A DNA stretch of 44,548 nt from Cyanobacterium sp. T60_A2020_053. GTDB taxonomy: Bacteria > Cyanobacteriota > Cyanobacteriia > Cyanobacteriales > Cyanobacteriaceae. Position 1 is the first letter of the stretch; each line of letters opens with the position of its first letter. The DNA lies in contig JACYMF010000062.1 in NCBI GenBank assembly GCA_015272165.1, positions 1-44,548 of the forward strand, written 5' to 3'. The notes beneath the pieces are model-generated. The model was not told where the DNA came from. It ran no database searches and saw only the letters and a list, made by a program, of their open reading frames with translations. A program made the position numbers and the translations under genes. Of the stretch, positions 1 through 44,548 are shown piece after piece.

Positions 1-150
1 TCCTGTCATAAAACTTTTTCCTTCATTATAAATCATCTCATAAAAATGCAACGCCAATCATTTAGTATTTGTCATTAACTTGAAAATTCCCACTATTTCT
101 ACTTCAGATAAAATAGATTTTTTTGATAAAGACTCCCAAATATAAACCCT

Positions 151-159
151 TGTTATAAT
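151..159 (+). promoter_or_regulatory. extended -10 promoter for the first toxin-antitoxin pair
   Basis: The sequence TGTTATAAT is a perfect TATAAT preceded by TGn, the extended -10 form that does not need a good -35. No -35 at normal spacing is visible; a TTGATA lies too far upstream (123-128). Transcription would start near 166, about 35 bases before the antitoxin start. The rest of 1-200 is AT-rich and shows no gene. Confidence 0.5.
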
Positions 160-200
160 TTAACCAAGACTGTAATCAAAATATCAAAACCATAAATATT

Positions 201-458
201 ATGAATGCTTATAAAAAATATATGACCATTGATAATCCTCAACAATTAGTATTATCTGACTTACCATTTGTACAAGGGCAAAGAGTCGAGATTATTATTT
301 TAAGTGAAGAAAGTAATCAAACTAATCCTGAATTAGAGGAATTGCGACGAAAAATTGATAGTGCTACAGAGCAAATTTTAGTGGGGAATGTAACTGATGG
401 AGAGTTAGTATTTGAGCAGTTACAAACCAGATTAGAAAATGAGTATGGATTGGAGTAA
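201..458 (+). CDS. antitoxin of a RelE/ParE-type toxin-antitoxin pair
   Basis: An 85-residue acidic protein directly in front of a ParE-like toxin gene; its stop codon TAA and the toxin's ATG share one base (TAATG), so the two are translationally coupled. The N-terminal half (about residues 8-35) has the short beta-strand pattern common in small cyanobacterial antitoxins. The C-terminal half is a charged helix (about 42-85) that would wrap the toxin, a typical antitoxin layout. I do not recognise an exact family. Its assignment rests mainly on size, acidity and partner. An internal ATG at codon 8 could be the real start, because no strong ribosome binding site precedes either. Confidence 0.7.
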   Translation: MNAYKKYMTIDNPQQLVLSDLPFVQGQRVEIIILSEESNQTNPELEELRRKIDSATEQILVGNVTDGELVFEQLQTRLENEYGLE

Positions 459-763
459 TGGCAAATTATCAATTTTCAGAAGATGCAGTTAAAGATATTA
501 ATGAAATTTGCGACTATATTGCCAAAGAAAATCCTACTTCAGCTAGTAATTTATTTGATGCTGTCCGACAAAAATGTAAATTAGTGGCTAATTTTCCGAA
601 AATGGGAAAGTCTTATGAACAGATTAGACCAAATTTAAAAGGATTTTTCGTAGGAGATTATATCATTTTTTATTATGCTTATGATGATGGTATTTTTATT
701 CTGCGTATTATTAGCGGTTATCGAAATTTAGATATATTATTTAATGAGAATAATAACCTTTAA
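458..763 (+). CDS. RelE/ParE family toxin
   Basis: A 101-residue protein with the RelE/ParE fold pattern: N-terminal helices (residues 7-35), then a beta-sheet core with the family signature of FPKMG (near 47-51), a conserved arginine a few residues later, the strand GDYIIFYYAY, and the closing ILRIISGYRN. Members of this superfamily either cleave mRNA on the ribosome (RelE) or poison DNA gyrase (ParE). The IISGYRN ending and lack of obvious RelE catalytic residues make ParE-like more likely, but the target cannot be settled from sequence. It overlaps its antitoxin gene by one base. The length is normal, so the toxin looks intact. Confidence 0.8.
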   Translation: MANYQFSEDAVKDINEICDYIAKENPTSASNLFDAVRQKCKLVANFPKMGKSYEQIRPNLKGFFVGDYIIFYYAYDDGIFILRIISGYRNLDILFNENNNL

Positions 764-770
764 AGAAAAA

Positions 771-778
771 ATATTTAT
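771..778 (+). repeat. left 8-bp target-site duplication of the MITE
   Basis: ATATTTAT directly precedes the left terminal inverted repeat at 779 and is repeated exactly at 952-959 directly after the right terminal repeat. Confidence 0.85.
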
Positions 779-951
779 GGCTCTTCTACAGTAGTTATGA
801 AAAATTAATAATAAATAACGAATAAAACCTTTGATATATAATAGTTTTAGTATTTTAAAAATGCAATTGTTATAAATTTATGGTTTGCATTTCACCTAAT
901 ACCTGACACCTTTTTTTAGACATAATTTATCATACTCAAAGTAGAAGAGCC
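779..951. mobile_element. 173-bp MITE with ISL3-like ends
   Basis: A non-coding element bounded by perfect 11-bp inverted repeats, GGCTCTTCTAC (779-789) and GTAGAAGAGCC (941-951), and flanked by identical 8-bp direct repeats ATATTTAT. Ends beginning GGCTCTTC with an 8-bp duplication match what is known of the ISL3 transposase family; the family name is an inference. The interior has no open reading frame and carries a degenerate CCTGACACC repeat (about 880-912) also found elsewhere in the window. It lies between the first toxin gene and the next antitoxin gene, and its duplication includes the first two bases of that antitoxin's ATG. Confidence 0.8.
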
Positions 952-959
952 ATATTTAT
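952..959 (+). repeat. right 8-bp target-site duplication of the MITE
   Basis: An exact copy of 771-778 (ATATTTAT). Together with G960 it forms the ATG of the downstream Phd/YefM antitoxin. Confidence 0.85.
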
Positions 960-1200
960 GAGTATTAAAACAGTTAAACAAATAGAAGGTAACGTTAATC
1001 AATTAATTGAAGAAGTTGCCCAATCTCATCAACCAATTACTATTATGGGTGAAAAATATAGTGCAGTTTTAGTTTCTCAAGAAGATTGGAGTGCAATCCA
1101 AGAAACATTATATTTATTATCAATTCCAAAAATGAGAAAATCAATTATAGAAGGATTAGCAACTCCTATTGAAGAATGTGACGAGGAATTAGACTGGTGA
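958..1200 (+). CDS. Phd/YefM family antitoxin, now without a toxin partner
   Basis: An 80-residue protein with the Phd/YefM N-terminal DNA-binding fold: opening strand and helix (residues 1-20), then PITIMGEKYSAVLVSQEDW (26-44), the classic strand-turn-strand of this family. The acidic C-terminus EECDEELDW normally neutralises a YoeB/RelE-type RNase. In this family the toxin follows with a short overlap. Here a GTG overlaps the stop but its frame closes after ten codons (1197-1229), so the antitoxin appears orphaned. Its start codon is made from the MITE duplication. Before insertion the gene would have lain about 16 bases after the ParE-like toxin stop, suggesting a former four-gene run. Confidence 0.85.
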   Translation: MSIKTVKQIEGNVNQLIEEVAQSHQPITIMGEKYSAVLVSQEDWSAIQETLYLLSIPKMRKSIIEGLATPIEECDEELDW

Positions 1201-1229
1201 AATGGAAAATATACTTCTCCAACAATTAG
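1197..1229 (+). pseudogene. 5' remnant of a YoeB/RelE-type toxin gene
   Basis: A GTG inside the antitoxin stop region opens a short frame reading VKWKIYFSNN and then TAG. The pattern x-W-K-I-x-(Y/F) resembles the opening of cyanobacterial YoeB/RelE toxins, and the overlap is the one expected for that toxin gene. Nothing toxin-like follows up to 1400. The identification rests on about eight residues plus position and is therefore tentative. Confidence 0.4.
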
Positions 1230-1246
1230 GATTTTTGTACGGTAAA

Positions 1247-1263
1247 ACAGGCATTTTGCCTGT
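1247..1263. repeat. short palindromic repeat ACAGGCA-TTT-TGCCTGT (copy 1)
   Basis: A perfect 7-bp stem with a 3-base loop. Reverse-complemented with its flanks it nearly matches the copies at 18524-18540 and 38208-38224, sharing a following TTTYACC, so this is a dispersed hairpin rather than a chance palindrome. The rest of 1230-1399 holds a 15-base sequence, CAAACAACTATATAA (1303-1317), repeated at 2269-2283. Confidence 0.7.
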
Positions 1264-1399
1264 ATTTCTGGAAAAGCCAGAAAAAATAGTCCCAGCGCCC
1301 TCCAAACAACTATATAAAAGTGAAATTGTGAGGGTAGGCAACAGGCAATAGTTGAGCATTTGATATTAAATGCATCTTAGCTTATAAACAAAACCTAAT

Positions 1400-2137
1400 T
1401 TAAGATCGATTCCAACTGGCATTGAGTATAACAAGATAAACAATAGCAAACATTCCCAATACAGCAATCGCCACAGAAAAACCAATTACCTCACTATCCA
1501 AAAAACTACCCTGAGAAAGTAAACCTCTGGCATCTATTTTAAAATTAGCCGCCGCCATACCAGTATAGTGCATAGATAATACAGCGCCCCCCATAATCAA
1601 AGAGGCAATAGTCTTGTAAAGTGCATAACGGGAAGCAAATTGTCCTTGACGTAAACTAATAACAATTTTCATAGCGGCAAAAGAAACCACAATAGCAATG
1701 ATGACAGATAAAACAAATAAAATTGGGTCGTAACTGACATTTGCCGCCACTCTCATGGCAGCCATGCCAATATAGTGCATTCCAGCAATAGCTGCCCCCA
1801 TTGTAATCGATCCGGCTAACAACGTTTTGGTGGTAACAATGGGTTGAGTAATGATGTATAAACCTTGAAAACTCCCAGCTACAGCAGCAAGAAGGGAAAG
1901 AAAAACAATGCCAAAATCATAGTTAATTTCAGTATTGATAGAAAAAGCCGTCATGGCGATAAAGTGCATTCCCCAAATACCCATTCCCATGGTAGCAGCA
2001 CTAATGCCCAACCAAGTCCAACGCTCTAAGCCTTTATTCACAGTAATTTCGTTAGACATTTCAATAGTGAAATACCCAGCACCAATGGCGACAATGGCTG
2101 ACAATATCACTAATGGAATATTATATGTTACGTCCAT
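1400..2137 (-). CDS. stand-alone MHYT-domain membrane sensor
   Basis: A 245-residue, very hydrophobic protein with about seven membrane helices. The MHYT signature occurs three times, as MHFIAM (57-62), MHYIGM (120-125) and MHYTGM (189-194), each near the membrane face as in the family. MHYT domains are proposed to bind copper and sense oxygen, CO or NO, usually in front of a GGDEF/EAL or kinase domain. Here no output domain is attached and the protein ends shortly after the last helix. It is transcribed divergently from a receiver-kinase hybrid gene 200 bp away, which is a candidate partner by position only. Confidence 0.88.
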   Translation of the reverse strand: MDVTYNIPLVILSAIVAIGAGYFTIEMSNEITVNKGLERWTWLGISAATMGMGIWGMHFIAMTAFSINTEINYDFGIVFLSLLAAVAGSFQGLYIITQPIVTTKTLLAGSITMGAAIAGMHYIGMAAMRVAANVSYDPILFVLSVIIAIVVSFAAMKIVISLRQGQFASRYALYKTIASLIMGGAVLSMHYTGMAAANFKIDARGLLSQGSFLDSEVIGFSVAIAVLGMFAIVYLVILNASWNRS

Positions 2138-2278
2138 ATTTTCGTTCTACGTTAAGTTTCAATAATTATATCAAAGGAAAAAGTTAAAGAAGCAAAAAAA
2201 AATGTTAGACCTTTCCAGAAATCGGCATTTATCAAGAATTAAAAACAAAAAATAGTTATAGCTCTTCTCAAACAACTA

Positions 2279-2284
2279 TATAAT
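2279..2284 (+). promoter_or_regulatory. -10 box upstream of the receiver-kinase gene
   Basis: A perfect TATAAT lies 52 bases before the ATG, inside the repeated 15-mer CAAACAACTATATAA (2269-2283). A nearby GCTCTTCTC (2261-2269) resembles one end of the GGCTCTTC MITE, but no second end was found. No convincing -35 is seen. Confidence 0.35.
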
Positions 2285-2336
2285 ACAGCAATGGAGAAAA
2301 ACAAAGTCCCCATCATTGATGAAGTAGAGGAAAACC

Positions 2337-3431
2337 ATGCAAAAAATTCTCATCGTTGAAGACGAATTAATTGCCGCCGAAAGTCTTTCCGTTGACTTAA
2401 AAAAACTTAACTATGAAGTAATCGGCATTGTGACAACGGGGGAAAAAGCCATCAAAAAAGCTCAAGAATTATGCCCCGACTTAATTCTGATGGATATTAT
2501 GCTAAAAGGTAAAATGGATGGCATCACCGCCGCCCATCACATCTACAACGAATTAAAAATACCAATCATCTATCTTAGCGCCTATGCCGATACCCAAACC
2601 CTGCAACGGGCGCAAACTATTCCTTCCTATGGCTACCTCGTTAAACCTTACAAAATAGCTGACATCACCACTACCATCATCATGGCATTAGCAAAACATA
2701 AAGAAGACTGTGCAAGAGAAGCAATACTATTAGCTGAAAAAAAACTCAATCAAATCAAAACTCAAGCCCTAGCCACCGCCTCCCACGACTTACGGGCGCC
2801 CCTCACCAGTATTTTGGGTTACACCGAATTAATAAAAGACTATGGCGATCGCATTTCTGACGATAAAAAACAAAAATATTTCAACTTTATTCGTAGTGCT
2901 ATTACAGAAATGAATGATTCCTTAGAAGACTTATTATTAATTAGTAAAGCAGAAGAAGGAAAAATTACCCTTTATCCTGATGAATTTAATTTAGTAGAAT
3001 ATCTACAACATTTAGTTGATGAACATAATAACTTAAGTGACAAACATCAAATAACACTTATAACAAAATTCACCAAATATATTGCTTGTTTAGACCGTAA
3101 AATGCTACACCATATTCTTAATAATTTAATGTCAAATGCCATTAAGTATTCTCCTAACGGCGGAGAAATTAAAATTGTTTTAGCAGGAGATAATGAAAAT
3201 ATACAACTAAGTATTGCCGATCAAGGAATTGGTATTCCTGATAATTATAAAAAAAGACTATTTCAATTATTTGAAAGAGCCGAAAATGTTGGAGGTATAA
3301 AAGGTAATGGTTTAGGTTTATCTATTGTTAAAAAAGCAGTAGAAATTCACGGTGGAAATATTATGGTAGAAAGCGAAGAAAATCAAGGCACAACCTTTTT
3401 TATTTATCTTCCTAATAACTTATCAATATAA
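2337..3431 (+). CDS. response regulator-histidine kinase hybrid (REC-HisKA-HATPase)
   Basis: A 364-residue soluble two-component protein with the receiver first. REC occupies about 1-120, with the acidic cluster ED (9-10), phosphoacceptor D53 in LILMDIM, and K103 in LVKPY. A HisKA domain follows with H150 in ASHDLRAPLTS, then an HATPase domain with the N box around HHILNNLMSNAIKYS, the G1 box DQGIGIP and the G2 box GNGLGLSI. All catalytic residues are present. There is no sensor domain or membrane segment, so the input is probably phosphotransfer from another kinase onto D53, a layout common in cyanobacteria. Its likely target is unknown; the MHYT gene is divergent and the glycosyltransferase gene follows 62 bp downstream. 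Confidence 0.92.
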   Translation: MQKILIVEDELIAAESLSVDLKKLNYEVIGIVTTGEKAIKKAQELCPDLILMDIMLKGKMDGITAAHHIYNELKIPIIYLSAYADTQTLQRAQTIPSYGYLVKPYKIADITTTIIMALAKHKEDCAREAILLAEKKLNQIKTQALATASHDLRAPLTSILGYTELIKDYGDRISDDKKQKYFNFIRSAITEMNDSLEDLLLISKAEEGKITLYPDEFNLVEYLQHLVDEHNNLSDKHQITLITKFTKYIACLDRKMLHHILNNLMSNAIKYSPNGGEIKIVLAGDNENIQLSIADQGIGIPDNYKKRLFQLFERAENVGGIKGNGLGLSIVKKAVEIHGGNIMVESEENQGTTFFIYLPNNLSI

Positions 3432-3493
3432 CTAATCTTTTACCTTATAAAAGGAGAGATGAGGCTAGAATAAATATCAAACTATGATCAGAA

Positions 3494-5458
3494 ATGCCAT
3501 TATCAAAAATCCAAGACAATATTATCAGCTTTTGTCAACAAGAAGACTATCAAGAATTAGCAAACTATTTAGCAATACTTGGTAATGATGATTTAATTAT
3601 CCTTGGTTATAAAGGATTAAGCTATTTACTAGAAAATAAAGAAGAAGAAAGCCTAGAAATTTGGTTTTATACTCTCATGAATGCCGACTCACAAGAATGT
3701 GAAATCATAGCGAATAACTTATGTGAATTAGCAAAAATTTACGATCAAAAATATAAATTTAAACTTGCTATTAAAATATATACTCAAGCCTTAGAATTTA
3801 ACCATTATCATCAGCAAAGTTATTTAAACTTAGGCTACTGCTATATCAAACAAGGAGACGTTACCAGCGCCCTTCACCTTTGGGAAGATGCTTTAAAAAA
3901 TTCTCTTAACTATCAATTTTTAACGCCATATTTAGGCAAAGAATACCAACAAATAAAAGAATACCCTCAAGCTATCCATTATTATCATCAAGCCTTACAA
4001 AATGAGCCTGATAATCCGGATATATTATATAATATAGGAATTTGTTATAGTAAGCTAGGTCAATTTTCTAGTGCCGTAAATTATCAAAAAAAATCCTTAG
4101 ATTTGATTATTAATAGTCCTAAAAATATCATATCTTATAAGTTCACTGAAAGTATTTGTCATTTTCCACACACTTTAAATAAAAAGCAATTTATTAGTTT
4201 AATTCATGCTGAACTAACTTATCTCTATTTACAAGAAATTAATAGAAAACAAGTCGCTAATAATCATCAAAGATTAATAGAAAATCCAGAAAAATTAGAG
4301 CCTTTCACCGTAAATAAAAAAAATCAAGAAGACGAAATTATTGCTTTTTATGAAACTACTAAAAGTATAGCAAATCAAAATAACTTGGTTATAGATTATC
4401 AACCAATTTTAAATAGCACAGAAATTAATCTAAAACCGCCTAAAAATAATAGAAAAAACTTACACAACAGCTTTTTTTTTCCTGAAAAAATAGCCTTACC
4501 ACCCACTTTTGTTGTTACCATCAAACAAGGTCAATATTGGCTAAGAGAAGACGAAGCCAGTAGCGCCCTTCTCACTAGCGATAAACACCTATTAGGAGAT
4601 ATTTCTCCTGAATCACCAGCACTAAGCCCCAATCATCCCGACAAACATCCCCGTTACCACTCTTTAATCAAAACCAAATTTAATTTACCAAAACCAACTG
4701 TAATTAAGGGAAAAATATTGATTTTAGCAGGATTACTAAATAATGTTTACTTTCACTGGTTGTTTGACATTTTACCCCGTTTATACTTGCTAGAAAGAAT
4801 TAACTTTAACTATGACAAAATAGACTATATTTTGGTAGATCATCGTACTAAATTTCAGAAAGAAACCTTAAAAATATGGAACATTCCTGAAAATAAAATA
4901 ATACCATTATCCTTCCCCACAAATATTAAAGCTGACGAATTAATAGTACCATCATTTCCTAGTGATATTGCATGGATGCCTCCTTGGAGTTGTGATTATT
5001 TATATCAAAAACTGCTTAAAAATATTAAACAAAAGCCTTATCGTAACATTTATATAACCCGAAAAAATGCCTCAAATCGTCGCCTAATTAATGAAACAGA
5101 AATAATTGCGATTTTACAGCAATATAACTTTGAAATTATCGACCTAGAATCTTTATCTGTAAAACAACAAGCAAATTTATTAAACAGCGCACGTCTCGTC
5201 ATCTCATTACATGGTAGTGGTTTAAGTAATCTAGTTTTTTGCCAGACTGAAACGACAGTAATAGAAATATTTTCACCATTTTATGTATATCCCTGTTATT
5301 GGTTATTAAGTAACTTAAAACAACTGAATTATTATTACCTAATAGGTGAAATATGGGGCAGTGAAAATCTTCATCGATGGTTGTATCCTGATAGTAGAAA
5401 AGAGAATATTTATCTTGCCCCATCACTACTCAAAGATATACTTAATAAAATTATTTAG
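3494..5458 (+). CDS. TPR-repeat protein fused to a GT61 (DUF563) glycosyltransferase
   Basis: A 654-residue protein in two parts. Residues about 1-205 hold tetratricopeptide repeats, clearest in YLNLGYCYIKQGDVTSALHL and DILYNIGICYSKLGQFSSAV. Residues about 405-620 match glycosyltransferase family 61: YFHWLFDILPRLYLLE, then YITRKNASNRRLINE, then the hallmark HGSGLSNLVFC. GT61 enzymes transfer sugars such as xylose or GlcNAc onto glycans or proteins. The TPR part could recruit the acceptor. The linker (about 210-400) is polar and of low complexity. There is no signal peptide, so the enzyme is cytoplasmic or peripheral. A surface polysaccharide or glycoprotein role is inference. Confidence 0.85.
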   Translation: MPLSKIQDNIISFCQQEDYQELANYLAILGNDDLIILGYKGLSYLLENKEEESLEIWFYTLMNADSQECEIIANNLCELAKIYDQKYKFKLAIKIYTQALEFNHYHQQSYLNLGYCYIKQGDVTSALHLWEDALKNSLNYQFLTPYLGKEYQQIKEYPQAIHYYHQALQNEPDNPDILYNIGICYSKLGQFSSAVNYQKKSLDLIINSPKNIISYKFTESICHFPHTLNKKQFISLIHAELTYLYLQEINRKQVANNHQRLIENPEKLEPFTVNKKNQEDEIIAFYETTKSIANQNNLVIDYQPILNSTEINLKPPKNNRKNLHNSFFFPEKIALPPTFVVTIKQGQYWLREDEASSALLTSDKHLLGDISPESPALSPNHPDKHPRYHSLIKTKFNLPKPTVIKGKILILAGLLNNVYFHWLFDILPRLYLLERINFNYDKIDYILVDHRTKFQKETLKIWNIPENKIIPLSFPTNIKADELIVPSFPSDIAWMPPWSCDYLYQKLLKNIKQKPYRNIYITRKNASNRRLINETEIIAILQQYNFEIIDLESLSVKQQANLLNSARLVISLHGSGLSNLVFCQTETTVIEIFSPFYVYPCYWLLSNLKQLNYYYLIGEIWGSENLHRWLYPDSRKENIYLAPSLLKDILNKII

Positions 5459-6305
5459 AACCTGTTTTAATATTGATATAGCACTATGTCGTAGTAATTG
5501 CCAATATTAGTTTTTCATTTATGATTGAGATAAATTTAAGTTCATATCACTTTGATAAAAATAAGATTACCTTTATGACTTTAGTTTATAGCAATTCCCG
5601 TTTTGGTGAGGTACAAAAATTTTCGTTGAAAGGCAAAAGGCAAAGGGCAAGAGGCAATTAAAAATTTGCACCTCATTATGATGAAAAACGCTATAGATTA
5701 ATAAAATATTGCAAGACAATCAGTAAGCTAACAAAATTGGCTTAAAGAGAAAATAAAAAATAGTGTTAAGTACATTTCGTATGTCCAGAGTCCGATTTCT
5801 TTCACCAGTTTTGGCGGGAGGAATTAATAGTTCTAAATATCACCACTGAACATCGGTACGGTCTGTATTCTATGATGGCTTTATCATTATTTTTTCTTGT
5901 TTTGTCTCCCCAAATATTCTACATCGAGACTCTTCAAACAGGTTCTTATCTGAGTGATGAGAATAATATTATTCAAAAACAGAAGAGGGCAAAGAAATTG
6001 TATTTTGGATGTTTTTTCTAATGATTCCTGAAATTTCCCATGATTTGGGTACACTATATATCCCTTCTCTTAAACTATAGGGGGAAGGTATAAGTCTTGA
6101 ATATTAAAAATTTGGTAATACTTTACTATTTTTACTATCACCCCTAACAAAAAACTCGTTAAAATATAGTTTGGCGTAAATGCTGGATTCGTATGCTTGG
6201 AAACTTGCACTTACGATTTTTATGGTAAAGAGAAGGAGTAATCCTTCTAATTTATCCGACTAAATATGCTAACTATAAGAATTTCATACATTAACAGAGG
6301 TTAAA
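5459..6305. other. 850-bp spacer with a repeat and the rplI leader
   Basis: No convincing protein gene is present. At about 5590-5700 there is a repeat ending in GCACCTCATTATGATGAAAA and ACGCTAT, matched by a shorter copy at about 13639-13675. A run of GGCAAAAGGCAAAGGGCAAG type sequence lies at 5631-5656. Toward rplI there is a perfect hairpin, AGAAGGA-GTAA-TCCTTCT (6231-6248), 57 bases before the start codon, which may belong to the rplI mRNA leader. Between roughly 5750 and 6170 I see nothing assignable. Confidence 0.5.
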
Positions 6306-6764
6306 ATGGCAAAAAGATTACAATTAGTTCTTAATCAAGATGTTCGTAAATTAGGTAAAAGAGGCGATGTCGTTGAGGTAGCGCCCGGTTATGCCCGTAA
6401 TTATTTAGTACCCCAAGGTTTGGGAGTATTCGCTACTACTGGTGTATTGCGTCAAGTAGAACAAAGAAGGATAAAAGAACAAGCGCGCCTCACCGCTATC
6501 CTAGAGGAGGCAAAATCTCGCAAAACTGCTTTACAAACTATCAATAACTTTGTTATTCGTAAGCAAGTAGGGGAAGAAAAAGCGATTTTTGGTTCTGTTA
6601 CCACTCAAGATGTGGTGGACATCATTAAATCTAGCGCTGGTTTAGAAGTTGAGCGTCAAGCGATTAGTTTACCTGAAATTAAAACTACTGGCAGTTATAA
6701 AGCTCAAATTAAATTACACGCTGAAGTAACTGCTGAAATTAATATTGAAGTGGCGCCTTTATAG
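6306..6764 (+). CDS. rplI: 50S ribosomal protein bL9
   Basis: A 152-residue protein of standard bL9 length. The N-terminal rRNA-binding domain starts with VLNQDVRKLGKRGDVVEVA and PGYARNYLVP, the family signature, followed by the long connecting helix (about 40-75) and a C-terminal domain. It binds 23S rRNA near the L1 stalk and helps maintain reading frame. AGAGG precedes the ATG at good spacing. The gene is monocistronic here: a spacer with a hairpin precedes it and a strong terminator follows 10 bases after the stop. Confidence 0.97.
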   Translation: MAKRLQLVLNQDVRKLGKRGDVVEVAPGYARNYLVPQGLGVFATTGVLRQVEQRRIKEQARLTAILEEAKSRKTALQTINNFVIRKQVGEEKAIFGSVTTQDVVDIIKSSAGLEVERQAISLPEIKTTGSYKAQIKLHAEVTAEINIEVAPL

Positions 6765-7057
6765 TCATCAAAAGAAAAGGGGTTTAAACCCCTTTTTTTT
6801 CTCTTAGAAATAATATCTTTGACAATTTGTTCTGATTGTTCTACTAAATCAACATCTCCAGAAAAACAGCCGATAAAATCACTGTTTCTTAACTCCGCCA
6901 AAGGATCATCATTATCACTAATATCAGATTGTGATAATTTATTTTGAACATTGTTTAATTTTAAATAAGACATTAATTGATTTAAAAATTTGTCTATTAA
7001 TGTTAGTTCTTCAATGCTTAAATTATCAAGACTTGCTGTAATTTTTTTTTATTTCTA
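6704..7057 (-). pseudogene. frameshifted antitoxin-like small gene running into the rplI terminator
   Basis: The open frame 6973-6704 encodes an acidic protein with DPLAELRNSDFIGCFSGDVD, a motif I associate with small cyanobacterial antitoxin-like proteins. Upstream the same coding pattern continues in another frame: from an ATG at 7057 the reading is MNQLEIKK, and after removing one A from a run of nine (about 7032-7040) it continues ITASLDNLSIEELTLIDKFLNQL into MSYLK. So one extra A breaks an otherwise continuous gene. The 3' part reads through the complement of the rplI terminator and the last 60 bases of rplI, so the native C-terminus also seems lost. A sequencing error or transcriptional slippage are alternatives to a dead gene. 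Confidence 0.55.
6775..6800 (+). terminator. intrinsic terminator of rplI
   Basis: A perfect stem AAAAGGGG / CCCCTTTT around TTTAAA, followed by a T run. It is symmetric enough to work in both directions and is overlapped by the antisense frame at 6704-6973. Confidence 0.92.
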
Positions 7058-7102
7058 ACTGATTCATTAATATAATTACTCTTTTACAATTACAATTTTT
7101 AC

Positions 7103-7191
7103 GGCTCTTCATTACTTGGTATGCAAATTGCATTTTGAGAACGAGAGAGTAAGGCTTACAGTCTCGGTAGCATACTATCTAGTGAAGACCC
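7103..7191. mobile_element. 89-bp MITE related to the element at 779-951
   Basis: The ends are GGCTCTTC (7103-7110) and GAAGACCC (7184-7191), part of a 22-base inverted repeat matching at 17 positions. The flanks ATTTTTAC (7095-7102) and ATATTTAC (7192-7199) match at seven of eight bases, consistent with an old 8-bp target duplication. The right end plus flank resembles that of the first element (GAAGAGCCATATTTA). The copy is shorter and more decayed, with no coding capacity. Confidence 0.6.
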
Positions 7192-7204
7192 ATATTTACT
7201 TATT

Positions 7205-7353
7205 ATATCAAGTTCGGATAATTAGTTATAAAAGATTATCTCTTTGCAATTTGTCCACCGTGTAATGAATTACACGGCTAATAGTATTCCGTTCAATAAA
7301 TTGAACTAAGATTGTTTCTAACTGATTTGTAAGTGATTAAGCGGACTTGATAT
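7205..7353 (-). repeat. palindromic dispersed repeat, copy A
   Basis: About 149 bp, with ends ATATCAAGTTC and GACTTGATAT forming terminal inverted repeats. Inside are two conserved palindromes, CCGTGTAATGAATTACACGG and TTCAATAAATTGAA. The order is reversed relative to copies B, D and E. It lies between the second MITE and the antiporter gene, in a spacer (7058-7466) that otherwise shows nothing. Confidence 0.85.
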
Positions 7354-7466
7354 TATCCATTATTTGTGTCAATTAAACGATTACATCACCTTTTATAAAC
7401 TTTTACAAGTTGAGGTAAAAAATTCGATTTTACCTCAATTTATTGATTATAGAAAAAATCTAAATG

Positions 7467-8819
7467 TTATTTTGCTTCCGATTCCACCACTTCGGCTTCA
7501 TCTTTAAAGACAGCTTTTAGTAAGGGGGGCGCTACAAAGGTGGTTGCAATTACCATGACAATAATAGCCGCTTCGGTGGCAGGGGATAAAGCACCACTGG
7601 CAGAGCCAACTCCTGCAAATACTAAGCCCACTTCTCCCCTTGGCACCATGCCCACACCAACGGCAAGTTTGTTGATATTAGGTTGCCCCCAGATACTAAA
7701 ACCAGCGACAACTTTACCGACAATAGCAACAACAATTAAGAAAGAAGCAATAATTAAACCTTCTCTATTGCTAGGAATAGCTGGATTTAATACGCCTAAA
7801 TCTGTTCTAGCGCCCACACACACAAAGAAAATCGGCACGAATAAATCAGCAACGGGGATAATTTGTTCTTCTAATTCTTTTTGTTTGTCGGTTTCTGCTA
7901 AGACTAAACCGGCAGCAAATGCGCCTAAAATTCCTTCTAATTGGATAACGTTAGCAATGTAAGCCAAAATGAAGGCAAAAATAATTCCTGTGATTAATAT
8001 TTGCCCTCTGGTTTTCATTTGATTAACTAAACCTACTAAGGCTGGGGTGATTAATCTACCGATTAAAATTGTGCCAATCAAAAAGGTGGCGGCACTGACG
8101 ATAAGGATAATAACTTGATTGATTTGTATTTCTCCAGTTTTGACTAAGCTACCGACAACAGCTAAAACGATGATACCGAGAATATCGTCTAAAACGGCGG
8201 CGCCGATGATAATTTGTCCTTCTTTGGAGCTTAATTTGCCTAATTCTGCTAATACTTTGGCGGTAATACCGATACTGGTGGCGGTAAGTGCTGCCCCTGC
8301 AAAAACGGAAGGGATTAACGGTAAGCCAAAGAGATAAACTAATCCGGCTGTGCCTAGGGCGAAGGGCGCTGTTACTCCGACTACTGCGACGATGGCGGCA
8401 GAAGGTCCAACTTTGATTAATTCTTTTAAGTCTGATTCTAAGCCAATTTCAAATAGGAGGATAATTACTCCTAATTCTGATAAGACGGAAATAACTTCGC
8501 TTATGCTATCAAATACTAAACCGCTTTCGCCGGGAGTAAGATTAGCGGTGGTTTGCAATAGCTGAATGATTAATGAATCGGTAGCTTCCATGCCTCCTTC
8601 GGGAAAAACTAACAGTTTAAGAACGGAAATACCAATTACTACACCGCCTACTAATTCGCCTAAGACGGAGGGAAGATTGATTCTTGAACAAAGTTCTCCT
8701 CCTAGTTTACTGGCAAAGTAGATAATGACTAAACTTAACAATACTCCTGCTAATACTAAGGAAGGGTTAGCGGTTTCTGCTTCTGTGGCAGTGGCTAAAA
8801 TTGGCTTAATCCAAGACAT
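7467..8819 (-). CDS. CPA2-family cation:proton antiporter (NhaS3/KefB-like)
   Basis: A 450-residue membrane protein with about 12-13 helices and no cytoplasmic regulatory domain. The ion-binding pair D211-D212 lies in AAVLDDILGI, the hallmark of electrogenic CPA2 exchangers, and LPSVLGELVGGVVIG marks the first core helices. It would exchange Na+ or K+ for protons across the plasma or thylakoid membrane. Synechocystis NhaS3, an essential thylakoid Na+/H+ antiporter, is a similar short CPA2 protein, so that is the nearest functional guess, but the subfamily cannot be fixed by eye. It is monocistronic, flanked by repeats upstream of its stop. Confidence 0.85.
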   Translation of the reverse strand: MSWIKPILATATEAETANPSLVLAGVLLSLVIIYFASKLGGELCSRINLPSVLGELVGGVVIGISVLKLLVFPEGGMEATDSLIIQLLQTTANLTPGESGLVFDSISEVISVLSELGVIILLFEIGLESDLKELIKVGPSAAIVAVVGVTAPFALGTAGLVYLFGLPLIPSVFAGAALTATSIGITAKVLAELGKLSSKEGQIIIGAAVLDDILGIIVLAVVGSLVKTGEIQINQVIILIVSAATFLIGTILIGRLITPALVGLVNQMKTRGQILITGIIFAFILAYIANVIQLEGILGAFAAGLVLAETDKQKELEEQIIPVADLFVPIFFVCVGARTDLGVLNPAIPSNREGLIIASFLIVVAIVGKVVAGFSIWGQPNINKLAVGVGMVPRGEVGLVFAGVGSASGALSPATEAAIIVMVIATTFVAPPLLKAVFKDEAEVVESEAK

Positions 8820-9005
8820 AAGTTTTATTTATCTTTTTACTAAAAAATTAATCTGTTATTTTTTCATTTTTCCTAGATTATCATAATGTTTCTCTTTTCT
8901 TACGGGGGTCGGGCGCTAAAATCTCTAATGATATTGATTAAATATTGGTATTATTAACTACAAATTATTTGTTTATCTTATGAGTATGTTTAGTTTTAAT
9001 TGTTT

Positions 9006-9446
9006 ATGAAAAATCAAAGTAATAATTTAGGGATTATTGGTTGGCGTGAATATATTTCTTTTCCTGAGTTTCAGGTTGATTCGATTAAGGCAAAGATTGA
9101 TACGGGCGCTAAAACATCGGCTTTACACGCTTTCAATGTTCATTTAGTAGAAATAGAGGGCAAAAATGTGGTCAATTTTGAGATTCATCCTTTACAAAAA
9201 AATAATCACTTAATTGTTAAGGCTTCAGCGCCCTTCACCGAATATCGAGAGATCAAAAATTCGGGAGGAAAAGTAGAAAAACGCCCCGTTATTACTACAT
9301 CGATTACCATGGGAAAATATCAATGGCAAATTGAATTAACTTTGACTAATCGAGATACCATGGGATTTAGAATGTTGTTGGGTCGAGATGCTGTTAAAAA
9401 TCGCTTTTTAGTTCATTGTGGTAAATCTTTTCTAACAAGTTACTAA
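9006..9446 (+). CDS. putative ATP-dependent zinc protease (PF05618, RimK-associated type)
   Basis: A 146-residue protein with the retropepsin-like pattern of PF05618: KIDTGAKTSALHA near the N-terminus and MLLGRDAV near the C-terminus. The DTGA motif supplies the active-site aspartate. These proteins often sit beside rimK, but no rimK is present here, so its partner is unknown. A TTG six bases upstream extends the frame, but the ATG at 9006 is preferred. The spacer before it (8820-9005) holds one GGGCGC motif and no gene. Confidence 0.8.
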   Translation: MKNQSNNLGIIGWREYISFPEFQVDSIKAKIDTGAKTSALHAFNVHLVEIEGKNVVNFEIHPLQKNNHLIVKASAPFTEYREIKNSGGKVEKRPVITTSITMGKYQWQIELTLTNRDTMGFRMLLGRDAVKNRFLVHCGKSFLTSY

Positions 9447-9457
9447 CTGCCTAACTA

Positions 9458-9487
9458 TTGACACAAAAACTAAAATCAAGGTACAAT
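9458..9487 (+). promoter_or_regulatory. sigma-70 type promoter of rplU-rpmA
   Basis: A perfect -35 TTGACA (9458-9463), an 18-base spacer, and -10 TACAAT (9482-9487). Transcription should start near 9494, giving a leader of about 97 bases before rplU. This is the cleanest promoter in the window. Confidence 0.8.
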
Positions 9488-9493
9488 GGATGA

Positions 9494-9590
9494 TTGTGTC
9501 TAACATCCTGTTCGGATCAGGTTAGGGCATAACTAAAAGTAGAAAGTAAATTTCTGCTACCTGTACGGCAGTATATCAAAGGAAAATATT
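9494..9590 (+). promoter_or_regulatory. structured leader of rplU mRNA, candidate autoregulatory element
   Basis: Two hairpins are visible. The first pairs CTAAC with GTTAG and CCTG with CAGG around a TTCGGAT loop (about 9499-9525). The second is AGTAGAAA / TTTCTGCT, eight pairs with one G-U (about 9539-9559). An AAAGGAAA ribosome site follows. Ribosomal protein leaders of this kind often bind the encoded protein; whether bL21 does so here is inference. Confidence 0.45.
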
Positions 9591-9968
9591 ATGACTTACG
9601 CAATTATCGAAATTTGCGGTAAACAACTAAAAGTTGAACCCGGCAGATTTTATGAATTAGATCGATTTGACATGGAAGTTGATGAAGAATTAACGGTAGA
9701 TAAGGTTTTATTACTCAATCATGAGGGGGATATCCAAGTAGGACAACCTTATGTGGAGGGCGCTTCCATCAACGGCACAATTTTACGCCATAGCCGGGGT
9801 AGAAAAGTGATTGTTTATAAAATGCAACCTAAAAAGAAAACCCGTAAAAAAAGAGGGCATAGACAAGAATTAAGTCGTTTAATGATTAATTCTATCAGTC
9901 TCAACGGTAATGTTATCGCCGAAAAATCAGCAGAAGAAAGTAGCCAAGAAGTTATTTTACAAGGCTAA
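9591..9968 (+). CDS. rplU: 50S ribosomal protein bL21
   Basis: A 125-residue protein beginning MTYAIIEICGKQLKVEPGRF, the bL21 start, with the signature region KMQPKKKTRKKRGHRQ (about 81-96). It is longer than the E. coli protein (103) because of an acidic C-terminal tail after about residue 105, as in other cyanobacterial L21. bL21 binds 23S rRNA in the large subunit. Its promoter and leader lie directly upstream, and rpmA follows after 50 bases, the usual bacterial order. Confidence 0.97.
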   Translation: MTYAIIEICGKQLKVEPGRFYELDRFDMEVDEELTVDKVLLLNHEGDIQVGQPYVEGASINGTILRHSRGRKVIVYKMQPKKKTRKKRGHRQELSRLMINSISLNGNVIAEKSAEESSQEVILQG

Positions 9969-10018
9969 ACTGTCAAAATAATCTACACTAGATTAAGTAA
10001 TTATAGGAGAAATTAACA

Positions 10019-10288
10019 ATGGCACATAAAAAGGGTACAGGTAGTACCAGAAACGGAAGAGATTCTAATTCTAAGCGCTTAGGCGTAAAACGTTACGGTG
10101 GTGAAACTGTTAAAGCTGGTAATATTATCATCCGTCAACGTGGTACAAAAGTTCACCCGGGTGAAAATGTCGGTAGAGGTAGTGATGATACTCTCTTTGC
10201 TTTAATTCCGGGTGTTGTTAAGTTTGAGTATAAATCACGCTCTCAGAAAAAAGTTAGCGTTTATCCTATTGAAGTATCTGCTTCTTAG
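10019..10288 (+). CDS. rpmA: 50S ribosomal protein bL27
   Basis: An 89-residue protein with the bL27 N-terminal tail [16 protein letters not shown] that reaches the peptidyl transferase centre, followed by [10 protein letters not shown] and [15 protein letters not shown], the family signature. It begins directly as MAHKKG, with no cleavable Firmicutes-type extension. It is co-transcribed with rplU, with TAGGAGAAA as ribosome binding site, and ends at an intrinsic terminator 11 bases after the stop. Confidence 0.97.
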
Positions 10289-10299
10289 TTTAATCAGGG

Positions 10300-10325
10300 C
10301 AAGGGGTTTTAACCCCTTGTTAAGT
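10300..10325 (+). terminator. intrinsic terminator of rplU-rpmA
   Basis: A stem CAAGGGG / CCCCTTG around TTTTAA (10300-10319), followed by TTAAGTTTTT. It belongs to the same AAGGGGTTTAAACCCCTT style as the terminators after rplI and phosphoketolase. Confidence 0.85.
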
Positions 10326-10553
10326 TTTTGAAAAAACAATTTATAGCAAAAATTATTCTTTAATCGCTTCATTTCGTGGATGATTTTATTTGCTAAATTC
10401 TTTTTTTTAATGATAATTAGTTTCGCTAATCTTAACCCATTTGTCTGATGTAGGGTGAAGGGCGCTGGTTAATAGAGTAAAATATAACTAGAAAAGTTAA
10501 TGTTTCAAAGAATATTATCACATTTAAAAAATACCCATTGATACTGTCATAGT

Positions 10554-11078
10554 ATGTCAAAAACTCTTTTATTACAACCAGATTTAGTATTGGGAGATAC
10601 TGTTATTCATTTAACCCCAGAAGTAATCCGAGCAAAAAATCTCAGAGGATTAGTATTAGATGTGGATGAAACTCTTATACCTTTTCGAGAAAGTGAATTA
10701 TCTCCAGAATTATTACAATGGGTGACAGAAATTCGTCCTTTTGTTGATTTATGGTTAGTGAGTAATAATTTGAGTCGCAATCGTATTGGTAATATTGCTG
10801 ATGCCTTGAATGTACCATATATATTTGGAGCGGGAAAGCCCTCACGAAAAAAACTTCGTCAAGCGGTGGAAGCAATGAAACATCCAGTTAATCAAGTGGC
10901 AATGGTGGGAGATCGAATTTTTACGGATGTTTTAGCTGGTAATCGGTTAGGAATGTTTACTATATTAGTTGAACCGATGGTTGTTAATGTCGAAAGTTCA
11001 GCAGATAACTTTTTTTCTATCCGTAATTTTGAAGTATGGTTTTCTCAAAAAATTGGAATTTCTCTTTATAAAAGTTAA
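10554..11078 (+). CDS. YqeG family HAD IIIA-type phosphatase
   Basis: A 174-residue protein with all HAD motifs. The nucleophile and acid D36/D38 lie in LDVDETLI, motif II is VSNN (69-72), the conserved lysine is K95 in GAGKPSRKK, and motif IV is GDRIFTD (D120, D125). YqeG proteins act on small phosphorylated substrates; the plant relative PGPP1 dephosphorylates phosphatidylglycerophosphate, so a role in making phosphatidylglycerol, needed by photosystems, is plausible but inferred. It is monocistronic, with a 265-bp spacer upstream containing only a GGGCGCTGG motif and AT-rich DNA. Confidence 0.9.
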   Translation: MSKTLLLQPDLVLGDTVIHLTPEVIRAKNLRGLVLDVDETLIPFRESELSPELLQWVTEIRPFVDLWLVSNNLSRNRIGNIADALNVPYIFGAGKPSRKKLRQAVEAMKHPVNQVAMVGDRIFTDVLAGNRLGMFTILVEPMVVNVESSADNFFSIRNFEVWFSQKIGISLYKS

Positions 11079-11182
11079 TTTTATTTACATTACTTTATAT
11101 AATAAGACATTATCTTACAAATTATTAAATAAATCTTAAGAAAAATCCATAAGTTTACAGAATATGTGATTATAATTGTATG

Positions 11183-11281
11183 AATAAATTGAGGTCAGCT
11201 TATATAAAGACCTTAAGTATAAACAAACAAACATAAAATAAGGGCGCATCTACCTAGGTGGAGTGCGCCTTGATTTTTTGT
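11183..11281 (+). ncRNA. candidate small RNA ending in a strong hairpin terminator
   Basis: A TATAAT lies at 11171-11176, without a clear -35. The putative RNA starts near 11183 and would fold an AGGTC...GACCT hairpin (about 11192-11213). It then has an unpaired AAACAAACAAACATAAAATA stretch before the terminator at 11240-11279. It could instead be just the 3' end of the YqeG transcript. Support is structural only. Confidence 0.3.
11240..11279 (+). terminator. long-stem intrinsic terminator
   Basis: AAGGGCGCATCTACC pairs with GGTGGAGTGCGCCTT, with small bulges, followed by GATTTTTT. It ends the YqeG transcript or the candidate small RNA. The GGGCGC/GCGCCC core and CCACC arms recur in palindromes at 11320-11336 and 43504-43523. 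Confidence 0.75.
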
Positions 11282-11345
11282 TAACATAAACACATCACTT
11301 TTTCATCAAACCTGATTCGGAGTGCGCCCTCCACCGTTACGAAAG

Positions 11346-11744
11346 TTAAGTTAATGAGAGAAAAGATTTAATTTGACTCACAAATTCATCTTGACTAACA
11401 ATGGGTTTAGTGATATAACCATCAGCGCCACTCAACTCCAAAAAATACTCTTTATCTCCCTGCATAGCATGGGCGGTAATCAAAATTACAGGGATATTTT
11501 CACTGATTTGATCAGCTTTAATTAATTGAGTAATTCTAATGCCATCAACAGGTTTATCATCATAAAAACTATTAGATAAAGATACATCCATTAATATTAA
11601 ATCTACCTTTCCTGATGTAGTAACATCAATTATTTCCTTAACGTTTTCCGTGCCAATAATATCAAATCCGCCCCTTTTACTTAAAATTTTACTAAAAACT
11701 TTAAGATTAATAGGGTCATCTTCTACAATTAAAATCGTTGTCAT
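11346..11744 (-). CDS. single-domain response regulator (CheY-like)
   Basis: A 132-residue receiver domain with no output domain. The acidic pair ED (8-9), phosphoacceptor D53 in LILMDVS, T90 in ILITAHA and K113 in ITKP are all present. Its ATG overlaps the stop of the DASH cryptochrome gene by four bases (ATGA), so the two are translationally coupled and probably work in one pathway. A loop of about ten extra residues after D53 distinguishes it from plain CheY. No kinase gene is adjacent. Confidence 0.93.
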   Translation of the reverse strand: MTTILIVEDDPINLKVFSKILSKRGGFDIIGTENVKEIIDVTTSGKVDLILMDVSLSNSFYDDKPVDGIRITQLIKADQISENIPVILITAHAMQGDKEYFLELSGADGYITKPIVSQDEFVSQIKSFLSLT

Positions 11745-13201
11745 TTACTAGCACCCAAATAAACTTTCTCATTATGTTTAACAGACTTAAAAAAGTCCAC
11801 TATGGGACGAGGGTAATCTACCCCTAATTGTACTTTATATCTTTTTTGCTCTTCTGGGGATAATTGCCAAGGTTCATGGATTTTCTCTCCTTTGACGGGC
11901 GCTATTTCTGGCAACCAATGGCGTAGATAATCCCCTTTATAATCATAGTCTTTAGATTGTTTGGGAATATTAAAATAACGGAATGCTCGTGCATCATTAC
12001 CCACCCCGGCGGTGTAATTCCAATTACCCCAATTACTACACACATCATAATCAATTAACAAAGACTCGAACCACTCAGCGCCCATCTGCCAATTTATACC
12101 GAGATTTTTTGTTAAAAAACTAGCGACATTTTGTCGTCCTCGATTAGACATAAAACCAGTGGTTTTTAATTCTCTCATGTTAGCATCAATGAGGGGATAA
12201 CCCGTTTTTCCTTCAGTCCATAATTCAAATAATTGCCAATTTTCCTGCCAAGGAAAATCAAATTGTTGTAAACCAGATTTAAGAAATATTTTTGAGCCAT
12301 ATTTCAAGGTAGTAAAACGGAAAAAATCACGCCACAATAATTCAAATATTAGCCAATAAGTAGAATCATTTTTAACTCTTTCTACTTCATATTTTTCGAT
12401 TTCTGTATAAATTAAGCGAGGAGAAATGCAACCACAAGCTAACCAAGCTGAGAATTTTGATGAATAGTCACCTCCTAACATTCCGTTTCTAGTTTCTTTA
12501 TATTTACTGATTAAATCACTATCCCAAAGGTAATATTCTAATCTTTTTAAGGCTTCAGTTTCTCCACCAATAAATTTTAATACTCCTAATTCGCTGACTT
12601 TAAAATTATCATGTCCTAATTCTTTTAAAGTAGGTATTTTTCCTAAGTCGATATTAGGTAATGATGGTAATTTTTCAGGAGTTTTAAAAGGTTCATATAC
12701 TTCGCTTTTTTTCTCTACTTGTTTACGAAAGTTAGTAAATAAATCTGGTAAGTTATCAATGGTAAAGGGTAAATCTTCGGGATAATAAAGGGTACTTTGC
12801 CAAAAAGTTTTTACTTTAATGTTGTGTTGTTCTAATTTTCTAGTTAATTTTTTTTCGATTTTAATTTCTTCTGCGGTAGCTTCTTCTGAAAAATATACTT
12901 CGTCAATATGATATTGTTGAGCAATTTCGCTAATAATATCTTCTGTTTTACCTTTTCTAATAATTAAGTCACTACCTAATTTTTGTAAAGATTTTTGTAA
13001 ATCTGCTACACTTTCGATGATGAATTTTGCTCTAAATTGACCTGTTTTATCAAAACCAAAGGAAGTTTTACTGTAGCTACGATCATCAAAACAATATAAG
13101 GGTAAAATATTGTTGGCTTTATTTTCTATGGCTTGATAAATACATTCTTGATCGTGGATTCTTAAATCATTACGAAACCAAATTAAAACATTTTTTGCCA
13201 T
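11741..13201 (-). CDS. cry: cryptochrome DASH / DASH-type photolyase
   Basis: A 486-residue flavoprotein. The N-terminal alpha/beta photolyase domain (about 1-135) begins VLIWFRNDLRIHD. The C-terminal FAD domain contains GGDYSSKFSAWLACGCISPR, the LLWRDFF helix, TGFMSNRGRQNVASF, and NWNYTAGVGNDARAFRYFN, which are typical of the DASH class with folate and FAD. DASH proteins repair cyclobutane dimers in single-stranded DNA and may signal in blue light; Synechocystis Sll1629 is the reference. The coupled receiver gene just downstream is the notable context. Confidence 0.93.
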   Translation of the reverse strand: MAKNVLIWFRNDLRIHDQECIYQAIENKANNILPLYCFDDRSYSKTSFGFDKTGQFRAKFIIESVADLQKSLQKLGSDLIIRKGKTEDIISEIAQQYHIDEVYFSEEATAEEIKIEKKLTRKLEQHNIKVKTFWQSTLYYPEDLPFTIDNLPDLFTNFRKQVEKKSEVYEPFKTPEKLPSLPNIDLGKIPTLKELGHDNFKVSELGVLKFIGGETEALKRLEYYLWDSDLISKYKETRNGMLGGDYSSKFSAWLACGCISPRLIYTEIEKYEVERVKNDSTYWLIFELLWRDFFRFTTLKYGSKIFLKSGLQQFDFPWQENWQLFELWTEGKTGYPLIDANMRELKTTGFMSNRGRQNVASFLTKNLGINWQMGAEWFESLLIDYDVCSNWGNWNYTAGVGNDARAFRYFNIPKQSKDYDYKGDYLRHWLPEIAPVKGEKIHEPWQLSPEEQKRYKVQLGVDYPRPIVDFFKSVKHNEKVYLGASK

Positions 13202-13800
13202 TTTCTTTTATTTTAAAATTTTATCTTATTATACTCTGTCGTGTTCTAATATTACAATGATAGTTTTAAACAATAATCCGCTTTGCAATAAATCGGCAAA
13301 GCCAATAGCTAGAGTGATATATAGCAATTATTGTGAAGATTAGCGCTAAGCAATCACGAAGTGGTGATCCCCCTAAATCCCCCTTAAAAAGCAGGGTGTT
13401 TTCAAAGTCAGGATCAAAATTGATTTGTTTTTGACAAGAAGACAATATAAGGATGATCCCCCCCAACCCCCCTTAAAAAGGGGGGAGATTCAGGGAGACA
13501 GGAGGATTTTTTACTATTAATTGATTTATTAGTAGTTAAAAACCTCTGAATTTCAGATTATTGGCTAGTTTGAGAAACTAACATTTTTGAGAATGAAAAC
13601 GCCCTGCTTAAAAAGGGGGACTTGAGAATAATAAAAGTGCCTCATTGTCATGAAAAACGCTATAAAATTACTTTTAAAAATATATTTTACTGTGATGAAA
13701 GATAAAATCTATAAAAAAAGGGTAAGTTTATTGCAGTTTCTTAGAAATAATTTATATTCACTGTATGTTATACTTAAATATTTTAAATAATTATTAAAAA
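13202..13800. repeat. 600-bp spacer with GATCCCCC/TTAAAAAGGGGG repeats
   Basis: At least three partial copies of a cyanobacterial-style repeat are present: GATCCCCCTAAATCCCCCTT (13369-13388), a longer C-run version with TTAAAAAGGGGGGAG (13453-13487), and TGCTTAAAAAGGGGGA (13605-13620). A copy of the CCTCATTGTCATGAAAAACG repeat (about 13641-13660) matches 5670-5690. A 66-codon minus-strand frame here is made of these repeats and is not called. A TATACT box lies about 30 bases before the next gene. Confidence 0.6.
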
Positions 13801-15024
13801 ATGGTTAATTCTTCAGCAATAATCAATCAGGCAATCGAAACATTAAATCCGACTTTTCAAGCTATAGATTTACATATCAAAAAAAACTTAGAAAAAGTAT
13901 TACAAGCCTTCCGAGAATATAAAGTCGGTGTTCATCATTTTAGCAGTGTTACGGGCTACGGTCATGATGATTTGGGTCGAGAAGTATTAGATCAGGTGTA
14001 CGCTAGGGTGATGGGCGCCCCTCACGCCGGGGTGAGAGTGCAGATTGTTTCCGGCACTCATGCCATCGCTTCTTGTTTGTTTGGGGTATTGCGCCCGGGT
14101 GATGAAATGTTGGCGGTGGCTGGACATCCTTATGATACTTTAGAGGAAGTTATCGGCATCAGGGGAGAAAAACAAGGTTCTTTAAAGGATTTTAACATCG
14201 GTTATCGTGAATTGGCACTAACTCCAGATGGTAAAATTGATTGGCAAAATCTCTCTACTGCCATCAAATCTAACACTAAATTAGTTTTGATTCAGCGCTC
14301 TTGCGGTTACAGTTGGCGTGAGAGTTTATCTATTTCTGATATAGCACAAATTATCGAAATTGTCAAGGGTCAAAATCCTGAAACGGTGTGTTTTGTGGAT
14401 AATTGTTATGGGGAATTTATCGATACCGTTGAACCGACGGCGGTGGGCGCTGATTTGATGGCTGGTTCATTGATCAAAAATCCGGGAGGGACGATTGTGA
14501 CGGCGGGGGGATACATTGCCGGTAATGGTGAGTTGGTGGAGAGGGCGCTATGTCGAGTTACAGCGCCCGGCATCGGTAGCAGTGGGGGGGCGACTTTCGA
14601 CCAAAATCGGCTGTTATTTCAAGGGTTATTTTTAGCACCGCAAATGGTGGGGGAAGCCATGAAAAGTTCTCACCTGATTGCCACAGTATTTGACAAGTTA
14701 GGTTATGAAGTCAATCCGTCACCTTTTGCCCCTCGTCGTGATACCATTCAAGCCGTGAAGTTTAAAGAGGGGAGGGCGCTTATTGCTTTTTGTCGTACCA
14801 TTCAGAAATATTCCCCCGTGGGCTCGTATCTTGACCCTATTCCAGCGCCCATGCCCGGCTATGAAAGCGACTTGATTATGGCAGGAGGTACTTTTATTGA
14901 TGGTAGTACATCTGAACTATCTGCTGATGGTCCATTGCGAGAGCCTTATATTGCTTTTTGTCAAGGAGGAACTCATTGGACTCATACCGCCATTGCTTTA
15001 GAAGCTGTCTTGGCTGAATTGTAA
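13801..15024 (+). CDS. methionine gamma-lyase family PLP enzyme (PF06838, 'aluminum resistance protein')
   Basis: A 407-residue fold-type I PLP enzyme. VQIVSGTHAIASCLFGVLRP and MLAVAGHPYDTLEE form the cofactor pocket, VCFVDNCYGEF supplies the ring-binding aspartate, and MAGSLIKNPGGTI supplies the Schiff-base lysine. This matches PF06838, a conserved but poorly characterised family in cyanobacteria and Firmicutes, once linked to aluminium resistance. A Cys/Met lyase reaction is inferred from fold only. The gene is more GC-rich than its neighbours and holds several GGGCGC motifs. There is no clear ribosome binding site before the ATG. Confidence 0.9.
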   Translation: MVNSSAIINQAIETLNPTFQAIDLHIKKNLEKVLQAFREYKVGVHHFSSVTGYGHDDLGREVLDQVYARVMGAPHAGVRVQIVSGTHAIASCLFGVLRPGDEMLAVAGHPYDTLEEVIGIRGEKQGSLKDFNIGYRELALTPDGKIDWQNLSTAIKSNTKLVLIQRSCGYSWRESLSISDIAQIIEIVKGQNPETVCFVDNCYGEFIDTVEPTAVGADLMAGSLIKNPGGTIVTAGGYIAGNGELVERALCRVTAPGIGSSGGATFDQNRLLFQGLFLAPQMVGEAMKSSHLIATVFDKLGYEVNPSPFAPRRDTIQAVKFKEGRALIAFCRTIQKYSPVGSYLDPIPAPMPGYESDLIMAGGTFIDGSTSELSADGPLREPYIAFCQGGTHWTHTAIALEAVLAEL

Positions 15025-15141
15025 TGAACAATGGATAATTAATAATTATTTGTCAATTCTTAATTCGTAATTTTGTAACGCTAAATGGTTTAATATTTAA
15101 TATAATGATGACTAAAATTAGATATTTGTGAGGGTAAGATC

Positions 15142-16065
15142 GTGGATGGTGGCAACAATGAAAAAATAGTCGGCTACTTTATCGAAGAAGCCAAAGAGCA
15201 TTTAGAAACCATAGAAAAAGGCATATTAGACTTATCCTCAGTCATTGACGATGAAGAAAGCGTTAACGAACTGTTTAGGGCAGCGCACTCCATCAAAGGG
15301 GGCGCAGCTATGTTAGGTTTTACCAGTATCCAAACTACGGCGCACCGTCTCGAAGATGCTTTCAAGATTATTAAAGATCAAACCATCAAGCCTGATCAAA
15401 CTTTAGAAAGTTTATTTTTAAAAGCCTACGATATTTTACAAGACTTACTAGAACGTTTACAAGGACCTTTTGGCTTAAAAGAAGAAGAAGGAGAAAGCAT
15501 TATTCAAGCCGCCAGTCCTCATTTTACAGAATTACAAAACTATTTACAGCAGTTGGTGGATGGTGATATTCCTACCGCTCCAAAAATTACCTCCGCACAA
15601 GTTAAAAATTCCGCTCAGTCTCTTAGTTCTATTCCCGTTAATGAGATTGTTATGGAAATTAGACCGTTATTGCAACGTATGTTGGCAATTTTTAAACAGG
15701 AATCCACCACCGAAAATCGTCAACAGTTACAAGGATTATGTGATCGTCTCGTTGCCCTTGCACCGGAAGAAAATGGTTGGCAGAATTTACTCAAATGTTG
15801 TCAAAAAGCCATCGGTAATCCTAAGCATTCCTATCGTTTACTAGCGCCCGTCGTCATCAAGGAAATAAAACTAGCTGGGGATTGTTTAGAAGTGGGGAAG
15901 GGCGCTGAAATTGCGCCATCTCAAGGTTTAGAACAGTTAGCACAGGCAAAAACTCCCCAAATTTTACTTAGTTTAGACCCGGAAACTGCCGCCACAACTT
16001 TAACTCAAGTGTTTAATCGAGATCAGTTGTCTAAATTAGTCCGTTTGTTACAAGCTACGGGCTAA
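15142..16065 (+). CDS. HPt-domain protein, CheA-like N-terminal module
   Basis: A 307-residue protein with an HPt domain at about 1-105; the phosphoaccepting H49 lies in FRAAHSIKGGAAMLGF. This is the CheA P1 type, but no kinase core follows. The C-terminal part (about 160-307) is mainly helical and matches nothing I recognise. It would accept and pass on phosphate between kinases and receiver domains. The frame starts with GTG; no ATG is available upstream. No chemotaxis genes are nearby, so the partner is unknown. Confidence 0.85.
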   Translation: MDGGNNEKIVGYFIEEAKEHLETIEKGILDLSSVIDDEESVNELFRAAHSIKGGAAMLGFTSIQTTAHRLEDAFKIIKDQTIKPDQTLESLFLKAYDILQDLLERLQGPFGLKEEEGESIIQAASPHFTELQNYLQQLVDGDIPTAPKITSAQVKNSAQSLSSIPVNEIVMEIRPLLQRMLAIFKQESTTENRQQLQGLCDRLVALAPEENGWQNLLKCCQKAIGNPKHSYRLLAPVVIKEIKLAGDCLEVGKGAEIAPSQGLEQLAQAKTPQILLSLDPETAATTLTQVFNRDQLSKLVRLLQATG

Positions 16066-16142
16066 GATGAAACTAAGATTTAGTTATCTAATGTATTCAT
16101 TCATTACCTGAACAAGATATTATTAATATCAGTATTTTTTGT

Positions 16143-16186
16143 TTCTCGCAAAGGCGCAAAGACGCAAAGGTAATCTTTGTGATAAT
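16143..16186. repeat. GCGCAAAGACGCAAAG repeat, copy 1
   Basis: GCAAAGGCGCAAAGACGCAAAG followed by AATCTTTGTGA recurs in shortened form at about 32188-32221 (ACGCAACGCAAAG, AATCTTTGTGA). It is a dispersed non-coding repeat in the spacer before the next gene; the rest of 16066-16277 is AT-rich. Confidence 0.6.
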
Positions 16187-16277
16187 CCAAAGTGTTGTTG
16201 AACTAAAAAATATGAGTAAGTTTGTCTCAAAGGTTATAAAATCACTGTAATTACTAATTAATGATTGACAAAAGATC

Positions 16278-16745
16278 ATGTCATTGAGAGTCCGAATCGC
16301 ACAGGATAAAGCGCCCCTCGTCCTATGCCTGGTCCATAGCCATAACCATCCAGAAGGGGTTTTTTCTACCTATGCCGATCTAATGGCATTTGCCGCCGCC
16401 GTAGGTACAAAATATCACTATCGTCAACCCCTAGAAAGTATAGCGAAAGAGCCTTCTCCCATCAGTTTAGAGGTGTTTATCAGTCGTGGTTATGATTTAT
16501 TAATCAAAATGATCGCTATTACCGAAACCAAAAACCCGCAAATTATTTCTCCCCATTATCCTAACGGCGAAGAAGAAAGGGTAGTGATTTTTGAAGAATA
16601 CGCTAATGGTGGTTTAAGTCAATTATCTGAACAGGTGAAGGGCGCTGTTAGCTATCAAGAACGAATTTTGTTATGGTTAAATCAACATCGTGCCATGAAT
16701 ACTTCAGCCCCAGAAGACTTTGACCTCACTCGCTTTCTTAGTTAA
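16278..16745 (+). CDS. DNA phosphorothioation-associated protein 4-like (dnd_assoc_4 family)
   Basis: A 155-residue protein. The FSTYADLMAFAAAVGTKY segment, the KEPSPISLEVFISRGYDLLI stretch and IFEEYANGGL recall the 'dnd system-associated protein 4' family, small proteins often found beside DNA phosphorothioation (dnd) genes. I recalled the family from motif memory without a search. No dndA-E or dpt gene is in this window, so it is an orphan or acts in a different process. It ends three bases before the EI24 gene and is probably co-transcribed with it. No catalytic residues are evident. Confidence 0.6.
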   Translation: MSLRVRIAQDKAPLVLCLVHSHNHPEGVFSTYADLMAFAAAVGTKYHYRQPLESIAKEPSPISLEVFISRGYDLLIKMIAITETKNPQIISPHYPNGEEERVVIFEEYANGGLSQLSEQVKGAVSYQERILLWLNQHRAMNTSAPEDFDLTRFLS

Positions 16746-16748
16746 ATA

Positions 16749-17555
16749 ATGCTGAAAAATATTATTAGTGGATTTGGCTTTTTGACAGGTTTTTTTTATC
16801 CTTTTCAAGCTCTTAATCTTATTGCTAAAAATAAATCCTTATGGCAATACTTAATTATTCCTATATTAATCAATATTATTATCGGAATAATCACATATTT
16901 ATTAATATTGCAACCTAGCTTAAACTTATGGGAAACTGTAGTTAATAATTTAGTTATTTCCTTGCAAGAATTTATTAAAAACCTTCCTCAGTGGTTAAAT
17001 ATTTTAATTATTATAACTAATTTTATTAGTTCGATTATTAGGGGATTATTATTAATAGTTATGTTTATTGTCATTGGGATTATTATTGCTCAATTTGGAG
17101 GGGTGTTGGGGGCGCCGTGGTATGGTAAACTATCAGAAAAAATCGAAGTTATTAAACGAGGACAATTAGAAATTATTGAAATTGATCCTTTACAAGATAT
17201 AGTTCGAGCTATTTTATTTGAATTAAAGAAAATCTTATTATCTATCATAGTAGGCTTACCCTTATTTTTATTAAATTTTATTCCAGCCGTAGGTAATGTT
17301 ATCTCTGTTTATGGGGGATCAATGTTAACAATTACCATAGTTTGCTTAGATTTTTTAGACGCTACTTTAGAACGAAAAAGATTAAAATTTAGAGAAAAAT
17401 TAACCTTTGTTTTTAAAGAATTTCCCCGTACTTTTGGTTTTGGATTAGCCTGTTTAATTATGATTAGTATTCCTCTATTAAACTTGATTATTGTCCCTAT
17501 GTGTGTGTGCGCTGGAACTTTATTAGTGTGTGATCGACATAGATCGGTTACCTAA
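16749..17555 (+). CDS. EI24 domain-containing membrane protein (CysZ-like)
   Basis: A 268-residue protein with several strongly hydrophobic segments (about 30-55, 80-120, 160-185, 225-260). It opens with GFGFLTGFFYPFQALNLI and has LGAPWYGKLSEKIE in the middle, as in the EI24/CysZ family (PF07264). CysZ imports sulfate in enterobacteria; cyanobacterial members are uncharacterised, so transport is a family-level guess. It starts three bases after the upstream stop, implying co-translation. The codon use is AT-rich like its neighbours. Confidence 0.8.
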   Translation: MLKNIISGFGFLTGFFYPFQALNLIAKNKSLWQYLIIPILINIIIGIITYLLILQPSLNLWETVVNNLVISLQEFIKNLPQWLNILIIITNFISSIIRGLLLIVMFIVIGIIIAQFGGVLGAPWYGKLSEKIEVIKRGQLEIIEIDPLQDIVRAILFELKKILLSIIVGLPLFLLNFIPAVGNVISVYGGSMLTITIVCLDFLDATLERKRLKFREKLTFVFKEFPRTFGFGLACLIMISIPLLNLIIVPMCVCAGTLLVCDRHRSVT

Positions 17556-17617
17556 AGAGGCTTTGCTTAAAAAATAAAATCGAGAGATGAAGGGAAAAGG
17601 TTTTGATTTATTCAAAA

Positions 17618-17769
17618 ATATCAAGTCTGCTCGAGCAATTACAAATTAGTAATATCAACATCTTAGTTCAATTTATTGAACGAGATACTATTGGTTCCGT
17701 GTAATTCATTACACGGTGGGTAAATTGCGCAGATATAGTCTTTAATAACAGATTACCAGAACATGATAT
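17618..17769 (+). repeat. palindromic dispersed repeat, copy B
   Basis: About 152 bp from ATATCAAG to CATGATAT, with internal palindromes TTCAATTTATTGAA and CCGTGTAATTCATTACACGG followed by TGGGTAAATT. It lies upstream of ndk in the opposite orientation to copy C downstream of ndk, and is nearly identical to copy E at 21201. It accounts for most of the 17556-17867 spacer. Confidence 0.88.
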
Positions 17770-17867
17770 AGCTCCTAAATATGGCAGTGCAAAATTAAGA
17801 AATAATCTTAACCATTTTTTGGTAATCTTTTTTAGGTAACAAAATTTAATATAATCAGGAAATACTA

Positions 17868-18317
17868 ATGGAACGTACTTTTTTAATGATTAAACCCGAT
17901 GGTGTACAACGTAACCTCGTGGGAGAAGTAATTAAACGCCTAGAAAATAAAGGTTTTAGCCTTGTAGGTTTAAAATTGATGAGTGTTTCTCGTGAATTAG
18001 CGGAGAAACATTATGATGTTCATAAAGAGCGCCCATTTTTCGGTGATTTAGTAGAATTTATTATTTCTTCTCCTGTGGTAGCAATGGTATGGGAAGGTGA
18101 TGGCGTGGTGGCTTCCGCTCGTAAAATTATTGGTGCTACTAATCCTCTTAGCGCTGAACCGGGTACAATTAGGGGCGATTTTGGTGTTAGTATTGGACGT
18201 AACCTCATTCATGGCTCTGATGCTATTGAAACCGCCCAAAGAGAGATTAGTCTTTGGTTTGGTGATGAAGAGTTGGTAAGCTGGGAAAAATGTCAAAAAT
18301 CTTGGCTTTATGAGTAA
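17868..18317 (+). CDS. ndk: nucleoside diphosphate kinase
   Basis: A 149-residue enzyme of standard length that transfers the gamma-phosphate from ATP to other NDPs via phosphohistidine. H115 lies in the invariant NLIHGSD, and the opening [14 protein letters not shown] carries the nucleotide-contacting residues; [17 protein letters not shown] is also invariant. AGGA (17857-17860) is the ribosome site. A TATAAT (17850-17855) lies too close to the ATG to be a normal -10. The gene is bracketed by inverted copies of the palindromic repeat, and copy C begins at its stop codon. Confidence 0.97.
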
Positions 18318-18456
18318 CATCAAATTGGGATAATTAGTTACCAATAGATTATCTCTTCGCACTTTACCCACCGTGTAATTAATTACACGGAACCAATGGA
18401 ATTACGTTCAATAAATTGAACTAAGATTAGTATAAGTGATCAAAGGAACTTGATAT
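18317..18456 (-). repeat. palindromic dispersed repeat, copy C
   Basis: About 140 bp, starting at the last base of the ndk stop codon (ACATCAAATTG) and ending AACTTGATAT. It carries CCGTGTAATTAATTACACGG and TTCAATAAATTGAA in the reverse order, so it is inverted relative to copy B. It probably shapes the 3' end of the ndk mRNA. Confidence 0.85.
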
Positions 18457-18475
18457 AACTTTTAACAAGTTGATT

Positions 18476-18509
18476 TTGGGTTGGGTGAAATGAAGCACAA
18501 CCCAATTTT
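18476..18509 (+). terminator. TTGGGTTG hairpin downstream of ndk
   Basis: A perfect 8-bp stem TTGGGTTG / CAACCCAA followed by TTTTG. It is the likely ndk terminator; the symmetric stem could also serve the convergent TPR gene. Confidence 0.55.
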
Positions 18510-18523
18510 GACTTTCCCGAAAG

Positions 18524-18540
18524 ACAGGCAAGATGTCTGT
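18524..18540. repeat. short palindromic repeat, copy 2
   Basis: ACAGGCAAGATGTCTGT followed by TTCACC. It is the same family as 1247-1263 and 38208-38224, with two changed bases. It sits 12 bases after the TPR gene's stop (minus strand). Confidence 0.65.
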
Positions 18541-18551
18541 TTCACCAAAGT

Positions 18552-19739
18552 TTATGGTAATTCGGCTAATTTATTGCGGTAAAAATCCTCTTTATGATTT
18601 AACTGTTGGGCAATTTCCAGCGCCCTCCGCCAATTATTTTTCGCTTCTGAATAATTGCCTTGCTGTTGATAAATTGTACCCATGCGCCCGTAGGTTTCCA
18701 TTAAGCCATAAAAGTTAGCAGATTGTTGTTCAATGATGATTAATTCTCGATAAATTTGTAGAGCAGAATCTAATTTTTCATAGTCTTGATAAAGAATGCC
18801 TAACTGTTTTAGCGCCCCTCCAGCCTGTGCAAATCTCTTGACACTCCATGCTAAATTAAAGGCTTCTTGATAATAAATACCAGCTTCTTGCGGTTGATCG
18901 AGTTTTTTATATTCATCCCCGATGGCAATTTTTTCTAAAATTATGTCATTAAAATTATCTGTTTTTTCGTAGGTTTCAATTAATCTCTTTCGATAAATAA
19001 TAGAGTTTTCGCTACGGAGGAGGGCGCTGTTAATTTGTGAAAGATTTTTTAAATAATTAGTTTGATTAATAAAATCATTTTCTCTCTCCGAAATAGTTAA
19101 TAACTCCTCATAAATAGGTTGAGCATTAAAATAATCAAACTTACTCAAATATAATTCCCCTAAACTGATCAAGTTTTCTTTAACTTTTTCCTGATTTTTC
19201 TTTTCCCTAACTTCGGTTAAAATTTGCTGTTGAATATTTACTGATTTTTCCACATTACCTAAACTTTGATAAGCCTTAAAAAAAATATCTAAATACTGTG
19301 AATTTAACTGATTATCGACAGTATTTTCAGCTTCTAAAATCTGTAACCTTGCCGTTAAATTATTAATCTCCAGCGCCCTCCCCCGTTGCCAAAATAATTG
19401 ACCTAACCTAGTAATTTCTTGAACTTCAGACTGTAAACCAAGAAAACGAGTTAACCTTAATTGACGATACCAAATTTCTACCGCTTGATCTTCATTTCCT
19501 AACGCTAATTGTTCTTCTGCTGACTGATTTAATAATTGTAAATCTGCTTGTAATTGTGCCTTTTCTGCTTCAGTTAAAGGACGATTTTGAGTAGGTAATA
19601 AAACATCTTCAATGTTGTTATTTTTAAGAGGATTTACCTGTTGATTTTCTGCCCAAATAGGATTATTTGTAATACTCAGACTAGCAATAATAACGAAAGA
19701 AAATAAAGCAGTTTTTTTAAACATTTGTAGAATAGCCAA
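18552..19739 (-). CDS. exported TPR-repeat protein
   Basis: A 395-residue protein with a signal peptide (about 1-30: positively charged start, hydrophobic SFVIIASLSI, cleavage probably after PIWA). The mature part is helical with TPR-like units, clearest at ILYQDYEKLDSALQIYREL and MGTIYQQQGNYSEAKNNWRR near the C-terminus. Such proteins act as scaffolds in the periplasm or thylakoid lumen, but the partner is unknown. It is monocistronic; copy D of the palindromic repeat begins four bases before its start codon on the coding side, so that repeat makes up its leader or promoter region. Confidence 0.8.
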   Translation of the reverse strand: MAILQMFKKTALFSFVIIASLSITNNPIWAENQQVNPLKNNNIEDVLLPTQNRPLTEAEKAQLQADLQLLNQSAEEQLALGNEDQAVEIWYRQLRLTRFLGLQSEVQEITRLGQLFWQRGRALEINNLTARLQILEAENTVDNQLNSQYLDIFFKAYQSLGNVEKSVNIQQQILTEVREKKNQEKVKENLISLGELYLSKFDYFNAQPIYEELLTISERENDFINQTNYLKNLSQINSALLRSENSIIYRKRLIETYEKTDNFNDIILEKIAIGDEYKKLDQPQEAGIYYQEAFNLAWSVKRFAQAGGALKQLGILYQDYEKLDSALQIYRELIIIEQQSANFYGLMETYGRMGTIYQQQGNYSEAKNNWRRALEIAQQLNHKEDFYRNKLAELP

Positions 19740-19742
19740 AAT

Positions 19743-19811
19743 AATCTTGGTTCAATTTATTGAACGGGATACTGTTGGTTCCGTGTAATTCATTACACGG
19801 TGGGTAAATTA
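19743..19811 (+). repeat. palindromic dispersed repeat, partial copy D
   Basis: Only the core is present: AATCTTGGTTCAATTTATTG, then CCGTGTAATTCATTACACGG and TGGGTAAATTA. The outer arms with ATATCAAG are missing. It lies between the TPR gene and petL. Confidence 0.85.
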
Positions 19812-19842
19812 TCCCCCTCTTAGGGAAGGGGATAAGCATAAA

Positions 19843-19941
19843 TTAAAGTAATTTTAAAGCGCGAAAACCATAATATAAAGCCACCGCCGTCACAGAAAAA
19901 CCACCAATAATCCCGATATAAGCTACTACACCAGCAGTCAT
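19843..19941 (-). CDS. petL: cytochrome b6f complex subunit PetL
   Basis: A 32-residue protein starting MTAGVVAYIGIIGGF and ending YYGFRALKLL, with a single membrane helix. The VAYIG start and the GLR/GFRxxKxL end are the PetL pattern in cyanobacteria and plastids. PetL stabilises the cytochrome b6f dimer in thylakoids. AAAGGAG lies seven bases before the ATG, an unusually good Shine-Dalgarno for this window, which supports real translation. It is divergent from aroB and too small for most ORF cut-offs. PetM was considered but has a different ending. Confidence 0.82.
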   Translation of the reverse strand: MTAGVVAYIGIIGGFSVTAVALYYGFRALKLL

Positions 19942-20019
19942 GTTAAAACTCCTTTTAATAAATAGATAACCAATACATTGTACAATAGACTGTTAAATTG
20001 ATTCTATTGTGCCATCATC

Positions 20020-21102
20020 ATGTCCTCAATTATTTCCGTAAAATTACCGCAAAATCCTTATAATATCCACATCGCTTCCGGTGGTTTAAGCAATATCGGT
20101 AACTATACCAAACCCCTCAATATTGGTAACAAGATTTTAATTATTTCCAACCCCGAAATATTTGATTACTATGGTGAGACGGTGATGGCATCGCTGGAGG
20201 GCGCTGGATTTACCGTTAATTATCATCTCATTCCGGCAGGAGAAAGCAATAAAACCCTTGATTCTATTAGCAAAATTTATGACACAGCCTTAAATCTGCG
20301 CTTAGAAAGAAACTCTACCATGATGGCACTAGGGGGAGGCGTTATCGGTGATATGACAGGATTCGCCGCAGCCACTTGGTTAAGAGGCATTAACTTTATT
20401 CAGATTCCCACCTCATTACTCGCCATGGTAGATGCTTCCGTAGGCGGAAAAACTGGCGTTAATCATCCCCAAGGCAAAAATTTAATTGGTGCATTTTATC
20501 AACCTAAACTGGTTTTAATCGATCCTGATGTTTTGAAAACATTGCCAGAGCGAGAGTTTAAAGCAGGTATGGCAGAAGTAATTAAATATGGAGTAATTTG
20601 GGATCAAGACCTTTTTCATGCCCTTGAACAAGCGGAAAACCTTAATAGCATGAACTTTTTAAGCCCTAATCTACTTAGCTACATTTTAGAACGATCTTGC
20701 CAAGCGAAAGCTGAAGTAGTCGCACAAGATGAAAGGGAAGGAGGTTTAAGGGCTATTCTCAATTATGGGCATACAGTGGGGCATGGTGTAGAAAGTTTGA
20801 CCCATTATAATACTTATGTTCACGGTGAGGCGGTGGCAATCGGTATGGCAATAGCTGGAAAAATTGCCGTCAAAGCTGGATTATGGCAAGAAGACGAATT
20901 ACAGCGACAAAATGAGTTAATCCTTAAAGCTGGATTACCTATCGCTATTCCTGATAATGTGGATAGGGAAAAATTAATAGATAGTTTGCAATTAGATAAA
21001 AAAGTCAGGGGGGGTAGAGTGCGCTTTATTTTGCCGACTGCTATCGGTAAAGTGATTATTACTGATGAAATTTCCTCTGATTTATTACGGGAATGTTTTT
21101 AG
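20020..21102 (+). CDS. aroB: 3-dehydroquinate synthase
   Basis: A 360-residue enzyme that converts DAHP to 3-dehydroquinate, step two of the shikimate pathway, using NAD+ and a divalent metal. Family motifs are intact: [20 protein letters not shown] (NAD/phosphate binding), [29 protein letters not shown] with the metal-binding glutamate, [12 protein letters not shown] and [10 protein letters not shown] with metal-binding histidines. The length is standard. It is monocistronic, divergent from petL across a 78-bp spacer. Confidence 0.97.
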
Positions 21103-21200
21103 TTATTGACAATGGAAAATTTTGCAGGGTGAGGTGAAGGGCAAAGGTGACTAGGTTTCAGGCTTCAGGTTTCAGGTGTAATTTTCAAACCTAATACCTA

Positions 21201-21352
21201 ATATCAAGTTCGCTTGACCACTTACAAATTAGTAATATCAATATCTTAGTTCAATTTATTGAACGAGATACTATTGGTTCCGTGTAATTCATTACACGGT
21301 GGGTAAATTACGAAGATATAATCTTTTGTAACAGATTACCTGAACATGATAT
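21201..21352 (+). repeat. palindromic dispersed repeat, copy E
   Basis: About 152 bp from ATATCAAGTTC to CATGATAT. Over its central 100 bp it is almost identical to copy B, with the same order of TTCAATTTATTGAA and CCGTGTAATTCATTACACGG. It sits in the aroB-Uma2 spacer next to a CAGGTTTCAGG cluster (21155-21180). Confidence 0.9.
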
Positions 21353-21362
21353 AACATCCGAT

Positions 21363-21406
21363 ACCTGACACCGCCCCTAACCAAAATACTTTTTCAGCAA
21401 ACCCTA
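21363..21406 (+). repeat. composite 44-bp repeat, copy 1
   Basis: ACCTGACACC, then CCCCTAACC and AAAATACTTTTTCAGCAAAC followed by CCTA. The same order is found inverted at 30325-30368 with only two or three changes. Confidence 0.7.
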
Positions 21407-21486
21407 TCTAAATCTTTATTGAAACAACTATAAATCTCTGATTTTAGGCTTAAAATAAAAAAAAAGGTTTAAGGAAATAGAGCAAA

Positions 21487-22221
21487 ATGGTAGCACAAGT
21501 ACAAATTTCCACCAATCATGAAGAAGAATTTATCACCAAACCTGATGTTAGTCATTTAATCACAGAGGATGATACACCCGTGGATAATTTTGGTTCAGCA
21601 AAACAACAAAGATTTTTAACCAGCATTCTTTATCATGCTAGAAAAGAAGTAACTTTTTTAGCCGATGCCAATGTTGGTATTTACGCTAGTCTGGGAAAAC
21701 CTCCCATTGTGCCAGATTTTTTCTTGAGTTTGGGAGTTACTACTCCCAAAAATTTGTGGGAAAAAAATCACCGTTGTTATTTGGTGTGGGAATTTGGGAA
21801 AAGCCCCGAAGTTTGCCTCGAAATTGTCTCTAATAAAGTAGGGGGAGAATTAAGCGAAAAATTGAAAATTTATGAATATATGAGGGTGAGTTATTATATA
21901 GTTTATGATCCTCAACAACATTTAAGTAATAAGATTTTAAGAATATTTAAACTCACGGGCATCAATTATCAGGAAACTTCTGATACTTGGTTAGAAGGGG
22001 TTAATTTAGGATTGACTTTGTGGGAGGGAGAATTTGAAAGTTTTAGCGGTGTTTGGTTACGCTGGTGTGATGAAAATGGTAATTTATTGTTAACTGGAGA
22101 TGAATCGGCTCAAAAAGCTACTTTAGAACAAAAAGAACAGCAAGAAAGAGCAGAAAAAGCGGAAAAAGAGTTACAAGAGTTACAAGAGAAACTGCGCCGT
22201 CAAGGTATAAATTTTGAATAG
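21487..22221 (+). CDS. Uma2 family endonuclease-like protein
   Basis: A 244-residue protein of the Uma2 (DUF820) restriction-endonuclease-like fold, greatly expanded in cyanobacteria. The PD-(D/E)XK-type residues appear as VPDFFLSLG (catalytic D), EVCLEIVSNK (E) and the KLKIYEYMRV helix. After about residue 205 there is a coiled coil rich in Q, E and K. The role of Uma2 proteins is unclear; no DNA target or partner can be read here. A second member lies at 36814-37494. Confidence 0.85.
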   Translation: MVAQVQISTNHEEEFITKPDVSHLITEDDTPVDNFGSAKQQRFLTSILYHARKEVTFLADANVGIYASLGKPPIVPDFFLSLGVTTPKNLWEKNHRCYLVWEFGKSPEVCLEIVSNKVGGELSEKLKIYEYMRVSYYIVYDPQQHLSNKILRIFKLTGINYQETSDTWLEGVNLGLTLWEGEFESFSGVWLRWCDENGNLLLTGDESAQKATLEQKEQQERAEKAEKELQELQEKLRRQGINFE

Positions 22222-22468
22222 ATAGGCTTTCTTGAGTAAGTAAAAAATAATCTGGTAACAAAGGGTTAAAACCTCTTGTTTAAATTTAGGTATTTTAGTT
22301 TTTATGAGATCTGAAAAATTAGTTTTATTCTTTTAAAAAAAGTATCTTCAATACTACGACTCATTCCTTATTCTTTATTTCCTAACTCGAGAAAACATCA
22401 GTTATTAATTCATCAACACCAAAAGCGGTAAAATTGATCATCATCAGATGATATTAAAACCAAATAAA
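22222..22468. other. spacer between the Uma2 gene and bciB
   Basis: An imperfect hairpin AACAAAGGGTT / AACCTCTTGTT (22257-22280) may end the Uma2 transcript. The rest is AT-rich and shows nothing identifiable. Confidence 0.4.
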
Positions 22469-23662
22469 ATGACAGCATTAAATAACCATAAAAAAGCTAA
22501 AGCATTAAAACAAGGAAGCCAGCGCCCGGCAAAAGAGTTATGTAGCGAGTGCGGTTTATGCGATACTTATTATATTCACTACGTTAAAGAAGCCTGCGCT
22601 TTCATTAATCAACAGATTGCCGATTTAGAAGAAAAAGCACACGGGCGCAGTCGTAATCTTGACTCGGAAAATGACCTTTATTTTGGTGTGCATCAACAGA
22701 TGATGGGCGCTAAGAAAAAAGAACCTATACCGGGCGCTCAATGGACTGGCATTGTGAGTACCATCGCCTGTGAAATGTTAACGCAGGGGCTAGTAGAAGG
22801 GGTTGTATGCGTTCAAAACAGCGATGAAGATCGTTTTCAACCTAAACCCATAATTGCCACCACTACAGAGGAAATTTTGGGGGCTAAGGTCAATAAACCC
22901 ACTTTATCGCCTAATCTGTCGGTATTAGAACAAATCGAACAGTCAGGGATGAAAAGGTTATTGGTGATTGGCGTGGGTTGTCAAATTCAGGCACTGAGAG
23001 AAGTTGAGGATAAATTAGGTTTAGAAAAATTATATATTCTCGGTACGCCCTGTGTGGATAATGTGACGCGCGCTGGGCTACAAAAATTCTTGGAAACTAC
23101 CAGCAAATCTCCTGACACAGTCATTGCTTACGAATTTATGCAGGATTTTCGGGTACATTTTAAGCATGAAGATGGCAGTGTAGAAAAAGTACCTTTTTTT
23201 GGCTTAAAAACCAATCAATTAAAAGACGTTTTTGCTCCTTCTTGTATGACTTGTTTTGACTATGTTAACTCTCTCGCTGATTTGGTGGTGGGGTATATGG
23301 GAGCGCCCTTCGGGTGGCAATGGATTGTCGTGCGCAACCACACAGGACAGGAGATGTTAGACTTAGTGCAAGATCAGCTAGAAACTCAACCTGTCATGTC
23401 CAAAGGGCAAAGAAAACAAGCCGTTCAAAATAGTATTCCAGCCTATGATCAAGGTGTTACATTACCCATGTGGGCAGCAAAATTAATGGGGGTAGTGATT
23501 GAAAAAGTAGGACCACAGGGATTAGAATATGCGAGATTTTCCATTGATTCCCACTTTACTCGCAATTATCTTTATGTTAAACGAAATTATCCCGAAAAAC
23601 TATCAGCGCACGTCCCCGATTACGCCAAAAAAATAGTTTCTCAATATAAATTGCCTGATTAA
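22469..23662 (+). CDS. bciB: ferredoxin-dependent 3,8-divinyl (proto)chlorophyllide 8-vinyl reductase, BciB type
   Basis: A 397-residue protein of the F420 hydrogenase/dehydrogenase beta-subunit family. The N-terminal cluster ELCSECGLCDTYY and later cysteines GVGCQIQAL, GTPCVD and PSCMTCFDY supply ligands for [4Fe-4S] centres; FAD is the other expected cofactor. In cyanobacteria this family includes the 8-vinyl reductase (Synechocystis Slr1923) that reduces divinyl to monovinyl chlorophyllide; its plant relative is 7-hydroxymethyl chlorophyll a reductase. BciB is the better fit for a cyanobacterium. The ATG at 22469 (MTALNNHKK) is preferred over one seven codons upstream. Confidence 0.85.
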   Translation: MTALNNHKKAKALKQGSQRPAKELCSECGLCDTYYIHYVKEACAFINQQIADLEEKAHGRSRNLDSENDLYFGVHQQMMGAKKKEPIPGAQWTGIVSTIACEMLTQGLVEGVVCVQNSDEDRFQPKPIIATTTEEILGAKVNKPTLSPNLSVLEQIEQSGMKRLLVIGVGCQIQALREVEDKLGLEKLYILGTPCVDNVTRAGLQKFLETTSKSPDTVIAYEFMQDFRVHFKHEDGSVEKVPFFGLKTNQLKDVFAPSCMTCFDYVNSLADLVVGYMGAPFGWQWIVVRNHTGQEMLDLVQDQLETQPVMSKGQRKQAVQNSIPAYDQGVTLPMWAAKLMGVVIEKVGPQGLEYARFSIDSHFTRNYLYVKRNYPEKLSAHVPDYAKKIVSQYKLPD

Positions 23663-23741
23663 CCGACCGGGAAAAATTGAAGAGAGTGAAAATCAAGAGT
23701 AGAATGGAAGTATGGCAAATTTATTATGACTAATTATAATT

Positions 23742-23972
23742 ATGAGTAACGATATATTATCTGACAATCGCAGTGGAGAAAAGGTCGAAATTTCCATGCA
23801 CATTGACGCTGTTTTATTAGAAAAAATTAAACATTTAACCAATGACCCCAGTAAAGTGGTGGAAACCGCCCTCAAAGAATGGCTCAAGGGTGAGAGAAAA
23901 CAAGATGATGAACTAACTCGTAGTCTGCGCCGTAATCCTCCTGTGCCACCACGGGGGGAATGGAATGACTAG
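23742..23972 (+). CDS. small ribbon-helix-helix-like protein
   Basis: A 76-residue protein: a beta-strand VEISMHIDAVLLEKIKHL, then PSKVVETALKEWLKGE, a spacing like CopG/CcdA-type ribbon-helix-helix DNA-binding domains (about 12-50), and a charged tail. It resembles antitoxins, but no toxin gene follows within 100 bases. The function is unknown. The frame is intact and bounded by short spacers; a TAATTAT region just upstream may be the -10. Confidence 0.6.
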   Translation: MSNDILSDNRSGEKVEISMHIDAVLLEKIKHLTNDPSKVVETALKEWLKGERKQDDELTRSLRRNPPVPPRGEWND

Positions 23973-24082
23973 AAAATCATTTAGTTATACGATCAACTAT
24001 ATGCCCATAGTAGCCAACATGAATTAATCTTGATGCTATAGAGGGACTTATCCAGCTCAATAAATAATGATAGTAAATAAAA

Positions 24083-25720
24083 TTGAGTATAATTAATTGC
24101 CATAGTTTAGCCCATATGGGCGCTGAGTTGGTTTTTACTCAAGATAGTGACGGTAACTATCGAGCTTTTTTTTGGCAACCAACTAAAATACAACTAGACT
24201 TCTGCAATGATGGGGGGGAGGGCGCTGGTCAAAAATTTAAACCAATCCCCCTGTCTTCTTATCTCGAAAAAATCAGACGGGTAATAGCTAGGGGTATCCC
24301 AGAGCGCTGTTATCACATTTTTTCCTACGAAAATTTACAGTTTCCTTTTGAATTAATGATTACCCCCATCAAAAATCTTGAGGGGAAATTTGATTCGGTT
24401 TTTGTCACAGGATACTGCTTATCTTCCTCTGATTTTTCTCTCACCTCAAATTTAGCTTTACCCACCAACCCTGATCCTTTTCAAGTAGTATTGACTCGGA
24501 TTGCCCGAAATATTCGTAGTACACTAGACCTAGAAACTATTTGGCAACAAACCGTTGATAGCATAGGAGAAGCCTTACAAGTAAGTCGTTGTCTTTTACT
24601 AGCGCCCTCCACCGATGCCAATTTTTTGGACGTAAAAGCTGAATATTGCCACACTTCCCATAATTCCCTACTAGGGCAAAGATTCGCCATCAATGATTAT
24701 CAGTGTTTACAAGATGTTAGCCATCATCAAAAACCTTTTGTTTACCATCAAAATAATGACCATCAGTATCAATGCTTATCGGTTTTAATCGTAGGTACAT
24801 TTTATCAAAAACAGCTAAACGGAGTCATTGCCCTTAACCAGTGTGATCGCACCAGATACTGGAGTGAAGCAGAATCAGAATTGATCCAAGAATTAGCAGA
24901 ACAAGTGGGAACAGCCATCGCCCATGCTACCATTTATCAAAAACTAGAACAAGCCAATATTGAAGCCGAAAAAGCCTCTCAATTAAAAAGCGAATTTTTA
25001 GCTAGTACCAGCCACGAATTAAGAACCCCTTTAAATGGCATTTTAGGGTTTTTGCAGTTGGTTTTAGATGACATGGCAGATGATGAAGAAGAAGAAAAAG
25101 AATTTATTACTCAAGCCCATCGCTCGGCATTACACTTACTTAATTTGATTAATGATATTTTAGACATCGCCAAAATTGAAGCGAATAAAATTGAATTTAG
25201 ATTCGATAATATTTCCCTTAATCAAATTTGTGAAGATGTTGCCAAATTTGCTCAAAGCCAAGCAGAAAAGAAGAATATTGAATTTCATTTCGATTTACCC
25301 ACTACCTATGACCCCATTTTAATTTATTCAGATTATCAAAGACTACTGCAAGTTTTATTGAATGTAGTCGGTAACGCCTTTAAATTTACCCATGAAGGAG
25401 AAATTTCCCTAACCGTGGAAATTATTGCTAAAGCTATTCAATATAACGGCAAAAGTCTGCCCGGTTTAGTCAAAATGAGTATTGCCGATACTGGTATTGG
25501 AGTATCCTTAGAAAAACAAGAAAACCTCTTTGAGAAATTTTATCAGGTGGATGGCTCTAGGACAAAATCCACAGGAGGTACCGGATTAGGGTTAGCTATT
25601 TCTCGGCGCTTAATCGAATCCATGGGGGGAAGAATCTCTTTTTATAGTATGGGCGAGAGTCTTGGTTCTACTGTCACTTTGACAATTCCCCTTAGTCAGT
25701 TGCCAGTTATTCGGGGTTAA
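24083..25720 (+). CDS. GAF-domain sensor histidine kinase
   Basis: A 545-residue soluble kinase. Residues 12-115 resemble a PAS-like input domain. A GAF domain follows at about 135-285. Then a HisKA with H311 in ASTSHELRTPLNGILGF, and an HATPase with N box VLLNVVGNAFKFT, G1 DTGIGV and G2 GGTGLGLAISRR. There are no membrane helices and the GAF lacks the obvious conserved cysteine of a bilin-binding domain, so its ligand is unknown. The frame starts with TTG at 24083; an ATG at 24116 is the alternative. No response-regulator gene is adjacent. Confidence 0.92.
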   Translation: MSIINCHSLAHMGAELVFTQDSDGNYRAFFWQPTKIQLDFCNDGGEGAGQKFKPIPLSSYLEKIRRVIARGIPERCYHIFSYENLQFPFELMITPIKNLEGKFDSVFVTGYCLSSSDFSLTSNLALPTNPDPFQVVLTRIARNIRSTLDLETIWQQTVDSIGEALQVSRCLLLAPSTDANFLDVKAEYCHTSHNSLLGQRFAINDYQCLQDVSHHQKPFVYHQNNDHQYQCLSVLIVGTFYQKQLNGVIALNQCDRTRYWSEAESELIQELAEQVGTAIAHATIYQKLEQANIEAEKASQLKSEFLASTSHELRTPLNGILGFLQLVLDDMADDEEEEKEFITQAHRSALHLLNLINDILDIAKIEANKIEFRFDNISLNQICEDVAKFAQSQAEKKNIEFHFDLPTTYDPILIYSDYQRLLQVLLNVVGNAFKFTHEGEISLTVEIIAKAIQYNGKSLPGLVKMSIADTGIGVSLEKQENLFEKFYQVDGSRTKSTGGTGLGLAISRRLIESMGGRISFYSMGESLGSTVTLTIPLSQLPVIRG

Positions 25721-25810
25721 TGAAATCAGCACCCCTCTGCTGAAAACAGTGAAAAAAAGGGGAGAAAAAAGAAAATATAATTTTCAGCGCCCTCCCCCGT
25801 CACCATGAGA

Positions 25811-27388
25811 TTATAAACTTACGGTATAAGCATCAGTAACACCGCTTACCTTAATGATTTCAGATAAAACACCATCAGGTAAAGGATCATCAATACTTAA
25901 CACCATCACTGCATCACCACGCACAATTTTGCGCCCTACTTGCATACTAGCGATATTGACGTTAAAACTTCCTAACAAAGTACCAATATTACCGATAATA
26001 CCGGGGACATCACGGTGTAAAGTGAACAACATATAAGTATTAGGTGGCACATTGACAGGAAAACCATTAATACTGGTAATGCGAATCTCACCATCATTTA
26101 ACAGCGCCCCTGTCACCGAGTGAGTACCTTTAGTACCAACTGCTTCAAGGTAAATAGAGTTACTATAGTCTTTGATACTAGCGTCTCTGGTTTCCACTAA
26201 GTGAATACCTCTTTCCTTCGCTTCGATACCAGCATTAACATAGTTAACTCTCTCCCGTAAGGCTTTGGATAATAAACCCTTGAGAGAAGCAATCACCAAA
26301 GGTTGACTATTATTATCGGCTAAATCCCCTTGTAATTTAACGTTGAGACTCTCTACCCTATCTCCAGCTAACTGCCCTACTAAATTCCCTAACGTTTCCG
26401 CTAAACGCATATAAGGGCGTAATTTTTCCATGACATCAGGGCTTAAACCGGGAATATTCACCGCACTACGAGCAGGAAGTCCGAGTAATACATCTCTAAT
26501 TTGTTCTGCAACATCGATGGCCACATTAACTTGAGCTTCAGCAGTGGATGCACCAAGGTGAGGAGTAAGAATGATATTATCTAATTCTCTTAATTTTGAT
26601 TCCCCTAACGGTTCAGATGCAAATACATCAAGGGCTGCCCCAGCAATTTGACCATTTTTCAGAGCTTCATAAAGGTCATTTTCTTCGATGATACCCCCCC
26701 GAGCGCAGTTGATGATACGGGCGCTGGGCTTCATTTTGGCTAAAGCCTCAGCATTAATTAAATTAGTGGTTTCTTTCGTTTTAGGAATATGCAGAGTAAT
26801 ATAATCTGATTCACTGAAAAGAATATCAAGATCAACTAAAGTGCAACCCAGTTGATTCGCTCTTTCTTGAGAAATAAACGGATCAAAAGCCAAAATTTTC
26901 ATGCCCATGGCTTTACCCACTTTTGCTACATGAGAGCCAATTTTGCCTAATCCTACTACGCCAAGACTTTTTTTATAAACCTCAGAACCAATATACTTTT
27001 TACGATCCCACCTACTTTCTTTTACTGATTGGTTAGCGTCTGGAATATGACGAGAAAGAGATAGCATCATTGCCAAAGCGTGTTCGGCGGCGGCAATGGT
27101 GTTACCTTCAGGGGAGTTAACCACCACAATCCCTTTACGGGTAGCGGCAGCCACATCCACGTTATCAACCCCTACCCCAGCGCGCCCCACAATTTTTAAG
27201 TTTTCGGCAGATTCGATCACTTTTTGAGTAACCTGAGTGCCAGAACGAATCATCAGCGCGTCATACTGAGGGATAATCGCTATTAATTCATCTTCTGATA
27301 ATCCTGTTTTAATATCAACTTCTGCTACTTGCTGCAGAATTTTAATCCCTACTTCATCGATGGGATCAGATACGAGAACTTTTGCCAT
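25811..27388 (-). CDS. serA: D-3-phosphoglycerate dehydrogenase
   Basis: A 525-residue enzyme that makes 3-phosphohydroxypyruvate from 3-phosphoglycerate, the first step of serine synthesis, using NAD+. [20 protein letters not shown] is the Rossmann motif, [11 protein letters not shown] and the LTPHLGAST histidine are catalytic-region signatures, and the C-terminal 180 residues form the long SerA type with an intervening domain and a final ACT domain ([19 protein letters not shown]) that binds serine for feedback. It is monocistronic, convergent with the GAF kinase gene. Confidence 0.97.
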
Positions 27389-27693
27389 AGTAAACTAAAT
27401 ATAATTGTTATTTTGGTGACATTTTGCTGTCTTTGTCATCTTATCAAAAACAGGTGTCAATCCTACAACTATCTAAGTTTCCTGAAAACCTAAAACAGTA
27501 AAATGCCTGAGAAGGGAAGGTTTCAGGTGAAATGCTTATAAATTAAAGAATTAAGCTAAATAGTTATTTTTCATAAGAGATTTACTAAATCTTAGATTTT
27601 CTATATAAAATGACATAAAAGGACAAATAAATAAAAAGTTTGTGAAAGTATTCGATTTCGGTTTCAGAAAAGTAATATTTGATGTACGATAAA

Positions 27694-27896
27694 GGGAGAT
27701 TTTGGTTGCCCCTTTTGGGGAAGTACCTTACAAAAATAGGATAGTAATACTATTAACGCTTCCGTGGGTGAAGCAGTCTGTTAAATCAGATAACATAAGT
27801 GTCTTAAAAATATTTTTTAAGGCTTTGAGGGATACCTCCTTTTGAGTATTTTACTCAAATGCTATTGCAGTTTATTACGGTATATGCCGTTTTATT
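27694..27896 (+). ncRNA. candidate structured non-coding RNA upstream of speB
   Basis: A -10-like TACGAT (27685-27690) precedes AAAGGGAG (27691-27698), which can pair with CTCCTTTT (27836-27843) to close a 150-base unit. Inside are the hairpins CCCC-TTTT-GGGG extended by GGT/ACC (27704-27727), ATAGT/ACTAT (27741-27753), GCTTC/GAAGC (27758-27774), TCTG/CAGA (27777-27790) and CTTAAAAA/TTTTTTAAG. Then come TTTGAGTA/TACTCAAA and ACGGT/GCCGT with TTTTATT (27877-27896), which look like terminators. speB has its own TATAAT further down, so this is probably a separate RNA. 6Sa RNA was considered, but I cannot confirm it. Confidence 0.45.
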
Positions 27897-28004
27897 CTGC
27901 ATAAACGTATCAGGATAGGCATCAGGTATCGGGTTAAATTTAACCTAATACCTGCTACCTGATACCTGACACCTTTATTTGATAAATGTGTGCGTAACGT
28001 CAGT

Positions 28005-28010
28005 TATAAT
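28005..28010 (+). promoter_or_regulatory. -10 box of speB
   Basis: A perfect TATAAT 34 bases before the ATG at 28044. A TTGATA at 27979-27984 is spaced by 20 bases, longer than ideal. Its position inside the longer reading frame argues that translation begins at 28044 and not at the GTG at 27990. Confidence 0.5.
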
Positions 28011-28043
28011 AGTTCGTTACAAACTTTGATCCGAAACAATGCT

Positions 28044-28928
28044 ATGAAACAATTTTTAGAGTCTGAAATCATCTCCACTTATGAAGAGTCAGAGGTGGTG
28101 ATTCTACCGATTCCCTACGAGGTTACTACCACTTACCGCAAAGGATGCGAGTTTGGACCAGAAGCAGTTTTGATCGCCTCAGATCAATTAGAATGTTATG
28201 ACGAAGAATTAGGAATGGAAACTTGTTTTCAAACCAAAATTTTCACCCATGATAATATTGCCGATACACGCCTCAATAATCAGTTAACGGCGGAAGAAAT
28301 GTTATCTATTACCAGTGAAACGGTGAAAAAACTTGTTAAGGATGGTAAATTTGTGATTGGAGTGGGTGGAGAACACGCTATTACTACAGGCTTAGTACAA
28401 GGATATTTAAACAGTTTGGGAGAATCTTTTACTGTAGTGCAAATTGATGCCCATGGTGATATGCGCTACGAATTTGAAGGTTCAATTCATAATCATGCTT
28501 GTGTGATGCGTCGAGTTGTGGAGTTGGGTTTACCTACCTTACCTGTCGGCATTCGTGCAATTTGCAAGGAAGAAGCGGATTTAATTGAAGCTAAAAATAT
28601 TCCTGTGATGTGGGCGCGCGCCATCTACCATAATTCTAATTGGATTGAGGAAGCCATTAATAATATTACTACGAAAAAAGTTTTTGTTACTATTGATTTA
28701 GATGGTTTAGACCCGGGTTTTATGCCGGGAGTTGGTACACCTGAACCGGGTGGCTTAGACTGGTATCAACTTTTGGGCTTCATGAGGGCAGTTTTTAGTA
28801 ATTTTGAGGTGATTGGTTGTGACATCATGGAATTAGCGCCCACCAAAGATTCTGTAGTGTCTGAATTTACTGCGGCTAAGTTGATTTATAAGTTGATTGG
28901 CTACTGGGTAAATTCTAAAAAGTTTTAA
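28044..28928 (+). CDS. speB: agmatinase / ureohydrolase family enzyme
   Basis: A 294-residue manganese enzyme of the arginase-agmatinase family. Metal ligands are visible in GVGGEHAIT, QIDAHGDMR and TIDLDGLDPGFMPGVGTPEP. The PYEVTTTYRKGCEFGP start is typical of SpeB. Agmatinase splits agmatine to putrescine and urea; cyanobacterial relatives also include guanidine and guanidinobutyrate hydrolases, so the substrate is not certain. The longer frame from GTG 27990 crosses a TATAAT box, so the shorter start is preferred. No nickel chaperone genes (as beside guanidine hydrolase) are nearby, favouring agmatinase. Confidence 0.88.
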   Translation: MKQFLESEIISTYEESEVVILPIPYEVTTTYRKGCEFGPEAVLIASDQLECYDEELGMETCFQTKIFTHDNIADTRLNNQLTAEEMLSITSETVKKLVKDGKFVIGVGGEHAITTGLVQGYLNSLGESFTVVQIDAHGDMRYEFEGSIHNHACVMRRVVELGLPTLPVGIRAICKEEADLIEAKNIPVMWARAIYHNSNWIEEAINNITTKKVFVTIDLDGLDPGFMPGVGTPEPGGLDWYQLLGFMRAVFSNFEVIGCDIMELAPTKDSVVSEFTAAKLIYKLIGYWVNSKKF

Positions 28929-28934
28929 GAAATG

Positions 28935-29038
28935 AGGGGAAAGGGAAGCAGAGGTAGAAGGGGAAGCAGAGGTAGAAAGGGAGGATAATTAATAGTTTTT
29001 AATTATTCATTATTCATTATTCATTATTCATTATTCAT
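28935..29038. repeat. purine-rich GGGGAAGCAGAGGTAGAA array and ATTATTC microsatellite
   Basis: GGAAGCAGAGGTAGAA occurs twice in tandem (28947-28980), followed by a run of five 7-base units ATTATTC (about 29003-29037) that ends just before trmD. The purine array is matched in inverse orientation after trmD (29757-29848). Confidence 0.8.
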
Positions 29039-29043
29039 AAACT

Positions 29044-29721
29044 GTGCAAATTGACGTTATTACTTTATTTCCTGATTTTTTTACCTCAGCCATACAATGT
29101 AGCTTGCTGGGGAGGGCGCTGAAAAAAGAAATTGCTTCGGTTAATTTCATCAACCCTAGGGATTTTACCACGGACAAACATCACCAAGTAGATGATATTC
29201 CTTATGGTGGTGGAGTTGGCATGGTGTTGAAACCTGAACCAATTTTCTCGGCGGTGGAGTCTTTACCTGTGTTATCTCCTCGTGAGGTGATTTTATTAAC
29301 TCCCCAAGGGGAAAAGTTAAATCAACCTTTACTAAAAGATTTGGCTTTTAATTATCGTCAATTAGTGTTAATTTGTGGACATTATGAAGGTATTGACGAG
29401 AGAGTTAAGCATTTGGTAACGAGGGAAGTTTCTTTGGGAGATTTTATTTTAACTGGGGGTGAAATTCCGGCTTTAACTCTCATTGATGGAGTAGTGCGCT
29501 TGTTACCCGGCACAGTGGGAAAACAGGCTTCTTTGGAGGAGGAAAGTTTTGAGAATGGGTTGCTGGATTATCCCCATTACACTCGCCCAGCGCACTTCAG
29601 ACAGTGGGAAGTCCCTCTGGTGTTACGTTCTGGCAATCACAAAGCCATCGCCGATTGGCGCTATCAGCAACAGTTACAGGCAACTAAAGAAAAAAGACCA
29701 GATTTGCTTGAGGAGTTATGA
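29044..29721 (+). CDS. trmD: tRNA (guanine37-N1)-methyltransferase
   Basis: A 225-residue SPOUT methyltransferase that makes m1G37 next to the anticodon, preventing +1 frameshifts. The start MQIDVITLFPDFF, the knot region VLICGHYEGIDERV, and SLGDFILTGGEIPALTLIDG followed by VRLLPG are the TrmD signatures. The start codon is GTG; an ATG is lacking upstream because the leader is a microsatellite. It is slightly shorter than E. coli TrmD (255). It is not linked to rpsP, rimM or rplS here. Confidence 0.96.
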   Translation: MQIDVITLFPDFFTSAIQCSLLGRALKKEIASVNFINPRDFTTDKHHQVDDIPYGGGVGMVLKPEPIFSAVESLPVLSPREVILLTPQGEKLNQPLLKDLAFNYRQLVLICGHYEGIDERVKHLVTREVSLGDFILTGGEIPALTLIDGVVRLLPGTVGKQASLEEESFENGLLDYPHYTRPAHFRQWEVPLVLRSGNHKAIADWRYQQQLQATKEKRPDLLEEL

Positions 29722-29848
29722 ATTATGAATTATGAATTATGAATTATAATCTTTCCTCTGCTACCCCTTCTCCCTCTGCTACCCCCTCTCCCTCTGCTTC
29801 CCCTTCTACCCCTGCTTCCCCTTCTACCTCTGCTTCCCCTTCTCCTGG
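29718..29848. repeat. ATGAATT tandem units and pyrimidine-rich array
   Basis: GAATTATGAATTATGAATTA (about 29720-29742) overlaps the trmD stop. It is followed by a run of CTCTGCTACCCCTTCTCC and CTCTGCTTCCCCTTCTAC units (29757-29848). The second part is the inverse of the purine array before trmD, so the gene sits between inverted low-complexity arrays. Confidence 0.8.
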
Positions 29849-29890
29849 TCCAAAACACCCATGATTTTGATGCCGACTTTGCTAAAACCA

Positions 29891-30316
29891 TCAAATTGAA
29901 GGGCGCCGGTGATAATAACGGTAGCGTTGATAGTCTTGTAAAATTTGGTCATGATCAAAACAAAGATTTTTAGGAATTTCCCATAAATCAAAAATATTAA
30001 CATTAAGGGCATCATCCTGCGCTTGGGGATTTCCTCTGGCTGTGGCAATATAAACAATGCTAATAGTATGTTTTCGTAGGTCTCGATTAGGATTAGAATA
30101 AACGTAAAATTGTTCTATTAGGGTGACATCAAGATTAGTTTCTTCTTTTGCCTCCCGGCGCGCGCTAACTTCAGCGCACTCCCCGTAATCCATAAACCCT
30201 CCCGGTATTGCCCACCCCAACGGTTCAAATTTTCTCTCGATGAGAATAATCGGGCGAGAAGGGCGATCGACCATTTCAATAATTATATCGACGGTGGGCG
30301 CTGGATTTTTATACAT
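29891..30316 (-). CDS. NUDIX hydrolase
   Basis: A 141-residue protein with the NUDIX box from G40: [20 protein letters not shown] followed by TNL. The canonical G before the last hydrophobic residue is N61, a tolerated change. [12 protein letters not shown] is typical of ADP-ribose or nucleotide pyrophosphatases, but the substrate is not readable. It hydrolyses X-linked nucleoside diphosphates, using Mg2+ held by the REAKEE glutamates. Its upstream region is the inverted composite repeat at 30325. Confidence 0.92.
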
Positions 30317-30324
30317 GAGACAAT

Positions 30325-30368
30325 TAGGGTTTGCTGAAAAAGTATTTTGGTGAGGGGAGGTGTCAGGT
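30325..30368 (-). repeat. composite 44-bp repeat, copy 2
   Basis: The reverse complement of the element at 21363-21406 (TAGGGTTTGCTGAAAAAGTA, TTTTGGTGAGGGGAGGTGTC, AGGT). It lies nine bases upstream of the NUDIX start codon, so it probably forms that gene's 5' leader. Confidence 0.7.
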
Positions 30369-30421
30369 TTCGGGTGTCAGGTTTCAGGTGAAATGCTTAC
30401 AGATTAAAGAGTTAAGACATA
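30368..30421 (+). repeat. CAGGTGTCAGGTTTCAGG cluster with AAATGCTTA tail
   Basis: Degenerate CAGGTxTC units followed by GGTGAAATGCTTACAGATTA and AAGAGTTAAG. A near copy is at 27516-27560 and related clusters are at 885-912, 21155-21180, 27920-27976, 33864-33890 and 33960-34018. Beyond it the spacer to 30640 shows no gene. Confidence 0.65.
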
Positions 30422-30640
30422 TTATAAGCCTTAAAAATATGCAAAATCACGCTTTTTTGAATAAAAATGCAGTTAAAATACAAAATTACATATACTACAC
30501 GAGAACAGTAAAACCATAATTGTCAATTGTTAATCTGCCTCCCCTTGATATTAACCTCAAAATAAAGGTATTTTTTGATAAAATAAGATTGGATAAGTAA
30601 CTTTTACTAACCATAACATAAAATATATCAAGCGTAATTC

Positions 30641-31594
30641 ATGTCCAGAATCAAACGTCCTCCATATCCTCCCTTAGAAGTACATTTATTAAGAGAAGGA
30701 ATTGTCGAATCAGTTCATCAGGTAGAAGTTACCGTCGCTGACGACAAAGGGCGCACCCTCTGTGTAGCTGGAAACCCCGAAACCGTAACTTTTACTCGCT
30801 CCGCATTAAAGCCATTTCAAGCCTTAGCAGTAACCAGTACAGGAGTATTAGAAAGATTTGATTTAACGGATCGAGATTTAGCAATAATGTGTGCTTCCCA
30901 TCAGGGTACAATCGAACAGGCTAGACAAGTTTTTAATATCTTGTGGAAAGCAGATATTGATCCTACAACATTGAAATGCCCCATTCCAGAGGGAAAAGAC
31001 AGCGCCCTCCAACATAATTGTTCAGGGAAACACGCTGGAATGTTAGCGGTTTGTCAACAAAGAAATTGGGATTTAGATAATTATTGCCATCGCTCTAATC
31101 CAGTACAGGCTTTGATTTTAAAGAAAATATCCGAACTATTATCCATGCCTTCGGCAGAATTGATGGCAGCACGGGATGATTGTGGTGTGCCGACTTATGC
31201 CCTACCCCTATCGCAAATTGCCACTTTATACGCTAAATTGGCTTGTGGTAGTCATATCGATTTAGAACGCATTGTACGTTCTATGACTCGTTATCCCCGT
31301 TTAATCGCCGGGGAGGGCGCTTTTGATACCGAGTTGATGTTGCTCACAGAAGGGGCGCTGGTGAGCAAATCGGGGGCTGAAGGGGTACAATGTATCGGTA
31401 ATATCAGTCAGGATATGGGTTTAGCCATCAAAGTTTTGGATGGGGCGAAGCGCGCTAAATATGCCACAGCTATTCAAGTTTTAAAACAACTGGGGTGGAT
31501 TTCTCTGAGTATGGCGGAAAAATTAGGGGATAAATTTATTCGTATCGATCAGTATAGACGCTTAGAAATTTTAGGAGAGTGTACTCTCGTTTAA
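30641..31594 (+). CDS. L-asparaginase, Rhizobium etli (AnsA/PF06089) type
   Basis: A 317-residue enzyme of the thermolabile asparaginase II family. MCASHQGTIEQ and HNCSGKHAGMLAVCQQ are the family signature; the latter holds the serine-lysine pair at the active site. CGVPTYALPL and RYPRLIAGEGAFDT are also conserved. It hydrolyses asparagine to aspartate and ammonia in the cytoplasm (no signal peptide). The gene carries several GGGCGC motifs and is monocistronic. Confidence 0.9.
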   Translation: MSRIKRPPYPPLEVHLLREGIVESVHQVEVTVADDKGRTLCVAGNPETVTFTRSALKPFQALAVTSTGVLERFDLTDRDLAIMCASHQGTIEQARQVFNILWKADIDPTTLKCPIPEGKDSALQHNCSGKHAGMLAVCQQRNWDLDNYCHRSNPVQALILKKISELLSMPSAELMAARDDCGVPTYALPLSQIATLYAKLACGSHIDLERIVRSMTRYPRLIAGEGAFDTELMLLTEGALVSKSGAEGVQCIGNISQDMGLAIKVLDGAKRAKYATAIQVLKQLGWISLSMAEKLGDKFIRIDQYRRLEILGECTLV

Positions 31595-31695
31595 CTTACC
31601 CAGTTTTTTGATAACTTTTCTCCCTTTCATAAATTGTTTTATTCCACCCTGTATTCCCTTTCTCCCTCTGCTTCCCTGTCTCCACTTCTCAAAGA

Positions 31696-32124
31696 TTAAA
31701 AATTAAGCTGTTGATATACTATCAATCCTAATTTAACCAGACAAAGAGATAAAAGGCTGAGGGCGCTGAGGGTGCTAATAGCAAAGCCCGGCATTCTTTT
31801 TTTAGCCTCAAGGGAATATCCCCAAGCATAGATAATCCTACCCACAACCCAAGTGCCACCAAGAATTATCCCCCATAACTCGCTAACGTAAGCAGAGAAA
31901 ATCCATAATAGGGGTAAGAAAAAAATTAATTGTTCGAGGGTGTTTTGTTGCACTCTTACCACTCGCTCGAAATCCTCATTTCCCGTCATTGCCGGAGGCA
32001 TAACCTGATATTTCATTCTTGCTCTACCCACATTAATGATAGTGGCAAAATACACTAATAGAGCTAATAAAGTAACAATACTTGCACCTAACAACATAAT
32101 TTTTATTTTTAATGATTTCCTCAC
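31696..32124 (-). CDS. MAPEG family membrane protein
   Basis: A 142-residue protein with four predicted membrane helices. VGRARMKYQVMPPAMTGNEDFERVVRVQQNTLEQ is the region between helices one and two (shown here as a motif centred on NEDFERVVRVQQNTLE), the MAPEG signature with the FERVxRxxxNxxE pattern. MAPEG proteins are glutathione transferases or peroxidases in membranes; bacterial members are mostly uncharacterised. The length matches the family. It is monocistronic. Confidence 0.9.
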   Translation of the reverse strand: MRKSLKIKIMLLGASIVTLLALLVYFATIINVGRARMKYQVMPPAMTGNEDFERVVRVQQNTLEQLIFFLPLLWIFSAYVSELWGIILGGTWVVGRIIYAWGYSLEAKKRMPGFAISTLSALSLLSLCLVKLGLIVYQQLNF

Positions 32125-32187
32125 CTATTTTACAGCGCATTTCAGATGAATAAACCACGTTGTTTATTTTTCACCTTGATATACTAA

Positions 32188-32221
32188 AGACGCAACGCAA
32201 AGAGAATCTTTGTGAAAATCT
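32188..32221. repeat. GACGCAACGCAAAG repeat, copy 2
   Basis: AGACGCAACGCAAAG and AATCTTTGTGAAAATC match the element at 16143-16186 with the inner unit deleted. Confidence 0.5.
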
Positions 32222-32283
32222 ATGGCGCGCCTAAATTATTTGTAGCTAATTCAGTCGTTGACATTTCATACAACTTCTTTACA

Positions 32284-33075
32284 TTAGCGATGGAATACCC
32301 AATTAATATTGCGCAAAAACTGCAAAGGATTACTCATATTTTCAGCAAATCCCAAAATACCTTTATCCCTATGCTGATAAAGCAAATTTTGATTTTGATC
32401 AAATAAAAATGTCGCGCCCCTCTGGGTTAAATATCGTCCATCTTCGACATAAATATGCCAATTTGTCAAGACTTCAATCATATTTTTTAAGCGTAAAGTA
32501 GCTAATTCAAACGGGCGCTGATAATCTTGACCAACTTTATCGAATAAATTACCTTGAAAAGAGGGAAAAGGACTAATATTAATGGTCTCGTTACTGCTAA
32601 AAAGAGAAGGAGAATTTTTGTCACCAGTATAACCCCGTAAAACTTCCTTGAGAGTGCCGGGGCTACCAATTCCAGCGCACATCACCAGTAAATTAAACCA
32701 TGCTTGTTGAGTAGGAGAAAGAAAAGGTAACTTAACTTGTAAACCCGGATAAAGTTCTAATTGTTGATGTAGAGAAGCCGTAGCATCCACAAATAAATGA
32801 TCAGGATCAAAACCAGTATAATCGCAAAACTTTTGCCCAGCGCCCCTCGCCCCGATAGCTACTACCCTTAAAGCAATATTATTTTGAGCGAGTAAGGCTT
32901 TGTCACGCTGTAACCACCAAGCATATTCCATACTGTCAAAATCCCCTAACTGCGGTAAAACGATGATTAAAGCAGAGGAAGCAGTATGGCAACCTGTCAT
33001 AATAGGCATCATTTGCCCATCACTAACTCTAACTCTGGAGGTATTAGCGAAAATTTCGTAAGATAATGTAAGCAC
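32284..33075 (-). CDS. AhpC/TSA-like peroxiredoxin-family protein
   Basis: A 263-residue protein with a thioredoxin-like core: SALIIVLPQLGDFDSMEYAW, then LRVVAIGARGAGQKFCDYTG and HLFVDATASLHQQLEL. This is the AhpC-TSA_2 (PF13911) layout common in cyanobacteria, where the usual peroxidatic cysteine of the first strand is not evident; cysteines remain in MTGCHTAS and KFCDYT. It may be redox-related, but activity is unproven. The ATG at 33075 is followed by LTLSYEIFANTSRVRVSDG. Confidence 0.7.
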   Translation of the reverse strand: MLTLSYEIFANTSRVRVSDGQMMPIMTGCHTASSALIIVLPQLGDFDSMEYAWWLQRDKALLAQNNIALRVVAIGARGAGQKFCDYTGFDPDHLFVDATASLHQQLELYPGLQVKLPFLSPTQQAWFNLLVMCAGIGSPGTLKEVLRGYTGDKNSPSLFSSNETINISPFPSFQGNLFDKVGQDYQRPFELATLRLKNMIEVLTNWHIYVEDGRYLTQRGATFLFDQNQNLLYQHRDKGILGFAENMSNPLQFLRNINWVFHR

Positions 33076-33145
33076 TTCAATAATGAATAATTAATAATTA
33101 ATAATAATTCTCCTTGTGTCCTTTTCACCTAAAATCAAAATAGTT

Positions 33146-33520
33146 TTATTTAACCAGAGGAAGAAACCTTAAACGAATACGATGATGATCTATTGTTACC
33201 ACTGCACCTTTAAGTAAACTTTCTTCACACTTAGGTAAAACTGACAATAATAAATTTGTGAATGCTTGAGCTTTCAGTCTTTCAATGCAAATACGGATAA
33301 CTGAAGGAAACTTTGCACCACTCAAGGCTAACAGGCTATGAAAATCAGCATCTAAAGTAACAATAACTCTCCTTTCTTGTTTCGCTTTTAACAAAATTTC
33401 CTCATCTTCTGCTGTGGCAAGTCCGATGTCTGCTACATGAATCGCATCAATTCCAGCATTCAATAAAAGTTTGGGTGCTGAACGGGGCAAACCTTGATCA
33501 AGCAACAGTTTTAACAACAT
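33146..33520 (-). CDS. DUF5615 PIN-like protein, probable toxin
   Basis: A 124-residue protein with the PIN/Mut7-C-like pattern: LLLDQGLPRSAPKLL at the N-terminus with an acidic D8, HVADIGLATAEDEEIL, and VIVTLDADFHSLL. DUF5615 proteins pair with DUF433 antitoxins and are thought to be RNases of the VapC-like superfamily. Its start overlaps the DUF433 gene by 23 bases in another frame, so the two are coupled. Acidic residues expected for metal binding are present. Confidence 0.85.
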   Translation of the reverse strand: MLLKLLLDQGLPRSAPKLLLNAGIDAIHVADIGLATAEDEEILLKAKQERRVIVTLDADFHSLLALSGAKFPSVIRICIERLKAQAFTNLLLSVLPKCEESLLKGAVVTIDHHRIRLRFLPLVK

Positions 33521-33740
33521 TTTCTAAGTCGATAATTTGGTCATCTAAATAACTAGAAGCATATATTAATGCTTGTTGAATGTCCTGTTCTTCTAGTTCA
33601 GGAAATTCTTGATATAATTCGTTACGATCAGGATAAATAGCTAATAATTCTATAATTCGACGCACTGTTAAACGAAGATTTCTGATACAAGGTTGTCCAT
33701 TCATTTGACGGGGATTATAAGTTATTCTATCTAGTTTCAT
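33498..33740 (-). CDS. DUF433 family antitoxin
   Basis: An 80-residue protein: DRITYNPRQMNGQPCIRNLRLTVRRIIELLA is the DUF433 signature (key part NPRQMNGQPCIRNLRLTV), a small helix-turn-helix DNA-binding domain (about 10-50), and the C-terminus EEQDIQQALIYASSYLDDQ completes the fold. It should repress its own operon and neutralise the DUF5615 partner encoded downstream. Confidence 0.9.
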   Translation of the reverse strand: MKLDRITYNPRQMNGQPCIRNLRLTVRRIIELLAIYPDRNELYQEFPELEEQDIQQALIYASSYLDDQIIDLENVVKTVA

Positions 33741-34055
33741 TATTTTAATCGATGAGTTGACAATATCTATTAGGTTTGGTGTCTTTGTTTAAGATAACAA
33801 TATTCTATTTCTTTCTAGTTTATTGATAATTAACTGATGTTACGCAAACATAGAATTAATTGTTGGTGTCGGGTGTCAGGCGTGAGGTTAAAGAATTGAC
33901 AAGAAACTTATGTTTATTGATCTTTTTCTTGTACAAGAGTCTATTGAGGAAAGGGTTTTAAACCTGCTACCTGCTACCTGAAACCTTCCTTTCACCTAAA
34001 ATCTAAAACCTGTTACCATAGCCTAGAGATGATTGTACAAAATTGACAGGAAAAG
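33741..34055. other. 315-bp spacer with CAGGTGTCAGG-type repeat clusters
   Basis: Degenerate repeats GGTGTCGGGTGTCAGGCG (about 33865-33882) and ACCTGCTACCTGCTACCTGA (33963-33983) flank AT-rich sequence. A TTGACA-like TTGACAGG at 34042 lies too close to the next ATG to be a -35. I see no gene. Confidence 0.5.
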
Positions 34056-36632
34056 ATGGACAGTTTTTTGGGTAAATTGAGGAATAATTGGCAATCAAAA
34101 TTAATCATTGCTAGTAGCATTTTAACCCCTTGGGTAGCGGTGGAGGGCGCTGTTGCCATGGTAGGAGTGGTTTATAGTCAAGAAAACGCACCCCAATGGC
34201 AAGAAATTACCCAACGACTACAAAGCACAAAAATTGACTATTGCATCTTAGATACCCGTAACTGGCAAAGCCAAAGAGACTTAAACACCCTACAGGCTCT
34301 ATTTATTCCCAACGTTAACAATATTAGCCCCAATCAAGCTCAATCCCTCGAATATTGGCTCAAAACAGGGGGAAAAATCATCGCTTCAGGTCCCGTTGGG
34401 CAATCCTCCCCCGATGAAGTCAAAAATAGTCTCAAAAAGATTTTAGGGGCGCAGTGGGGTTATCCCATGACTAGCCCTTCTAACCTAATTCCCACCGCTA
34501 CTAACTTAGTCGATCAAAGGCTTTTAGCAGGTACTTTAATTGGTGGTGTCATTATTCCTGAAAATAATCAAATTGTCACCGAAGCATCGTGGTCATCCAA
34601 TGGTAATCCCCCTGCCGTATTGCGTAGTAATAATACCACTTTTTTTGCTTGGCGCTGGGGTATCGATGAATTGACTAAACCTGAATTTGACACGGCTTGG
34701 CTTACCAAAGCACTACAAGATCATCGCATCAAATTAACAGGAAATAGCAACCCTAATCCTCAACCTTGTCAAAGCGCCCTTTTCCCCGCACCAAAAACCC
34801 CAGCGCCCTCCCCCGCACAATCTCAGGCAAAACCTACCACCATCGCCAGAAACGTCTCTAATCGAGAAGTAGAGCAAATGATGGCAGAATTAAGCGCCCT
34901 CACTTATCGAGTCGAAAACACCCTTATAAAAGGAGAAGCGAAAGAGGCGAGATATGATCAACCGATGACAGAAACCATCGCCCAAATGAATCAAATTGCT
35001 TCTAAAAATGTCGGTAAAGCGCCTGCAAGTAATTTCCGTTATGGCAACGACAGCGCCCACCAAGCCGTCATTCAAGCCCAAGAATTATTAAAAAACTTCC
35101 CCCAATTAGCAAGAACAAATTTCCCCGACGCGCGCCGACAGTGGCTTAATGCCAGACGAGATTTATGGGAAAATTACCCCACGGATCGTAATTTTGCTGA
35201 ACCAGAAGTGAGGGCAATGTGGGTAGATCGAGGCACTATTGTCAAAGCGAAATCAAAAGCTGATTTAGTACATTTGTTCGACCGCATGGCAGAAGCTGGA
35301 ATTAATACCGTATTTTTTGAAACCATTAACGCTGGTTATCCCATTTACCCTAGCACAGTAGCGCCCCAACAAAACCCCATGACCAGAGGTTGGGACCCAC
35401 TCAAGGCATCCATTGAATTAGCGCACGAGCGTAATATGGAATTACACGCTTGGGCGTGGATTTTTGCAGTGGCAAATCAAGGGCATAATCGCCTTTTGGG
35501 TTTACCTGACAATCATTTAGGTCCTGTTTTGAGTCGTCATCCTTCTTGGGCGCTAAAGGATAAAAAAGGCGATATATTTAGTCGCACACCCGGTTTTCAA
35601 AAAGCCTTCATCGATCCTGCTAACCCCGAAGTGAGAAGATATTTACAACGGGTGTTGAGAGAAATTGCTCAAAATTATGACGTGGATGGCATACAATTCG
35701 ACTACATTCGCTATCCTTTCCAAGATAGCTTCACCAAACAACAATATGGTTATACCAATAGCGCCCGTTGGTTATTTAAGCAAAAATATGGCGTTGATCC
35801 TCAAACCCTAACATCTTCTTCCCCATTGTGGTCACAATGGGCAAGGTTTCGCATGGAACAAGTGGATAGTTTTGTGGCGGAAACCTCTCAACAATTAAAA
35901 GAAATTAAACCAGATTTAACCATCTCGGCGGCAGTGTTTCCCACCGAGAGAAACGAGCGCCTGTGGACATTACAGCAAAATTGGGAGAGTTGGATTGCCA
36001 ATAATTCCGTAGATTTAATGGTACTGATGACCTATGCTTTGGATACGGGCAGTTTTGAAAGTAGGGTACAATCAGTTAACGATTATTCTCTCACCAGTAA
36101 CAGTTTAATTCTACCCGGTATTCGTTTATTGAAAGTTCCTTACGCTGAGGCATTGGATCAGATGCAGTTGTTGCGCAATTTGCCCAGTAGCGGTTTTGCC
36201 CTGTTTGCCTCAGAACATTTTGACCAAGATTTAGAGCGTATTTTAATTCAAACTCAAGGGCGCAACGGCACAAAAACTCCGCCTATTCCACATCGTCAAC
36301 CTTTTGAGTCGGCTTCTTTGCGTTATCGGGCTTTGCAACAGGAATGGAATTTTTTATTACTTAATGACAAAATTAATATTAGTCCTTCTGCTTTGCAAGA
36401 TTGGGCAAAAAATGCTGATACTCTCCGTAGTCATTTAGATATTTTGGCAAAAAACCCTAACCCTCAGAATTTACAACAAGCTAAAAGTAGTTTAGTTTAT
36501 CTTCGTAGTCGTTTTCCCACTTATTTGCAACAGCATAACACGAATAATGTAAGGCAAGGGCGCTCTTGGTCTAATCGTCTTATTGCTATTGAAAATTTAC
36601 TTAATTATGGCGAAGTTAGAAAAATTAATTAG
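34056..36632 (+). CDS. exported GHL10 (family 10-like) glycoside hydrolase
   Basis: An 858-residue protein with an N-terminal signal/anchor (about 15-42, hydrophobic LIIASSILTPWVAVEGA). Residues about 45-230 look like a class-I glutamine amidotransferase-like or DUF4350-type lobe. A low-complexity Pro/Gln linker (about 235-270) follows. From about 385 the GHL10 TIM barrel begins (EVRAMWVDRGTI), with GINTVFFETINAGYPIYPS, MELHAWAWIFAVANQGHN and the hallmark DVDGIQFDYIRYP near 545. Members are thought to hydrolyse peptidoglycan or surface glycans. The C-terminus (about 760-858) is helical. It is monocistronic and carries many GGGCGC motifs. Confidence 0.88.
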   Translation: MDSFLGKLRNNWQSKLIIASSILTPWVAVEGAVAMVGVVYSQENAPQWQEITQRLQSTKIDYCILDTRNWQSQRDLNTLQALFIPNVNNISPNQAQSLEYWLKTGGKIIASGPVGQSSPDEVKNSLKKILGAQWGYPMTSPSNLIPTATNLVDQRLLAGTLIGGVIIPENNQIVTEASWSSNGNPPAVLRSNNTTFFAWRWGIDELTKPEFDTAWLTKALQDHRIKLTGNSNPNPQPCQSALFPAPKTPAPSPAQSQAKPTTIARNVSNREVEQMMAELSALTYRVENTLIKGEAKEARYDQPMTETIAQMNQIASKNVGKAPASNFRYGNDSAHQAVIQAQELLKNFPQLARTNFPDARRQWLNARRDLWENYPTDRNFAEPEVRAMWVDRGTIVKAKSKADLVHLFDRMAEAGINTVFFETINAGYPIYPSTVAPQQNPMTRGWDPLKASIELAHERNMELHAWAWIFAVANQGHNRLLGLPDNHLGPVLSRHPSWALKDKKGDIFSRTPGFQKAFIDPANPEVRRYLQRVLREIAQNYDVDGIQFDYIRYPFQDSFTKQQYGYTNSARWLFKQKYGVDPQTLTSSSPLWSQWARFRMEQVDSFVAETSQQLKEIKPDLTISAAVFPTERNERLWTLQQNWESWIANNSVDLMVLMTYALDTGSFESRVQSVNDYSLTSNSLILPGIRLLKVPYAEALDQMQLLRNLPSSGFALFASEHFDQDLERILIQTQGRNGTKTPPIPHRQPFESASLRYRALQQEWNFLLLNDKINISPSALQDWAKNADTLRSHLDILAKNPNPQNLQQAKSSLVYLRSRFPTYLQQHNTNNVRQGRSWSNRLIAIENLLNYGEVRKIN

Positions 36633-36813
36633 GCTAAAAGGGCAAACGGGAGAAGGGGAAGCAGAGGGAGAAAGAATTTAGAATTTAGAATTTAGAATTT
36701 AGAAAATAATTACTTCTACATTCTTTCTATTGTCCATTGTCAATTATCAATTGTCCATTGTGAGCTAAGATTGTTACCATAAAAATGATGGCATAAAATT
36801 GTGATGGCATAAA
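36633..36813. repeat. spacer of short tandem repeats
   Basis: GGGAGAAGGGGAAGCAGAGG (36647-36668) belongs to the purine family around trmD. It is followed by four AGAATTT units (36674-36702), then ATTGTCCATTGTCAATTATC type units (36729-36760). A 13-base direct repeat GATGGCATAAAAT precedes the next start, and the second copy contains it. Confidence 0.7.
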
Positions 36814-37494
36814 ATGGTTAGTCAACTGCAAAAAACTACTAAATCAGAGATTATTTATCCCGATAGTGATGGAAAACCGATGGCTGATAATACCCTCCAG
36901 TTTCGTTGGATTACTACCATAAAAAATAATTTAGATTGGTTATTTGCTGATAATCCCCAAGTATTTATCGCTGGTGATTTACTATGGTATCCCGTGGAGG
37001 GAGATAATAAACGGCGGTGTGCGCCGGATGCTATGGTAGTATTTGGTAGAGAAAAAGGTGAACGTGGTTCTTATCAACAATGGAAGGAAGATAACATTCC
37101 CCCCCAAGTAGTTTTTGAAATCCTCTCGCCGGGTAACACCCCAAAAGAAATGTATGGCAAACTTTTATTTTATCAACGTTATGGCGTGGAAGAATATTAC
37201 ATTTACAATCCTGATAAAAATGAATTAACAGGGTTTTTAAGACAAAATGATATTTTAGAAATGATTGATAATATCAATGATTGGCAAAGCCCACTTTTAG
37301 GTATTCGTTTTGAATTAAATCAACCTGAATTGAAGATTTATCACCCTAATGGTGAAGTTTTTTCTACCTATAATGAAGCACAACAAAAGCTATTAGAAGA
37401 AAGAGAAAAGGCGCAAAAAGAAAAAGAAAGGGCAGATAAATTAGAAGCAAAATTACGAGAACTAGGCATAAGTTTAGATGATATTAATAGTTAA
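36814..37494 (+). CDS. Uma2 family endonuclease-like protein
   Basis: A 226-residue Uma2/DUF820 protein. RRCAPDAMVVFG supplies the catalytic aspartate, VVFEILSPGNTPKEMYGK the E and K positions, and LLFYQRYGVEEYYIYNPD the family's Y-rich helix. Residues from about 185 form a coiled coil of K and E. It is paralogous to 21487-22221 but diverged. The ATG at 36814 lies in a 13-base direct repeat, which leaves no ribosome binding site visible. Confidence 0.88.
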   Translation: MVSQLQKTTKSEIIYPDSDGKPMADNTLQFRWITTIKNNLDWLFADNPQVFIAGDLLWYPVEGDNKRRCAPDAMVVFGREKGERGSYQQWKEDNIPPQVVFEILSPGNTPKEMYGKLLFYQRYGVEEYYIYNPDKNELTGFLRQNDILEMIDNINDWQSPLLGIRFELNQPELKIYHPNGEVFSTYNEAQQKLLEEREKAQKEKERADKLEAKLRELGISLDDINS

Positions 37495-37576
37495 CTTTTA
37501 ATAAAAACTAATATGGGATAATAAATTTCGCAATTATCCATTGTCCATTATCCATTGTCCATTGTCCATTATCTTT

Positions 37577-38164
37577 ATGACTAATATTTTACCGCCGTGG
37601 AGGGCGCCCGTCGCCCGTGCTTTACATCGTAATCGTGCGCAGCCATTTAGCCGTTATTTACAATTAGCAACCGTTACCCCAGAGGGAATGCCTACTAATC
37701 GCACGGTAGTATTTCGGAGTTTTTATGGCGATAGTAATTATTTACAGATTATTACTGATATTAGAAGTGAAAAATATGAACATTTAAAATCTAATCCTTA
37801 CGGCGAAATTTGTTGGTATTTTTGTAAAACTAGAGAGCAATTTAGACTCACAGGAAAAATAGATATAGTCACGGCAAAAACAGAAAATATAGAATGGCAA
37901 AAAGCACGAAAATTAATGTGGCAAAATATTAGTGATAACGCTAAAGTCCAGTTTTACTGGGAAACCCCTAAAGATTCATACAGAGAAGAAAGTACAGATA
38001 ATGAATATGAAATTAACAAAGAATTACCTAATGATAACTTTTGCTTACTTTTATTTGCAGTGGAAAAAGTAGATCATTTAGAGTTAAGGGGAGAGCCACA
38101 AAATCGTTATCTATATAGTTTAGAAAATAATTCTCAATGGCAAGTAATAAGAGTTAATCCTTAA
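37577..38164 (+). CDS. pyridoxamine 5'-phosphate oxidase-related FMN flavoprotein (Npun_F5749 type)
   Basis: A 195-residue split-barrel flavoprotein. PWRAPVARALHRNRAQPFSR and TPEGMPTNRTVVFRSF are typical of the cyanobacterial PPOX group (TIGR04026-like), and SEKYEHLKSNPYGEICWYF is the FMN-binding region. True PdxH differs in its substrate residues, so the substrate is unknown. A longer frame to 37541 begins within tandem ATTGTCCATT repeats, so its 12 extra residues are spurious; the ATG at 37577 is the start. Confidence 0.85.
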   Translation: MTNILPPWRAPVARALHRNRAQPFSRYLQLATVTPEGMPTNRTVVFRSFYGDSNYLQIITDIRSEKYEHLKSNPYGEICWYFCKTREQFRLTGKIDIVTAKTENIEWQKARKLMWQNISDNAKVQFYWETPKDSYREESTDNEYEINKELPNDNFCLLLFAVEKVDHLELRGEPQNRYLYSLENNSQWQVIRVNP

Positions 38165-38207
38165 AAAAATCAAAGTTAAAGTAGGATTTTTTTACCTTTC
38201 GAGAAAT

Positions 38208-38224
38208 ACAGGCAAAATGCCTGT
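38208..38224. repeat. short palindromic repeat, copy 3
   Basis: ACAGGCAAAATGCCTGT, a perfect 7-bp stem, preceded by GAGAAAT and followed by TTCACC. It is the cleanest copy of the family found at 1247 and 18524. Confidence 0.75.
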
Positions 38225-38291
38225 TTCACCATGTAAAAAATAGCGTTAAAATAGATAGTATTCTGATATGATAAACCCTAATAATTGTCAA

Positions 38292-38942
38292 TTATCCATA
38301 AATTTTAGCTAATTCTCGGCGAATATCCAAGAAAATATCTCGGCGCAAATAAGGGTAATCCCCTACCCATAACTTATGACGGGGAATATAAACATCAGTA
38401 ATATTAGCAATACGCATAAAATCAGGGTCATTTGATAATAACAAACCCTCCACAGCTTGACCACGATTAATAACTTTATGAATACGTTTTAACGGGCTAG
38501 AAATAGTAGCACGAAATCCACTTTTATCTCCTATTTCTAGGTTAATTTTTTTCTGTAAATTTTCCACAATAATTGCCCTACCCAACTTATCTAAAGCGGA
38601 TGATTCATTTAAAACTTCTTCGGTGATATAAACATCTAAAACACGACCGCGCCAAAAACCCGTATAATTGTAGCGACGATACTTACGATTGCGCACACTA
38701 CCCCAGTACACAGGGCTCCATAACCAGTATAACCCCGCAGTGACACGAAAAATGAGGGATAAACCCTCAGCGCCCTTCCCCAAAACAGCGCCGATTAACC
38801 AAAAGATTAAGATACCAATGAGAGAAATAAACAAGTTTTTCAGTAAAGTAGCAATATTAGCCCAATAGTAAGCGTATTGAGTGCCTGTAGCAACGGCTGG
38901 AATTAAGTCTTTGATGGCTTCTTTTTTTAGGGGGATTAACAT
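38292..38942 (-). CDS. conserved cyanobacterial membrane protein of unknown function
   Basis: A 216-residue protein I recognise only as a type often labelled 'phosphate ABC transporter permease' in cyanobacteria, a label the sequence does not support. There are two likely membrane helices (about 35-55 and 62-80). IPAVATGTQYAYYWANIATL opens it, and the C-terminal 110 residues are soluble and basic. No transporter motif is visible. Its start overlaps the stop of a short open tail (38936-39008) in another frame. Confidence 0.6.
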   Translation of the reverse strand: MLIPLKKEAIKDLIPAVATGTQYAYYWANIATLLKNLFISLIGILIFWLIGAVLGKGAEGLSLIFRVTAGLYWLWSPVYWGSVRNRKYRRYNYTGFWRGRVLDVYITEEVLNESSALDKLGRAIIVENLQKKINLEIGDKSGFRATISSPLKRIHKVINRGQAVEGLLLSNDPDFMRIANITDVYIPRHKLWVGDYPYLRRDIFLDIRRELAKIYG

Positions 38943-39008
38943 TTTTTGATATTCTCCTCTCTTTCTAACCGAGCCAAAACTCGGTATTTTTCCCAGTTTT
39001 GATTATAT
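38936..39008 (-). pseudogene. possible 3' end of a gene cut by the IS701-like fragment
   Basis: In the frame just after the transposase fragment's stop (past a run of seven A) the reading is IEYNQNWEKYRVLARLEREE then NIKKC and TAA. The TAA overlaps the ATG of the membrane-protein gene, an operon-like junction. No start codon is present, so it is either a frameshifted continuation of the fragment or the tail of a disrupted upstream gene. This rests on protein-like composition alone. Confidence 0.3.
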
Positions 39009-39009
39009 T

Positions 39010-39273
39010 CTATTTTTTTACCTTCAAAAGATTGAAATATTTGACGATGTAATTCCAAGTAGATTCTGTTAAGAAATGATGTAATTTATGATATGTAATA
39101 TCAATATTATTATCAGCAATTTGAGAAAGATTCTTTCGGCTAGACTCTCCTAATAAACCTCCTAAATAGTTTCTAAATTCCCGTTTCTGTGCTTTTGTTT
39201 TCAATAGTGGGTCAAATTTTTGAAAGCAACGATTGAAACATGGTGGCATGGAGGAAGATGTTGTTTCTTTCAT
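39010..39273 (-). pseudogene. N-terminal fragment of an IS701-like transposase
   Basis: An 87-codon frame. CFQKFDPLLKTKAQKREFRN and YLGGLLGESSRKNL, then LHHFLTESTW, match the N-terminal DNA-binding region of IS701/DDE-type transposases, which are normally about 400 residues long. Similarity fades after residue 70 and no DDE domain follows in any frame, so it is a dead remnant. No terminal inverted repeats or target duplication were found around it. Confidence 0.7.
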
Positions 39274-39604
39274 AGCGACCTAAAATGATTACTATAAATA
39301 GTTTATACTTTAGTTTACCTTATTTCTTTGTTTAAGTATCGCTAATAAAAATAAGTCTTTTTGAAGTAAGTTAGATTGAACATTTTAGGCAATTCTTTCC
39401 TTAAATATTTAGTGAATTTATATATTAAAATTTCGTCGATCAATTCTTTAACAATTCATTACCCTTGACAACTGCGCTTTTTCAGCAACCCTTGCTTAAG
39501 CACTTCATAGCAATTCTTGAGAAAACATTAACTATTGATAAAACTATTGAATCTAAAAAAAAGCGGTGCTAGACTGAAGGCAAATACTAAAGGTATATGG
39601 CATT
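39274..39604. other. 330-bp spacer upstream of phosphoketolase
   Basis: AT-rich and without a gene. A CTTTTTCAGCAACCCTTGC stretch (39477-39495) is a partial match to the composite repeat at 21363. The likely promoter of the next gene lies at 39547-39575. Confidence 0.4.
39547..39575 (+). promoter_or_regulatory. candidate promoter of the phosphoketolase gene
   Basis: TTGAAT (39547-39552), a 17-base spacer, then TAGACT (39570-39575); transcription would begin near 39582, giving a leader of about 23 bases. Confidence 0.45.
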
Positions 39605-42019
39605 ATGGTTCAAACTCCGACACAATCAATTCAAGAACCTCTCATCTTAGATACTGAGGAATTACGCAAAATCGATGCTTACTGGCGCGCCTGTAATTAC
39701 CTTGCTGTGGGCATGATTTATTTGCGAGATAACCCGCTACTCAAAGAAACTTTACAACCTGAGCATATCAAGTATAGGTTATTAGGACACTGGGGATCAA
39801 GTCCGGGTTTGAGTTTCGTTTATGTCCATGTCAACCGCTTGATTAATAAATATGATCTTAACATGGTCTATTTAGCAGGACCCGGACATGGGGCGCCGGG
39901 TGTCCTTGCTCCAGTTTACCTAGAAGGCACATATTCTGAGATTTATCCTGATAAAAGCATGGATGCGGAAGGAATGCGCAAGTTTTTTAAACAGTTTTCC
40001 TTCCCCGGTCATATTGGCAGTCATGTTACCCCTGAAACCCCCGGTTCAATTCATGAAGGGGGCGAATTGGGTTATAGCGTTTCCCATGCCTATGGTGCGG
40101 TTTTAGATAACCCTGATCTCATTTCTGTGGTGATGGTGGGGGATGGTGAGTCGGAAACTGGCCCTCTAGCCACTTCATGGCATTCCAATAAATTTATCAA
40201 TCCCATTCGTGATGGTGCTGTATTACCCATACTACATTTAAACGGCTATAAAATCGCTAATCCTACTATCCTATCGAGGATTTCCCATGAGGAGTTGAGG
40301 GCGCTGTTTGTGGGTTATGGTTATGAACCTTATTTTGTAGAAGGGGATAATCCAATGACCATGCACCAAAAAATGGCTCAAACCCTCGAAGATTGTGTTT
40401 TGAGAATTAGGGAAATTCAAGAAGAAGCGCGCGCCACCGGTATCCCCAAACGTCCGAGATGGCCCATGATCGTTTTTCGTTCCCCCAAAGGTTGGACAGG
40501 TCCAAAAGAGGTGGATGGCAAGAAAATGGAAGGTTTCTGGCGCTCTCACCAAGTACCCATGGGGGAAATGCAGAATAATGCCGAACATTTGCACCTCCTT
40601 GAGGAGTGGATGAAAAGTTATAAACCTGAAGAATTATTCGATGCCAACGGTACTTTAATCCCCGAATTGCAAGAATTAGCACCGAAAGGCGCGCGCCGTA
40701 TGAGTGCCAATCCCATTGCTAATGGTGGATTATTGCGCAAAGATTTAGATTTGCCAGACTTCAAAACTGCTACTTATGTAATACAAATGACTGAGCCGGG
40801 TAAGGTAGAAGTAGAAAACACTAAAGTGATGGGTTACTTTTTACGGGATGTCATGGCGCGCAATATGAATAGTTTTAGGGTATTTGGACCTGATGAAACC
40901 GCTTCCAATCGCCTCCATCCCATCTATGAAGTATCCAAAAAAGTTTGGATGGCGGACTATTTACCTGAAGATGAAGACGGCGGTGAATTATCCCCTGATG
41001 GGCGCGTCATGGAGATGTTAAGCGAACACACCCTCGAAGGTTGGTTAGAAACTTATCTCTTAACTGGTCGTCATGGCTTATTCCACACTTACGAAGCCTT
41101 CGCCCATGTTATAGATTCTATGTTCAATCAACACGCTAAATGGTTGGATATTTCCAAAAATCATGTGCCTTGGCGCGCGCCGGTTTCCTCTCTCAATATT
41201 TTGTTATCATCCACCGTATGGCGACAAGATCATAACGGATTTTCTCACCAAGACCCCGGTTTTGTGGATTTAGTCACTAATAAAAGTGCCGATGTGACGA
41301 GGGTTTATTTTCCCCCTGATGCTAACTGTTTGTTGAGTGTTATCGATCACTGCTTGCGCAGTAAGGATTATGTGAACGTTATTGTAGCGGATAAACAAAG
41401 GCATTTACAATACTTGAATATTGATGATGCGGTGAAACATTGTACTAAAGGCATCGGTATTTGGGATTGGGCGAGTAATGATCATGATCAAGGTAAGGCA
41501 AATGAACCAGATGTGGTGATGGCTTGTTGCGGTGACGTGCCTACCATGGAATCTTTGGCAGCTACGGCGATTTTACGGGAAGAATGCCCTGATCTCAAAG
41601 TGCGCTTTATTAATGTGGTGGATTTGTTTAAGTTACAGGATGAAAAAGAACATCCCCACGGTTTATCTCGCCGAGATTTTGCTACTTTATTCACGGACGA
41701 CAAGCCGATTATTTTCAATTTCCATGGCTATCCTTGGTTAATCCATAAATTAGCTTATCGTCATCATAATCCAGATCGTCTTCATGTGCGTGGTTACAAG
41801 GAAGAAGGTAATATTAATACTCCTCTGGAATTGGCCATTAAAAACCAAATTGATCGTTTTAATCTGGTTATTGATGTCATCGACAGAGTACCTAAATTGG
41901 GATCCCGCGCTGGTTATCTCAAGGAGATGATGAAAAATGAAATTATCGATAACCTTAATTATGCTCATACTCACGGTATCGATAAAAATGAAATGACCCA
42001 TTGGAAATGGCCTTATTAA
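39605..42019 (+). CDS. xfp: xylulose 5-phosphate/fructose 6-phosphate phosphoketolase
   Basis: An 804-residue thiamine-diphosphate enzyme that cleaves Xu5P or F6P with phosphate to acetyl phosphate plus G3P or E4[49 protein letters not shown] and [18 protein letters not shown] carry the TPP and phosphate-binding residues. The length and motifs match the family throughout. It feeds acetyl-CoA or acetate synthesis from the Calvin cycle pool. No ack, pta or xpk partner is adjacent. It ends before an AAGGGGTTTAAACCCCTT hairpin. Confidence 0.97.
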
Positions 42020-42029
42020 TTACGATTAG

Positions 42030-42049
42030 CAAGGGGTTTAAACCCCTTG
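42030..42049. terminator. hairpin downstream of phosphoketolase
   Basis: CAAGGGGTTTAAACCCCTTG, a perfect palindrome, 10 bases after the stop. There is no T run, so termination may be weak or rely on the stem; it is the same family as the rplI and rpmA terminators. Confidence 0.65.
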
Positions 42050-42167
42050 ACACCTTGCTTTGAACCTTAACTTCTAACCAATGACATAGACCAAACTATG
42101 ATATATTAGAAATTAATATTTAATACCTAAATAATATTTTTCCTAGTCATATTATATTGTCAAATAA

Positions 42168-43490
42168 ATGGAATTTGCTGAACCAGAAAAAGAGTTAGTA
42201 GATGATAATCTAAGCATTAAAGAATCTCAAGAAAATGCTTTTTTAACAGTTTTAAAAAATTTTAACTTTGTTAATCTTTGGATTGGACAAATTTTTTCTC
42301 AATTGGCAGATAAAATTTACTTAGTTTTAATGGTCGCTATTATCACTAATTCATTTCATAATGAGGGTGAAACTATCAGTAATTGGGTGTCTGCGGTGAT
42401 GATTGCTTTTACGATTCCAGCTATTTTATTCGGTTCTTTAGCTGGTGTTTATGTGGATCGTTGGTATAAAAAAGCTGTTTTAATTCTCTCTAACTTGGGA
42501 CGAGGGGCGCTGGTTTTTCTAATTCCTTTTGTGCTTATTAATAACAATACCAATGGCATCTGGTTAAATTTTCCCATTAAATTTTGGATACTTTTAGTCT
42601 TAACTTTTTTAGTTTCTACTTTGACTCAATTCTTTGCTCCAGCAGAGCAATCTTTTTTACCTCTCATTGTCAAAAAAAGAAATCTTTTAGCTGCCAATTC
42701 TATTTACACTACAACCATGATGGCGATGGTTATTTTCGGTTTTGCCATTGGTAATCCTTTACTAGATTTGGTGGCAAATTGGGGAAATCGTTTTTCTTTT
42801 GATTATAGTCAAGAATTGTTGGTGGGAGGAGGTTATACTCTAGCTGGATTGGTGCTGATTTTAGTCAAAAGTAAGGAAAAAGACAAAGATCGACAAATGC
42901 AGGTTAATCATCCTTGGCAGGATATAAAAGAAGGTATTAATTATCTACGTCAAAATGATCGAGTGCGCAATGCGTTATTTCAATTAGTGATTCTTTTTTC
43001 TATTTTTGCTGCCCTTGCTGTGTTGGCGGTAAGTTTAGCTGATCAAATTCCTCAACTGGAGGCGGAAGAATTTGGTTATCTCCTTGCTTCGGCTGGATTT
43101 GGTATTGCTGTGGGCGCTACGTTTGTCACCCAACAAGGACATTCTCTAAGTCATGGTAAGTTGAGTTTTTATGGTTCAATGGGTATGGCAGGGGCGCTGA
43201 TTGGTTTATCTTTTTCTACGGGTAGCCTAATTCTGGCTTTGCTGATGACGGTATTAGTGGGATGTTTTGCGGCGCTGATTGGTGTGCCGATGCAGACTAC
43301 TATTCAATCAGAAACACCTCCAGCTATGCGCGGAAAAGTCTTTGGTTTGCAAAATAATGCGGTTAATATTGCTCTTTCTTTACCTCTTGCATTAGCTGGA
43401 ATTGCGGAAACTGTATGGGGGTTGCCTACGGTGTTATTTATCCTTGCTTTATTTTCTTTGGGTAGTGGTGTTTTAAGTTCTCGTGTCTAG
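42168..43490 (+). CDS. MFS transporter
   Basis: A 440-residue protein with about 12 membrane helices and a charged N-terminal tail of 30 residues. The inter-helix motif AGVYVDRWYKKAVLILSN (after helix 2) is the MFS motif A variant; FFAPAEQSFLPLIV and the C-terminal half VGATFVTQQG support the enterobactin/MFS_3-like drug or metabolite exporter branch. The substrate is unknown. It is monocistronic, with a 148-bp spacer upstream. Confidence 0.88.
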   Translation: MEFAEPEKELVDDNLSIKESQENAFLTVLKNFNFVNLWIGQIFSQLADKIYLVLMVAIITNSFHNEGETISNWVSAVMIAFTIPAILFGSLAGVYVDRWYKKAVLILSNLGRGALVFLIPFVLINNNTNGIWLNFPIKFWILLVLTFLVSTLTQFFAPAEQSFLPLIVKKRNLLAANSIYTTTMMAMVIFGFAIGNPLLDLVANWGNRFSFDYSQELLVGGGYTLAGLVLILVKSKEKDKDRQMQVNHPWQDIKEGINYLRQNDRVRNALFQLVILFSIFAALAVLAVSLADQIPQLEAEEFGYLLASAGFGIAVGATFVTQQGHSLSHGKLSFYGSMGMAGALIGLSFSTGSLILALLMTVLVGCFAALIGVPMQTTIQSETPPAMRGKVFGLQNNAVNIALSLPLALAGIAETVWGLPTVLFILALFSLGSGVLSSRV

Positions 43491-43503
43491 GCTTTTTGAT
43501 CTC

Positions 43504-43523
43504 GGTGGAGGGCGCCCTTCACC
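43504..43523. terminator. GGTGGAGGGCGCCC palindrome downstream of the MFS gene
   Basis: GGTGGAGGGCGCCCTTCACC pairs over nearly its whole length with one mismatch pair. It lies 14 bases after the MFS stop and may end transcription from both sides, although no T run follows. It shares the GGGCGCCC core with other hairpins here. Confidence 0.45.
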
Positions 43524-43595
43524 ATATTTACAATCTCTTGATTTTAAAAATGATGATTGATTGGCTAATTTGATGAGTGTGTAAATGATTTTAGC

Positions 43596-43612
43596 GGTGG
43601 GCATTACCCACC
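43596..43612. terminator. GGTGGG hairpin downstream of the BgtB-like gene
   Basis: GGTGGG-CATTA-CCCACC, six pairs, ending 10 bases beyond the stop of the minus-strand transporter gene. Confidence 0.45.
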
Positions 43613-43621
43613 TTGCCACCT

Positions 43622-44548
43622 TTAGGAATTTTGTAAGGCACTTTTGCGCTTTGCTTCTTCCACAGGATTCATTTTTTGCTCTAACCACTTAAAAACAAAA
43701 GAAGATAAAGTAGTTAAACAGAGATAAACTAAAGCGACAGCAAGATAAACTTGAAAGGCTTGAAAAGTACTAGCCACGATTAATTGCCCTTCTCGGAATA
43801 ACTCGGCAAAACCAATGACCGCCACCAAACTGGTATCCTTAATCAGAGTGATAAACTCATTGCCCAACGGAGGTAAAACACGGCGAAAGGCTTGAGGCAT
43901 AATAACCTCTTTCAGAGTTTGTAGTCGATTCATGCCCAACGCTTCACAGGCTTCCCATTGCCCTTTATCAATGGATTCAATACCGCCCCTGATAATTTCT
44001 GCTAAATAAGCCGCCACATTCAAACTCAAGGCAATTACCGCTGCAGGAAAACGCTCTAAACTCCACTGTAAGCCGATACCTTGAAAAAAAGCAGGAAGTC
44101 CAAAATAAATAATAAATAACTGTACCAACATTGGTGTACCCCTGAAAAATTCTACATAAATGCGTAAAATATTTTTCACGATAAGATTATGAGAAATTAA
44201 CCCAAAAGCGATCAATGAAGCACCAATGAAGCCAAAAAAGATCGAACAAGCTGTTAAGATCAAGGTGATGAGGGCGCCTTGAGGTAATCCTTGGGTAAGT
44301 AAACTTAACACCGATTGACGACTACCATCCCCAAGAGGATTAGTGGCAAAATCAGTAGAAGTTGTGCCAATTAAAGAAGGGGCAATCAATGGTAAAACGA
44401 AAGGCTCACCAGCAAACCATTTCTGATAAATTTCGTTATAAGTGCCATTGCGTAAAATTTGAACGTTCGTTGCGACAGTCCTCAATCTCAGCGAAGCGGA
44501 TTGGGGAAGGATAGCGACACCCTTATTTATTTCCCCCCTTCTTGATTT
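43622..44548 (-). CDS. bgtB: BgtB-type fused amino acid binding protein/ABC permease (5' end outside window)
   Basis: A partial gene: the frame stays open from the stop at 43622 to the window edge. The first 60 visible residues end a substrate-binding domain (NVQILRNGTYNEIYQKWFAG, the usual C-terminus of such proteins). A polar-amino-acid permease follows, with five membrane helices, the GALITLILTACSIFFGF start and the EAA loop EACEALGMNRLQTLKEVIMP that contacts the ATPase. Synechocystis BgtB (basic amino acids and glutamine) has this fusion, so that assignment is likely but the substrate is inferred. A TTG at 44485 is not the start. The matching ATPase gene is not in the window. Confidence 0.82.
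   Translation of the reverse strand, partial: KSRRGEINKGVAILPQSASLRLRTVATNVQILRNGTYNEIYQKWFAGEPFVLPLIAPSLIGTTSTDFATNPLGDGSRQSVLSLLTQGLPQGALITLILTACSIFFGFIGASLIAFGLISHNLIVKNILRIYVEFFRGTPMLVQLFIIYFGLPAFFQGIGLQWSLERFPAAVIALSLNVAAYLAEIIRGGIESIDKGQWEACEALGMNRLQTLKEVIMPQAFRRVLPPLGNEFITLIKDTSLVAVIGFAELFREGQLIVASTFQAFQVYLAVALVYLCLTTLSSFVFKWLEQKMNPVEEAKRKSALQNS

Follow-up and report, generated by a model that had tools for sequence, protein, structure and literature searches.

In Microcystis aeruginosa PCC 7806, a 187-bp MITE has been described that has the ends GGCTCTTCG, is accompanied by 8-nt repeats, and is inferred to be mobilised by an ISL3 element; according to the sections of the source that deal with this MITE, it is mainly intergenic and often located between toxin-antitoxin systems and transposable elements (PMC11448079). 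Another cyanobacterial MITE is Nezha (Zhou et al. 2008), referenced in a paper that, along with a second one, covers in the relevant parts the roles of MITEs and the distribution of ISL3 elements (PMC10969869, PMC9208149). Outside this phylum, a minisatellite-containing MITE is described, in outline, for Porphyromonas gingivalis (PMC4596501). A search of the open-licence literature found no paper on the particular MITE family that is the subject of this work.

Here we report the analysis of a 173-bp element at positions 779-951 of a 44,548-base stretch of cyanobacterial DNA, hereafter the window (positions refer to its whole length). Judging from sequence comparisons, the element is almost certainly a young MITE copy with ends derived from an insertion sequence of the ISL3 family, because it combines matching ends with 8-bp duplications, ends of the same kind enclose an ISL3 transposase remnant in a related genus, and the assembly to which the window belongs yielded no ISL3 transposase.

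The element, read on the plus strand, was confirmed on both letters and coordinates, in agreement with the perfect 11-bp inverted ends and identical 8-bp flanks that had been claimed for it. The left terminal inverted repeat, GGCTCTTCTAC, occupies positions 779-789 (plus strand), and its exact reverse complement forms the right terminal inverted repeat at 941-951 (minus strand), without a mismatch over 11 bases. Outside these ends stands the 8-bp duplication of the target site, ATATTTAT, at 771-778 and, identically, at 952-959. Exact 11-bp inverted ends spaced 60-400 bp apart and flanked by an exact 8-bp repeat occur at one place in the window; the same pattern was found 0 times in total in 100 first-order Markov windows, and once in total with 8-bp ends. 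No ORF of at least 40 amino acids is contained in 779-951, and the segment, non-autonomous and without a reading frame of its own, shows the short length, terminal inverted repeats and lack of a transposase gene by which MITEs are recognised.

The element lies between the stop codon TAA (761-763) of a ParE-like toxin gene and the ATG (958-960) of a Phd-like antitoxin gene, ending six bases ahead of the latter. The right-hand copy of the duplication (952-959) overlaps the start codon at 958, to which it contributes the A and the T with its final two bases, as the original prediction had stated. The duplication puts back the six bases that precede the ATG as well as its AT, so the antitoxin reading frame is intact. 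Today 194 bases separate the ParE stop codon from the Phd ATG, as against 13 in the inferred empty site; the earlier figure of about 16 bases holds if the three bases of the stop codon are included, but not as a distance after it.

A search with the 173-base query against 40 genomes returned at least 146 matches in 12 genomes; at most 20 initial candidates were scored for each genome, which makes these counts lower bounds, and one copy may give two matches. The genome that carries the window contributes at least 22 matches at no fewer than 20 places, and the remaining matches fall mostly in two other genera (g4 and g5) of its own family, none of the four same-genus relatives having more than a single short partial match among the matches listed. 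None of the 20 copies in the window's own genome lies within a reading frame of at least 50 amino acids. For five left-half copies in this genome (L033, L034, L038, L039 and L040), no recognisable right end was present in the fetched stretch. When 243 genomes of the order were searched (three candidates scored per genome), matches at E ≤ 1e-8 were obtained in at least 11, of which seven belong to the same family. The other four match the left 50-103 bases only. In genomes of other families, the matches at G232:C277, G232:C111, G094:C1 and G188:C246 are confined to the left 98-103 bases of the MITE, at 73-77% identity. Since genomes of other families match the left part only, the left half of the MITE may be older or wider-moving than the whole element. 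Viral contigs searched with the 22-base end pattern gave 0 matches, and a search of plasmids gave no match.

For the analysis of insertion sites, the copies were gathered together with their flanks and their ends were set mechanically. Among 37 distinct de-duplicated elements with both ends, the 8-bp flanks are identical in 20 and agree at 7 or 8 of 8 positions in 26, whereas random re-pairing of left and right flanks in 5000 shuffles gave on average 0.65 and 1.7 such elements and never more than 5 and 7. In the remaining 11 copies the flanks agree at 3-5 of 8 positions, which is attributable to decay or to mis-set ends without being proven to have either cause. The target sites of the family are AT-rich. 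The scatter of the copies over unrelated sites, their inverted ends and the recurrence of 8-bp target-site duplications support the identification of the element as a MITE. Copies at unrelated sites without duplications had been named beforehand as evidence to the contrary, and this test fails to refute the identification because 26 of the 37 copies keep 7-8 of the 8 flanking bases.

The original prediction had also assigned the element to the ISL3 type by its ends and 8-bp duplication. This parentage is now supported by tests in which the ends were compared with an ISL3 remnant in genome G012, with a complete ISL3 element (L133) and with the ends of ISL3 loci from the order, and the assignment is sustained by the remnant, which has near-identical ends and a duplication. 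In G012, a member of genus g5, the remnant is 823 bp long (L078:1089-1911), is flanked by ATAATTAA and ATAATTAA, and carries fragments of Zn_ribbon_ISL3 and DDE_Tnp_ISL3, the middle of the transposase being missing. Its ends match the MITE at 22 of 22 bases on the MITE's left and 20 of 22 on its right, and in a longer comparison 26 of the left 27 bases and 32 of the right 39 bases are identical; these outer 27-39 bases alone clearly resemble the insertion sequence, and the MITE interior is without clear resemblance. The complete ISL3 element, found in the more distant genome G055 (L133:1463-2881, 1419 bp), has the flank AGAACTAT twice and a 407-aa ORF that scores 303.9 bits against the ISL3 transposase model NF033550 (cut-off 180); its ends agree with the MITE ends at 19 of 22 and 17 of 22 bases. 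The ends of the other ISL3 elements found are alike to the MITE at 11 to 20 of 22 bases, the more distant being the less alike, and in genomes G008 and G011 the 3' end of the transposase gene adjoins one MITE-type end. The GGCTCTT-type ends and 8-bp target duplication expected of an ISL3-derived element are both present in the window copy. When 30 ISL3 loci from the order were inspected for both GGCTCTT-type ends (at most one mismatch) and 8-bp flanks (at least 7 of 8 bases alike; those listed had 8), 15 loci, the G012 remnant among them, showed them, and some of the 15 that did not extend into contig ends.

A full-length ISL3 element with the same ends, which had been proposed as a check, was not found in the assembly to which the window belongs, where no ISL3 transposase was detected by the DDE_Tnp_ISL3 profile or by protein search; an internally deleted ISL3 element with near-identical ends is present in G012. 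Across the family, the DDE_Tnp_ISL3 profile gave partial matches only, in 4 of 15 genomes, and no intact autonomous ISL3 element with ends identical to the MITE was found among the ISL3 elements compared. Because the assembly consists of 118 contigs, a repeated transposase copy could be absent from it.

Inside the element, alignments of the copies delineate a heptamer array of two CCTRAYA units at 895-910 (plus strand). The heptamer is present genome-wide, the double heptamer having 213 matches in the same genome versus 0 for a reversed-pattern control. The MITE copies contain between 0 and 4 exact CCTRAYA units, and this variation largely explains their differences in length. At least 16 of the 146 family matches stop near base 133, and at least 10 run from about base 115 to the right end, both break positions coinciding with the array; at least one such broken match belongs to L019, a complete element whose array is longer. 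Many copies appear to be half-elements broken at the CCTRAYA array, which suggests recombination at the heptamers. Heptamers of another kind were also seen: in a distant relative (L160), the toxin reading frame just after the Phd stop enters GGGCAAA-type heptamers, and in the MITE copy L037 similar heptamers replace the left half.

The genes on the two sides of the insertion belong to different toxin-antitoxin modules. Upstream, a ParE/RelE-superfamily toxin of 101 amino acids is encoded at 458-763 on the plus strand (PF05016, E 2.7e-16, 60.3 bits versus a cut-off of 23; TIGR02385, 23.7, below the cut-off of 27.9). The antitoxin of this module, 85 amino acids long and encoded at 201-458 on the plus strand, is RelN-like (NF050107, E 7.7e-5, 23.2 bits versus a cut-off of 70) and has no Pfam match. 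Downstream, positions 958-1200 of the plus strand encode a Phd/YefM-type antitoxin of 80 amino acids (PF02604, E 1.8e-12, 47.3 bits versus a cut-off of 29.8), whose start methionine is at the same place in the three nearest relatives (L063, L064 and L065). Overlapping the Phd stop with its GTG start is the remnant of a YoeB-type toxin gene (1197-1229, plus strand), in which about 8 codons are alike and a stop follows (VKWKIYFSNN and stop, versus VKYKIVYTKQAKKDAKK and the like in relatives); an intact YoeB toxin directly downstream of the window Phd is accordingly lacking. The toxin of the relative L063 (G001) is Txe/YoeB (TIGR02116, E 5.9e-27), and similarity to YoeB was detected within 15 bases downstream of Phd at 20 of the best 31 loci, with three partial cases (L064, L168 and L186, the last at a contig end). 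By this comparison the usual partner of Phd is a YoeB-type toxin, and since that gene is here reduced to an 8-codon remnant, the window Phd is an orphan. The toxin beside Phd also looks broken or missing in the relatives L064, L160, L163 and L174. Following the toxin remnant, at 1232-1274, is a dispersed repeat of about 43 bases with ACAGGCATTTTGCCTGT, parts of which recur at 18513-18546 and 38197-38239 with 85-88% identity. A different repeat of about 80 bases, at L023:1588-1668, has many copies in the same genome and in relatives.

The proposal that the insertion split a former run of two toxin-antitoxin units is not upheld by these loci. No Phd is found beside the RelN/ParE pair in two close relatives (L021 and L022; about 80% alike), and tblastn detected neither a Phd near 11 more distant ParE loci (L051-L061) nor a ParE upstream of Phd in the best 31 other Phd loci. 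Among the relatives examined, the ParE and Phd modules adjoin only in the window. It is possible that the two units adjoined just before the insertion, 13 bases apart, with any common operon being putative.

The age of the insertion was approached through eight aligned close copies, seven from the same genome (the window copy among them) and one from G011. Private substitutions number 0 in the window copy and 2-8 in the others, and the window copy differs from its three nearest copies in this set at 5-6 positions. Because it has no private substitutions and its duplication is intact, the copy appears young, which supports the claimed recent insertion. The accompanying suggestion of an empty site at this locus in relatives did not materialise: none was found among the relatives examined, either by way of the two modules together or at the MHYT gene nearby in genomes of the same genus (read in 2 of 8 relatives with the gene), and the two flanks of the nearest other copy match separate places in relatives. 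As the two-module arrangement was seen nowhere else among the relatives examined, the pre-insertion state is deduced from the duplication alone.

Two alternatives bear on the origin of the element. Its mobiliser might belong to another family that duplicates 8 bp, the likeness of the ends to ISL3 being due to chance, and such a view would be in keeping with an assembly in which no ISL3 transposase was found, with the failure to find an intact ISL3 element with identical ends, and with the half of the 30 ISL3 loci that do not show both ends together with duplications by our criteria (some of them at contig ends). However, G012 has ISL3 transposase remnants enclosed by both such ends, with a duplication, G008 and G011 have them next to a single such end, and the other half of the loci carry GGCTCTT-type ends with 8-bp flanks, so this alternative is already close to refuted and we give it next to no credence. 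It is also extremely improbable that the insertion is ancient, conserved at its site and kept by selection. The still intact Phd frame would agree with such a history, but the zero private substitutions and intact duplication argue against it, as do the modules never found together in the relatives examined and the MHYT gene of two same-genus relatives, which adjoins a gene that we take to be rpoC1, without toxin-antitoxin genes.

A regulatory role was considered as well, in which the element would be a cassette of the antitoxin that splits a two-module toxin-antitoxin operon, insulates Phd from transcription of the ParE module, and drives or folds its own leader RNA. Its position six bases before the ATG invites this idea, and the similar Microcystis MITE, in the part of the source that treats its location, is likewise often placed between toxin-antitoxin systems and transposable elements (PMC11448079). 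As RNA, the single sequence has a predicted fold of -37.9 kcal/mol (z -4.8 versus shuffles), as expected of long inverted ends; however, an alignment of 26 copies yielded 0 consensus pairs, and no Rfam family matched in 600-1400 up to E 1, so that the strong single fold is treated as a by-product of the inverted ends and a regulatory RNA is rejected. This alignment, from which the eight-copy set was also drawn, comprises 26 of the 36 elements shorter than 205 bp, ten having been left out for poorer ends or, in a few cases, as near-duplicates. Further against a cassette, no terminator-like site was found in 700-1300, promoter-like sites are near the shuffle level (five versus 3.3 ± 2.0), and no ParE-Phd pair was seen in the relatives examined; taken together, a regulatory cassette is unlikely. 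The original prediction that the insertion severed the antitoxin from transcription arriving from upstream is likewise not supported, with no terminator-like site in 700-1300. Within the element, just one promoter-like site points rightward, and it is a weak one (9 of 12); neither a promoter nor a terminator in the element stands clearly above shuffles. The right end also puts AGAAGAG before the ATG, which fits the usual Shine-Dalgarno motif poorly; as the three relatives have no consistent one, this candidate was dismissed. A more elaborate scenario would be that the MITE made a leftover Phd separately controlled, providing a new leader after the decay of YoeB, with Phd kept as an anti-addiction or regulatory protein beside the unrelated upstream ParE and the heptamer array tuning leader length; we consider this very unlikely.

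Under the preferred reading of a young MITE copy with ISL3-derived ends, an ISL3 transposase acting in trans would have bound to the GGCTCTTCTAC... ends and placed the element in an AT-rich 8-mer of the intergenic stretch that separates the end of the ParE-like gene from the start of the Phd-like gene. Repair of the staggered target cuts would then have left ATATTTAT on both sides. The Phd frame would have stayed intact, with changes confined to sequence further upstream than -6. Because Phd probably survives from a Phd-YoeB pair with a decayed toxin, the insertion was probably close to neutral, in a permissive AT-rich gap beside an already orphaned gene, if the orphaning is assumed to precede the insertion.

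These results document a multi-copy, ISL3-type MITE family in a cyanobacterial group, together with a remnant of its probable parent insertion sequence and an 8-bp signature. They also illustrate how an element can land next to a start codon and yet leave the gene formally intact, which is of use in annotation and in dating insertions. The event itself is of an ordinary kind, and existing knowledge of MITEs and toxin-antitoxin systems is unchanged.

In comparison with known systems, the window MITE is like the Microcystis element, as the latter is outlined in its source, in being cyanobacterial, of similar length, with inverted ends starting GGCTCTTC and 8-nt duplications. The two differ in that the Microcystis ends are imperfect over 9 bases (GGCTCTTCG), whereas those of the window copy (GGCTCTTCTAC) are perfect over 11, a comparison made on the ends and without the Microcystis interior; the variable heptamer array is, relative to the published outline of that MITE, a feature of the family described here. 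With the ISL3 family the window MITE shares GGCTCTT-type ends (cf. GGCTCTTCTACAGTAGTTATGA) and 8-bp duplications, but ISL3 elements have a transposase, which the window element does not, and the likeness is limited to its outer 27 and 39 bases. Nezha, likened by its description only, is similarly a cyanobacterial MITE family, and the P. gingivalis MITE, from a different organism and also likened by description only, resembles the window element in containing an internal tandem repeat (PMC4596501).
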